Origin: Thuidium tamariscinum
Taxonomy: Eukaryota > Streptophyta > Bryopsida > Hypnales > Thuidiaceae
Assembly (NCBI GenBank): GCA_947034885.2
Contig: OX344757.2
Coordinates: forward strand, 5,580,001 to 5,644,000
DNA: 64,000 bases
Direction of reading: 5' to 3'
Part shown: positions 1-64,000 of the stretch, one piece after another
Layout: the number at the start of each line of letters is the position of its first letter
How positions within the stretch are numbered: the first letter of the stretch is position 1
The notes under the pieces: generated by a model
The model's database searches: none
The model's input: the letters and a program-made list of their open reading frames with translations, nothing else
Told to the model about the DNA's origin: nothing
Translations under genes and position numbers: made by a program

Positions 1-227
1 CCTACATAGCCTTCATGTAAAAGAGGCTTGAATGCATGTTATCAATGAACACACTATGTAGTGCCCCCCTTGGGAAGTTTATTCCACACATGTTCATACT
101 AGCTAGGCATAAAATCCTATGGTTAGGTGTCTTAAAATAATAAATTTCATTTTTTTACTCTTTGCATTAGAAATGGTAGTTTGAGTGTATTTTGGCCAAA
201 AGAAAGTCTTGGTCTTTTAGAGGTTAG
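1..227 (+). mobile_element. 3' end fragment of TTAA family-A transposon
   Basis: The window opens inside a copy of the dispersed ~0.9-kb element called family A here. Its last ~130 bases align by eye with the ends of the copies at 773-1705 and 29131-30031: a stretch with 'tttactctttgc', then 'atggtagttt', then a decayed terminus 'cttttagaggttag'. In better copies this terminus reads 'cctttaggggttaa'. The terminal TTAA is mutated here, so this is an older copy. No coding capacity is visible. Confidence 0.6.
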
Positions 228-772
228 CACCTACCCAATCCTATCTATAACAACCTCAACTTCAAGTACTAACTTTTGTTGCTATATTGAATTGATTTGT
301 TTTGATTTAAAATTACACAAATTGATGACAATGTGTAAATTAAGCATATATGTTGTCCAATCTATATACATATTATCCTCATTTCACACAATCACCTTCC
401 TAAATTAAGCAAATAGTTCCTTCTTTGGTATTTCATGTTTCCAATGCAAATAATCTAGAATTAGGCTTTTACTAAATATCTATAATGGAAGTTTGGACTA
501 AAATAGATAAGCTTGGTTCAATTTATCTTCTATGCTCTACTTCTCACTACAAATGCTTGTCATGCCACATGGCAAGAGTATATCAAGCATCAAGATACAA
601 ATCACAGTTTTTTTTGTAAAGTACTCAAACTTCCATAGAAATATGGGTCAACTTGCCCTCATACAAGGGAAATGTGTATGACTCATATATTTTAGACGGT
701 GCATTAATCCCTCAATGCCTCAATGCCTCAATCCGTGAAATTTGGCCTTTGCAAATTTAAAGATTGCCTTAT
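228..772. other. AT-rich intergenic DNA
   Basis: No gene, RNA or clear repeat was seen. The stretch includes a short tandem 'ctcaatgcct' repeat (about 712-731) just before the family-A element. Confidence 0.6.
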
Positions 773-1705
773 TTAACCCCTAAAGGACCAAACTGCGTTT
801 TTTGGCAACATAGCGATTTTTGGCAGTTCACTACGGGTGGAGTTTTTATTTTTTTTCTTTGAAATTTTCACACAACATGTGTCCGAGGAGTATCTTGAAG
901 GCCCAAAAATTTTCATAACTTTTGACTACATGGTCAAAAAGTTATTGCATGATATGTAGTTTTCATTGGTCGGCGGGCAGCCCAAAAATTTCTTATAAAA
1001 ATATTTTTATTAAAATTAAAAATTAAAAATTGATTTTCTAGATGTATATATATGCAGAAAACTTTGAATCATTCCATTTTGATTTATGAGATGAAAGTTA
1101 TGAAGAGATTTAGTTTGCGGGCAGTTATGGATTCTCTACTCTAAAATAAACTTTGGAAGCCTTTACAATTCTCAATTTTAAATATTTTTGAAAAAAAATT
1201 AAAATTTTGGATGTTGATTGTTTGTCACAACATTTCAACCATTGGGATTGGCCTTTTTTTTATTCTATAATAAAATTTTAGCAATTTAGTACATTGAATC
1301 ACTCTCTACTTCTTTCTACTTATTAATTTTTTCCTATATGTTGTACAATTCCAAATGATGCGAAATTTTTTGAGCATATAGCCAACTTGCCGTGAAAAAT
1401 GAATCCAAAGAAGCACCACCATTTTGGACATTTTTTCATAGAAATGTGACCTTGTGAAGTGCAGCTGCCCACTTTTTTGCAGGGACAAAAAAAGGGGTTT
1501 TGTCAATTCAAATGCTAATATCTTGCAATCTATACGGTGAAAATTTCTGAAGTTTTTTCCACATCTTCTTACACAAATTTACTATAAGATCTTACGATTA
1601 CATGTGTCTGAAAATGTTTTTTTTCAAAAATTTGGTGCTTGAAGTAGAAATGACAGTTTTGGTGTGTTTTTGGTGAAGACATAGTCTCTGACCTTTAGGG
1701 GTTAA
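773..1705 (+). mobile_element. TTAA family-A element, most complete copy
   Basis: TTAA (773-776) is followed by CCCCTAAAGGACC, and the right end reads GACCTTTAGGGG followed by TTAA (1702-1705). The unit is 925 bp between the two TTAA copies, with inverted termini that are near-identical over about 13 bp. TTAA target duplications with CCC... termini are the hallmark of piggyBac-type transposons; Kolobok elements also use TTAA. The interior has no transposase ORF, so it is non-autonomous. Related copies or fragments lie at 1-227, about 3631-3900, 5980-6290, 29131-30031 and 46960-47338. Confidence 0.75.
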
Positions 1706-2159
1706 CTATTAGAATCCTTTCAAGAGAAAAGTCAAAACATATGTCTTTTTCTCTATAGCTTTGGGCCTACCTCTACTAACAATCAATACACTCAAATTTT
1801 GTGAATCTCATTTTGGGTGACAATTTGATTGGAATGAGTTCAAAATGGTTTCAATTTTAATAAACACACATTTGGCCCTCAAGGGTTGAAATGCTATAGC
1901 TTCAAACAAGGCACCAGATCAAAGTGCCTCCCTCTATGTGAGCTGGGTGGAAAAAAATACACACGAGAAGACAAGAAGTGAATACCAATTGTCTTTCTAG
2001 CCTTGGTCAGTAAAGAAGGAGGATTTCAACATTAACTGAAATCAATGGATAAACCCATTGGTGGAGATTGGTCAAGTTGAAGAAAATCACTTGGGAAGTC
2101 ACTATGGGTGGAATATCTACTTGATCTCTCTCCACCTACTAAGTTCCCATGTTACTAAA
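1706..2159. other. AT-rich intergenic DNA
   Basis: No gene was recognised. A decayed TTAA-type terminus ('cctcaagggttga') is visible near 1877-1890. Confidence 0.5.
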
Positions 2160-2600
2160 ATAGAACGACCCATAAGGCAATCAACACTCCATCTCCAACC
2201 ATAGACTACATTTATTTCTACTAAGATTGGAATAGATTTCCAACCAAAACTTGGAATATATGTTTTTTTTTTCAAGGTTGGGATTGATAAATTCATACCA
2301 CATGCCCCAAACTAGTGAACAAGAAAATAGGAAGTAATGAATAAGAAAGGAGTTCTTCAATGATTGTAATTGAAAAAGTCTAGACATTAGCTATAGGTCT
2401 ACATGACTTTTGACCTTTCAAAATTCATAGTAATTTCAATTCTTGCCATAAAATTACCAATTTTTTTGCAATCCCATCATTTCTATTGTGGCACCTCTGA
2501 AGATATTTGCTTTGCCTTGCACTACACCAAATCATGTCTAGATAATACCTTAAGTGATTGGTTATGGATGGTTCTACCTTATAGTTGGATTCTTGCTTGA
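2160..2600 (-). repeat. Dispersed repeat family C
   Basis: Long similarity in reverse orientation to 7455-7681 plus 8000-8165, and to 19250-19470. Shared landmarks are 'aaattcatagtaatttca', a stretch around 'ggaacatgtg', and 'atggttctac' near one end. Termini are not defined. Short ORFs on both strands are not conserved between copies, so I read this as a non-coding transposon-derived repeat. Confidence 0.6.
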
Positions 2601-3029
2601 CCCTGTAAGAACTTTATCTGCCTGACCCACATGGAAGGAGCCCTAACTTAGCATAGAGTAAGTCTAAATAGTGCAAGAGATACTGCCTCTCCGTTGATGG
2701 TGCTCTTCAGACAAAGCAGTGTACTGAACTGTACTGTACAGTGTAATTTGCGGTGCTGCAGTGGACTTGAATGGCGGGAGCAAGCTTCTCGTGGAGAAGC
2801 AGCTCCTGCGGAGGCTCCGCCACAGTCCGGGGAGTTATGTAGAAACCTCGGATTTTTCAAAGTTTATCCGGAAGTAAGCCTACAAAGTGCATATTTAGTT
2901 GGTTGACGTCCCCCATTTTCTAATGTAATTTGGCTATTAGCCGACTTTTTCTTTTTTCATTTGGCATCTATCTTAAATTTTTAAAATGGGGCCGGGTTTT
3001 TTTGTTTTGTTGGTGAATTTGTTCTAAAT
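2601..3029. other. Intergenic DNA with a small GC-rich island
   Basis: About 2690-2870 is clearly more GC-rich than its surroundings, and short ORFs overlap on both strands. I recognise no protein. It could be a decayed gene fragment or transposon interior. Confidence 0.4.
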
Positions 3030-3245
3030 CTCCATTTTTTTCCTATTGTTTCTTTTTAAGGTATCTTTGGCATTTATTAATTATATTTTACATTTTTTTC
3101 CCTATTGTTTCTTTTTAAGGTATCTTTGACATTTACTAATTATTCTCTCCATTTTTTTTCCTATGGTCTCCTTTTAAGGTATCTTTGGCATTTATTAATT
3201 TTGCTCCCCATTTTTTTTCCTACTGTTTTCTTTTAAGGTATTTAG
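3030..3245 (+). repeat. 59-bp tandem repeat, about 3.5 copies
   Basis: The phrase 'ttttaaggtatcttt' recurs with starts at about 3061, 3120, 3179 and 3238, a period of 59 bp. Each unit also carries a T-run followed by 'cctattgttt' or a close variant. Units differ by a few substitutions, so the array is not recent. Confidence 0.85.
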
Positions 3246-3630
3246 ATTTTGAAAACTAGAAACAAAGTTTTTCTTACTATGACTTTGCAAATGCAAAGTT
3301 TATTTTCTTAAAAAAATTATAACAAAATTTTATGTATGCCACAATGTCCTCAAATTTGTTATTTGTTTTACAATTTGGCTTTGGATTCTACAAGAGATTT
3401 CAAGTATACAATTTTCTTGTTGCCCTTGCTTATCTCTATTGACAGAAAATAGGAATCTAGACATCTTTTTATAACTATTGATTCTTAGTCTATGAAATTT
3501 ATCTTCCAATCAAAGCAATTATTGAACATATTTATAAAAAAAAAATCTAATAGGAAGATTAAAAAATTCCATCACAATTGTTTGTTAAGAAAATCAAAGT
3601 CCAATCTAGGACCCTAAATTTTTGAAAGCC
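3246..3630. other. AT-rich intergenic DNA
   Basis: No gene or repeat was recognised; the sequence is AT-rich. Confidence 0.5.
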
Positions 3631-3900
3631 TTAACCCCTAAAGGCCCAAGGCCATTTTTCTGTCAAAAAACATTCAAAACTACCATTTTTATTGCACTCA
3701 TCCAAAACTAATATAAGGCCATAAGAGCCAAATTCATAGAATTTCTTAATCCCCCCATTACTTTAGATGCTTATAGACAAAGGTATGACATTACCATAGA
3801 CCAATACTCCAAATCTTCAATTTATTGTTCAAAACTAAGTATACTAATAAAATTTTCTATATTTATGTCTAAAAAATTTCCTAGAAATTCTATGCCTCAT
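3631..3900 (-). mobile_element. TTAA family-A fragment, reverse orientation
   Basis: Starts TTAACCCCTAAAGGCCCAAG at 3631, followed by 'aaaactaccattttt', the reverse complement of the right end of family A. The far boundary cannot be placed, because 3900-4344 shows no matching left end and another TTAA element begins at 4345. It is probably truncated or rearranged. Confidence 0.5.
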
Positions 3901-4344
3901 CAGCTGCTCACCGTAAAAAAAAGGCATGTAAAATGGTATTATTCCTAAATACTCCAAAGGTGGACGGTCTTATTGCCGAGAATTTTTTTTCCTACTCAGT
4001 CCATTTCCGAAAATCTCCTTTTTTTCATTCGGAACCACTTCCTACACTTTTCTATTTCATTTGGAAATTCTCAAAATCAACTGGTGAACTTGCTACTAAC
4101 TGGCGGCACTCCTTGTACATTGGGCTCCGCACAATCCAATCCTATCTGAAGGAAGTCAATTGCTACTGGAAAACACCAGTGATCTCAGAATAGATTCAAG
4201 GTTTTTAGCCAAATGTTCATTTTTGGAAGATTTTTTAAAATTTATACAAGGGGCCTGAAAAAATTAAGTAGAAAATGAGCGAAATTTAGCCAGTTTTGGA
4301 ATCACTAGAGAACATTGTCTGCCGGCAGCACCGCATCAGTGTTA

Positions 4345-4573
4345 TTAACCCCTAAACGACGAGCCGGTGGCCGTGGAATTGAGGAATTTTGATACCGTGG
4401 GAATCATTGGATCAAAAAAATCTAAAAACACACGTTGGAAGTCAAAGCACTGTAGAAGATCTTCCTTTTCCACCCCTAATTCCAAGGATGAATGATTGCA
4501 ATTCTGTCCTACATAGAAAGATTCCTTGAAGTTCATCGACCAGAAAATGGCTTGGGCGTCGTTTAAGGGTTAA
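4345..4573 (+). mobile_element. TTAA MITE family M1, copy 1 (229 bp)
   Basis: TTAA at 4345-4348 is followed by CCCCTAAACGACG, and the right end is CGTCGTTTAAGGG followed by TTAA (4570-4573). The interior is shared with copies at 4655-4884 (inverted) and 8218-8431, including 'ggaagtcaaagcactgtag' and 'cacccctaattccaaggatg'. It has no coding capacity. The termini and TTAA duplication suggest mobilisation by a piggyBac-like (or Kolobok-like) transposase. Confidence 0.85.
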
Positions 4574-4654
4574 GATAAGAAGATCCTCCCAGAGAGTCTC
4601 CTATTCATACTACCATTCAATCCCCATCAGGTTTGGTTTTTTTCATTTATATTT

Positions 4655-4884
4655 TTCACCCCTAAATGATGCAAAGGCCATATTCTAGTCTATGAATAGG
4701 AGAGAATCTTTCTGTATAGGATAGAAATACAATTATTCATTCTCCAAATTAGGGGTGGAAAGGGAAGATTTTCTACACAACTTTGACATCCAACAAGAGT
4801 TTTTGAATTTTTTGTAACCTAATGATTCCCACGGTATCAAAATTCAGGATTTTTATGGCCACCAACTCATCGTTTAGGGGTTAA
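4655..4884 (-). mobile_element. TTAA MITE family M1, copy 2, inverted (230 bp)
   Basis: The reverse complement starts TTAACCCCTAAACGATGAG and follows copy 1 over its full length. The other end reads TTCA rather than TTAA at 4655-4658, a decayed duplication. It lies 81 bp from copy 1 in opposite orientation, so the two make a ~540-bp imperfect inverted repeat. Confidence 0.85.
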
Positions 4885-5894
4885 GGCAATTAGGGTACAT
4901 TTGCACATACTGTTAGTAAAAATTTAGGTGTTATAACAGGGGGCATGTTTTGACTGAATGTCCCTATAGAGCCTCTTTCGGGGGTAGGGATGGGATGCAG
5001 ACAAATCAAAGGGCTGCTCCGCAGCTCTATAAGGACCCACCAATCTACTTCTAATTTTGGTTTAAATTTGATTTTTCTAAAAAAATAGAAGAGAATGCAA
5101 TAGCACACAAGATTTTGAATAAGAAAATTGAAGCAATGATGAGGATTCTGTGTCATGTATTTATGTGAGTCTTATAGCCAATCTTGTATTAAAGGAGAGG
5201 AGAGAAACTTTTTATATTGGTGGAGTAGTGGTAGGTGGAACAAACCATGTAGGATATGTGAATTAGGACAAAAAGAGCTCCTCTATTCATGGTTATGTGG
5301 AAATACAAGAATTGTGATAAAAGTCAAATTTTAGACCTCATTTAGACATAGTAAACTATAATTTTTTCAAAAAAATTTGGAGAATCAAGTACATTTTTAA
5401 TTCTAAAAATCCATTTGAGATTTCAATACTCCTAAAAGTTATAGACAAATTTCAAAGGAGGTGTTTGAAAATGTCCGCAAAAAATGTCCTTTGCACACAC
5501 ACACACCTCTAAAATATGCCAAGAACTCTTATATGAGGCTTCAAAATCTCAAGTGGATTTTTAGAGATAAATGTTAGCTTGCTTCTCCCACTTCTTTTAG
5601 TTCTATTTTTTTAAAAGAAGCTATTATAAGTACATGCCCAAATGAAGTCTAAAATTCAACTTTGAGCACAATTCTTGTGTTTCTAGTTATATCTCAAATT
5701 CTTAAGAACTTTAAATCAATATTTCACCATTTTTGAAACAACATGACAAACACAAAGTAGTCACTTAAGGTTGTCTTAGCAATGTCACAAGTTATATTGA
5801 ATCAATGTTGTGAAAGCAAAGGTATTGTGTCAATAATTCAAATATGGTGGTATAGGAATATTGAATCCACAATTATTCAAAGGTATTGTTTCTA
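4885..5894. other. AT-rich intergenic DNA
   Basis: No gene was recognised. A short (CA)n run lies near 5498-5508. Confidence 0.5.
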
Positions 5895-5976
5895 CAATGG
5901 TTGTAATGGTGTAATGTTGTAATAGACAATCTACATGTAGATTGTCTATTATAACATTACACCATTACAACCATTG
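5895..5976. repeat. 82-bp near-perfect palindrome
   Basis: The left arm begins 'caatggttgtaatggtgtaa' and the right arm is its reverse complement, meeting at 'ctacatgtag' with one or two mismatches. It would form a long hairpin. It may be the core of a foldback element, but no target duplication is clear. No small-RNA product is claimed. Confidence 0.85.
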
Positions 5977-5979
5977 CTA

Positions 5980-6290
5980 TTGGCATTTTTCAATTGCATA
6001 TTTAGCAACTTTTTAACAAGTTGGTATTTTAAATCATTCTCTACTTCTTTCAACTTACTAATTTTTTCAAGCTTAAATTTTTTTTAAATAAAAATTTATA
6101 TGTATCCCCAACTTATTTCTTCAACATATTATGGAAAATTGCAAGTTGTAGGATCTACAAATTTTGGAATAAAATGTTTGAAAAATGAAATCTAACCATT
6201 TGGAAAGAGTTAAATCATTCAAGATCTACTTCCCTTTGAAATAGAAGTATTATGATCTTGCAATTAATAAGGTATTTATTTTGAAATTTT
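5980..6290 (+). mobile_element. TTAA family-A fragment
   Basis: Resembles the interior of the 773-1705 copy; both have 'tctctacttctttc' followed by 'ttactaattttttc' or a close variant. Ends are missing. Confidence 0.4.
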
Positions 6291-6620
6291 AAGAGGGTGT
6301 ATTCTTGCAAGTTGATTAAAGAATCCTTTGCTTACATTTGTTACAAAATAAATATAGATGAAGATTTTAGCCTTGCTTTGGAGACTATTATCTTAAATTA
6401 GTTCTTGGCCTCTAAATATGAAAGAACTCTAGGAATTTAGTTGATGTTGATTCAATTTGTCTCAATGTAGCTACTTAAGACTATAAGTGGTTGTAGTCAA
6501 GTATTTGGGATATTTATGAGTTTTACCATTTGCATTTTGTTTTGTTTCTATGTTGTACTAAGTTTTCAAGTAATGGGTCTTGTTATTTTCTCTATTTTTT
6601 GCTCTAATTAGAAATTTTAT

Positions 6621-6655
<35 letters not shown>

Positions 6656-7179
6656 TAATAAATTTTATAGACATTTTCAAATTGCAATTGTATTTTTTTT
6701 TCAATTCCACTAGCTAGTTTTGAATTAAAGTAGAAGGATCCAAATGTAATATGATTTGTTCTTTGACACCTAAAAATGTCCTAAATCCAAGTGCAAATTG
6801 ATCCAATAGAGAGAAGTGGTGTTCTAAAAAGTTGTAAGTCTTCCAAAAAGTAGCCTATCAAAGGTTATAGCATATCACTTAGTTACAATAGGTGTTTCCA
6901 TGCCCACTTTGGTATAAGCCTACTATCCACAATAGGTGCATTTATCTAGTTGTTTTCAAAAATTTGTACTATATTCATAAAGCTCCAAAAAACACAAAAC
7001 TGATTTTGTTGTTTTTTATAAATGATTGTCTTAACAAATGCATATCATTTTATTCTCTAACTACTGTTAAGATCAGCCAACTTCTTGAATAAGTGTCTCA
7101 TTTAGGTACTTCTATTTTAATCTAAGATTAAGGCACCAATAACCAAACATGCCTAACACCCATTCAATGTAGAGGAATG
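6291..7179. other. AT-rich intergenic DNA with a 32-bp poly-T run
   Basis: An uninterrupted T run spans about 6623-6654. A poly-T or poly-A tract can mark a retroposon tail, but no element body was found beside it. No gene was seen. Confidence 0.6.
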
Positions 7180-7681
7180 CAGTTTTTTCAATCAAGGCTA
7201 AAACATATTTCCACCCAAAGTTTGAACTGAGTTTTTTTAGTCTTTTTTGAGGTTGAGACAAATGAAATTATAATATAGGCCCCGAATTAGCGAGTGTAGG
7301 AAGTAGGATGTAGTGGGTGGGAAAGTAATTTTTGAATAATCAAAATTGGAAGACTCTAGACATTGGCAATGGATCAAGAATACTTTTTGATTTCTAAAAT
7401 TCATAGTAATTTCAGTTTGAAAATAAAAATTCTGAAATTTTTTTAGTCTCCATGTAAGGTAGAACCATCCATAAGTATTCATTTAAAGTAATCTAGACAT
7501 GATTTTGTGTAGTGGAAGGCAAACAAATATTTTTAGAGGTGTAATTATAGAAATGATGGGGGTTAAAAAAATTAGTAATTTTATTGCATGAATAAGAATT
7601 ACTATGAATTTTGAAAGGCAAAAAGTGCACGAAATCCATTAATAATTTTTGAACTCTTCTAACTCCGATCACACAATAATC
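7180..7681 (+). repeat. Repeat family C, part 1 (interrupted copy)
   Basis: 7455-7640 matches the reverse complement of 2402-2590. A second, overlapping half-copy in the other direction lies at about 7200-7440. The match resumes at 8000-8165 after the family-B element at 7682-7987, so that element split a family-C copy. Confidence 0.55.
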
Positions 7682-7987
7682 CATTAGATGTTTTTTAGCC
7701 TTGTAGGAGATTTGTTCCTCGAAACTATTCTTTGTATATTGTGTACTAGCAATTGATGCTTTGAATTTTTGAAAAAAATAAATTCAGAAAGTATTAAAAA
7801 ACTAAAAACTCAATTATTATTCTTAAAATTTTAAAAATAATTAATAATTAATTTAATAAATTAATAAATTAATAAAATCTAACGTGGTAGTCTCTCAATC
7901 ACGTTAGACTGTCTACATGGTAGAGTTCCTTAAGTTTCTACAGCTTGGGAACCTACAATCTTCTAAATGCCTAAAAAACATCTAATG
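7682..7987. mobile_element. TIR element family B, copy 1 (306 bp)
   Basis: Inverted termini CATTAGATGTTTTTTAG and CTAAAAAACATCTAATG. The interior contains 'aacgtggtagtctctcaatc' and 'cacgttagactgtctacatg', echoed in copies at 25413-25674 and 50561-50830. It has no coding capacity. I could not define a clean target duplication, so the superfamily is open. Confidence 0.75.
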
Positions 7988-8165
7988 TCCTTTTTACTTT
8001 CTTGCACACTAACTTACTTTGGAACATGTGTCATGAACCTTTAGTCCCAACTTTGAAAACAAGAACAAAAAACATTCTAGCTTTGGTTGGAAATATGTCC
8101 ATTGATAGCTTGGCTATTGGGTGTTGGTTGGTTATGTATGGTTCTACTTTATCCTATTTTTCTAC
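7988..8165 (+). repeat. Repeat family C, part 2
   Basis: Resumes the family-C match after the family-B insertion: 'ggaacatgtgtcatgaa', 'cccaactttgaaaac' and 'tatgtatggttctac' parallel 19,300-19,450 and the reverse of 2160-2340. Confidence 0.55.
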
Positions 8166-8427
8166 ATGGTAAAAATTTCCACCACCTCATACTATGCACA
8201 ATCTACTTTGAAATTGCTTAATCCTTAAAGGACAAATTGGTAACCGTGGAAATGATGCATTTTGAAACCATGTGACATCATCTACTTTGAATAATTCAAA
8301 TATACTCATTGGAAGTCAAAGTATTGTCTCCTTTTCACTCCTAATATCAAGGATGAATAGTTGCACTTCTATCCTACAAGGAAAGATTCTTTATCATTCA
8401 TCGGCCATAAAATGTCTTTCTTGACGT

Positions 8428-11400
8428 TTAACCCCTAAATGTCCAAGGCCTTTTTTAAGCTTTTAGGAATCTATTCTATAGTGAATAAAAAGTCAACTTT
8501 ATGATGAGCTTTATCAATTTTTTTTGAAATATAACCTCATAAATTCAAACTAGATATGTTAGAGATCATTTAGGAAAAGAAAACTTGACAATGTTATTTA
8601 TGGATTGAAAGATTATAATGTTTGATCATGACAGTGTAAAAATTGCAAAAGTGATATGAAATCTTTCAATCCCCTTTTGACATGTCATATCTACAAAGTT
8701 GGTGACTCAAAAAATATGACGAGAAAGGGCCTAACATGCACAACTCCAATCAATATATGGCTTCTGAAAATCTAATCTACAATTTTTTTAACCCTAGACC
8801 ACCCAAGGGGACAGATTATGGCCACTATGAATTAGAAAAAGGCTCAGAGGGGACCAATGATAAATCAAACTCATGGAGATGCAATTAGGTGTAGGATGGG
8901 GACTAATTGTGAAAGGGGATTGTAGCCTTTGTATACAGGAGAGGCACCCAATGGTGCACCTGCACCCAATGCCGTCCATTTCTAAGTCAGTTGTTCATTC
9001 TAGAACAAAAATGTAGTGGGATTGTAGACTGCTTATTGTTTTAGATCAAAAAAATAAGCCATGTACTGCTTACCTACATCTATAGCTTGAAATGATTGTG
9101 TGCTGTAGAAACAGACAGCATTGGGTACATGTACGCCATTGGGTGCCTCTCCCTTAGATAAGGATTGAGGCACAACGAGGGTTCAAGGCTTTGTCAGGAT
9201 TCAATCACTTATTACATTGTTGGGGAGATGGTTTCCAAAAGAGCCTCCAAATTGTCTGGTTTCATTCTACCCTTCACAGAATTTCAAAGGCATCAATTTG
9301 AATTGTGGAGATTGTCCGGGGGATTGTTCTCTATTATTGTGATTGCATACTACAATTTGAATTTCTTAAATATACTTGTGGCCTTGCTTCCTCCCAACCT
9401 TTGGTCGTGTTCCCCTCTAGAATCTCTCTTTATTTGTGTCAATGGTGGCAATAAAATCCACCAGCACTAGTCCATTTTAACTACGAGGAGCTTCCAATTT
9501 CTCCTAGTGACCATTCTACTACTTCCATGATATACTCATCTTCTCCATCTTCCCATCTCTCTACTATTGAATCTTTCTTCATCATTTTTACACCTCCATA
9601 TTGCCTTGGGAGATTACTTGTGATTTTTAGAAAACTACGTGAATTAAAAAGATAGGGTCTATTTAATTCAAAGGAAATAAATTTTATATATATGTAGAAC
9701 TACTATAGGATTCTTGAAATGTCACATATCCTATTATATGTAAATTAGGCTATGTATAAACATCATTTAGAAGGGATTTTTATTAATAAATTAGCCTTTT
9801 CAAATAGGGTTCATATAAAAATTTTGTAGTACAATGAGTATAGATGTAAGCAAACTTTTTTAATTGAATGATAAAACTTACACAATTTAGTAAATCTAAG
9901 GATGTTTTTAAGGAGATTTGTTGTTCTCATCAAATAATTCTTGGCTGTACATACAAATCTTTCCTTAAGTATAACAATTATGTAATAGCATGTAAAAGAC
10001 TACTATTCCAAGACAAAAGAATTGAGTTGTAAATTTACAATGAGGTTGTACTATAAGGATTTGTATTCATACAAAGTACCCATTAAGAAATTGGTGTAGA
10101 GTGTGCAACATTTGTATGGAATCTTTTCTATACTATGACACTACAAACTCTAAATTTGCCTCAACTACTTGAACATATACTTGTAAATGTTTAGAATCAT
10201 CTTCTTTTTATTAGTGTTTAATAAACACTCTTTTATTTTTTTATTCTAAATTCAAAACCATTGTAAATGCATATGTAAAAATAAAATATATAGTTTATGT
10301 ATTATAGTAGAGGTCATATTCTTGGGTTAATCTACAATGTTTTTAGAGTGTCAATTTCTCATGTTGTTTATGTTATATTGTTGGTATTGGTGTTTTTCTT
10401 AGTTTTAGTATCATTACTATATTTAATGTTTCTATGATGTTTATTATTCACCATATTAGGTTGTTTAGAATACATGGCATAGAATTTAGAATATTTAAAA
10501 CTATTGTTGCATTTTACATTTTGATTTGTCATTTGAAATTGTACTAAAATACAAGTAGTGCATATATTAAAAAAATAGTGTATATGTAAGACACTATTTT
10601 TATAGTGTGTTGTAAGTAGATATGAAAAAATTAGACATGTAAATTTTGTATATAAGATAGCCTAACTATAAATACCAAATGATTGAATTTATATGTAAAA
10701 ATACGATCATTTTAATTACTAAAATGAAGGTAAATAGCCTTATGTTAAATACCCTTTTAACTCAGGTGTACGCTTAAAATTATAAGGAGTGATCTCTCTG
10801 GGCCATATTGCTTTTATAGTTTACATGAATCCTTTAGGCATTGGTCTTGGATAGGAGTTCTTGTTTGTCACAATCTTATGAAATTCTTTGACGACATACG
10901 TAGACCAATGTTCTGATTAGCCCCTTCTACTTTCATCTTATACTACAATTAAGAAATCAAACTAGTCAATAACGAAATTTCCAACAAATCTCGTAGCACC
11001 TCTAATCTCCTCAGTGAGATCCGTGGTGGATTGTCGCAATTCTACTAAGATTGCCATCACAGCCTAAATCCGCCTTCACATGTCCAACAAGTGTGTATCT
11101 GATGCCAATGAGACGTAGGGGGTCTAGGAATAAATGAGTTTCTAATGTGATTTTTTCTCCAAGATCTAATATATTTGAGGAACATTTCCAAGAGCCCTCA
11201 ATAGTAAAGAAAATCAAGATTGCAATGGATACCCTTGCACAAAATCTTGAATAACTTAGAAAAATCATAGTCAATCATTTTCAAGATCGGTTTTTTGATG
11301 CTTAAAATAGACTTTGAAAAGAATTGTTCAAAAATAAAAACTACTAAAAATAAAAACTTGGTTAGGTTTTCTTTAACTTCAAAGTTTTGCAATCACCCGA

Positions 11401-11429
11401 TTTTGGTACCTTGGGCGTTTAAGGGTTAA
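8428..11429 (+). mobile_element. Nested ~3.0-kb TTAA element (2,994 bp plus TSD)
   Basis: TTAA at 8428-8431 is followed by CCCCTAAATGTCCAAGG. The right end is CCTTGGGCGTTTAAGGG followed by TTAA (11426-11429). The 17-bp inverted termini match at 14 positions. It is inserted into M1 copy 3, so it is younger than that MITE. Short ORFs (9165-9470 +, 11011-11274 -) resemble no transposase I know, and the interior is AT-rich, so it appears non-autonomous. It encloses another inverted-repeat unit at 8939-9151. Confidence 0.7.
8939..9151. mobile_element. Small inverted-repeat unit (213 bp)
   Basis: Left end GAGAGGCACCCAATGG, right end CCATTGGGTGCCTCTC, a perfect 16-bp inverted repeat with weaker similarity continuing inward (CACCCAATGC against GCATTGGGTA). 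No target duplication was recognised. Confidence 0.6.
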
Positions 11430-11436
11430 GGGTTAA

Positions 11437-12277
11437 ATGATTGATTACTGGTGCTTCAACCTTAGTCACATTAGAAGATATTTGGAGCCATTGGAAGACT
11501 GCGGATTCTCAGATTGCGGGAACGCAATTTCTGTCATGTGAACAAAAATCCTATGTGGTCAAGAGAGTGCCACGTCATAATTTTTTTAAAATTAATTAAT
11601 TTATTTATTTCATATTTCAGGACCCCTAATTTTTTATTTTTTATTTTTTTTGGGATAAATGCTAGCTTGACAACGGCCGACCAGCAATTACAGGAACAAT
11701 TTCGGGGAATAGCCCCGAAACGGCCCTTTGGAGGCCTCAAATCCCCTCTAATGTTGGTTTAGACGGAACGCTGCTTGGCTGCCATCAGTCTGCCACGTGG
11801 CTCCATTTCAACTTCAGTGGCCTTTCATCCATTAAAAAAGCCTGTGGCTTCATGCGGGACGGCCACGTCAGCAAACCGAACAACAGAATGCACTACTAAT
11901 GAGTCACTTTCATCCGATCAGGCACGAATCAGATGAATTTCATTCATTCACTCCCATGATCAGCTCGTTTTAGGGTTTGAAGTTCGTCACTAACCTACTT
12001 GTCTGCTCATTTTTCCTAGCGAAAAAGGTTTCCTCTCGCAATCAAGCATTTGTTCGTGAATCCTCCTCCTCATCTCCTCATTCTGGTGAGTTTCTTGCAT
12101 TCTGGTGAGCTCTCTGCAACTTCTTTCGCGTTAATTGGTGGTGTATCCACAGAGCTACGCTTCAACAACATGCAGCTCAATGCATAGCTCTTTGCTTTCA
12201 CAGCATTTCCCGAAGGTGACGTAATTCTTTTTGGTAATTTGTTAACAGGTGTGTGAGGGAGCGTTGTAATTGCAGCG
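11437..12277 (+). promoter_or_regulatory. KAB1: Promoter and 5' UTR of KAB1
   Basis: Composition shifts from AT-rich repeat to moderate GC from about 11,650. A palindromic G-box core CACGTG (11794-11799, in CCACGTGG) and a second ACGT-core site CCACGTCA (11863-11870) lie 400-500 bp before the start codon. Such sites bind bZIP or bHLH factors and are common in light- or stress-responsive plant promoters. A 5' UTR intron is plausible, with donor GTGAG at 12086 and acceptor ending at 12248. The transcription start is not determined. Confidence 0.5.
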
Positions 12278-15200
12278 ATGGAGTACAGGAAATTGGGGCG
12301 AACGGGGTTGATGGTGAGTACCTTGAGCTATGGTGCATGGGTGAGCTTTGGCAACCAGCTGGACGTGAAGGCGGCCGCGGGCATCTTGTCTCGGTGTTGG
12401 GAATCCGGAGTGAACTTCTTCGACAATGCGGAGGTGTATGCCGATGGGAAGGCGGAGGAGATTATGGGCGCTGCCATCAAGCAGCTGGGATGGAAGCGCT
12501 CCGACCTTGTGATCTCCACCAAGCTTTTCTGGGGGGGAAGTGGACCGAATGATAAAGGACTCTCTCGTAAGCACATCGTCGAGGGCATCAAGGTGAGTTC
12601 CAGCCCTTTTTTTTTAGAATGCCAGATTTCTTGGATTTACAGTCGCCATTGCAAGATAGAAGAGGTCGTTGGATATGCAGGAAATCTAGACAATTGTCTA
12701 CAGACTCGTCTAATTTGAGGATACATGCCAAGTTTTGGTCCACAGAATCCTTCTTAAAGTTCACCAGGATGAGATGATTTTGTAACTGAGAAGACGAAGT
12801 GTGAAGTGAAACTGAGGGTTCACCATATAACAACCCCAGATCTCCTTAATTGCACTCTCTGTTGCAGAACTAGAAAAACAAAGCGGGTCATTTGATTTGC
12901 AGGGAAGCTGAACGACCATGTAAAGGATCGTCTAATTACCATCCAGGGTTTTGTCTGCAGAGAATATTACCTAAAATGCACCTAGATGAGACGATCTTGT
13001 AACTAAGAAGACTAAAGTATTGTAATCGAGATGACGAAGTTTGATGTAAAACATAGGTATGTGTTGCCCATTTTCTGGACAGCTGAATAAAAAATATTCC
13101 CTAAAGCACCGCATAATCATCCATAGTATGATTCCAAACTTTCCTCGAGAAGCCTCCTCTTTGTGAATTTTCTAAATTTATTCTGTGCTCTTGAAATTCA
13201 TGTTGATTACAAATTAAGCGTTCTTAATTAGATCAATGTGGTCGATCATTTCGTACATGGACATTGAGTGCTGACTCTTCTATTTCACCTTTAGCTAAGG
13301 TAATATGCTGTATGGGGGAAGTTTGATGTCCAGTTTCCGTCTTTCTTACCGTAAAATTAAGCAATTAACCAAAGTCTTATCACATTTTCTGTATGAGACG
13401 AACGTCACCAGAATCAGAGAAGTCATATGTTATGATCCATAAGATTTGCCGCAAGGTCTTCAAGAGTATAGCCAATCACATAACATGGAATTCTCGACTT
13501 CTATGAGTTTTCGTGTATGAATGCTTAGAAGACACTCACGAGATCTATGATGTGTCTATGCAGGGATCGCTGAAGCGCCTGGACATGGATTACGTGGATC
13601 TGGTGTATTGCCACCGCCCTGATGTTACAACTCCTATCGAAGAGACTGTGCGCGCCATGAATTGGGTGATTGATCAGGGGTATGCATTTTACTGGGGAAC
13701 CAGTGAGTGGTCCGCTCAGCAGATCACAGAGGCTTGGGAAGTTGCCAGTCGGCTCGATATAGTCGGGCCCGCAATGGAACAACCCGAATACAACATGTTT
13801 GAGCGTAGTAAGGTAAGGTTGCCAGCCCTTTTACAGTGGTTTTGAATAGCGCAATTGGAATCTTTCTTCAGTCCAATTGTATTTATCTTTTTGACCAACT
13901 TATGCAACGTTCTTCATCGATTCCGATGATATAAATTTTTTAACCCTTCCGTATTCTATCATATCGATCAATCAAACTGGTCCTTTGAGGGGTTACCTTG
14001 TCAATTTTCTCCACTAAATCCTGAGCTTGGTCCATGGTAATCCACACGCCGCCAGTCTAATGGCAGTTACTCTTTTACACTTTTTCGGTTTGTGGATCTT
14101 AGTGTACAGGTTCTGGTTCCTTGTATGTCGGCGGTTATTGTCATGGGATGTGGAGGAAGTGATGCCAGTGTTTAATGTTTTTGTGACAGGTGGAATATGA
14201 GTATGCTCCGCTGTACAAGAATTACGGGATTGGCCTTACTACTTGGAGCCCCCTTGCATCTGGTGTCCTGACAGGAAAATACTCGAAAGACCATATCCCC
14301 GAAGGCAGTCGCTTTGCGTTGGAGAATTATAAGGTTTGTGACTTTTGTGATGTCTGAGGTGCTGCTGAAAGAAGCGTTTCAGTAAAACTAGACTGTTTCA
14401 AGAATTTTCCCCACGATTCATTGCTGTAGTTTGGCCTCGCCATGGTTTACAGGGAGACCTTTGTATGATCACTGTGACCACGGGGAGCCTGCTTCGTGAT
14501 CATGGAGATGATTCTCTTTACCGAAACAGTCTTATTTTTCTGAAAACTTTGTTGAAGGTCGACGATTCCTGATAGTCGACGACTTAAGGTGAAAACATCT
14601 GAAAGTTAAAAGTCTGCAGAAATTTGACAAGGCCGTTTACTATCTCTATATTTATTGCTTGGAATTGACACCAACATTGCATGTGTGCAGAACCTGGCTA
14701 ATAAGTCTCTGGTGGATGATACCTTGAACAAAGTGGAAGGGTTGAAAGCTATTGCGCAGGAGATTGACGTTCCGTTGGCACAAATGGCTATAGCTTGGGT
14801 TGCTAAGAATCCGAACGTGAGCTCTGTCATCACCGGAGCCACCAAAGAGCATCAGGTAAATGGCAGTGTACACTTTTCATTCTATTTAGTGTGAGATTGT
14901 GGTGCAAGGCGAGCAATTGTTACAGTCCTGTCAAAAGCTGCAGTCTCCTCAATTTTGTGTCTTCCATTGGTTCTGTCAAGTTAGGGTTAATATTATATAA
15001 AATGCCACGCATAACAGAATGAAGAGTGTAGTGGTGTGGGCTGAAACATGCCAGTGAGTCTTGATGAAATGTGAAATGCGAATGCTTGCTGCCTTCAAGA
15101 GCATAAGGTAATTACTATTGTTATGGTCACTATTGAGGTTTGCCGATCTAATTGCGACACATCGAAGAGCCTGATTCTGAAATCTTGGTGCTGTCATGTT

Positions 15201-15472
15201 CTGTGTTGCAATTAGGTCAGCGTCACAATTAGCACTGCAAATGGGGGGACTTCTTTGCCTTCTTTAGAACTCCGCGCTTGCACTTCGGGGTCCTGTCCGG
15301 GTTGCACAAGAGACAAGTATTTGCCTGAGTTGAGTTGTGTGTCTGGGTGAATGTGCAGGTGGTCGAGAATATGAAATCCCTGGAAGTTCTCCCCAAACTA
15401 ACACCGCAGATCATGGAGAAGATTGAGAAAGTGATCAGCACAAAGCCAGAGGCGCCGAAGTCCTTCAGATGA
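12278..15472 (+). CDS. KAB1: Voltage-gated K+ channel beta subunit (aldo-keto reductase family)
   Basis: Five exons join in frame: 12278-12592, 13564-13812, 14190-14333, 14691-14855 and 15359-15472, all with GT-AG introns, giving 328 aa, the same length as Arabidopsis KAB1. The protein is an AKR6-type TIM-barrel oxidoreductase. KAB proteins bind NADPH and associate with Shaker-type K+ channels at the plasma membrane, tuning channel abundance or gating. Visible motifs: N-terminal '[12 protein letters not shown]', the AKR tetrad D49, Y54, K82 and H122 (in 'CHRPD'), the family signature '[14 protein letters not shown]', 'QPEYNMFER', '[19 protein letters not shown]', and 'SSVITGAT' for cofactor binding near the C-terminus. 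The start at 12278 is the first ATG after the putative leader intron and gives the canonical N-terminus. The gene is convergent with the DUF2921 gene, 690 bp apart. No breaks are seen. Confidence 0.95.
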
Positions 15473-16162
15473 ACTGCTCCTTGAAGAAATTTGCATACCA
15501 ATTCTCGGAGGTGTAGAGTTCGGTTTGTGCATACAGATTTTGTCCATTATATGGATCCTCATGGATTCGGTAAACCTCGAGGCTTGAGAGCATTATTGGA
15601 CATAATGCCTGGTTGTTCATCTCGATCAACTAGTCAATAAGAACGTCTTGTTCTGTGTATTCGGGTCCAATAATCTCACAAATTTTTCTCCTCACATTGT
15701 TTGTTACTCCAAGAAGTGTGCACATTCACCTAGGACCCTAGGACCAAGGTACAACGCCTTCACTTGCATAATTTTGTTGCCATGTTATGCACCTATTCCT
15801 ACTTCTATACTCGTTCCTTTTAGGCATGTTAGTATGTAACCCGCACTCGGAATTGAAGTTGCTCCGTCACTGTGATTTGATAACGAGCTGTTCACAAACA
15901 GTGTGATTGCAGACAAATTTTGCAATAGAAGAGATCAAATTTTGGGGTATATAATGTCTGTTAACAGAACTGTCGAATTTATGACAGGAAATTCGGTAAT
16001 ATTGTACATAAATTGCGTTGATCGTCAAGAGACCGGCCCCGGGAGCTACTTCGACTGTAGCTAGTAGAGGGAACCTTACTGATACATATATTTTTTTGAA
16101 CAAATGGGAAGACGCACTGCATTGAAAGAGAACCTTACTAATGATCGGCGATCAGAAGCATG
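15473..16162. other. 3' UTRs of two convergent genes
   Basis: The stretch lies between the KAB1 stop codon and the stop codon of the reverse-strand DUF2921 gene. Probable polyadenylation regions for both are here. No additional gene is visible. Confidence 0.5.
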
Positions 16163-18244
16163 TCATACGAAGGGAGTTTGGGTAACAGTGCGCCAGGATG
16201 GACGATTCACTGGTGGCGCAGCCTCAAACTGGAAGTGCACAGCAAGGACTAGGAGCGCCGAGCAAAAGCTGACCCCGATCTCCCACCACGGTACGACAAC
16301 CCTCTCGAAGAAGCCGTAAGAATTCAGGTAGGGATCATACCAGGCGAAGATCGGCACGAGCTGAAACTGCTTGGCGACGCGGAAGGCGAACGGCAGAGCC
16401 TGCAGGAAAGGCAGGCCGGCGTAGAACCACGCGCTCAACGGGCGCCCTTGGACCTCCCACCTCCAGTTTCCCAGCACCTGTGGCACCAGGAACAAGCTCA
16501 CCATCATTCCCGTCACATTGTTCATAAATGATCCCCACAGTGCCTCCCAGGATATCGGTGTCACACTGCGAGGAGCGCCAGTCACCCCTATGTCGCCCAA
16601 GGAATCCGGAAACCCTAACAATCCGACGATGACGCAAAAGATTATAAGAGTAGCGAGCACCAGCGGCCCGTCGCTAGGCGGATCCTTGGCGCCAGGCCGT
16701 CCCCTGCGCACTTTCAACTGCATGATCCTCCGCCTGTCGCCGATTTTGAGGATGATTAACATGTACATGAAGAGGGCCGCCGTTGTCATGAACTCGTAGG
16801 ACACATACATAACCCACGCCGAGGTTTCGTAGAAGTTCAAATCCGCCGCGGAGCCGAAATGGGCTAACAACTCATCCCTGTATCCTCTCATTTGGAATGC
16901 CTGGAAAGCGGGCATCTTGGAGAGATGGTGGATGAGCTGAATGCCCAGCATGCCCATAGACACAAACGGCAGCGCTTCCTCGTTGTTCCTGCCATGATTG
17001 ATCTGCATCCCAACGGAGACGAGTCCTAGAACTAGTAGCAAAACCCAACCGGCGGTTTTGACTCGCCGGTGGCTGTCGATTGAAAAATCCTTCGGACTAT
17101 TCGGAAAGAAAATAGTTCGTTCCACGGTGTCGAAGTAGAGAGGATCATCGTTATCGCTCTTACTGCGAAGCTCAAATTTCAGGACCCTCTGCGAGTTCCA
17201 GCGAGGGTTCACCGGCGGGTAATGCAGCGTGACGGCCACGGCGCAGTCTTCTGAGCTCGAATTCAAATTCTGGAGATGCTTCTTGCGATCCCTAATACGG
17301 GATCGTGCAATTTTTGGTAGATCCCCTGATGATACCTCTACTGCTCCTCCTTGGCTATGTGGTATATGTACATCTTCCGTGCACCCTTCCAAGTGCATTT
17401 TGCCAGTGACCGGATAATAGACGCCCTCGGCGAGAATCTCCAAGCCTAGAACGCGAATTCGGACGAAGACATCGAAGGAACGGCTACCCTGAAAGTGATT
17501 GTCATGAATCGGATAATGCCACTGTCGGCAGGATTCCCCGTAGTATCCGCCCGTGTAGAAGAATTTGCCACTGCCGTTCACCAAGCACGAATCCACAGCT
17601 ACGACTTGGAGCTCTTCGATGGCGACCGACGTATCCCAATCCATGACCGCGAGATGGTCCCAGTTGCATCGATCCTTCGATGGGGGAAAACTCGGAAATC
17701 TGTCACCTCTGTAGTTGTTTTGCGGAGACCGACTAGCTGCAGCCGCAGCTTCCGCCCTGGCTATGGCGATTCGGGTCTCATCGTGAGCGAAGAAGTATTT
17801 TTGCCATCGCCCAAACGGACTCTGGACCTTGAAGTCGCAGTCATCCTTCGAGTCTGGAAACTTTGTTGGTAATTCCGGATTGCTTGACGAAAGATGCGTT
17901 GCTACGTCACCTCTGTTGTTGTCTTGTGGTGGACTAGCTGCTTCCTCTGTTGGGGTCTCATTGTGGGAGTCGGAGTGCTCCCACCACGACCACCAAGACG
18001 GCAAGCGATCGGAGACAGCATTGTGCGCTTGTGTCTGGAGAGATTTGACTTGCGCAATATATTCCGGCACGGCCTGTTCCGCGCGCTCGCGGTCAGCATA
18101 CTGCGCTATTACCTGCAGTCCGGGGAGGAGATCTGCAACGTAGTCTCGCACATGTCGGGCGCTACACAGGTCAGGATTCGACAATGCAATAACGTGAAGA
18201 ACAAGCACCCAAAGCTTCAAATCGCAAACCCTCATGAAATTCAT
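16163..18244 (-). CDS. DUF2921 membrane protein (FLY1/TUL1-like, no RING)
   Basis: A single uninterrupted 693-aa reading frame. An N-terminal signal peptide (about residues 8-29, hydrophobic, ending near 'LCSAR') is followed by a lumenal or extracellular region of ~370 aa. This region holds cysteines and the DUF2921 landmarks 'GVYYPVTGKMHLEGC' (275-288), 'CAVAVTLHYPPVNP' (334-347) and 'RSKSDNDDPLYFD' (360-372). About seven hydrophobic segments follow, roughly at 398-415, 424-442, 475-500, 526-546, 570-592, 605-622 and 650-672. In Arabidopsis the relatives FLYING SAUCER 1/2 add a C-terminal RING and act as endomembrane E3 ligases controlling pectin methylesterification. Other DUF2921 proteins lack the RING, as here, so ligase activity should not be assumed. 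The intronless structure contrasts with the other genes in the window. Residues 80-130 are low-complexity and probably disordered. Confidence 0.82.
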   Translation of the reverse strand: MNFMRVCDLKLWVLVLHVIALSNPDLCSARHVRDYVADLLPGLQVIAQYADRERAEQAVPEYIAQVKSLQTQAHNAVSDRLPSWWSWWEHSDSHNETPTEEAASPPQDNNRGDVATHLSSSNPELPTKFPDSKDDCDFKVQSPFGRWQKYFFAHDETRIAIARAEAAAAASRSPQNNYRGDRFPSFPPSKDRCNWDHLAVMDWDTSVAIEELQVVAVDSCLVNGSGKFFYTGGYYGESCRQWHYPIHDNHFQGSRSFDVFVRIRVLGLEILAEGVYYPVTGKMHLEGCTEDVHIPHSQGGAVEVSSGDLPKIARSRIRDRKKHLQNLNSSSEDCAVAVTLHYPPVNPRWNSQRVLKFELRSKSDNDDPLYFDTVERTIFFPNSPKDFSIDSHRRVKTAGWVLLLVLGLVSVGMQINHGRNNEEALPFVSMGMLGIQLIHHLSKMPAFQAFQMRGYRDELLAHFGSAADLNFYETSAWVMYVSYEFMTTAALFMYMLIILKIGDRRRIMQLKVRRGRPGAKDPPSDGPLVLATLIIFCVIVGLLGFPDSLGDIGVTGAPRSVTPISWEALWGSFMNNVTGMMVSLFLVPQVLGNWRWEVQGRPLSAWFYAGLPFLQALPFAFRVAKQFQLVPIFAWYDPYLNSYGFFERVVVPWWEIGVSFCSALLVLAVHFQFEAAPPVNRPSWRTVTQTPFV

Positions 18245-19249
18245 GGCAGACTAACTAGCTACCGGTGTCGATCTCAAAGGGGGAAATGAAGCAGGATTTC
18301 TCCTGTCGCAGATACGAAGTCAAGCATCTCTCTCAAGTGATTGAGCCTGACGACGGATTTACAGATTGATGAGACGTTCTTGTACCGATCCGCATGGTCA
18401 GTTTGTCTTGCAATTTTCCATTCGACCGCTTATTGCCTCGCAAGTCAGTGGACACACTTTTCAATGCATCAGGTTTGACATCTTGGTGCATTTTAATTTG
18501 CAACAATTCTTTTTTATTTGTATCGAGGACCAATTCATGCATAATACTCCACCTACCCATTTCGAATGTAGATAAATTTATACTGTTACACACATATCAA
18601 CCTTGTAATCTAACAACTTGTTAGGCTGAGTACCTTCAATTCATCACAACCAAGCTGTGATCTTGAATTCATCACAAGTTCACAACAGCATCGTTAGCAC
18701 TGCAGATTGAATTATCGGCAAAGCACTCGACCGATGTACGACGATGCCAAGTACGTGAGTTATTGATCGGGACAGGAATTTGGTGGTAGACGAATTGATT
18801 GGCGATTTAATAAGGACTACTTTACAGGTGCTGTGTCTCGAAAGTCAAGAGGAATGATTTGTCTGTAAATTGGGAATGGTCTACGGGTATCATGATACAA
18901 GGAGGAAGGACCTTCGGATCAGTGTTTTATTTTTATTTTAAGAGAATCTGGATTTGGGCTCCAGGTGAGAAGTAAGTGGTTGAGGGTAGGTGACAGTCAA
19001 ATTTACTTTTGGTGCAAAATTTAGCTCCAAGTTAGGAATTTGTGTAAGCTATATGGCTTCAAAACAAAAAACCCAAAAAATATCTTCACCAACTACAACT
19101 CTTAGATTGGTGCAAAATGGGATGTACATGAAAGTTTAAGCACATGAACTACAACTCATTCATGTATTTGGGCTTCAAAGTTCAATATCTTCCTAATTCA
19201 TGTGCATGAAGTTTTAAATGGTTTCTACACCAAAAATGCAACCTCAAAG
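18245..19249. other. Upstream region of the DUF2921 gene and intergenic DNA
   Basis: About 18,245-18,900 has moderate GC and should hold the reverse-strand promoter and leader. Beyond that it is AT-rich. Short ORFs on both strands show no recognisable domain. Confidence 0.5.
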
Positions 19250-19470
19250 ATTGCAATTGGAAGGAAAAGACTATTTCACACACTTTATGACACTTTGGAA
19301 CATGTGGCATGACTTTATTATTCCCAACCTTGAAAATGGAAAAAAAATACATTCCAAGCTTTGATTGAAAACCTCTTCTGGCCTTGGTTGAAAATAGTTG
19401 CATTCTACAAGTTGGGTATGGGTTCCTCGTCGGGAATATGTGGTTTTACCTTAATCGATCCACAACCTTT
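19250..19470 (+). repeat. Repeat family C, partial copy
   Basis: Matches 7988-8165 in the same orientation and 2160-2340 in reverse: 'ggaacatgtggcatga', 'cccaaccttgaaaatg', 'acattccaagctttga'. Confidence 0.6.
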
Positions 19471-19787
19471 GTAACACAATTAGTGTTTTTTGTGGACTTC
19501 CTTGTTCTAAAACAAAGATGGCTTCCAAATTATTTATTGCACCAATTTTCTGGAGAAATTTGAAGTTAGGAGGGCAAATTCATTTGGTGACAATGTTGAA
19601 TTGAGAGGCAAATATTTGGCTTCAAAATCTATTTTAAGCATTGCAACAAACAAAAGTAGGCAACAATTTTTTCCCCTAAGAAACTATTGCAAGTGCAAGA
19701 ACTATAAGCTTCTCTGTAGTCTAGGTTTTGTCTAAATCCCACAAAACCCAGGACTATAGTATAGGAGTTCAAATCTAGAGGAATGAT
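19471..19787. other. AT-rich intergenic DNA
   Basis: Nothing recognised. Confidence 0.4.
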
Positions 19788-21653
19788 CAAATAGTCTAAC
19801 GGCTAAAGTCACTTGTAATTGGAAATGGAATAGGAAATACACATTAATAACACTTAAAATTCTAACAACTAGTATTCACTCTTATTCCTAAGTATACAAA
19901 TTTGTTGGCTAGTCTTTAATAATGCTATAGATGCATGAGTGCAGTCCTAGTTTTAGATTAGTGTGTGGCTCAATTTCTATAAACAATTAGTCGTGTAGAC
20001 CAACAATTTGTCATGCATGATATAGACTTAATGCAATTTAAATATAATATTATATATAACAACAATTGAATAACACATGGTTCATTAATTACTGGTAATT
20101 GTCTTTACCAAACAAATTGTTGTTGTTACTACTTAGCTATCCAAATTACTAATTAGGATGCACAAGGAAATAGTCCCTGTTCTATCTAAAAACAATTTAT
20201 CACTATCTAAATGTAAGGCATGAGTGTGTAATGCGAGCTCTTTATTTATCTGCACAACTTCACAACCATTGGTTAAAGTATCCCATCAAAATATTATTTA
20301 CGATTAGTCTTCTAATTTCCAATTCACAACAAGTGGTTGGAATTTAACCTTAACAAGGCCAAACACCAAACACTAAGTTGAAAACAATTTGTTTTATATA
20401 CAATCTCATATAAATACCAAATCTTCCTTCTCAACAACCATATCTAACAAACTTAACTCAACAATTTGTTCATACAATTCTAACCAATAATTAATTCTTT
20501 ACAAATTTCCTTTTTAACAACAAATGGTTTATCAAAGTATTATTTTCTAAATTATTAATCTGTATATCAAACCTATAATAATCAACAATAAATACAACTT
20601 TCAACAATTTGTTCAAAATCTCTGGTTACCTATAGAATACCCAGCCAAACAGTTCTAACTAATTATTTACAAAAATAATATTTGTCAACAACTAGTCTGA
20701 GCAACTAACATGCAATGATTAATTGAATAAAAAAATTCCAAAACAAATGGTTAGTATAAATTCAAATAACTAAACCATTCATTTTACAATTTGTTTGCGG
20801 CTATAAAAACACAAGCTCTATAATTAACCAATGGACTTTAAATAACTTGTATACTATACAACTGGTCTCAAAGCCATCACAACAATTAATCTGTAATTAC
20901 TTCCAATGTTAAAACCTTTATTTTCTAACAATTTCCCACAAATTGACTAATTGTAGTTCACAAAATAAAACTGAAATTTTACATAACAACCCAAATTAAT
21001 TATCTTCCCAACTAGTTGTTGATGCAGCTTACTCCAATCAAGCTCCACACAAACTAGGAACCACAACAATTAGTCAATTTCATACAAAACAATCGATTGA
21101 CATAAGCTTTTATAACACAAATTGTTTTGTATATTAATTAACAATATCCAGGACAATTAGTTTTAAATAACACAATAACACACAATTTGTTTAGGTCTTG
21201 GAGTTAACCACATCCATTATACCAAAACAATTAATCATAACCATAAGTACAATTAGTGGCATAAACATAATATGTTGCAATTCAATTTCGTATATTAGTT
21301 ATTAACCTCCAAAACAAATAGTTTCCATTTAATGTAGTAATGCAGAATTTGTTCCTATTTAAAGATTAATATCATTTATAATATTCTCATTGAATTGGAC
21401 AATTGTTAAATGACTTTATAAGAGATCATATCAATGAAATTTCCAAAACAACACAGATTCAACATGAAATGTTCCCAATTTGTTCACCTTAGTCAAATAT
21501 TTCCATTGATATAACTACTAGTTGATTAGAATTTGGTTCCAAATTAATCAATCGTAACATTCTACTTTGACTATTTGTAATCAATGAGTTTTCAATATCA
21601 ATTTAATTAACCTTATATGACTTCAAAATATAACCAATAGTTCCACCATATTA

Positions 21654-21878
21654 TCAATAGAGATTTATAAAACAAGTAATAATCAAAGAGCTCACAAAAA
21701 TTGCTTGTGGCCTGTTCTCACCAAGAAAGCTTAACCAATTGTTAGATCTTTTGTTGTCTCTGCTAAGGGTCCTCTTCCGCAGCATCTCCATTTTTACTGC
21801 GACTATTTGTTGGTTGCCATTGCATCCATCTTCTTTCCCCAACAATTCTCCATTCACACACACACAAACTGACTCCAC
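21654..21878 (-). CDS. Possible small ORF (74 aa), unrecognised
   Basis: This short stretch inside the CAANTNGT array is more GC-rich than its surroundings. The reverse-strand frame begins 'MESVCVCVNGELLGKEDG' and has a charged middle and a hydrophobic C-terminal end. No domain is recognised and no splice context is evident. It may be a decayed exon or chance. Confidence 0.15.
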   Translation of the reverse strand: MESVCVCVNGELLGKEDGCNGNQQIVAVKMEMLRKRTLSRDNKRSNNWLSFLGENRPQAIFVSSLIITCFINLY

Positions 21879-22215
21879 TCCTTAAATTAGTAAATTCAAC
21901 ATTTCAGGACAAATCACATTCACAAATGAAAATGTGATTTGTTGGTACTCCTTACAATATCCCCAGATTCTATAACAAATCTCTTGTGGAATCACACATA
22001 TTCCTAGGCAAACCATTAAAACTATATTCTCCAATTCATACACCGGATAGACAAAGGTATTTAAACAATTTGTTCAATACATCAAAAAAACAATAATCCA
22101 ATCAATGTAAAGTAACATGCACAAAGTAAATCAACAACTTATTTACACACCTAAGCACACAAATACAATTGGTCACCCAAACATACACAATCAAGCACCA
22201 AATTTCCACAAAATT

Positions 22216-22318
22216 CAATCACTGGATACACAACAAAACAAATTGTACACGCCTCCACCCCAAGTCCAATCACTGGATACACACACAAAGACAAACAATT
22301 TGTAAAATACACTTATAT
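22216..22318 (+). repeat. Two-copy ~51-bp direct repeat
   Basis: 'caatcactggatacac' occurs at about 22216 and again at 22267, each followed by a CA-rich stretch and then a CAANTNGT octamer. This shows local duplication within the motif array. Confidence 0.7.
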
Positions 22319-22739
22319 TAAAACTTGAAGGAGTTCATCATTATAGGACTCAAGAACAATTGATCACCGGAAAGAAATTCGAGAAAACCGAGAGAGTAGG
22401 GGAAAGAACAACGAATTGTAAGACTATATGTTGGAAGAGAGGAGAGGAGAAACCGACTGAACTACCAGCTGACTAATTGTCTGCCGATCCAAGACAAATA
22501 GTTCATGTAGTAACTACTAATTATCATTTACTTAATTAATAGAAAAACTATAACTATTGGTCTATCTTCTCACTTTAATTAACCAAAATTGAGAGTTTAC
22601 TAATAGTTTTCAATAGTAAAAGACAAATGGTAAAATTCAAAAATTACAAGATGACTACATTCTCAAACTTCAAACTATAGAATTGCCAATCAAAGTCAAT
22701 GATACTAAAACTTGCAAGTCACAAACTACAACAATTTGT

Positions 22740-23429
22740 CAATTGTTGTGGATAATTCATAAATAACATGACTAGCATGCAAATGAAATATAGAAAAAAG
22801 AACAAAATATGTTGGAAACAAAAATCAAAGAAATTTAGTGAGTTTACAAAATAGCTATATTCAAAACTCAATAATTGAATGGTTATTAACGAATGATATT
22901 TGAAGTCCCACAAGAAAAATTGGTGAACTCAACCTTCTCACATTAAAAGCAAACTAGTACCAATAATTTAAATTTAGAAGGGAAGTAGGTAAAAGGAGCA
23001 ACTCAAATGTATATCGAGAAATGTGAAGTATTCATAAAAAGTAGCGTCAACAACTTAGGTGAAAGCAAAATCTCACTCTTGCATTTGGCGACAAGAGCCT
23101 TACATTTGGTTGATAGTTGGTTCCAACCCTCAAATGGCTAGTAAATTTCCGGCAATAAAAAATTAAAATTATTCATTTATTTCCTATTGAATAAAGAATC
23201 CCACCTCATATTGAAAATTGGCTTTTTTTCACTAGAAAAAAAATTATTGAGCACAATGCAATTGTAGACAACACTGTGGCATTCAATTGATGTTTACTAC
23301 TCCTCACAATGTCATAAATTTATAAAGGAGTAATATACAATACAATAATAATGGTATTTATTGTTGGCAACACTATTTATGAAGCAGAACACTAAATGTC
23401 AACAATTTTGTCAATGTTACCAACACTAA
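22740..23429. other. AT-rich intergenic DNA
   Basis: No gene was seen. Near 23,395-23,438 the phrase 'cactaaatgtcaaca' occurs twice, just before the MITE at 23439. Confidence 0.5.
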
Positions 23430-23679
23430 ATGTCAACAGATTGGGGTGAATTAGCCCCCTCGCTCAGCTACTCCTAGTAATTCCAAAGGTGCAAGTAAAA
23501 CAAAAAGCCCTCTATTTTATTCTTGACTAATTTACCCTTAAATACTTCTCCTATCTAATTTGGGACTTTTGATTGCAAATATGAATTCAGAATTTACCAA
23601 AAAAATTATTTGCAAAAAAAAAATTGTATTTTTCCAAGTAACCAAGTGAGGGGATTAGTTCACCCCGACCATGTCAACA
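23430..23679. mobile_element. Mutator-like MITE (232 bp) with 9-bp TSD
   Basis: The 9-bp direct repeat ATGTCAACA flanks the unit (23430-23438 and 23671-23679). The unit at 23439-23670 starts GATTGGGGTGAATTAGCCCC, and its reverse complement starts GGTCGGGGTGAACTAATCCC; similarity continues for about 30 bp. A 9-bp duplication is typical of Mutator-like elements. There is no ORF, so it is non-autonomous. One caution is that ATGTCAACA also occurs once more upstream. Confidence 0.75.
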
Positions 23680-24459
23680 TAGATACTATTTATCAACTAT
23701 TGGATCTAAATTTTTTACAACATTACATTTAGTATTATATATTATTTCATCAAATTACTATGAAAAAAATACAAATCTAAGTATATGAATTAAGGGGTGA
23801 TGAATGCAACACTCCAAATGCAAATGACTTGAAACGTAGAGTGGATGTGGTAATACTTCAAGTAACATTATTAGTAATTAATACTATATACTAAATACCA
23901 TTATTAGTGTAGTGGTAAGTGTGACATAGTTACCTGTATTATTTGTTGAGCTACATTGGCTCTCATAAGTATTCAAACACTTCAAAAATTGCCATATCTA
24001 ATAGAGGAATTAAATTTTTTCATAGAAAATTTAGGCATATTGAAGTTTAAGTCTTACACTTGTTTCAAATGATTTTAAATTCTTTTAAGGCAATTCTTGA
24101 ATTTTAATAATTTAATCAAACTTATGATTGGAAAAGAAAATTAATATTAGAAAATTTTTACTCAAGATTTTTTGGGAATTAAAATGAAAATTCTTCTTAG
24201 AATTTTTAAGTAAGAATTCTTCAACCTTAAATTTTTTTTTGGAAATAAATATAAATGACTATGATGAATTTCATAAAAATGGTGGTGTTTTTAAAAACAA
24301 ATTTGACACATTGCATGTCATTTTAATGGAATGTTGCACCATTCGCTATGAATTTGCCATTTTAACAAAATTCACCATGACTAAAGTATCACTCCCAATT
24401 TTTACGTTTTTATGTATTTTATAAATCACTCCAAAAATCTCCAAAGATTAAAATTTGTC
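23680..24459. other. AT-rich intergenic DNA
   Basis: No gene or repeat was recognised. Confidence 0.4.
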
Positions 24460-25194
24460 AATTGGGTCGTTGCAAGAAACACTTACCGGTTTTGTCTCAA
24501 AATGGTTCAAAATCAATGAGTCCTATGAGTCTTGTGACTTTTGGAATAATTTTTTTTTAAATCGAAAAAAATATGGATAATTTGAAGAACAATGAGAATA
24601 TTATGTCTCTTGAAATTCAGACCTAAGAAATTTTTTCTCTAAATGTTATAGACAATGGAAAATACAATGAAAATAGCTCTTTTTTCACTAATTTGATAAA
24701 AATAGTAAAACAAATTTTAAAATTAAAATTAAAATCAATTTTTTTTTCCAAGTAAAGGTCTTTCTTTTCCAACAAATTTCATATTTGGAAAAAATAAATT
24801 CTATTCTCTACACTTGCGCAAAGTTAGCCACTTTGACAACATGTGGAGGTTGAATAGTATAGTATTTTCAAAAAATCTCTTTGTGGTCTTGTGTAACTTT
24901 AGGTGAGGTCCTTGCATACCAATTTTCAGCTCAAAATTTTCATTTTTGGGTCTAAAATAGGACTAAAACCCCCCAAATGGCCAAAGTAGACATCCAATCG
25001 GGGGCAGTTTTAAAATAGTAAACTAATTTTGAAAAAATTGGAAAAATTACACAAAATGTAAAACTTTTGTAGGCACCTTCATTTCAAGTTTCAAGTCAAT
25101 TAAACAAAAGATGAACAAGTTATGAGCAAAAAACTACCTCCTAAAGGTCAAGGGGATAAGAAAAAGGACAAGTGTTTCTTGCAATCACCCAATT
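24460..25194. mobile_element. TIR element (735 bp) with AATT ends
   Basis: Left end AATTGGGTCGTTGCAAGAAA, right end TTTCTTGCAATCACCCAATT, an inverted repeat of about 25 bp with two or three mismatches. AATT is self-complementary, so it could be either a 4-bp target duplication or part of the termini. The interior is AT-rich and non-coding. Superfamily unknown. The phrase 'gcaatcaccc' recurs near 11,390 inside the 3-kb TTAA element. Confidence 0.7.
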
Positions 25195-25412
25195 CCACTT
25201 CTACAACCATGGATTAGAAAGCTATTTCATGGAAGACTAAACATATGATAGGAGGCTCAAAAAGTGCTTGGTCATTTGGACTTGTCTCTAGGGAAGACAA
25301 AGAAACAATGTGTAGAAGTTCTTAAATGAAGCAATGTCTATATAGTGAAAGGACGTAGGTTCCTTGTGCTTGGTTTCGAGCTCTTGACAAGGTCACTACT
25401 AGTAATCCAATG

Positions 25413-25674
25413 CATTAGATGTTTTTTGAGAGATTAAAAGAGTATTTCAGGCCTGTTCCCAATGCTATAAACAATTAGAATTAAAAAAATTAAAAAAATT
25501 AAAAAATATATATACACAAAATTAAGTTAAATTTCTTTTTAATTTAGTTTTTTTAATATTATTATCTGATATGGTAGTTTCTTAGCCACGTTAGATCGCA
25601 TATGTGGTAAAGTTCTCCAATGTTCCTACAGTTGGGAACTTGCAGTCTTCTAATTGGCAAAAAAAACATCTAAT
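25413..25674. mobile_element. TIR element family B, copy 2 (~262 bp)
   Basis: Termini CATTAGATGTTTTTTGAG and GGCAAAAAAAACATCTAATA. The interior shares 'cacgttaga', 'gttcctacag' and 'ttgggaacttgcagtcttct' with copy 1 in the same order. Confidence 0.7.
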
Positions 25675-26577
25675 AGCTAGTTCTTACTTCCAATGTTGGT
25701 GATAATACCCTTCTAAAAAATAATATTTTTTGTAATAGTGGCAGCTCTATTTTGAGAGGATGTGGTTCCACATGCACAATTTCCAATTGACATGGGGACC
25801 ACTCTAGTTGTTTTTCTTTAAACAAATGAAATGGAAGACCATTCCAATTTTGCTTTCATAAAGACACCATTCAAGCTTTTATGAGCACTTTACACTTCTA
25901 CCTTGGTTACTTCTTCGACTTACTTGCTCTATTAAAAGCCATTTTGCAATTGAGAATTGTTGTGACTATGAGCAATAATAGATACCTATGCACTTTTACT
26001 TCATTAAATTGTAGTTTATTCATTCAGGCTCAAATTTTTGTGATTCTACTTGCGTTAGAACTCCTCTTTACTTCTCTATCCACCAAAATCAAGCAAACCC
26101 CATTACCTTGCATTCTATCTTCTGTAAGGGTGTCTCTCTCTTAAATGGACGCTTTATGAGCCTCCTACCATACTCTAATTCCTTAGAAGAGGAGATATTG
26201 AGCCTTCAATCTTGTCTTATTTTCACATGAAGGTTTTTGTTTTTGTTTGTTTTGTTTTTTGTTTTTTTTAGATTCATACTCTCAGAAGATACTTCTCAGT
26301 GTTCAATAGAGTCTATTGCTATCTCATGCTTGTAGAATACATATTTCTTACATATACACGTACCAATATATTTGATGAAGCTGATAATAATTGGGAACCA
26401 AAAAAACCATACCATCAAACTGAGCCTCTTGGTTCATGTATTACAAAATACAAGGGCTGATATCCTGGGACGTCCAGTACACTCTGTTCAAAGGAATCCC
26501 AATCAGTGGTTCTCAGATCACAACTGTATACCTTCTTATTAAAGTCTAAAAATGACGGCACTTTTGGGCTTCGTGCC
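25675..26577. other. Intergenic DNA
   Basis: Short ORFs at 25881-26144 (+) and 26415-26678 (-) have no recognisable domain. The second runs from a transposon into its flank, so it is probably not a gene as it stands. Confidence 0.4.
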
Positions 26578-26806
26578 TTAACCCTTAAGCGTCTCAATTC
26601 TTTTTTGAATTTTTGCACCTTTTCGCTGACAGCTTTGTACAGATATGTCATTTTCCAGAATTTAATGAATTTGGTCATTAAAGAAGGTTGTCTTTTCTAA
26701 ATTCAAGTATTACATTTGATAAATGAGAAGTTAATTGGATGAATTAGGGCCTTGAAGCCCTCTGTTCATCGTCCAAAATATCGACGTCGGCATGCTTTAG
26801 GGTTAA
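26578..26806. mobile_element. TTAA MITE family M2 (229 bp)
   Basis: TTAA (26578-26581) is followed by CCCTTAAGCGTC, and the right end is GCATGCTTTAGGG followed by TTAA (26803-26806). The interior resembles 35115-35330, inside an intron of the TPR-RING-LON gene: 'ttttgcaccttttcgct', 'ttcaagtatta' and 'ctctgttcatc'. It is not related internally to M1 or family A despite the shared terminus type. Confidence 0.75.
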
Positions 26807-26868
26807 TGAGTCAAATTTAAGTAAGGAGTGAAGACGGAAACACTGTTGGGGGAAGCCTATTTGGCGCG

Positions 26869-27304
26869 CAACCATTAGGGGTTGTCACGGCACCTTCAAG
26901 TTCCAAATTTTCTCAGGGAATTGAGGGAAAGGGTGAGCCAATCGGTTTGCTAGAAGCTGGAGGTGGTGTGACACCCCTTAGGAAGGGTAGAAGATGAACC
27001 CTGAGGTTCATTCTCCTCTAGTGAGACTTGGGTAAAAACATTTGTGCGCTTGTTAGCCTCTGGCTACAGCAGAGGGGCAAATAGTGCCATAGAGGGGTGA
27101 AACTACGAAATGGAAGATCAAATTTTCCTAGGGAATGAATCCCAGGGCACCATTAAGCACCCACTGAGGTGAAGAGAGCTATAGTGAATTTCCTAGGGAA
27201 TGAATCCCAGGCCTAACACAGACCACAAATGGAAACTTGCCATGTGGACATTCCTAGGGAATTCCACAGCAAGTGAAGGTGCCGTGACAACCCTTATTGG
27301 TTCC
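26869..27304. mobile_element. TIR element (~436 bp) with perfect 19-bp inverted repeat
   Basis: GGGTTGTCACGGCACCTTC at 26879-26897 is perfectly inverted at 27275-27293. Weaker symmetry extends outward to AACCATTAG and its counterpart at ~27304. Inside, 'tttcctagggaatgaatccc' occurs twice (about 27126 and 27190), and a related 'ttcctagggaatt' follows at ~27251. Higher GC than its surroundings suggests a recent arrival. No clear target duplication and no ORF of note. Confidence 0.75.
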
Positions 27305-28159
27305 GTTCCTGAGTTTGAATTTACCCTTCTCGAGAGTGTTATCTTCTCTGACCAAGTGGATCAAACAAGCTGTTGGTTTTCTCGAGGGCTAGGTTACGAG
27401 CTTTGGAATATGCAAAGTTGAATATGTAGAGAACCAGGCTCTTATTGTATAGTCGATACGTTGTTTTTCCGGGTCTTCTTCTTTTGTTAAAAAAGGCTGA
27501 GCGTATCTGCATTTGTAACGATGGTTTTGGACTTCCAAAATAGCGGCCAACATGTGCTAATTGATTACGGGTTACTTTGCAAGCTAGTTCATGGTTTTTT
27601 TAAGCATTATGTACGTGGATTCCTTGTGTAGATTTGGAGAGATTTTTCTCAGGTGAATAAACGATGACAAGTTGTGATAGTCTATAGACACCTTGTATAT
27701 GTCAATTGGCACACTAATTGTTTGCTGGTGGGCATAGATACAAGTGAGAATTGTCACCTCTTGGAAATTCTTTTATCAAAAATTCCAAAATGAGTTCTCT
27801 TGTGGGCATGATGGATGAATCTGGCAGAGATTAACGCTCTTCACTTCGTTCCCTTCGCCTTCTGTCTTACTATTATGATTGTTTGCTATAGAAGTGTGGA
27901 TAGTTTCAATACTGGTGATCAAATTGCTCAATTGTACACCTTAGGAATTTGAATTCAGAAGGTTAATCAAGTTACAGGACTCCAAGTCTCCAATAGAGTA
28001 GCTCATATTAGCAACTATTGTTTTTTCAATTCAATCATGGTTCTACAAAGCATCAAGCATATTTTTGCATACATTTGGTAGTCATCTGTGGTATACCTAG
28101 TGCTATCTAAGTAAACCCCAGGGATGCAAAATACAATTGCTTCTATGTGTTTGGATAAA
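27305..28159. other. Intergenic DNA
   Basis: No gene was recognised. Confidence 0.4.
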
Positions 28160-28562
28160 TTAACCCTTGAACGTCGAGGCGGACGTTTTGCGTCCGCTGG
28201 GTATCTGAACTACCTATTTTTGAGCATAAAAGAAACTTTTTCCATCAAATTTTTTGAAAAAAGTGAAGGTACAATCATGCTAGTTCATGCGAGGTTAAAA
28301 TAAGTCGCATTAAATGCATTATTCTTTTTAGGTAGACAATATATTGAAAAGATGATAACAAAATTAGCACACACGGTGTTAGGTGCTATGCTGCCCTCTC
28401 CACAATTTTCTAGAGGGCAACATGTATTGTTGACTTTTGCATTAGCTGAGAATACTTTTTTTGGTTGTTCTGTCATCATAGTGCTATTCCGAGTTGTGAC
28501 CATGTCCCCGCGGTGACCCAACAGCTGCTTCCACGGAGACCTGCCCGACGTTCAAGGGTTAA
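28160..28562. mobile_element. TTAA MITE family M3 (403 bp), well-preserved termini
   Basis: TTAA (28160-28163) is followed by CCCTTGAACGTCGAGG, and the right end is CCCGACGTTCAAGGG followed by TTAA (28559-28562). The first 13 bases of the termini are perfectly inverted. This is the cleanest TTAA element in the window. The interior carries 'gaggcggacgttttgcgtcc', is unlike M1, M2 and family A, and has no transposase ORF. Confidence 0.85.
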
Positions 28563-29130
28563 GTTGCAAGAATGAATTACTACAGGTACAGTAACTTATC
28601 AGCAGCTCACAAAACTACTTGTTACATATTCTACTACACTGAATTTGGGTTCCAAACATATAGTAATGGATATGTTCTCATATTGACTAGTTCCACTTTC
28701 TTTATTCATCAAATTGATTTTGATGTACGAAAAGAAGACTTATTCATAAAACCACATCTAGCTTGATTTTCAAAAGAGAAATAGAATCTACTCTAATTTA
28801 ATTAGAGAAGTACTAACAAAACATTTTTTTTCCTTTTTGGTGCTAGATTGAACTAAAGAAGAAGAATTTGGCTACAAATTGGCAAAAAGTTGTAAGGTTT
28901 ATTGTCAAAAAACTTCAAATTATGAAAAAATCTTGGATGAAATTGCCAAATTGTGGATAAAAACATAATTATAGACATTTGATATATACAAATGTGATAT
29001 TTTCTATCCAATATGTAGATGAATGTTGGAATTTGAAGCACCACTATAACATTTTGTATTGCCTCTTTGGCACTTCGAGATAATGAGAAAAAAAACCATG
29101 ATTCATACTAAGGCATACTTCATTTCCTAG
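28563..29130. other. AT-rich intergenic DNA
   Basis: No gene was recognised. Confidence 0.4.
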
Positions 29131-30031
29131 TGATCCCTAAAGGACCATCATCCCTTGGGGAACAAATGAAATTTGAGATAGGTACCTTTGGTTTCAATTT
29201 TTGTTTTGATATTTTGAATTTTTTTTAAAGGTAGGAAAATTGATTAGCTTTGCAAGGATATAATTTCTTTCTAATCAATGCTTGGGAACAAAAATTATAC
29301 TCAAATAAGCTCAAAAGAAGGGAGAGGGGGCAATTAAAAAAAAATTAATTTTAATTTTAAGAAAAATAAAAATTTCTTCTCATAGATTGTATTTTTCTCT
29401 ACATTGAAAGCTTTGATTCATTCCATTTGGATTTGTCATGAGAAAATTATAGACAATCTTGTTTTTTAGGCAATTTGATCATCTTCTTGTAGAATTTCTT
29501 CCTAAATGCAATTTTTACAATTTTTCAAGAAAAAAAGTTATATGTGGTTTATTTTTCTTGCTAGAACAATCTCACCATTGGAATTAGTGCATTTAAATTC
29601 TATCTTAGAGATATTAATAATTAAAATTTTCCTTCTATCTTGTATCTACTTCTACCCAATGATTTTTTAAAGGATAAAAATGAATTAGAATCTTTTTTTC
29701 CAAGATTCTCAAGTCAATTCTTTTCTACAAATATTTAAAGCTCAAGAATATGTAGTGCAAAAAATTGAAGCTAAGAAGGTTCAAAGTCAAATAATCTAGT
29801 CCTACAATGTACTAAAAAACTTTCTTTTTTCACTTTAAATGCAAATATCTTGTAATTTGTGTTGTCAAAATCTTTGAAATTTTTTTCACACATTTTCATA
29901 CTAATCAGGTCTGAAATACTATGGTTGGATGTGTAAAAAGAATAATTAAAATTTTTTTTTACTCTTTGCTGTAAAAATGGTAGTTTTAAATGTTATTTCA
30001 CAAAAAAAGACCTTAGTCCTTCAGGGGTTAA
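29131..30031 (+). mobile_element. TTAA family-A element, second long copy (~0.9 kb)
   Basis: The left end is degenerate (TGAT followed by CCCTAAAGGACC), while the right end is intact (CCTTCAGGGG followed by TTAA at 30028-30031). The interior parallels 773-1705, including 'gattcattccat' and the T-rich right end with 'atggtagtttt'. Non-coding. Confidence 0.65.
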
Positions 30032-30755
30032 CATATTTGTTCAATTTTTTCACAAGTTGTTAAGGTAGAAGCATCCACTACAGCCAAAGTTAGCAATTTC
30101 AACATAGTTGGAGGCACCTTTTCCTATAAATAATTTTTTTTAGTATTGACAATTGAAAATTATGAATTTTCAAAAAGAAATTAAATTTTTTGAATAAGGC
30201 ATTTAATTTCTGTGAATTTCAAAGTAGGACTTTGTAGAGCACCTAAATCTACACTCTTGGTAAATTTGCCTTGATTCTCACACCAAAATCTAAAATAATC
30301 AAAGCCCACTAACCACAACTAAAGTTTCAAGGTACTAGTGAAGACACTTTGTAGAAAACTCTAATGTCAAACTATGAATACAGTGAAAACAATGGGTGCT
30401 TCTACCTTATTCTTTGTTTTCAAGATGAAGCATCATCAAAGTCAATTTTTTTCAATCTCAACCATGGTTTTGTAATAAATGTCATTGACATGGGTTCTCC
30501 AAAGTTGGCTCTATCGAGGGAACCTTGGAGGGACTATGTAGAGGGATTGCATCAATGATGTTTATATTTGCAGCCCCTTTGAAGTCCTTTTCTTTTTTAA
30601 CAAATGGAAGGAGCCATCGCATTAAAAAAACAAAAACATTTGAAGTTCCTTTGGAGGTGTCAACTTATGTATTCGAACCTTATATTGGAAGATTCTAATA
30701 GACCAATTTTTCTTAGTACAAATAAGTGAAGGAAAAGCGGATGACCAGTGTTTTC
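30032..30755. other. AT-rich intergenic DNA
   Basis: No gene was recognised. The 64-codon ORF at 30364-30558 has no known motif. Confidence 0.4.
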
Positions 30756-30948
30756 TACACTAAATAGGGATTTTAAGGGGACCAAAAAATTAGGGGGACT
30801 TACTCTAAAAAATTACAGATGTTTGAATCATGATGTATAACACATATACACTTCAATAACTATTGATGTATATCAAAGATAGATATTTATATATTGTGAA
30901 GTGTGGATTAATTAGTATGGGTCCCTTTTAAAACCCCTATTTAGTGTA
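30756..30948. mobile_element. TIR element (~193 bp), TA-flanked or CACTA-like
   Basis: The left arm TACACTAAATAGGGATTTTA is inverted at the right end (about 30919-30948) over about 28 bp with few mismatches. Termini can be read either as TA-flanked (mariner-like) or as CACTA-type; I cannot decide. Non-coding. Confidence 0.65.
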
Positions 30949-32011
30949 GTACAACAAAAAGCAGTTGGAAGACTTTGAAAAATTAAGATCTTTTGGAAGT
31001 TTCTTGACTTGGGCAAGCATTGCTCAATACGCTTTGCAATAGTGACCAAAGTTGAATTTGGGATGGATTCTAAACATGTTTTTTACTTAACCCTATAATA
31101 ACACAGGTCTCCCATGACTAAGGTAGTCTTCAAAATTCTCCAATTATTGAATTAGTAGTTGCATTCTTTTAATTTGCAATCAACAATGAAGTCACTCAAT
31201 GAACCATTCTAGTCTCTAGTGTCCTTAGAGAGTTAAATTTAGAAATGCAGAAAGAGCAAAGAATGTAACATATAGTAAGATATACTCTTTTGTTCTATGT
31301 ACCAATGTCATTTGCCGATTTACAAGCAATAAAAAAAAATTATTTGCTATTAGTGCCTTATAAGATTCCAACTTCAAAATCATAACTAGTGCCTTGAAGG
31401 TTCAAGGTAAAAACACTTGTATCTAATTATTGATCCATTTGAGTTTATTTAAGCAAATCTAAGCTCATAAGCATACAATCCAAGTATAGACTACAAGATG
31501 CTTTCTGAAGAATTATAGGTAAAACAATTACAAATGCAAAAAATTAATTTAGAGCAAAGATTCTAAGTCATAAAGAAAGAACAATTAAGAATGTGACAAC
31601 CTCAAGGATGTTCACATAACATTATACGACAATGTAAGGGTCCCCAAATAAAGTTGAAGTCCCAAAAATACTGGCTCAAAATAAGGAATCATCTATTGTG
31701 TGAACTACGGAAGCTAGCGGCCACTTCATCTTTTGGGAGAACATTCTTTCTTTGATACTTGAGCTCTTTCCAAATCAAATGGGAACCCTCTACAACAAGT
31801 GCATAATGTTATGAACTGCAACAGTATCCTTGAGTGTATTTACATACAATTTCAGAACTGATTCATCATCTTCCTGAAAATCAAATGACTTCGTTTCTGA
31901 AAAGGCTGGGGTGCCACTCAATTAATAGCGAAAGACAAAGATGACAGAAGCAATGAAAAGATACAACCCAACAGCCAACAAGTTGCGGGAGATGAATCTC
32001 CGAACGGATAG
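30949..32011. other. 3' flank and probable 3' UTR of the TPR-RING-LON gene
   Basis: About 31,700-32,011 has the moderate GC expected of a transcribed 3' end of the reverse-strand gene. The rest is AT-rich, with no gene. Confidence 0.4.
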
Positions 32012-35000
32012 TCATTGGATGCGGCAATTGTGATCCGCTGACATGGATCGCAACCAAGAAATCTCTCGAGTCAGTCGCTGCACCCCAGATCCAACGAGCA
32101 CAAGGTCAGCACTAACTATATTATGAACAAGTTTATAAAAATAGTATGAACTGTTCTAAAAATATAACAAGTTCATATAAATACACATAAAAGAGGTTTA
32201 GTTGGCACATGAAAGAGGTTTCCAAAGCATCAAAGAATGCATTGTTCCGATACTAAGTGCAAAAGTTAAAAGGGTTCAAAGTTTAAAATTGTGGAGGAAC
32301 TAAAATTGACATTCAAAGGTCAGTGTTTTGCGATGTTCTAGTTTGTCATTGGTATGATTTGCCAGTTATGGATTGTTGGATTACCTTAACACCTGTTTCA
32401 AAGATTGTCATGATAGAACATGACAAACCCACGAAGTACGGGTGCCTTTGGTGAACAATGTAGTTGAGACAGGTGTTACTCGCTAGTCTATATATGCTTA
32501 TGGTTCAGAGTCAAATTGCAAAGTTTCTAGCTCTAGTCAGTTGAAGCGAATGGTCTTGTCTAGTAATGATATGGACCAAGATTTGAGAAATTGACAACCA
32601 GTTTGAAGAACTCAAGAAAGATTTCAAAATTTAAGCTATCCTTGATGCAAAAAAATGAAACGTAATAAAAGACACTTCACATCTACACATTTTTGCACAC
32701 AATTTTATAGAAATGGTTATCCATTCAGTTGTGTGACCCTGTGTGACCCTGACTTCTTACTCAGAATTAACGATTCATTATATGGAAATGGCGGCATAGT
32801 TAACCGTCAGAGAAAATCACCTCTTGAGTGTCGGTCAAACGCAGATATTGCAGTCGCTCCCTAGTTGATGGGTGCAGGAGATGCGCAACCTGCATGTGCA
32901 GTCGAAGGTTTGAGAGAGGTTTGTTGGATAAAACGGTGGGCATTGAAACTGGCTTTTCAATAGCTAAAGATTTTCATGGCCACTCAAAGCCCAAATCGTA
33001 CCTAAGAAAGCATGGCGGATTAAGCAGCATAAAGTAGGTCAATCTATGCAATTGTGATTAAAAGGTGAAGTTCTCACTTTCGTGCCAATGTGCTCACTAC
33101 AGAAAAAAGGTACTTTCGCATGGTCCACATGTGAGCAAGAAGCATACCCAAAAGCTGAACCGCTCCGGTTCTGTGACACTGGGCATTCCTTCAGTGCGAT
33201 TCAATAACTCATATAAGCGTCGATCTGCAAATGGAAACACCCTTAAATGGTTATCAATCTACGCAAGGATTGAAAGATCATCACCGATGCTTTTTCTTTT
33301 TTGTTCAGGTTCTGCATTATAATGAGTCATAAAGGGCTATATGAGGTCTCATTAGTTAAAAGTTGAGAGTGCCAAGTAGTTAGACGTAATACCAAGTCCA
33401 ATGTTCAAGGCAAATTGGTCACTGCCTCCTTGCTTTGTCAAAAGAGAAAAATCTAACTAAAAATTCATCTCCATATTCTCTAAACCCTTAAATCAACCCA
33501 AAAGTACAAATCTCGACATTTTCAATTGAGTAGAATAGTAGCATTTGTGTCTACTAATGTCCTACAGTGTCCTATCTCTTTAGCATTATCTAGGTCATAT
33601 AATATAAATGGCATGTGATATGAGGCCTAATGAAAGATAAGCTTTTGCGCAGTCAATTACCTGAACGAGCAATTTCCCGAGCACGGCTGATGAAGCCGTT
33701 TACCAAGTCGGCTGCGGTCTGAACACTACTGTCAAGCTGATATCAAGGAATGAATTGGTTAGAGTCAAGGCCTTGGAAATAGATATAAGGAACAGATAAA
33801 AAGATCAACGAACAAAACAATGAAATATCATCCAAAGAACTCAGCCTCAGAGGTGCATATATATGTCAAATATTGGCAAGGTTTTACATTACAAATGGTA
33901 TCAGATGGCGACACGATTGAAAAGGTTTAACATGGCTAGGAACCTAGAACAGCTTTTGAGGGAAAGTTTCTACAAGTGATATTTTGGTGGAATCGTCAGA
34001 ACCTAGTTCAGTAAATTATTTGACACGAAAATTAGAAACTGAGAAGGATTCATGAGATAGATACCTGTTCTTTCTCGGGAGAATTGTCTGCAGGGACGAC
34101 ATCATGTAACCATTCCACCTTGGCCACACGGTACCTGTTCAATTAACGAACACAACAACCATGAAGCAAAAAGAGTATTTAACATCTAATTGCTGCTTGT
34201 ACACCGAATTTAGTAAAAACGCACAAAACCACATGCACTTTTTATGCCTTCCTATCCCATTCTACCTATACAACCCTTAATGCTACACCCATTCCGATTC
34301 TAACATGGTAATTAAAGCTAACGAAATGATCATCAATCCCGTTATCATTATTGATAGATCTTGTACGAGAATTGCGTCATGAGGATATCCCGCTTAATGT
34401 GCACTTTTTTGAAAAATTCAGCTTTGAAATTCTTACTACACATAGGACGATCAATTCAGTGATCGGTAGATACCATTCTAACGCATGAGTTAACTTCCTA
34501 TGATCAGAGATCTCTATCACTGTTGTATAGTTCACTTGTAAGCAGATCCTTGGAGCTTACCCGTCTTGCTCCCATGTCTCCGTCATACGAAACCTCCGCC
34601 TCCCAACTACCTGGGTTGAAAGAAAGATTCCAATCGCATCAGTTGCTAAACAAGTGATATTTCTAATGAATCAATACAGTCAACACTAGTATCCAAGAGT
34701 TATACTTCACCTTAAGATCCAGCCAAAATGCACAAAACCTTGAACAATGTATTTAGTGTTTCAGAAAATGAGACTATTTCAGGAACTCTTAGATGTTATA
34801 AAGAAAAACTCCTCATGATTCATGGTCTCAGTAATCATACAGAGAACTCCGTTTGAGAAAACATTGGGAAAACATAGGGAGGCTTCTGTTTGAGAAAACT
34901 TCCCATAAGTTATGGAGAAGATTACCGTTGTGGTATTGTCAACAGTTCCTGAAACAGTCTGAAAATCCTGTTCTAGGTACTTCTTCCTAATCAAACCACT

Positions 35001-38000
35001 ATCAATCAAGGAAAAGCACCAACCTCGATATGGAATCGCCCATCAAGAAGAGGTTCACACCTGCGCGTAGAGCACAGATTAGGCTCAAACCTCTGAGAAA
35101 GAAGCAGGTTATCCCGAGAGGGCTAGACGCCTGAATCCTTTTTTTAATCTTGCACATTTTCGCTTATATCTTCGTAGGAATACGTCATTTACCTCAATTC
35201 CATCAAAATGGTCAGAAAGGAATCTTATCTTTTGAGATTCAAGTATTACTTCGGATAAACAAGAAGCTATCTGGACAAAACATTGCCCCAAAGCACTCTG
35301 TTCATCCAGAATATGTAATTAAGTCACCAGAATCAATGAATTTCACGGGTTGGTATTAACAAGTAAAATTGAACAAAAGAAAACCCCGAATGACCCCCTC
35401 AACTCTCCCTAGAATAAACGTGAGACTCAATGTGGGCCTCTTACTCCTTAAGACGTTAATTCAACCGATGAACGACAATAAATATTAACTCACTCAGTAA
35501 TTTCGACTTCGCATGCAACTTCCGCCAAAGAGCCTGACTCCTCAATACGCACCTGGCAACCAGATGTACTTGTCAACAACATTGCTCACGAAGCCCAGTG
35601 CAACCATGTCTCGCGCCTCCAAAAATAGACTTGCGGTCATTAAATACTTGCTCGTAAAGCATTTCAGATGCTCTAGCTTATCAAAGGGAAATAAAATTCT
35701 TATTCCACTGCATCAGTGTAACATAGGGTGTACTCACCATTCCCATACGATGATTACCTTCAACAACACGCCGTATCTGCAATCTCAACAATAAATTTAG
35801 GTGTAAGGCACATCCTGTTGTTTGTCCTCACAATGAGTCACTTATATATATGGTAGACACAAGGAGAATACAAATAAATGCATAGATACAGAAAGGGATT
35901 CTTAATTCTCTAGGAGTTGACTTCATGTCAATTCATTCTATAATTTGAAATAACCAGCTACAATAGCGAGGGTTTTATTGAAGGATGCCGATAAGTGGGA
36001 GGCTCCAAACAAATCAGATGATCCACTTGAACAAAAAGAATACCCAAATCACTGACACCAGAAGATCTTAAAAAAATGTTTGCTCCAAGTAATGGGACGA
36101 CAAAACGTTACGTGGAGTAATTGCTTAGCCCATGAGAGAGTCCGAACCAAAAAAACAACACCAACATACCATAAGTCTATAGCGTGGTTCGAAGATGTTC
36201 AAAATCATGTGCTCCATAGGCAGAACCACATCCATCACAAACAGAGGCAAGGTCTCTCCGCCAGCTTGCGTGACAACATCCATTTCAGCTTTCCTCTCTT
36301 CAAACTCTTCGGGAAAGTTGCGTTGGATCAAGTTATTTAGTGTTACACTGGATAGAATACCAAAACGGTTATTAGAAAAATATTCTTGTTTCTGATATTC
36401 AATTGAGCAAATTTCTCAAGAAATTTCGTGGCAATATCAAACACAATTATACCCAGTAGTAAAATTTGATTCACAAATTCCATTGAAGAAACTAAATAAT
36501 AAAATATACCTGACTGGGTAGGTCTTGGGGCTCACAAAAATCACTGTTCTGCAAATTGGGCACTTGTTACCTGGAATCTCAGAGTGGTTAGACTCTATCT
36601 TAAAAAAAATTCCACCAGATAAAACTAATAGACTCAGCCAGTATGAGAAAATCACGAACTTGATACCTCTTACAAAACACATAACATTTTTGAGTGGTAG
36701 CGCTAACTTTAGGGAACATTGCCAATTAAGAGTTTTAAGAATAAAATCAGGTCAAAATTGTGAAAATCAAGCAAATCAAGACTGTGACATACTCTCACAC
36801 ATGAAGGCAATGGTTCATTAGCTTGAGGAGAGCTCTTTCTTGTTTCAATTGAGCTCAACATTGCGAAATAAGGGTAAAGGATTCCTGCCAATTTAGAGGG
36901 TGCTCAACGGGGGTCTCTAGAATTAGCAATACAATGAGTCAAAATTCAAAATTCGTAAGCTCCTCTGAACATTATAATTTAGAAAGCGACTTCTAAATCC
37001 TCAAAACTAAAATACCAGTGAGGTACAAAAGTCTAACCGTGATCAAGGGCCTGAAGGAGACAGCCACGACAGAATGAGTGACCACAGGGTGTGGTGATGG
37101 GTTGATGTAACAATTTCAAGCACAAGGTGCAGTCCAGATCATCTGAACGCTCCAACTTCCGTCGTTTCTTATCACTATGCTCTGCACCCTCTATTAAGGT
37201 TTTCACTGAGCGCAATCCATCTTGAAGGGCTTCACTGCAAAGCACACAGCAGAACATTAACACCGACAGCCCAATTCGGCCTAGCACTTTCGAGTAGGTC
37301 ATGAGGGATCTGTCTTTTGTTCAACATTATTCTTTATTTTTTGACCAAAACAGGCAATCTTCACTGATTCTTGTGATGCAAAATCGGACTCCATCTGAAT
37401 TACATTTTCCACGATACGACTAGTCAAATTGGTCATTTTAAATCCAAACAAGTCTGTTGTTTTCTGAGGCGGCCACAGAATGATTGCCAGAACACTTGGA
37501 TTGGCCTTTCTCGACTTCATTGTGCTCGTTCATAGGTTTCAGATATTTCCGTAAGATAAATACCTCACAGAAAGGAAAGAGCTTAAACTTAAGGGATGAG
37601 TCTGGCACAGACACAAGGTAGTCCACCAGTAGAAAATGCATCCCCCAAAACTTAGCCACATTAAAGTTGGCAGGGTTTACATTAGAAATCAATTTAATGA
37701 CGTTACAATTAGTACGGTTTATCGTGGCTACATTTCTAGAGTACCTCTAGGAGGATATGTGCTAGGGATCCCTCACTGATGGAGCCAATAATATTGAAGA
37801 ACAGAAGCAGCATAATAAGCCATTGACGTTATAAAAATTGAAACGATGATCTTACTTGGTGGGATCGATTTCCAATCCAGACAAGTAGGTTTCCATCGCG
37901 GCGTCATATTGCTCTAGCTGAAAGACACCGCCACCACATACATAGTCATCAATAAACAATGAACAAGGTTCAAACAAATTAGACTATTAGACTATTCAGG

Positions 38001-40740
38001 AATTTTAAATACCATATACAAGGTCTTCCTCATGTTTCTTGGAGAGATCTCCTTAAATCACAATGATCAGTAGAGACTTCCTTAAGATACCTACGGAGAT
38101 TCTGTACGATCACTTGACTATAAGAAAGTTTTCTTTGTGATGCTATTGAAAAATTTCTAGAACAGGCTGAAACCCGCATTGAAGTCATTGCCATGGCACA
38201 TTGCCTGTGTGTACAGCCCGTCATGCATATTCAACTTTTCAGAGACTATAGACGTCTTCTAACAGGGCTACACACGCAATCTAATGTAAAATCTAATTGG
38301 GGAGTGTTTCAGCCTCTTTGCAAGATTCTGAATTGTCTGACATGATACTCAAGTTGGGAACTACTGCGCCAAATGACAGTCCAAAGATTGGCATGGCGCA
38401 AACTGACTTACTGCCCAGTTCGAAGACCTTAAGATAAATTTAAGCTAATACTTTGTGAAAACAAATATATCCAGACTTCTAAAGTTTACCCACTTTTACA
38501 GAAATAGTCAATTTTCCAGCTTTGTGTGGCCCTGCCTTTAAATAGATTGAGCTTTCAAAAAAACAAAGTCCATCTGGAATACCGTCTGGAACAAATAATT
38601 CACTCTAGAGTAATGTAAAAAGGTTGAATGAGAAGTAGTACCAAGGTTTGAGCAGTAGCCTTGCGCACATATGCCTTGGGATGGTTACTCCGAAGCTTCA
38701 CCACCTTCTCTGCATCCCTCAATGCTAACTGAAACGAAATGAGAAAAATCCAAAACGTCCCTTCAACATGACTCTTCCCTTCTTCCATATACAGAGTTAC
38801 TCTTCTGAAGCAGGACGTGAGACATTAGAGTAGCCACTACAAGTACAAAGAAAAATTTCGGTAATTCCAGAATACTACACGTAAATGTACATAGCACTAC
38901 CTGCCCCAGTGACATAGGATCCAACTCCAGAATAGCAGACTCTTCTGAAACTCGTGCTGGAATCGATCGTATTAATTTACTCAACCTGCATGAAAGCAGG
39001 ATACCACGAGTGGGTATCAACTGAAACCAACAGCAACTCTTTTAATCTGAGAACCGTTTAATGGTTCTGAAACAATGAAAAATACTAGCCCTCGGTCTGC
39101 AAACAAAATTTAGATGTATTACAACATGTGACTCATGATATTGGTGATGTTTGCTCAAAAACAGGAAGTGTGAGATAAAATAAGAAGAAAGAATGATCCA
39201 AGTTGCAAAAGCGTTTTAAATCTTTCTCACATCAATATGTATGCATTGGACTTCGAATAGTCATAATAAATACATATTGTATTTTTAAGAGTTGGATTTT
39301 GACATGATTGGATAAAATTGAGATTTTTGAATATACGGTCAACAAATAGACGGAAATTGATTCCAAGAAGTTCAAAACTTTCCCCCCAATAGTACATTAT
39401 TTAAAATTGGATAATCTGGAATCTGAAATTTTGGACTGTTTTGATCTAGGTTTTAAAATGTCTAATTGCGTAGATAACATGTATGCAATTGAAAGAAACA
39501 GATGTTGAACACGGTAAGAGGGAGAACGTACCTGCAGTAAGCAACGCAGCGGTTACTATACAACAAGCCATGGTCTACAGAGCTTCCCAGAAGAGCTTTC
39601 GAGTAACACGAAATGGCCTGCAACCAGACAGGGTGATAAAAAATTACATCTTCCACTATGAGCATGACACCCCAAATTCATTGAAATTGTAATGCAAAAC
39701 CATAATGCCAATGCAGGATTTTGAAGCTAATGTGGCAGAATCTTAAAAGCTGAGAGGAGTATTAGAAACCATAATGCTAGCTGAACTTACAACCCACTAA
39801 AGAATCTAATTTAAAAGAACTGCAATCAATGAGATTCAAATGCAGGAACATATCCTCAGTCAAATTGCAATATTGTAATTTTGAAATCCAAAACTTTCAC
39901 TGTTACAATTTTCTTACGTCCTTACAATCAATGGCTAAAATCACTTGTAAAAAGGAGGTATTGAAGCACCAAGCTCTGGTACTATAACCCTTGGTGCCTC
40001 AAGACCTTCTTTCTACTACATAGGTGAAATTTAAGGGTAGGGCAAACACGTGATCTTCAAGATCGTACAAAAGGAGTTCGCCCATTAGATAAGCGAAACA
40101 AAATTTGAAAGGATCATATAATGCTTGTAAGTTAAACTGACATTACGTCCAGCAATAGCAATCAAGCCACACTTATCAAAAATTTAGTACCAACCTCACT
40201 CTCCCACATACTATTTTAAAAATCATGTCCGTCGTTGCAATTTCGTAGTGCATACACAAATCCACTAACCTCTTTGAACCTTGAGTTCCGGAAATCACGG
40301 TTCCCTTTCCTCAGAAACGTAGTGGCTTCGTCCACGGGAGGAGGAAGACGAGCCTCTCCTTCCTCGCCATCTAAACTCTGCACACCACAAGATCCAAAAA
40401 AATAATTCAAAACAGTCGCACTACCACACAAATTCCAACATGAAACCCCCAAATCTTCATTGGAGAGGAATCAAAGTCCACTCCCCTAAACCCAAATTGA
40501 ACCTTACATACTTATTAGAAGTTTGAATAGGTCATTAGGAAGACTCATCTCTAATTTTATTAGACATGTGATCAACACTTGAAACATTCTTCATTCATTC
40601 CGATGTACAAATTAGTCCTATCTGAATCATTAATCTTTCACAACAAGATCTCATTTCAAAACCATGAATCCTTAGAATAAGCTTGTGAAACATCTTACGA
40701 CAACAGTTATATCCTCAACATCATCCAGCTCGTTTGCCAT
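32012..40740 (-). CDS. TPR-RING-LON protein (LONRF-type, probable E3 ubiquitin ligase)
   Basis: Eighteen exons join in frame on the reverse strand with GT-AG introns: 40740-40699, 40377-40270, 39617-39532, 38985-38901, 38728-38642, 37917-37856, 37234-37038, 36570-36510, 36347-36170, 35776-35738, 35552-35494, 35060-35024, 34610-34561, 34134-34065, 33736-33661, 33224-33148, 32889-32821 and 32077-32012. Total 1,449 nt, 482 aa plus stop. Order: short acidic start ([14 protein letters not shown]); TPR repeats about 30-155 ('[10 protein letters not shown]', '[10 protein letters not shown]', '[20 protein letters not shown]'); C3HC4 RING with C192, C195, C207, H209, C212, C215, C226 and C229; LON substrate-binding domain from about 275 ('[15 protein letters not shown]', 'IFEPRYRLM', '[10 protein letters not shown]', '[12 protein letters not shown]') to the C-terminus ('PERFSFW'). 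It has no protease domain, so it is not a Lon protease. The animal family with this order is LONRF, RING ligases. Intron 11 carries an M2-type transposon. Confidence 0.93.
35109..35335. mobile_element. M2-type MITE inside an intron of the TPR-RING-LON gene
   Basis: Similar to 26578-26806 over most of its length: 'cttgcacattttcgct' against 'tttgcaccttttcgct', then shared 'ttcaagtatta' and 'ctctgttcatc'. The terminal TTAA motifs are decayed, so it is older. It lies between exons 35024-35060 and 35494-35552 and does not touch either splice site. Confidence 0.6.
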
Positions 40741-41330
40741 CGCCACACACTCACAGCAACGAGTCCTGTAAAAACCCAGAATCACATGTAAGACTAAGAA
40801 TGACTTAATTGCCCATATTGACAGACGACGATAGACCAGGATTCATTAGTCGCTAGAGAAATAGAAGAACTAAAACAAGGGTTCAAATGTAATCTTTCAA
40901 AACACTGCTAATCACTTCGAAACAAGCTTACTCCAAAAACATGGAATTCATACAATCCCGAGAAAGAACTCCCAGTAACTCCCCTTAACATCAAACACAA
41001 ACTCCACATTCTGCTAAACCCAGAATGCTCTTACACAAATTCACAAAATCGAGCACCGGCATGTGGGAACGAACCCAAGAAATCTGAGGAAACGGTGAGA
41101 ATTCCAAGGAAATGGGTGGGCAAGGAGAGCTTGAGAATTCGGGGAGAAAAAAGAAGGGGAACGTCGGGCGCCGACGTCGACCTCTACAGTAGCAAGAGCA
41201 TTCTCTGCTTTAAGATGCGTCCACGTCGACGTCCTGATATGGGGTCCGGACCTACCGAAGTCTGGTCCAAAGTGACATTAGTTCATAAAGCCACTATCTC
41301 AATGCTGGACGGGTGGTAACTTGTTTAAGC
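40741..41330 (-). promoter_or_regulatory. Promoter and leader of the TPR-RING-LON gene
   Basis: GC content rises towards about 41,090-41,300, where several GACGTC/CGTCGAC-type ACGT cores occur. The reverse-strand start ATG at 40740 has a G at +4 and a purine at -3. The transcription start cannot be fixed from sequence. Confidence 0.4.
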
Positions 41331-43107
41331 TTAGGTTTCTTCGAGGACCAACCAACCTTTCTTGCGCTTTGGCAGATCTTATTGGTACGCCTTTACAGAT
41401 TACTGGTTACAGGTTTAGGGTTTAGGGGATTTTGTAGAACGTTTTCTTCGCTCTGTTTGCGACTGTGGGTGTTGAATTTGCTTTGGAATTTGTGTGGTTG
41501 TGCTGTAGCTTTAGTTTGGGATTGTTAGCAACAAATTCTCTTAGTAGCCATGAATTTTATGCACCTGGGATGAAGAAATTGGAGAGGGTTTAGGGTTGGT
41601 ACTAATTCTTGGGGGAGTCCTTCATGGGTCCGTTTTCTATGGAAGGATGTGTTGTTTGGGCCTCCTCAATCTCTGGACTCTTAGTGGTCAATGTAAGATT
41701 TAATAGATGAACTGGTGCATGCTCAACCTGAATCAATGTGTTGCCAGTAGATTAGACATATGTGAGTGTAGATAAATTATCAGTGGAGGATATTGACCTT
41801 GGTTATAGTCGTTCGCGTAGATTTAAACCCTAATTCGATGAGGTCGATGGTCTGCAGGTATGTAGCTTTCTGTGGCTGCACTACTGGTTACATGTGCTTC
41901 TCTGCAATCCTTGACTGGAAACAGCAGATTCGGGAATGACGTAGCTGAAGTGACAAACATCATTCTCTGTAAATTAAAACAAACACTGCTGTAGTTAGTC
42001 AATTAGAAACTTTCCATACAACGACAGCGAGCAATTCATGTTGGCGTGGAGCAGATCGCGTTAATTAACCTTCAAACTTGCTTGTTAATCTTAGTTGAAG
42101 TAATTGTGAGTCGACAATCAAAGGTGATCATAGCGAATGTTTAATTCCTCCACAATGAATTAACCACTTTGTTCCGGACTGTAGGGATTATCAAACTAAC
42201 CAGATTCCACAATGTTCAAGTACTAGCGTTCTAATTATGATGACAGCAAGTTTGAGATGGATGCTCTGAAATTTCAATCTCAGACCGCTTCCAGAAATCT
42301 TTGCTTTACATAAGCATATACGAGCAAGCAGCTGGTAAGCTTTTGTCTATTCCTCAGCATGTGTAGCTTTTCGTTCATTTTTTCACCGTTTTTTCCCCTC
42401 CCTTCATCTCCACATATCTGACAAAGAAGAAGGCAATTTAATTGATTACTGCTAAATGTTTATCTTCCTTAAATTAGCCGACATTTTAATGTTTAGTTGG
42501 CCCATAAACGTCTACCGTCTCCGTTTTCAGCGAACTGTTATATTCATGCCCCTTTTCGTGTGCTTGCAGTCTGAGTAAATTATATAAGCAGTTTTTTCTG
42601 AATAACTGCAGGTTCAGTTTTGCAAAGTTGTGGAGAAGCCTTGTAAGTTGTAACATGTAAGTCACTTTCCAGAGAGTAACCAAATCGTCTTTTATACAAA
42701 GAATTTATCGATGTACTGTAATTCTCTGACTCACCGTAATCTACTACGCAGTATTAGAACGGTCTCTAGGCTCTACCACGTTACACAAAGTGATGAACAC
42801 GTTCATGAATGGACTCAGTCAGATGTTATAACATTCTAAAGCAGTACATGTTGCCCATCGTCTTCTCAGCAGCTGCTCTCTCGTTGGCAGTACCTCCATT
42901 TTGCCTACAATAGTCCGTTGAATACCAACACTTTCATTAGACTGGAAACTGGAAGTGTGAGAGGAGGGTACCTAAGAAAGATGTCAAAAATCAGAGCATC
43001 ATTGATACCCGACGTCTTTCTTGAATCTGCAGTTGAACCCCAAGGTGTTTGCAGGAATGTAAAGTCTCCCTCTCATGGAACCGACACACTCTAAGTAAGC
43101 CTCCTGA
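41331..43107. other. Intergenic DNA of moderate GC, no gene recognised
   Basis: Short ORFs exist but none has a domain or consistent splice context. Composition is more gene-like than in the AT-rich repeat regions, so an unrecognised non-coding transcript is possible. Confidence 0.35.
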
Positions 43108-43153
43108 TTCAGACCGAAGAAGAAGAAGAAGAAGACGACGACGAAGACGAATA
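43108..43153 (+). repeat. (GAA)n/(GAC)n microsatellite
   Basis: Runs of 'gaagaagaagaagaagaag' then 'acgacgacgaagacg'. The Arg-rich frame through it is a repeat artefact. Confidence 0.85.
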
Positions 43154-43984
43154 GTTTTGATTCTGGTTCTACTAACACCACCGTGTCTGCGTACCGTCCC
43201 TCTTACTGTAGTTACCTCGAATGCGCAACAGTTGATGTTTCCCCCGGCCTACAACAACTCGCGAACAAACCCTCGAACAAACCCGGCAACACGAACCCCG
43301 CAAACACGCAAATTGCACCCGCACCATCGCCATCACCTTTCGATATTCAAAATTAAAAGCCTGAGCCCCAGAAATGCACCACTGTCAACGCGTACCACGC
43401 ACACCACGAACTCGTGAAGCTCAAGCGCTGCACCCCAGCTAACGCACACACCACTCCCCGTTCCTGACAAATTTCATCACTCAAGCTAGGGAGTCTCACA
43501 TCCACCGCGCATTACTTTTTTCCAACCAACACAACCACCATCAACACAAACAACACACCTCAAGGGGCACAAATCTTCACCAACCAAGTTAGAGTCACAA
43601 CACTCCTCATCGCAATCGCAATCGCTCAACTCACATACAACATTCCCTCAACAAGAACGTGGGGATGTCGGTGGTGGAATAAGTGATGGCAAAGACACAT
43701 TCAAGGGATGTATTCGAATGTGAAGAAGAAAACGATCACGGCGATGAGAGATTCTTTGAGACAAGTGGTGCGGGAGAGTTTGAGAAGGGGCGTCCAGAGT
43801 TTGTAGAACATGAGGAGTTCGGTGAGGAGATCGCGGGGTGCCTGGGCCTGGAAATTGGAAAGCTGCTGCGGTTTTCCAGCGGAATTTCGGCGTCGTGGTG
43901 TTGATCGAGTTCAGGGTCTGTCTGTAGGTCATAGCACAGCAAGTTTTGGTTTAGAAACTGAGAATGGTGCAAGTTGAAGAGACT
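43154..43984. other. Strand-asymmetric region; possible small ORF 43683-43904 (+)
   Basis: About 43,190-43,640 is markedly C/A-rich on the plus strand, then the sequence switches to G/T-rich from about 43,700 onward. A plus-strand frame at 43683-43904 encodes a 73-aa acidic, hydrophilic peptide ('DVFECEEENDHGDERFFE'). Overlapping minus-strand frames are Pro/Ser/Thr-rich. I recognise no family and cannot say which strand, if any, is coding. Confidence 0.25.
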
Positions 43985-44882
43985 GGTGCTTCTTGAGAAC
44001 TTCAAATACATATCGTAGTGGTGCTATAGTTTCTGATCGAAGCTTTGAGAACTTCAAATACGTAGGGGTGCTAGTTCTTAGAGGTTTGAGAACTTCAAAC
44101 ATTTTCTGTGGTACTAGTTTTTGGAGCTTTGAGAACTTCAGATACGTAGTGCTGCTAGGTTTTCCAGCTTTGCGAACAGCAAAAACGTAATGGGTCTTCA
44201 GTTCTTAGAGCTTTGAGAGCTTCCAACAGGTAGCGGTGCTAGGTTTCGGAGCTTTGAGGACTTCAAACACATTGTGAAGGTAATTGTTGGAGCTCGGAGA
44301 ATTTCAAAGACTTCATAACTCAGAGCTAGTTCTTAGAGGTTTCAAAGCCTCAAACGAACTTCAAATACAGTGGTGCTAGGTTTTCCAGCGTTGCGAACAT
44401 CAAAAATTAACGTAGTGGGTCTTCAGTTTTTCGAGCTTCGAGAACTTCCAACAGGTAGTGGTGCTAGTTTTTGGAGCTTTGAGGACTTCAGACACATCGT
44501 GATGGTAGTTTTTGAAGCTCGGAGAACTTCAAAGATCGACGTCATAACTTACAGCTAGTTTTTAGAGATTCATACATTTACTAAGTTATGGTGCTAGTTT
44601 TTGGAACTTTGAGAACTTCAAATACGCAGTGGTGCCAGGTTTTCCAACTCTGCGATCATCAAAAACGTAGAGGGTCTTCAGTTTTTAGAGCTTTGAGAAC
44701 TTCCAACAGGTAATGGTGCTAGTTTCCGGAGTTTTGAGGACTTCAAACACATCGTGGTGGTAGCTTTTGGAGCTCGAAGCACTTCAAAGCTAGATGTCAT
44801 AACTTAGAGCTAATTTTCAGAGGTTTCAGAACTTCAAACTCATTGTTTTGGAAGCTTTGAGAACTTCAAAACATAGTGCTGC
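43985..44882 (+). repeat. Minisatellite with higher-order structure (~45-bp units in ~240-bp blocks)
   Basis: About 20 degenerate units contain 'ttgagaacttcaaa' followed by 'tggtgctagtttttggagc' or variants. A distinctive unit type ('ggttttccagctttgcgaac' and variants) recurs near 44150, 44378 and 44638, so blocks of about five units repeat every 230-260 bp. Frames through it encode 'RTSK'-type repeats but contain stops. Confidence 0.85.
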
Positions 44883-46726
<1,844 letters not shown>

Positions 46727-46959
46727 TTCAAGTATATTCAATGGCTTATTTAGTTAGAAATGGGTTGCTCCTGCTATTCTTAAATTAAAGTACTTTTAAT
46801 ACTTAGTGCACTAAGGGATGCAAGGATGGTTTTAGGTGTTGACACCTTAAGTGAAGCAAAGTTTGTTCTAGAACAAGAAATTATGTAGAAGAGTGTTACT
46901 ATGGATGTATTAACAGTTTAGTATTATCTTGAATTATAAATCTACTTTTGCTTAACAAT

Positions 46960-47338
46960 TTTTAATTAGTCAAAATTAAGTATGTATTTTTAAATTTCTT
47001 TTCAAGAATTTCAATTCAATTCTTCAACATAAGAAATTAGAAATTCAAAATTAGTAGTGCATAAGTTTTAAGTAAGAAGATTCAAAGCCAGAAAATCTAA
47101 TCAAGTAAGGTACAAAAGAACTTGTTTTCTTCACTATAAATGCAAATACTTTGCAATCTACGTGGGTAAAGATTTTGAAAATTCTCTAAATTAAAATATT
47201 TGTACACTAGTCTAGTAAAAGATTCCAAGATTTGATATGCAAAAAATCAATTTTCAATGAAAATGTTGTTTCCTCTTTGCAATAGAAATGGCAATTTTGA
47301 GCAATTTTTAAGGGAATAAAGGCCTGAAGAATTTAGGA
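46960..47338 (+). mobile_element. TTAA family-A right-end fragment
   Basis: Parallels 29,690-30,031: 'aagattcaaagcc', 'cactataaatgcaaata', 'tttgcaatagaaatggcaat'. The terminal 'aatttaggaatgaa' is a decayed 'ttaggggttaa'. Another decayed TTAA-type terminus ('ccaaagtgcctaggcc') follows directly at ~47,343. Confidence 0.55.
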
Positions 47339-49243
47339 ATGAACTCCAAAGTGCCTAGGCCTTTTAAGTGTTTTTTTGTGTGGAAAAAAAGTAAGCTTAT
47401 AGTTATCTCCAATGAAGCAAATTATTTTTTTCCCTAAAACATGATTTGTATAGATGTTTGAAGAGCTTGCTTACTAGTATTCTAGGAATTTTGAGTATTA
47501 AGTTGGATTGGAATTGTGAGATTATAACAAGAAAAATGTATGTATTCCATTTTTAGTATATTGCCTCTCTCTACAAAATTTGAGAAATTGGCACATTAGA
47601 ATTTTTTGGAATTGGAGGTGACATGATTCCTAGGAATTTGGTATTAACACACTAAAATGCACTTTCAAAAACCTTATGTTCAAACAAAGAGCTATCAAAC
47701 TCATTCTACAATCCACCTTGCAATTGTTGAAATGCAATTTCAACAAATTTCATAAGCCAATTGCAAATAACTCCAAACCAATACTTGCATGTTTAAATTC
47801 CAACAATGAAAATTAAGAAAATGCTTTACACTTTACATGGGGACCATTTTCAAAACAAATGGATAAGTACAGTTTTTGAGATCTCAAAATGAAATAAAAT
47901 TAGCAAGCTTTGTTCCAAGCAAGAAACCAAATAAAATTGACAAGCTTTTTTCTTTCATTAATGATACATATATGCCTTTGAAAACCTTTTTAAAATCAAA
48001 TATATACCATTCTTGGTGAAAAATAAAAACTTTCAATGGTTAGCCTTCAATATTGCCCATAAAAATTTCCAAAATGGTCAAGGAAATTTTACTGCCCAAA
48101 TACAAACAAGCCTAAAATTTTGAATAGAATAGATATGGTTGAACAAATAATTAAGGGTGGCTTAGAAGTAAGAAAAGTTCTTAGATATCAAGACTAGTCA
48201 TCTTTTGCTTCCAAACTACAAAAATTTGAAACAATTCAATACTCATTGAAATTGTACAAAAGAAAGCTTGATAAGAAAATAAAGAAAGTTAAGAGCTCTA
48301 TAAAAAAATGTCCCAAGAAAAAATTGGAAAACCCACAAAGTCAATGGGTGACTACAAAGGTGAAGATGAAAAACTATATAGTGTACAAAATTCAAACTCA
48401 AATTTCTAAATTTGAAAAGTGAACATGTTGAATAGTGTAGTCAAGGTTTTTGGATCAAAGAATCTCATAAGTAACTAAATGGCCAAAAAATTTGAAAGTA
48501 AATTATAAGATAGACTTTCAATTTTTACTTGGATATAGACTAAAAAAAACTTACATATTTTCAAGAGAAAATTAGTATTGTCAATCCTAAATTATCCTCT
48601 ATATAGAAAGAAAATAACTAAGAATAAACCACAATAAAAGAAAAAAGGATTAATGCTAATCCCTTCGAGAGTAATGTGAATTCAATTCCTAAATGCCCAA
48701 GACATCATATATGAATGTTGGATAAATTTTGGAGTTGAATAAAATCACACCAAAGTGCTATTTTGGGTATTTTAAAAGTTGGATATCCTTGGAAGTTTAT
48801 TTTAAAGCGTTAAATATTTGATTTTGATAAAAATTGTTTACATTTTTTCTATTTAATTTTTATTTTGTGTAACATCGTCTATTGCAAATCTTGATTTTTT
48901 AGGTAATAGGATTTGAGAGGTGAGCCTCAAGCACACTAGACCTTTGTACAAAAATCAAATTGAAAACTCATTTTAAAAAATTGTAGAATAAGTTTACACC
49001 CTAAATGCCCCAAGACCCCAAAACTCCAAAAGTGTCTTCACAATCTAGAAGTCCAATTTGAAGAGCTATAACGTTTGCATTTGATGCCCAAATTCAATGA
49101 AACTTGTTGAAAAAATTTGCACTGATTCTTTTAGTTTGTCTGGAAATTTTTTCAAATCAATCAAATTAAGATGCATTCATTTTTGGAAAGTCAAATGACA
49201 TTCATAGGTTTAATATGACAGTTTACCAAATTACACTTGATGA
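47339..49243. other. AT-rich intergenic DNA with decayed transposon ends
   Basis: Possible TTAA-family termini survive near 48,685 ('cctaaatgcccaaga') and 48,994 ('accctaaatgccccaag'). No gene was seen. Confidence 0.45.
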
Positions 49244-49842
49244 CTACAACTCCCGGGGAGATAACTTAGTGTATAAAAACAAACTACGTGTGTTAAAGTG
49301 ATTTTTCGCCCCCCTATATACTTTTTTATAAACTATGATTTTGACCTAAAATTTTGAGATGTGCTTAACAATTACTATAGGCTTCTATTGCCAAAAAATT
49401 TGAATTCAAATAACATATGAAATGATTATTAGAGTAGGTTGAAAAATGAACTAAACTGCCATGTTTTTCAACTCAAATATTTATAGAGAATGCATTTAAA
49501 TGAATATGGCATCAATATTCAAGAAAAATAAACTTTCAATGAAAAACTATTTTTGACAATTTTTTGTTCATTTTTTAGACAATTTTTTCTTATATAAAAT
49601 AGGGGTGTGAAAATTATTTTCAGCTCTACAGTGTATTTTTTTACTTAAAAAATTTGTAACTAATTATAATCAACAAATAAAAATATCAATAATTCAAGTT
49701 ATAAACTTTCAAAGTAGGAGAATATTCTCATATTTTTTTCTTTTCTTTTTCTTTAAATTTTAGGACATAAAATAGAGGGTCCAAAATATTCTCACACGTG
49801 GTGTCTAAAAGTTACTCTAAGTTATCTCTCCGGGCTACAACT
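49244..49842. mobile_element. hAT-like non-autonomous element (583 bp) with perfect 8-bp TSD
   Basis: CTACAACT flanks the unit on both sides (49244-49251 and 49835-49842). The unit at 49252-49834 has 22-bp inverted termini beginning CCCGGGGAGATAACTTAG on the left and CCCGGAGAGATAACTTAG on the right after reverse complement, with two mismatches. An 8-bp duplication fits hAT (also P or Merlin). There is no transposase ORF. The perfect duplication suggests a fairly recent insertion. Confidence 0.85.
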
Positions 49843-50560
49843 TTTGGAGCCTATATCCCCTTCATGCAATGTTTGTTTTTAACAAAAATTTATTGTATTA
49901 TGTTCCTTTTGAAATCTAGTTATTGTTGTAAAATTTTCATCTCATTCAAAGTTGTTTTGAATAATTGGGAGCAATGTGAAGCTCAAAACCTAGTTTTTTT
50001 TATAATTCATGTGAACTTTAGCGGCTTATTTCTTCTTCATTCAATGTACATTTCTAATTTCTAATAAATTTTTTTAGAAAATTTGTACATACTAGTTTAG
50101 TTTTTGTTATTAAAATTTCATATCAATCCAAAAAATTATGAGTGACTAAGAAGCATTTTAATAGGAGGTTCAACCATAGATGTACTTTTTGCAACTATTT
50201 TTTGACCAATTTCAAATCCATTTTCCAAACATAATGAATCAATTGAATGATATTTTCTTCTACCAATGTGTTGGTTGGTTGGTTTTGAAGTATTTTATAA
50301 TTTAAGTTATTTTCATTTTGAGTAGGTTTAGAAATCAAATTTAACCTCCAAATGTGTTTCTAGGAAAATTTTAGCATCCTTTTTCAACCCTAAAACATTA
50401 CAATCTTGCAAGCTAAGTATACGGCCAAATAATTCCAATTTTGATTTCACCATCTACAACATATACACTATAAGATTCTTTTATTGAGGTTTTCATATAT
50501 TAAAGGACATTTGAGGTCAAGGGAGGGCCATTTCAAAGTAGTTCCCCTACTTGTTCCTTG
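49843..50560. other. AT-rich intergenic DNA
   Basis: No gene was recognised. Confidence 0.4.
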
Positions 50561-50830
50561 TGATGTCTTGAAATAGTTAATCAGACCATAATGGTTGAAT
50601 TTTTGAATTTTTGAAAAAAAAATTAAAAAATTTCATAAAGTTGAATGAAACTGAATATTGAATTTAAAAACTATTTTTTAAAATTAAAAATACTAAAAAA
50701 TTAAAAAATACTATTTTCTAACGTGATAGTCTTTTAACTATATTAGACTAGTGATGTGGCATGTTTTTATATAGTTTGGAAGCTCAAAAGAACTCATGGT
50801 CTCCTATTGCCTTCAAATGTCTTCTAATGC
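50561..50830. mobile_element. TIR element family B, decayed copy 3
   Basis: Shares the interior layout of family B: an A/T-rich half with 'tttgaatttttgaaaaaa', then 'taacgtgatagtcttttaac', then 'ttcaaatgtcttctaatg'. Termini are eroded. Confidence 0.5.
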
Positions 50831-51010
50831 TTTAGTGACATTTAGATCTATACCACTTTAAAAATAATGATATTGTTAAACCATAAAAGGCCTTAGGCTT
50901 TCAAGGGTTAAAGGAGACATTAATATATCATGGTTATGCATGTTATGTCTTTTAATTTCATATTTTTCCATGACCTCAATTTTCAATTTGACAAGTAAAG
51001 ATAGGATTGA

Positions 51011-51158
51011 CACTACAAGAAAATGGGGGTATAAATGACTTGTCCACAATGACTGTACCAACAACAATGACTACAAAATGACTATTTTGTAGTCATTGTT
51101 GTTGGTACAGTCATTGTCATTGTGAACAATTCATTTATACCCCCATTTTCTTGTAGTG
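51011..51158. mobile_element. CACTA-type foldback MITE (148 bp) with 3-bp TSD
   Basis: Starts CACTACAAGAAAATGGGGGT and ends with the inverse, ...CTTGTAGTG. The two halves are almost perfectly complementary throughout, forming a long hairpin. TGA flanks it on both sides (51008-51010 and 51159-51161). CACTACAAGAAAA is the classic En/Spm terminus and 3-bp duplications are diagnostic of CACTA elements. Such hairpins can be transcribed into small RNAs. Confidence 0.9.
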
Positions 51159-51161
51159 TGA

Positions 51162-52480
51162 AAGACTTCAAATCAAGTTTACAATTTGAATTCTTGCATG
51201 ATCAAATGTTATAATCATTTAATTTATAAATGATGTTGTTGTGTTTTCTTTTCCTATATGTATGGAGTATAATAAAGACATATAAGAGTGGTTATTGAGT
51301 AGATTTGTTTATCATTAAGACCATATTGGAGAGAACTAAATAGTTGGCAGCTACCGTACCATAAAACTAACTAGTGTACCAATTTGAACTGCTAATATGA
51401 ATTGCCTCCAACTACTTTGAGACAATTTGTAATAAATTTGACCATAATTAAAAGGCTCCAACATATGCCATTATTTTTTGTTTATTGCCTTTTTAGAAGT
51501 AATGAGTGGTGTTGAATGATGTAAGATGCAAGTTAAAAGTTGGTTTCATTGGGATCTAAACATTTCTACTTTGAAATCTTATAGAATTTACATAGGTAGT
51601 CCTATACATACACACATACATTATATATATATATATATATATATATAATGTGTGTGTGTATGTGTATATATATTTATGGATATACATATGCAAATTCCTT
51701 TTTTTCCACCAATTCATCATTTTCATTCACTAACAAGAGAAAAATATCCACTTATGAAACAAAGCTTGCAACTGTGCTAAATTTCTTATTTTGATGATTG
51801 TGGTCATTTTTACCTTGGTTTGAATTTGAATTACTACAATTTTCATGAATGAAATCAATCAAACTCATTAAAATTTAGTCCTTTTGTTTAGATTTGAGTA
51901 CTCATAAAAAGAAAGACCTTTGGGCATCTAGAAATTAAGTGTCATCCCATTCAATAAGCCCGCATCCATATCCCTAAGAATATAAAAAAGGTGCAACTTC
52001 CCTTCCTATGCCTATGTTTACAATAAAATGCTCCATCCCCAAAACCAAGTACTCATTATTTATGGAAGCAACAATAGAATGATGAATAGTAGATATAGCA
52101 TCCGGACTTCCTACACCAAACAATTCATTTCAGTTTCTTTTCAATATGAAAGAGCCCCCCTTTTAGGTCAATCAATCCAAAAGGGCCCATGTAAAATTAT
52201 TATTAAATACAAACTTCCCAAGCCTGCAAAACCTAAAACCCCAAATCAAGGCCAGCTCCTCTTTCCTGCCATGCCCTCCGCAAGTCAAAACCCCAGAGCA
52301 AGAGAGAGAGACAAGACCTCGTGGACTGCTGGCCCGCGCCAGTGCTGACATGGCCCAGGCTCCGTGCTGACATGGCAAGCCCCAGGTGACGTGGCCATGA
52401 CCCCCGAGTGTGCTCTATGATGAGGCTCTGCCAGGCAACCGCGGAGATATAATGGAAAAGGCGAATGAATGAAACGGACC
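51162..52480. other. Intergenic DNA with a palindromic AT/GT microsatellite
   Basis: About 51,607-51,672 is a composite (CA)/(TA)/(TG) repeat that folds on itself. No gene is recognised. GC rises sharply from about 52,230 towards the next gene. Confidence 0.5.
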
Positions 52481-55384
52481 CCCGGCCCGCCCGGCCTTGG
52501 AATTGATAATTTCCTGCCCTAGTCCAATGGTGTACCCTCCGCGGCGTTGTTGGTGGGTTCAGTTCAGTTGTTGGGGCTGGCTGGTCAGTAGTGAATGGTA
52601 ACCTACTAGTAACTTCCCTCGTAAGAATGGAGGCGACGAAGACGACGGACGACGGGATTGTGTGCCGCTAGTTGCCTCACGTCGTTGCTTCTTCGCCTCG
52701 TGGCTATGGCGGGATCGTCACCGTCGTCGCCTGCGCTCTGCTGCTGAGGGAAAGGAATCGTCGCCGCCGCGAGGACAGGGGGGCACTGGAACGGGTGCGC
52801 GCGCGCGACCGAGATGGTGGCAGGACCGCGCGGCGCTGGGGAACGTGTGATCGGGGCGTTTTGACGGGACCGTTTTGGGTGGAGAAAGCAGGGAGAGAGG
52901 GGCGGTGGCAAGGGAAGTCAGCCAGCCAGCCTGCTTGCCTGTCTGCCTGTCTGCTTGCGATGGTCTGGTGATTTCGAGAAGCCGATTGGGAAGCATTGGG
53001 AGGCGCGGCGAGGTTTTGAACGAAGCTTGCTTGCTTGGGAACGAAAGCGTGGTGAGGGTTTGAAACGAGCGCGGGGGGTGGGTCGGATGGGGTTTCGTGG
53101 AGTGTGTGGTCGTGTCGTGGTGTTGTGTTGGTGAAGAGGTGAAGTGTTGGAGTGGACAAGGCGAGTTAGGTTTAAGAAGAGGAGGAGGAGGAGGACGATG
53201 GAGGAGATTTGGATTTGAGTGGGGAGTGATTTCGGGGGTGGTGGCCATCTTTAGGGTTTCGAGGAAGGATTATTCGTGGTTACTCCGGGGGAGACTTAGT
53301 GATACGTGGTGGTGGAGCCTCCACGCAATCTTGTGTTTTGGAGTGTGTATGTTGCGCTATTTATCGCTAGGTCACGAGGCTGAGTGTGGGAGATTGGCTC
53401 GGTGCGGTTATAAAGGTGTGTATTGCTTCTTGTGCTTGTTCGGGCAACTTGTGGCGGTCCGGGTTCTTGATTGCGGAGTAGTATAGGTGGCGACCGTGGG
53501 AATATTGCATTTTGATGTGTTTCAGCTTTTGGTTCTGAGACATTTTGTAGTGGTAGGTTTTTCGGTGGTGGAGGTTGACCTGGAAGAGTGTTGAATTAGG
53601 AGTAGGGGTTCTTTGAGGACTTGCGGTTCTGGACAGAGGGGAAGTATTGGCGTAGTGAGGAGGCAAGAGCTGAATTCCATCCCTTTTTGACGAACTCGGA
53701 GCATCACGTAGTATTTCCTGGAGATGCCGTTTTCAACGTTTCCGGTGTATGCTTGTGAACAGTGGCATTTCCCACCTTCGGCTGTAGAGGTAAGATGCAT
53801 CCATGGGCAGAACAGAATCCGTGATAGCGGCGTGTACTAGTGGGTATAGGCTGTAAGGAATGGCGAGCGAGGTTGTGCTGGAGTTTTGACTGGACCTGGA
53901 GGACGGGGAATTTTTCCTGCAGGAATAGGCTGGAGAGCCTCTGTGAAGGTCATGGAGATCGAGAGTGAGTTTATGTCACAAGATGGTTATGCATCCATTG
54001 ATTTCACGTTGCTGGATCGACCAAACAACAAGTATGTGCCTACCTGAGTATATTGGCTTTGTGCACAAACAACAATTGGTTTGATCGCTATCTTAATTGG
54101 GTCGATGATTGTATGCGGTTCTGGTGCTCGCGTGCATCGACCTTCTGTCGTTGACCGTGAATATAGAATGTAGGATTAAATAGTGTCTGCTTATTGTACG
54201 ATGATATCACAATGTGCATCCCACTGTTCAACTGATTCTGATAGAGGTTTGTGTCGCTTAAGCTTGACCCTGTACTCGCACTCATTGTCCACATTATTCT
54301 GTTCTGTAGCATCGCTTCAGCACCGGAGGCCACAGCGGTTTTGCTTCCAGGTGAGTACAGCACAGGATTTCACGCTAAGGTTTTCAACGATCATGAGCTA
54401 AGTCCTGTAGAGAACGTGATGTTCGTTCAGTTTATGACCGCATTTACGATTTACTTATCAGTCTTAGAAGTTCTGGTAGTGAGAGCTGAAAAACTGTGTC
54501 TTGCTGAACTGTGATACTCGTTGCGTTTCGAAGACGGGCATGCGACAGATTCATCGTTTCCCTCATTCGACCTCCTGGACGGTTCGGGAGTGGTCGGTTC
54601 TTATGGATACGCACGCGAGGCCGAAGATAATCAGTCTTTGGAGCAGTCGAGGTTAGTCAGCGTTCCCTTGTGGCTTGTTGGAGTTGGAAAGAATGGGTTA
54701 GTGCCGGTGGTGTTCTTGAGGTTTCAGTAGATGGATACTAGTGGCTTCTCGTTTGATTCAGGACTGGCGTGTGCCATATCAGGATTCGCAGACAGAATTT
54801 AGCTCACCTTTAGGGTTTGCAGTACTTGCATCGTTTGCGGTCATTGGTCCACGTTTGCCTACAGATGAAGTATGCAGTGCACCTTAAATACTTTCGAGGG
54901 AAGCATGTCAATGTTACGATCTAGCAATCATCTTTATATCTGGTTCTTCAAAGATTTAGCACGAGGTTGTCGAGGGTGCACTTTCAATGTGTGTGCACTG
55001 CCCCTCCTGTATTTTCGGTCTATTCGTTTTTGAATCCAGCTTCTCATTAACGTTATTCGTGAATGCATTGTGTTCAGGGATGGCTCTGAGAAAGAGCTGT
55101 ACAAGGAACAAGCGATGCATTCAAACGCTGATGTAATGAAGCGAGCAACCTTTGTAGCTTGAACTTCTAGGATCCTTTTTGATGTATTAGGGATGTAGGA
55201 TGTAGCTTGGCACACCCTTATGGGTTTGAGGAGGTTGCCTGATCTTTTGTTCAGAATTAGGGGCATTTTAGGGATATTGGTGTGGGTTGCGTGGTTACGT
55301 TCCTGCGTGCTTTGTTCATTCCCGTGGATTTTGGATGCATAATGTGTGTGGTGAGTTAAGGTAGTGATGAGTAATTTGTGAGTG
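52481..55384 (+). promoter_or_regulatory. Promoter and long 5' leader of the Gln-rich gene
   Basis: A GC-rich island covers about 52,480-53,300, typical of a promoter and first exon. The leader to the proposed start codon is long and probably spliced. Candidate donors include GTATGT near 54,030 and GTTAGT near 54,652; a candidate acceptor is the CAG ending at 55393. I could not join an upstream coding exon in frame, so coding sequence upstream of 55385 is possible but unproven. Confidence 0.45.
52627..52671 (+). CDS. Upstream ORF (14 codons) in the leader
   Basis: Encodes MEATKTTDDGIVCR then stop, near the 5' edge of the GC-rich leader, in a reasonable initiation context (A at -3, G at +4). 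If transcribed, it could reduce initiation at the main ORF. Conservation is unknown. Confidence 0.3.
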   Translation: MEATKTTDDGIVCR

Positions 55385-58300
55385 ATGGTGCAGAATGGAG
55401 TAGCAGCTAGCAATGTGGAGTACTCAGAGTATCAGATTCCTCAATCTGTGCCGAAGCCTGTTTCTAGCGTCGATTTTTTCGCCAAAAATCAAGCACCTCA
55501 ACAACAAGAGCAGCAGTCACAGTTGACTTTGTTTGGAAGTGACGGAGGCGAAGAAAGTCAGGAGTTCTTTGAGTCAGGTCAAGCCTCTCATCAGGCTCAG
55601 CCGGCAGGCAGTAGCTGGTGGACGCCCGATAATGCTTGGGTAGGAAATAACAGCCAGAGAGATCAGTCGCAGATGTTCAACTGGGCGGGTATGACGGAAG
55701 AGCAAAGGAGATCTATGCAATTGAAGATGGGGGGTTCTCAAAATAGCTCGGAATATCAGCAAGGAGCATTGTATTCTATGCCGCAGGCGGTAAATAGTGA
55801 TCCGACGCCCTCAATGTACGCTTTCTTGCCCACGAATACTCATCAGATGCATAAGATGCCTCAGCAAGGTGATGGAGGTCTGAATGCGCCAAGATTACAG
55901 GGTATTCAGAGTTCATCAACTGGGAAAGGCCCTCAGTATGATTTTCAGGGTCTTTTAAACGGATCTGCATATCATCAGGCTGAAAGTCTTGCACAAAATA
56001 TTGGATTAAATGAGCAACAGCGGTATAGGGCTATGATGCATGAAGCTAGTGGAAGAGAGCAGCAGATGCGAATGCAAGAAGCCAGGAATCGTGAGCAACA
56101 GCTTCTAATGCAAGAAGCGAACAATAGGGAGCAGCAGATTCGAGAGCAGCATCTTCGGCAACAGCAGCTTCGAGACCAGCAACTTAGGGAGCAGCAACTT
56201 CGAGAGCAGCAGCTTCGAATGCAGGAAGCGAGCAGTAGAGAGCAGCAGCTTCGGGAACAGCAGCTTCGGGAGCAACAGCTTCGCGAGCAGCAACTCCGTG
56301 AGCAGCAGCTTCGAATACAGGAAGCGAACAGAGAGCAGCAACTTCGATTGAAAGAAGCAAACAGCAGGGAACATCAGCTTCGGATGCAAGAATTGAGCAA
56401 TAGAGAGCAACAGCTTCGTTTGCAGGGCCAGCAGAACCAGAGCTTCAGCAAGTATGACAATCAGAACATGGAAGTCTCGCCATTGAAGGTTAGTGACTAT
56501 GACTTCTTGGGTGGTGCTGAATATGCGATGAAAGGACAACCTCCGTCTGAGGTTAGGCAGCAGCTTAATGAAAGTGATGCTCAGTTGTGGAGGCAACAAC
56601 AGCAGCAACAGCAGCAGCAGCAGCAGCAGCGGCAGCCTCGCCAGTTCAGCACCTATGCCAACAACAATTTTGAAGATTCGCATCAACGTCAACAGGCTCA
56701 GGTGTGTTTCTCTAAATTGCTTCAATTAAACCTCTATAATTCCGTTTTACTTTTATTTATCCTATTTCAAAGTAGTGAATTCTAGGTCTGGTGCCTGTGC
56801 ATGCAGAAAGTTCAGGAAACGCTGACGCAGAGATGCTTGTCATCAGTGAGAAATGCTGTGCTGTCTGCTTTTTGGTGTCGTAAAACTTATGGCAGGGGGC
56901 AGGCGTGTTCCTTTCAATCTTCTTATCGTGAAATGTTGTGGATTAAAATAAATGTATTAGTTGATGTATTAATCTTTCCTATCTTTCTTCCTCGGGGATT
57001 ATGGAAGATGAATCAATTTCTACTGCTACACCCGATTTTGAACTGAATTGACTGCACAACCCCTGATTCTTGCATTGTCAGTCGATTTGTCTTCAATCTG
57101 CGGCATAGGTGTAACTGAAAAAATTACTGCTGATTTTCCAGGTCAGACAGCGATTGCAGCATCATGCTCAGCAGCAACAATTATTTGCAGGAAATCAGAA
57201 TCAAGCCTCTGGGAACCAGTTTCAAGCATTTCTCGGTGAAGGTTCCTTACAGGATTTACCGCAAGTGATGCAGCATCAACCTGAGCGTGTGAACGCTCAT
57301 CAGACTGGTGCTGAGGAACATCACCCTTTTGTCCCTCCTAATGTTCAGGCAGTGAACCAAAATAATGCCGGAGGCCTTATGTACCCTCAGAATGAGACTG
57401 GTGCTGGTCAGGGTCCTATTAATTATCTTTTGGGGCAAGACAACAGTTTCAGCTGGCATCAATTGGCTATCAAAGCTTCAGCCCTTGATCAGTCCATGCA
57501 TGCATCTCCTGGAAATAGTAGTAAGGCAGGTCAGTCGAACCCTTATGCAAATGTACATGAAGGAGCAGTACCAGGATTTTTGGGTGGAATGGGCAAACAC
57601 CCGACACCTGCGGCTCAGATCAATAGACCTATTCCTCGTAGTCTTGGAGCAGGGCCGTCACCTTTGTTTGGAATGGAAGGTCGACCAGAAGGTCCCGATC
57701 ATCAGGCATCGAAAGCCAAAATGCTATTTGGGCAAGCAATGCAGCAACAACAGCAACAACAGCAGCCCCCTCTGACAGCGAAGCATATGCAAGGGTTTTC
57801 TGGTAATATTCAGCAGAGTAACTTCACCAGCCGACAGGTCTTAGAAGCAGCACAGAGACGACATCAACTGAGTCTGAGAGCAAATGCTGCTCAGCAAGAT
57901 GGGGCCCCTCCTGTTAAGCTATTTGCGCAAAGTCTGACCTCCCTGGACCCTATTCAGCAGCAGCAGCAGCAGCAGCAACACAATATGATGGCAGCCAACA
58001 GAAATGCCCAAAACTCACAGGTTCGTCATACAAATATTCTGCAACAGTCTGCACCTAACATGACGCAAGAAAGGAATCCTCATCTGACATCTAATCCTGG
58101 CCATCATTATCAGCAAGGAGTTAATCAGGCAGGTGGCTCCTTCTTGCAGAGTGGATCTGATAGGAAACAGCAGCCCATGTGGAACAACTATGAAATGGAG
58201 TCACAGGCATCGCAGGTTGAGGTTCCAGTGTTGTTACCAGGTAATGCTGATCCGTTGCTCAAAAGTAACTGCTGGCCTGCTGGGAGTGAGGGCCATGGTG

Positions 58301-61144
58301 CTCCTGACGCTGACAACTCATTGGCCTTTGAGAGGTCAAAGATGCAGCAGAATGTGTGGGGCGTTCATAATGTTCAACCCAGTAATTCCCAATCATCCGG
58401 TGATGGTGGTTCGAGACATCATACTCCGCAAGGTGGCGCTGTTGTTCAGCAGGGAACTTCCAAGTCTTCGGGTGGACCCCCTATGTCTACTCAGGCAAAT
58501 GGTTCTGTCATGCACCAGGGTTCTTTACAATCAGGGACATCAATGTTGGAACTATCTGAGCTAGAGGCAAATGGGAGGCAACAGGAATTGCAGAACTCTC
58601 AAGAGGAAACCAATTGGCGTAATCACAGCTTATTACAGGCGAGTCCTCAACAATCAGTAGCTACAAATTCGTCCCTCCAGGCATTTACGGAAACGGAACG
58701 TCCCCAGACGAGCTGGAAGAGCTTGTGGCAAAGTGTGCAGAATTCAGGGAACTCTAGTCAGCTAGCTGAGACAGATAAGGGGCAGCAGAACGCTTTATGG
58801 GGGCAGAATAACTCCCACGTGGCTGGGCCGCAACCTGAGTTATCTGATGGTGCAAATGCTAGGATTGCACTGAATGGGTGGGGTGGTACTCAAGGGACGA
58901 TGCAGGCGGATGCCAGTGGGGAAAGCCAACAAACTGCTAGGGAGCAACATGTAATGATTTCTGGGAGCCCTCAGCCGGGTCAAGGCTACCAAGATGTTGA
59001 AGGAAGGCAGCAATTGAGCAATCAGGGTCCAAGCTTTCAGGAGGCATTGAGTCAGGCCTCTTTAAGTGATAACGACCCCAGCTCAGCAAGTCAACATATC
59101 GATCAGGGCTTTCAGAATGCTGGCTCTTTTCCTCATCCAATCGACAGGGATGGGAATGTCGTCAATTCTTCTGATGTTGTTGGCCATAGTTCCAGTAGCA
59201 AAGAGTCCATTCATTTTTCCAAATTTCCAGTGGACCATCAGACATCCTTGAATAAGGGTAACTTGCATAATCAGGGGCAAGTTAATGCTTGGACTTCTGA
59301 TACGAGACAAAGGTTTAACGATACTTCGGTTCCATTGCTGGATAACAGCGGCCAGCAGGACGGTAGAGTACAGCTGCAGCTAAGTAACCAGCAAGCTGAG
59401 AACCGGTACACGTCTATGATGAATGCAAGAGCCTCTAATATGCAAGAGGAGTTTTCAGGGGCCCAATCACTTCGGACGATGAATGCAATGTCAGGATATG
59501 GACACCAAAATAACAATGAAAGGCCGAGTTTGTTGAATGGCGTCACAGAGGACGCCATGGCAGGCTGGGCACAAAGTCAAATGGCTGCTAATAAGATGCG
59601 AGTTCAACAGTCCAAGCTTGCAGGACGATCACTGCAGGCAAGCAATTTGGTTGGGAATGCGGGCAAGGTACAGGATATGATATGCCGTCACTTGATTCTT
59701 TTGAGCAACTTTGATCATGTACATAGCCTGTTTTCTAATTCTTTAAAATACAGATTCTTTATTGTCCAATATTACTGAAGGAAGTTTAAGTGTTAACCTA
59801 AATTTCTATGAAGTTCACTTATTAAGGTTTTAGAGCATGATTTTTCAGGGGCCTTTTTCGCCATCAAGACTTGAAAGTGCTGGTGATGAACAGACAAGCT
59901 ACACCAACAGTATGTTAGCGCACAGAGCACGATATTCTGGCCGGAGAGAAGTGGGAGATCCTGGAAGGTAAAAGTAGCTCCAGGTTATATTGACAGTGAG
60001 ATGATTTTTTTGCAGATTCAAGCTCTGCATTTCTTTAAAACCCTAGAAATTGCAGAAGTTAAGTCCCAATGGGAGGAGTGATAGCGTTAGAATTTCTGTG
60101 CACCACTCATATGCTGATGCTCTGTTAGACCTGGTGGATATGAAAGGAACCAATTCACAGAATGAGTATAGCGCTGTCCATATTTGTGCACTCCAGGATT
60201 ATTACTTGTCCTGATTGTTTTGCATTAAGTTAGTATTTGACCATTACATGTTTTTGATGTTGCTATACGAATTCTCAATTGCAGGAATACTCTCGAGCTA
60301 TTGAGTCGGACAGAGCAGGGGGAGGAGATTACCGAAGCTCTGGTAGATCAGGACGGATCAATACCCGAGGATGGTGCTGGACCTGCTGCGACTTCTTTAG
60401 CGCATTTGAGACCGGGTAAGTTTCAGTCCTTTTGAATTCACTAGTTCTGTACTGCAAAGGTGCTTCGTGTTAAAGATTTGTTGCTAATACATCTAACGCT
60501 CCCGTATTATGCCTTATGCAGGGCCTATGGGCGCTTCTCCTCTTCAACGTCCAACTCCATCGCGACCAGAACTTTTGTCGAGGGAGCAGATGGAGCTTCA
60601 ACCTTCAAGGAATATGGAGAACTGGCATCAAGGCAGGAACTTAATGCAAGACTATACTAGGGAGGACGTTCGTGCATATGCACAGTCACAAATGCAGTCA
60701 CAAATACAGTCACAAATGCAGGCCCAAATGCAAGCCCAAGTGCAGGCACAAAATATTCGAGCAGCTCAGTTACAAGCTGAAAATATGCCAAGGCCCGGTC
60801 AAATGCAGGAGAGAATGAACATGAATCCCGCTTTCGTTGGGGCAAACAGACACTTCCCTAATGATATGTCAAGGCAGACGGCCGCTAACATCTACAAAAG
60901 CCTTAGTGAAGCAGCGAAAGTACAGCTCCGACAGCAGATACAGCAACAGTCGCTTGCTAACCAGCAGCAGCTAGCTCAACAGAATCAAAGGGCCAGTGCA
61001 GCTACTCACTCAATGGACCATTCCAACATGTCTTCTGGCATTGACCCTAGAATGGCAGCACAGCAGCACATGTCCAGAGTGGGTTACCCAGATAGGCCAG
61101 CAATGCCTGCGGTGATGTCCTCTGAACAACAACTACAACAACAA

Positions 61145-61183
<39 letters not shown>

Positions 61184-63787
61184 TCTGCTGCAACTGAGGT
61201 GGCTGCTGGATTACCTCGTCAAGTTGATGGCGGATTACCTCATGGCCAATCCGGGGCCTTGCTGCAACTGCAGCAGTTGAAGCAAGCGGCTCCAATTGCA
61301 ACTCTAATCAAGAAAAGGAAGGAATATCCACCACTTGTACCCTGGCGCACCACAATCACTCAAGGGTCTACAAACCTTCCAACAACAAGGTTTGTTACCT
61401 ATGAAACGCTTATTTTTACCTTAGGATGTCCTCTTTTGCGGTTTAGTCTCTGCGATACCAACCTTGTAGGATACGACCATTTTCTTTTTTGTCTCATCTT
61501 GAATCATTCTTGATAGTATGAAGCGTACGGCCTACATCCATATCTTATACTGGTGTACCTAGTTTCTGGTGTAATTTTGTCTTTCTGAATACATAGCTTT
61601 GTATGGACGGACCTGTTACTTAGTGTCACTCTGAACACGGAGGCTATTAAATCATGAGTACCCAGCTATATCTTTTCTGGTAATTGTTGTGCAGCCGTGC
61701 TGAGATGGAGTGGGCTGCAGCAACCAACTCTGTTCCAGACCAGGTATGATTGATTCCAGATTTTATTCCTTTTTATGTTTCAATTTTTGTTCCAAATGCG
61801 GTACTTTATTAGGTCATGAATTAAAGTGTGCAAGGGTGATTAGTTCGAAGTTTGGATCATCAGCGTGGCGCCTAGCCGTGACAAGGGTAATAGGGCTGTT
61901 TTTTTATTAGCACTTGTTAGATACTCCTTCTGTGACTAACAGTTGATACGTGGGGATGATGACCCTGCACGCTTTATTTTTTGTGTGTCGTTGAAGTGGC
62001 ATTGCCTCCGTTTAATTCAAACATATTAATGTTTACTAGTCTTAGTGCGACTAGTTTTAGACCCTCACTGTTCCAACTGGTTGAATTAGAGTGTCTCGAA
62101 CTAATCTGGACGTTCATAACATTTAGAATATTAATTTTTGTTTTGTTTTGAGTTTCACTTCATACACCTTTGAGAAGCGTTCAAATGCAATAAATTAAGA
62201 CTGATAAACTGTAATGATGGCTCTTTAGAAGGATACTTTCTTTCCCTATCTGAGCAACGCCTAGGGTATTCTGTGATGGTAACCGTAAGCATCGTCGCAG
62301 TGTTTCGCTAATATCTTTTCACGAGCTTAAGTTGCACAAGAACAATACCTGTGCACTAGTTCAAGTGTACGTTTCATAATATTTGGTCTGGTCTTTTTTT
62401 GTACTTGGGAAATAAAAGACCTACTGCTTCTCAGCTGCGTTATTTTGGCCCTCAGGAACGGTTCAACGATGCTGTCGAGACACTTGATGTTACGGCAATG
62501 TGTGTGAAGCGAGCAAAAAGGCGATTGAAGTTTACCACTCAACTCATGCAGCAACTTGTACCTGCTCTTCCGTGTCAGTTGTTCAAGGGGAATCTCTTGG
62601 ACGACTACAAGTCTGCAACTTTTGTGCTGGCGAAGTTTGCAGTGAGCGAAGCTTGTTGGTTATCTACGGGTTTGAGCAGGGAGCCCTCTGGCGCTGTTTC
62701 TACTGACGACAGTGCAGAAAATAGCAATGGAAACGTTTCAAAGTATGTTTTTCATTCTTCCTAAACACTCTGTGATCATTGAAATAATTCTAGGTTTTTC
62801 AGTTTGAAATGTATCTGTTTTCTGAAGAGCCTTACCTTCTGTTTAGGAGTTGTTTTCAGGTAACATATGCAGCAATTGCTTCAGTGCCACTACTGGAATC
62901 CGTCTTTGTATGATACTGAGTTTTAGTAACTCTCATGTCCACTCTTGGAAACCTTCCGATTATCTGGAAGTTTCATCCAAAGTGTCGGTATTGATAGTTT
63001 CTCGGTTTATGCAGGGTTAAAAGCGATCAGCAAGTTGCTGTGCTGAACGAAGGCAGCTCCCATGTGCTTTCAAGCAAGCTGAGGATACAAAAACTCACAG
63101 AATTGCAGGATGAATTGTCTAGGTATGGATCATGTTTGCCTCCATGTGTACATTTGTTATTTTGTTGTACTTCCTAGAAATTTTTCTGGACTTTCTTTAC
63201 TTATTGGGGGTAGTTCAAAACGAGCACATTGAAGTAACGGTGTGGGACTTTTATGCGACCTCTCGATGATGTATCCGGACTCGTAAGTCCCTATTTTGTC
63301 CTGTTAGTGAAGAAGCAACTAGGGGCCTGGATGTAACCAGTTGCGGCGTTACAAGCTGGCTTGGGTTTTCCTTTCGCCTTAATTTAGGTCTTTTTAAGGT
63401 GCTAAATTGATCATTGAAGAAAATATCCTTCGAGATTCGGAGTTATATCTTCGTCGTTCTCTGAGATTGTCTTCTTCGTCATCAGCCTGGTGCTTACTAA
63501 GATTTGGTGGGAGGCGCAGGTTGGACAGGGCACCCACTGCATCAAAGCTCTCTCGAGAGCTACACGACCTTGACAAACTGGTTGTTTTGAATCGGCTGGC
63601 AAAGGTGCATGGCCCTGAATTCTTAGCCGGATCTACAAATCCCACGGGGAGCCCCCGTGGTAAACTGGAAACACACAAAGAAGCGCCCGTGGTGTACAGC
63701 CCTGAGACTGCTCATCCTGAAAGATTTGTAGCTGCTGTATTTGTTCCCCAAACGATTCCAGAGAACTTGACGCTATTGCAATTGTAA
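55385..63787 (+). CDS. Glutamine-rich 'dentin sialophosphoprotein-like' plant protein
   Basis: Nine exons join in frame: 55385-56701, 57142-59667, 59849-59967, 60285-60415, 60522-61389, 61695-61743, 62456-62742, 63015-63122 and 63520-63787, giving 1,890 aa if translation starts at 55385. That ATG overlaps a good splice acceptor (CAG at 55391-55393), so the true N-terminus may lie upstream. Low-complexity architecture: pentapeptide LREQQ-type repeats at about residues 218-350 (coiled-coil propensity), poly-Q near 402-415, 638-645, 711-718 and in exon 5. The C-terminus carries the family motifs: 'KKRKEYPPLVPWRTTITQGS' (about 1627-1646), 'RAEMEWAAATN', 'KRAKRRLKFTTQLMQQLV' (about 1688-1705) and the terminal 'ERFVAAVFVPQTIPENL'. 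Arabidopsis relatives are annotated dentin sialophosphoprotein-like, of unknown biochemical function. Gln-rich composition and basic clusters suggest a nuclear or transcription-related role, which is inference. Confidence 0.88.
56040..56440 (+). repeat. In-frame ~15-bp coding repeat (LREQQ)
   Basis: About two dozen degenerate units of 'cagcttcgagagcag' encode QLREQ-type pentapeptides, interspersed with 'EASSREQ' spacers. The repeat keeps the reading frame throughout, and purity is highest at 56150-56330, which suggests ongoing slippage. Confidence 0.85.
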
Positions 63788-64000
63788 CAAAAGGTTGTAC
63801 TTTTTCCTAATCTTCCCTCTCCTTATCTATAATTTTGGTGTAGTTTGGGTATCGTCATCTTGTAAGTGAGGTTTAGATCGGTAAATTTGTTATCTGTTCG
63901 AGTGTATTGGAATAACTTCGGAGATTCTTGGAGAAGTTACCAAATTTACACGGATTGTGATGTGGAAAGCTGGTATTGCTGGTATTGCTGGTATAATTTT
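63788..64000 (+). other. 3' UTR of the Gln-rich gene
   Basis: Follows the stop codon at 63785-63787 and runs to the window edge. A short tandem 'gctggtattg' repeat lies at about 63,969-63,992. Confidence 0.5.

Follow-up and report, generated by a model that had tools for sequence, protein, structure and literature searches.

What kind of DNA is a block of about 3 kb in which one short motif recurs on both strands, and what has kept the motif there? The block lies in a window of 64,000 nucleotides (the whole stretch of DNA that was analysed), where a sequence-only reading had noticed many plus-strand matches to the octamer CAANTNGT at positions 19788-22739 and had proposed an array under selection by a sequence-specific DNA-binding protein, belonging either to the non-coding part of a larger mobile element or to a host regulatory array.

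The motif in the block

The 29 plus-strand matches that had been counted in the block are exact, and the minus strand holds 21 more (pattern count). Markov models built from the block itself gave, in 1000 runs per order, means (plus/minus) of 1.5/1.5 at order 1, 3.6/3.2 at order 2 and 5.4/4.0 at order 3, with maxima over the three orders together of 15 plus and 11 minus, so that the density is above that of composition-matched DNA, while the modelled plus-strand means of 1.5 to 5.4 show that the original chance expectation (fewer than one or two) had been set a little too low. In the 64-kb window as a whole there are 107 matches on both strands, as opposed to 52 +/- 7 in shuffles. Of these, 50 start within 19788-22739 and 57 elsewhere, where only two scattered matches had been noticed, but these 57 are near the shuffled density.

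Motif discovery by EM over 19701-22800 returned the palindrome AACHANTDGTT with about 64 weighted sites, at a log-likelihood of 278 (250 starts) versus 91-142 in six AT-rich control blocks (60 starts each). Its strict core is the palindrome ACNANTNGT, which occurs 39 times in the block versus 19 times in 59.3 kb taken from the rest of the window; for the block, a third-order model expects 4.3 and reached at most 11 in 500 runs. De novo discovery thus recovers the motif in a corrected form: the minus strand is almost as rich in CAANTNGT because the real motif is palindromic, and the asymmetric octamer is one reading of the palindrome. The array was rightly described as non-repetitive and irregular, since Tandem Repeats Finder reported no tandem array in the block and no fixed period was found in the spacing of the motif, which rules out a satellite. 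A low variance of site spacing hinted at regularity, and is accounted for by an exclusion of 15-20 bp, despite which the nearest ancestral pair of sites starts 12 bp apart. For helical phasing of the sites there was a weak signal, on which we make no claim.

Elsewhere in the window, a frame matching DUF2921 (Pfam), a plant family, lies at 16163-18244 on the minus strand, and by it we judge the window to be plant DNA. Positions 23430-23679 contain a 232-bp inverted-repeat element (23439-23670) with ends GATTGGGGTGAA.../...TTCACCCCGACC and a 9-bp duplication ATGTCAACA, by its marks a Mutator-type MITE, and positions 51011-51158 a 148-bp CACTA-type MITE (CACTACAAGAAAATGGGGG...TTTTCTTGTAGTG) with TGA on both sides. 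Tandem Repeats Finder reported a degenerate array of units of about 41 bp (AGCTTTGAGAACTTCAAA...) at 44041-44822, and gene pieces occupy 36128-40470 on the minus strand, one frame with a RING finger (by eye 37036-37320) and another that is LON-like by eye only. Rfam, applied to the whole window at gathering scores, gave no match.

Copies and borders of the element

We searched the window's own genome (363 Mb in 19 contigs). With 19700-22800 as query, 65 matches were obtained (best 40 of 315 candidates scored), of which 32 begin at query position 15 or 16 and seven end at 2960, and the element therefore corresponds to window positions 19715-22659; a search for terminal inverted repeats and target-site duplications within the window alone had yielded nothing convincing, so the ends came from the genome copies. 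Thus the dense block that had been noticed is real, but its true borders differ from those first given, and the final match (22731/22732) falls in the flank just outside. Likewise, the suggestion of a non-coding part of a larger element was correct as to a mobile element, whereas the block itself is a precisely bordered insertion at this place. We are almost certain that it represents a single insertion of a plant mobile element, dispersed through the genome and non-coding, with the following features:

19715-22659, no strand: non-coding mobile element, 2945 bp, 29.9% G+C, C over G on the plus strand (borders from genome matches, letter counts)
19710-19714, no strand: target-site duplication, left copy, TTCTC (5 bp)
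22660-22664, no strand: target-site duplication, right copy, TTCTC (5 bp)
19715-19721, plus: left terminus TGTAGTC, matching the right terminus in inverted orientation
22653-22659, plus: right terminus GACTACA
19717-19756, plus: imperfect palindrome beside the left terminus, which could form a 14-bp hairpin as single strand (DNA fold)
19715-20214, no strand: left 500 bp, where conservation outside the motifs is highest in the element, with 6-14% changed in each 100 bp
19865-22631, no strand: 38 copies of the palindromic site ACNANTNGT forming an array, with their first letters at 19865, 19983, 20003, 20112, 20265, 20300, 20329, 20384, 20461, 20520, 20604, 20688, 20743, 20786, 20858, 20946, 21011, 21066, 21117, 21153, 21182, 21249, 21314, 21514, 21570, 21633, 21734, 21802, 22065, 22165, 22238, 22295, 22411, 22472, 22494, 22553, 22599 and 22623
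20192-22521, no strand: 11 positions with a site in at least seven other copies that is absent here, 20192, 20551, 20658, 20774, 20882, 21227, 21344, 21700, 22008, 22134 and 22513

The first site lies 150 bp in from the left end, and the last stops 28 bp short of the right end. Beyond the left 500 bp, bins of the element are 13-25% changed, and the final 45-bp bin 10%. The hairpin at the left end (-8.5 kcal/mol, z -3.7) was equalled by none of 200 shuffles, and DNA folding gave no hairpin at the right end (z 0.6).

Used as queries, the ends confirm the borders: 39 of 40 matches to the window's left end start at base 1 (best 40 of 210 candidates) and 29 of 40 matches to its right end run to the last base (best 40 of 67), while the left end of a second copy (L036) gave 40 of 40 from base 1 (best 40 of 236), the right part of a third (L034) was matched in 40 of 40 (best 40 of 78), and a diverged left end (L012) added at least 39 further loci. 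The 363-Mb genome holds at least 105 distinct left-end matches, a lower bound compiled by hand from several searches and including a few that do not start from base 1. In 36 copies both ends could be paired by position, 26 of them spanning 2.8-3.3 kb and 10 being longer, some of the right ends being approximate. Among the 28 copies with both flanks read, target duplications are exact in 18 (L094, with AAAAT twice, is counted in this set of 28) and agree in four of five letters in nine; the sole failure is L053, which has an altered end. An empty site is available as well: L044 sits inside another repeat, and its joined flanks align gap-free across the junction to the copy of that repeat in L040, which is unoccupied and has the 5 bp once; two L010 copies of the empty repeat also align to these flanks, with small gaps, one of them near the junction. 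All 30 stretches examined (window copy included) contain 23-45 sites, as opposed to 0-5 of the reversed pattern, so that other loci of like density, which the sequence-only reading had suggested looking for, do exist and have their ends in common.

Several observations on the surroundings of the copies may be added. The flanks of L040, L010, L027, L036 and L044 belong to another dispersed repeat, in or beside which several copies sit. C2:28418158 and C2:28454764 have a left flank in common, and in L090 (G000:C5:19511603) the left flank finishes with TTTAGACTACA, which looks like a second left end joined head to head. Pairs of CAANTNGT are in excess genome-wide (4085/4095 versus 944/866), an excess that is probably larger than this family alone explains, because the window copy has just 3 and 1 such pairs and other repeats are in the list, such as CAACTAGT...CAACTAGT near C1:891862 and CAATTGGTAG...CCAATTGGT near C1:2241168 and C1:2460224.

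Neither a binding protein nor an autonomous partner was found in the copies read, and the transposase-related frames inside copies belong to nested elements. Among the 10 of 36 end-paired copies that exceed 3.3 kb, a nested element was identified in two. In L062 (G000:C3:22469300-22476100) a pogo-type insertion at about 2960-5840, bounded by CACTAAAAATG ends and flanked by TA on either side, contains a 430-aa DDE_1 frame, which was rejected as the partner on this account (by eye); a DUF4216 frame in L104 (G000:C5:7041600-7047600) was rejected likewise, as it lies within a nested CACTA element at about 885-3719. L063 and L064 carry further insertions. Stop-to-stop frames in 30 element stretches reach 173 aa at most, and the longest frames of the stretches have a median of 94. 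A diverged subfamily (subfamily C: L012, L105-L107) has the left end of the window element and few sites (3 in 6 kb in both L105 and L106, 9 in 6 kb in L107, 14 in 10 kb in L012); its array is absent or decayed, and the subfamily could be older, or could have lacked an array from the start.

Conservation of the sites among copies

For an estimate of constraint, we used 33 other copies, locally aligned to the window copy, and left out L044 and L022 (further labels for the copies L039 and L064) as well as L012 and L105-L107, which are diverged. These 33 represent at most 32 independent insertions, since L021, which has a right flank in common with L019, is probably its segmental duplicate. At the six fixed motif letters of the 38 sites we observed 238 changes, where a base-matched background predicts 849 (ratio 0.28); random sets of 9-mers (n=2000) gave 1.00 +/- 0.12 (sd), with a minimum of 0.59. 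The ratio is below 1 in each of the 33 copies (0.08-0.78, median 0.27). In contrast, the three N letters changed 433 times versus 393 expected, and letters neighbouring the sites at 0.163 versus a background of 0.159. Lone half-sites are barely or not conserved (0.86 and 0.95) and one-mismatch sites without ancestry have a ratio of 1.00, whereas sites that were lost in the window copy and kept in others are conserved in those others (0.31). When five other palindromic patterns of equal shape were treated in the same way, one, with only 4 sites, gave 0.48 and the rest 0.73-1.25. The column majority defines 50 sites, 38 of which are kept in the window copy.

In columns with at least 80% agreement, core changes private to one copy, most of which postdate insertion, stand at 0.76 (0.61-0.92) of background and shared changes at 0.55. 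Since shared changes are cut more than private ones, selection acted mainly during propagation, inserted copies then decaying with little restraint. Thus the array is one of about 50 ancestral palindromic sites, and the pattern of substitutions shows that selection preserved their fixed letters, chiefly in those lineages that multiplied. Guarding of this kind marks sites needed for propagation, not a host function exercised at every locus. That the sites are bound by a protein and were selected during propagation of the element is, in our view, very probable, and the selection by a DNA-binding protein that had been proposed for the block is consistent with the core ratio. A private-change ratio below 1 is, as a caveat, not fully explained by this model, and the small number of sites in subfamily C, like the 0.48 of the other palindromic pattern with 4 sites, also tells against too simple an account.

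One may also consider explanations other than selection for propagation. The scarcity of changes at motif letters could be mutational, for instance through protein cover or low methylation, and both the reduction of private changes and the rate of C-to-T change at core positions in CHH context (0.069 versus 0.147 elsewhere) go in that direction. We consider this explanation improbable: conservation extends to the A and T letters of the core and is strongest at the two inner ones, N letters within the very same sites change freely, and shared changes are reduced more than private ones in the filtered columns, the overall ratio without that filter being lower still. A host regulatory array, as had also been suggested, or a satellite kept for its function at this locus, might be imagined because the element starts about 1.5 kb upstream of the first codon of the DUF2921 frame. 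This would leave dispersed copies with target duplications and by the dozen, the mild reduction of private changes and the lack of a period in the motif spacing all to be accounted for, and we regard it as extremely unlikely.

Class of the element, binding and known systems

While a mobile element selected for its array is thus the preferred reading, its class can be argued in two directions, each falling a little short of an even chance. It may be a solo LTR, i.e. a 3-kb LTR whose internal part was lost by recombination and whose palindromes form an LTR enhancer array like the Sirevirus motif. The TG..CA ends fitting TGTNR (a pattern given in the sections of PMC2836005 drawn on here), together with the 5-bp duplication, indicate retroviral-type integration and hence this reading, to which the fairly constant length and a terminal inversion of just 7 bp are also suited, and palindromic motif arrays are known in Sirevirus LTRs (PMC2829016, in part). 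Moreover, in the diverged L106 antisense copia-type remnants (gag, pre-integrase/integrase, SH3) directly follow the part that it has in common with L012. These slightly raise the odds of a solo LTR, although they are not seen in L105, L107 or L012 and, the right end of L106 not having been located, may be internal or a separate insertion. What speaks against a solo LTR is the absence of pairs, although two copies are 96% alike: none of the 105 left-end matches listed has a paired neighbour (best 40 candidates scored per search), and the nearest, at 36.6 kb, has its left flank in common and is thus a segmental duplicate. In plant genomes, solo LTRs outnumber full elements by about 3 to 1 on average (PMC7251063, in part, where the regression is 2.69 + 0.00114x), a ratio at which such an absence is very improbable; were 3% of the elements full, no pair among 105 would have a chance of 0.04 if copies are independent. 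In the flanks read, no primer site or polypurine tract was recognised by eye, the left flanks of 32 sequences share just other repeats or element parts and the right flanks of five share nothing, and a search for the terminus joined to a Met primer site (that primer only, at one spacing) gave 10 loose matches versus 8 for a reversed control, and no exact one.

The alternative, of somewhat similar probability, is a non-autonomous DNA transposon mobilised by an integrase-like transposase (a Ginger-like mechanism), its sites being bound by the transposase or an accessory protein. Here the single units among at least 105 left-end matches are as expected, as are a short terminal inverted repeat, an array of sites and a hairpin at the left end, and the TGT..ACA ends with a 5-bp duplication resemble TDD-4/TDD-5 of the Ginger2 group (parts of PMC2836005 and PMC10045372). 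Against it, the inverted repeat has 7 bp as opposed to the 40-270 bp or so given for Ginger elements in the former source. No coding partner was found in the copies read, and the sites occur throughout the body rather than subterminally. We know of no plant DNA transposon with a 5-bp duplication. We rate the two readings nearly equal, giving the solo LTR a slight lead on account of the L106 remnants.

Whichever class applies, the observations as a whole are probably best explained by a dispersed, gene-less element with a selected palindromic array that is bound in trans. Free letters at positions 3, 5 and 7 and the lack of conservation of lone half-sites point to a symmetric dimer, and we infer that each site would be bound by a homodimer touching two ACNA half-sites; spread over the length of the element at about one per 57 bp, the sites suggest many dimers side by side. 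The protein would be supplied in trans, the densely occupied array might keep the element accessible, through activation or by resisting silencing, and the accessible element could then be mobilised by an integrase-type recombinase. Transposase sites are usually near element ends, whereas the sites of the array lie along the whole element, which favours a role in an open or active state; activation or anti-silencing is accordingly our tentative choice, at less than even odds, with two somewhat less likely alternatives, namely that binding assembles a transposition complex or that the array is an LTR-type enhancer. Speculatively, and with low probability, the family could be an undescribed class of plant mobile element, gene-less, with TGT..ACA ends and 5-bp duplications, moving as DNA by an integrase-type recombinase and covered along its whole length, at about 50 fixed palindromes, by a dimeric protein, the coat being selected for propagation and possibly serving as a VANC-independent anti-silencing device. 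A literature search for the exact letters of the motif returned no paper, which does not show that the family is unpublished.

A few mobile elements with arrays of short motifs are known already. In the present family, related copies from a single genome provide a footprint at base resolution, with six letters fixed, three free, stable positions and half-sites that are not conserved alone, in an element that combines integrase-type ends with no established retrotransposon or transposase partner. Such a footprint makes the hunt for the binding protein direct, and lets one test how gene-less elements stay active against silencing.

Of the systems with which the array may be compared, CACTA (En/Spm) elements carry subterminal arrays of many short sites with irregular spacing, and in this the present array is like them; the parallel, drawn already by the sequence-only reading, does not extend to membership, since the element is without CACTA ends, has a 5-bp rather than a 3-bp duplication and is filled with sites along its whole length. 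Ginger elements are described, in the passages of PMC2836005 consulted, as having TGTNR ends, 4-5-bp duplications and inverted repeats of about 40-270 bp; our element agrees with Ginger2/TDD in its ends and in the size of its duplication, and differs in the lack of long inverted repeats (7 bp only) and of a transposase in the copies read. The LTR motifs of Sireviruses (Ty1/copia) are palindromes with a CGG-CCG core in all but Tnd-1 and form CpG islands, as far as the relevant part of PMC2829016 goes. In both cases a plant element with LTR-type ends carries a high-copy palindromic motif in its non-coding part, whereas here the motif is AC-A-T-GT, CpG o/e is 0.29 and no second LTR was seen. The VANDAL parallel also fails as membership, the sites here not being arranged in tandem repeats. 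No Pfam match to VANA, VANB or VANC was obtained in 63 + 10 window frames and none was recognised in the longer copies, a search that could miss autonomous relatives. VANC targets are short non-palindromic motifs (YAGTATTAY; AGTTGTCC/AGTTGTAC) in fast-changing tandem repeats, according to parts of PMC5735166 and PMC10398659. What the two have in common is many short motifs in non-coding parts of a plant element, those of VANDAL being bound by an element-encoded protein; the present element, in contrast, has palindromes at about 50 stable positions, outside any tandem repeat, together with different ends and a 5-bp duplication.
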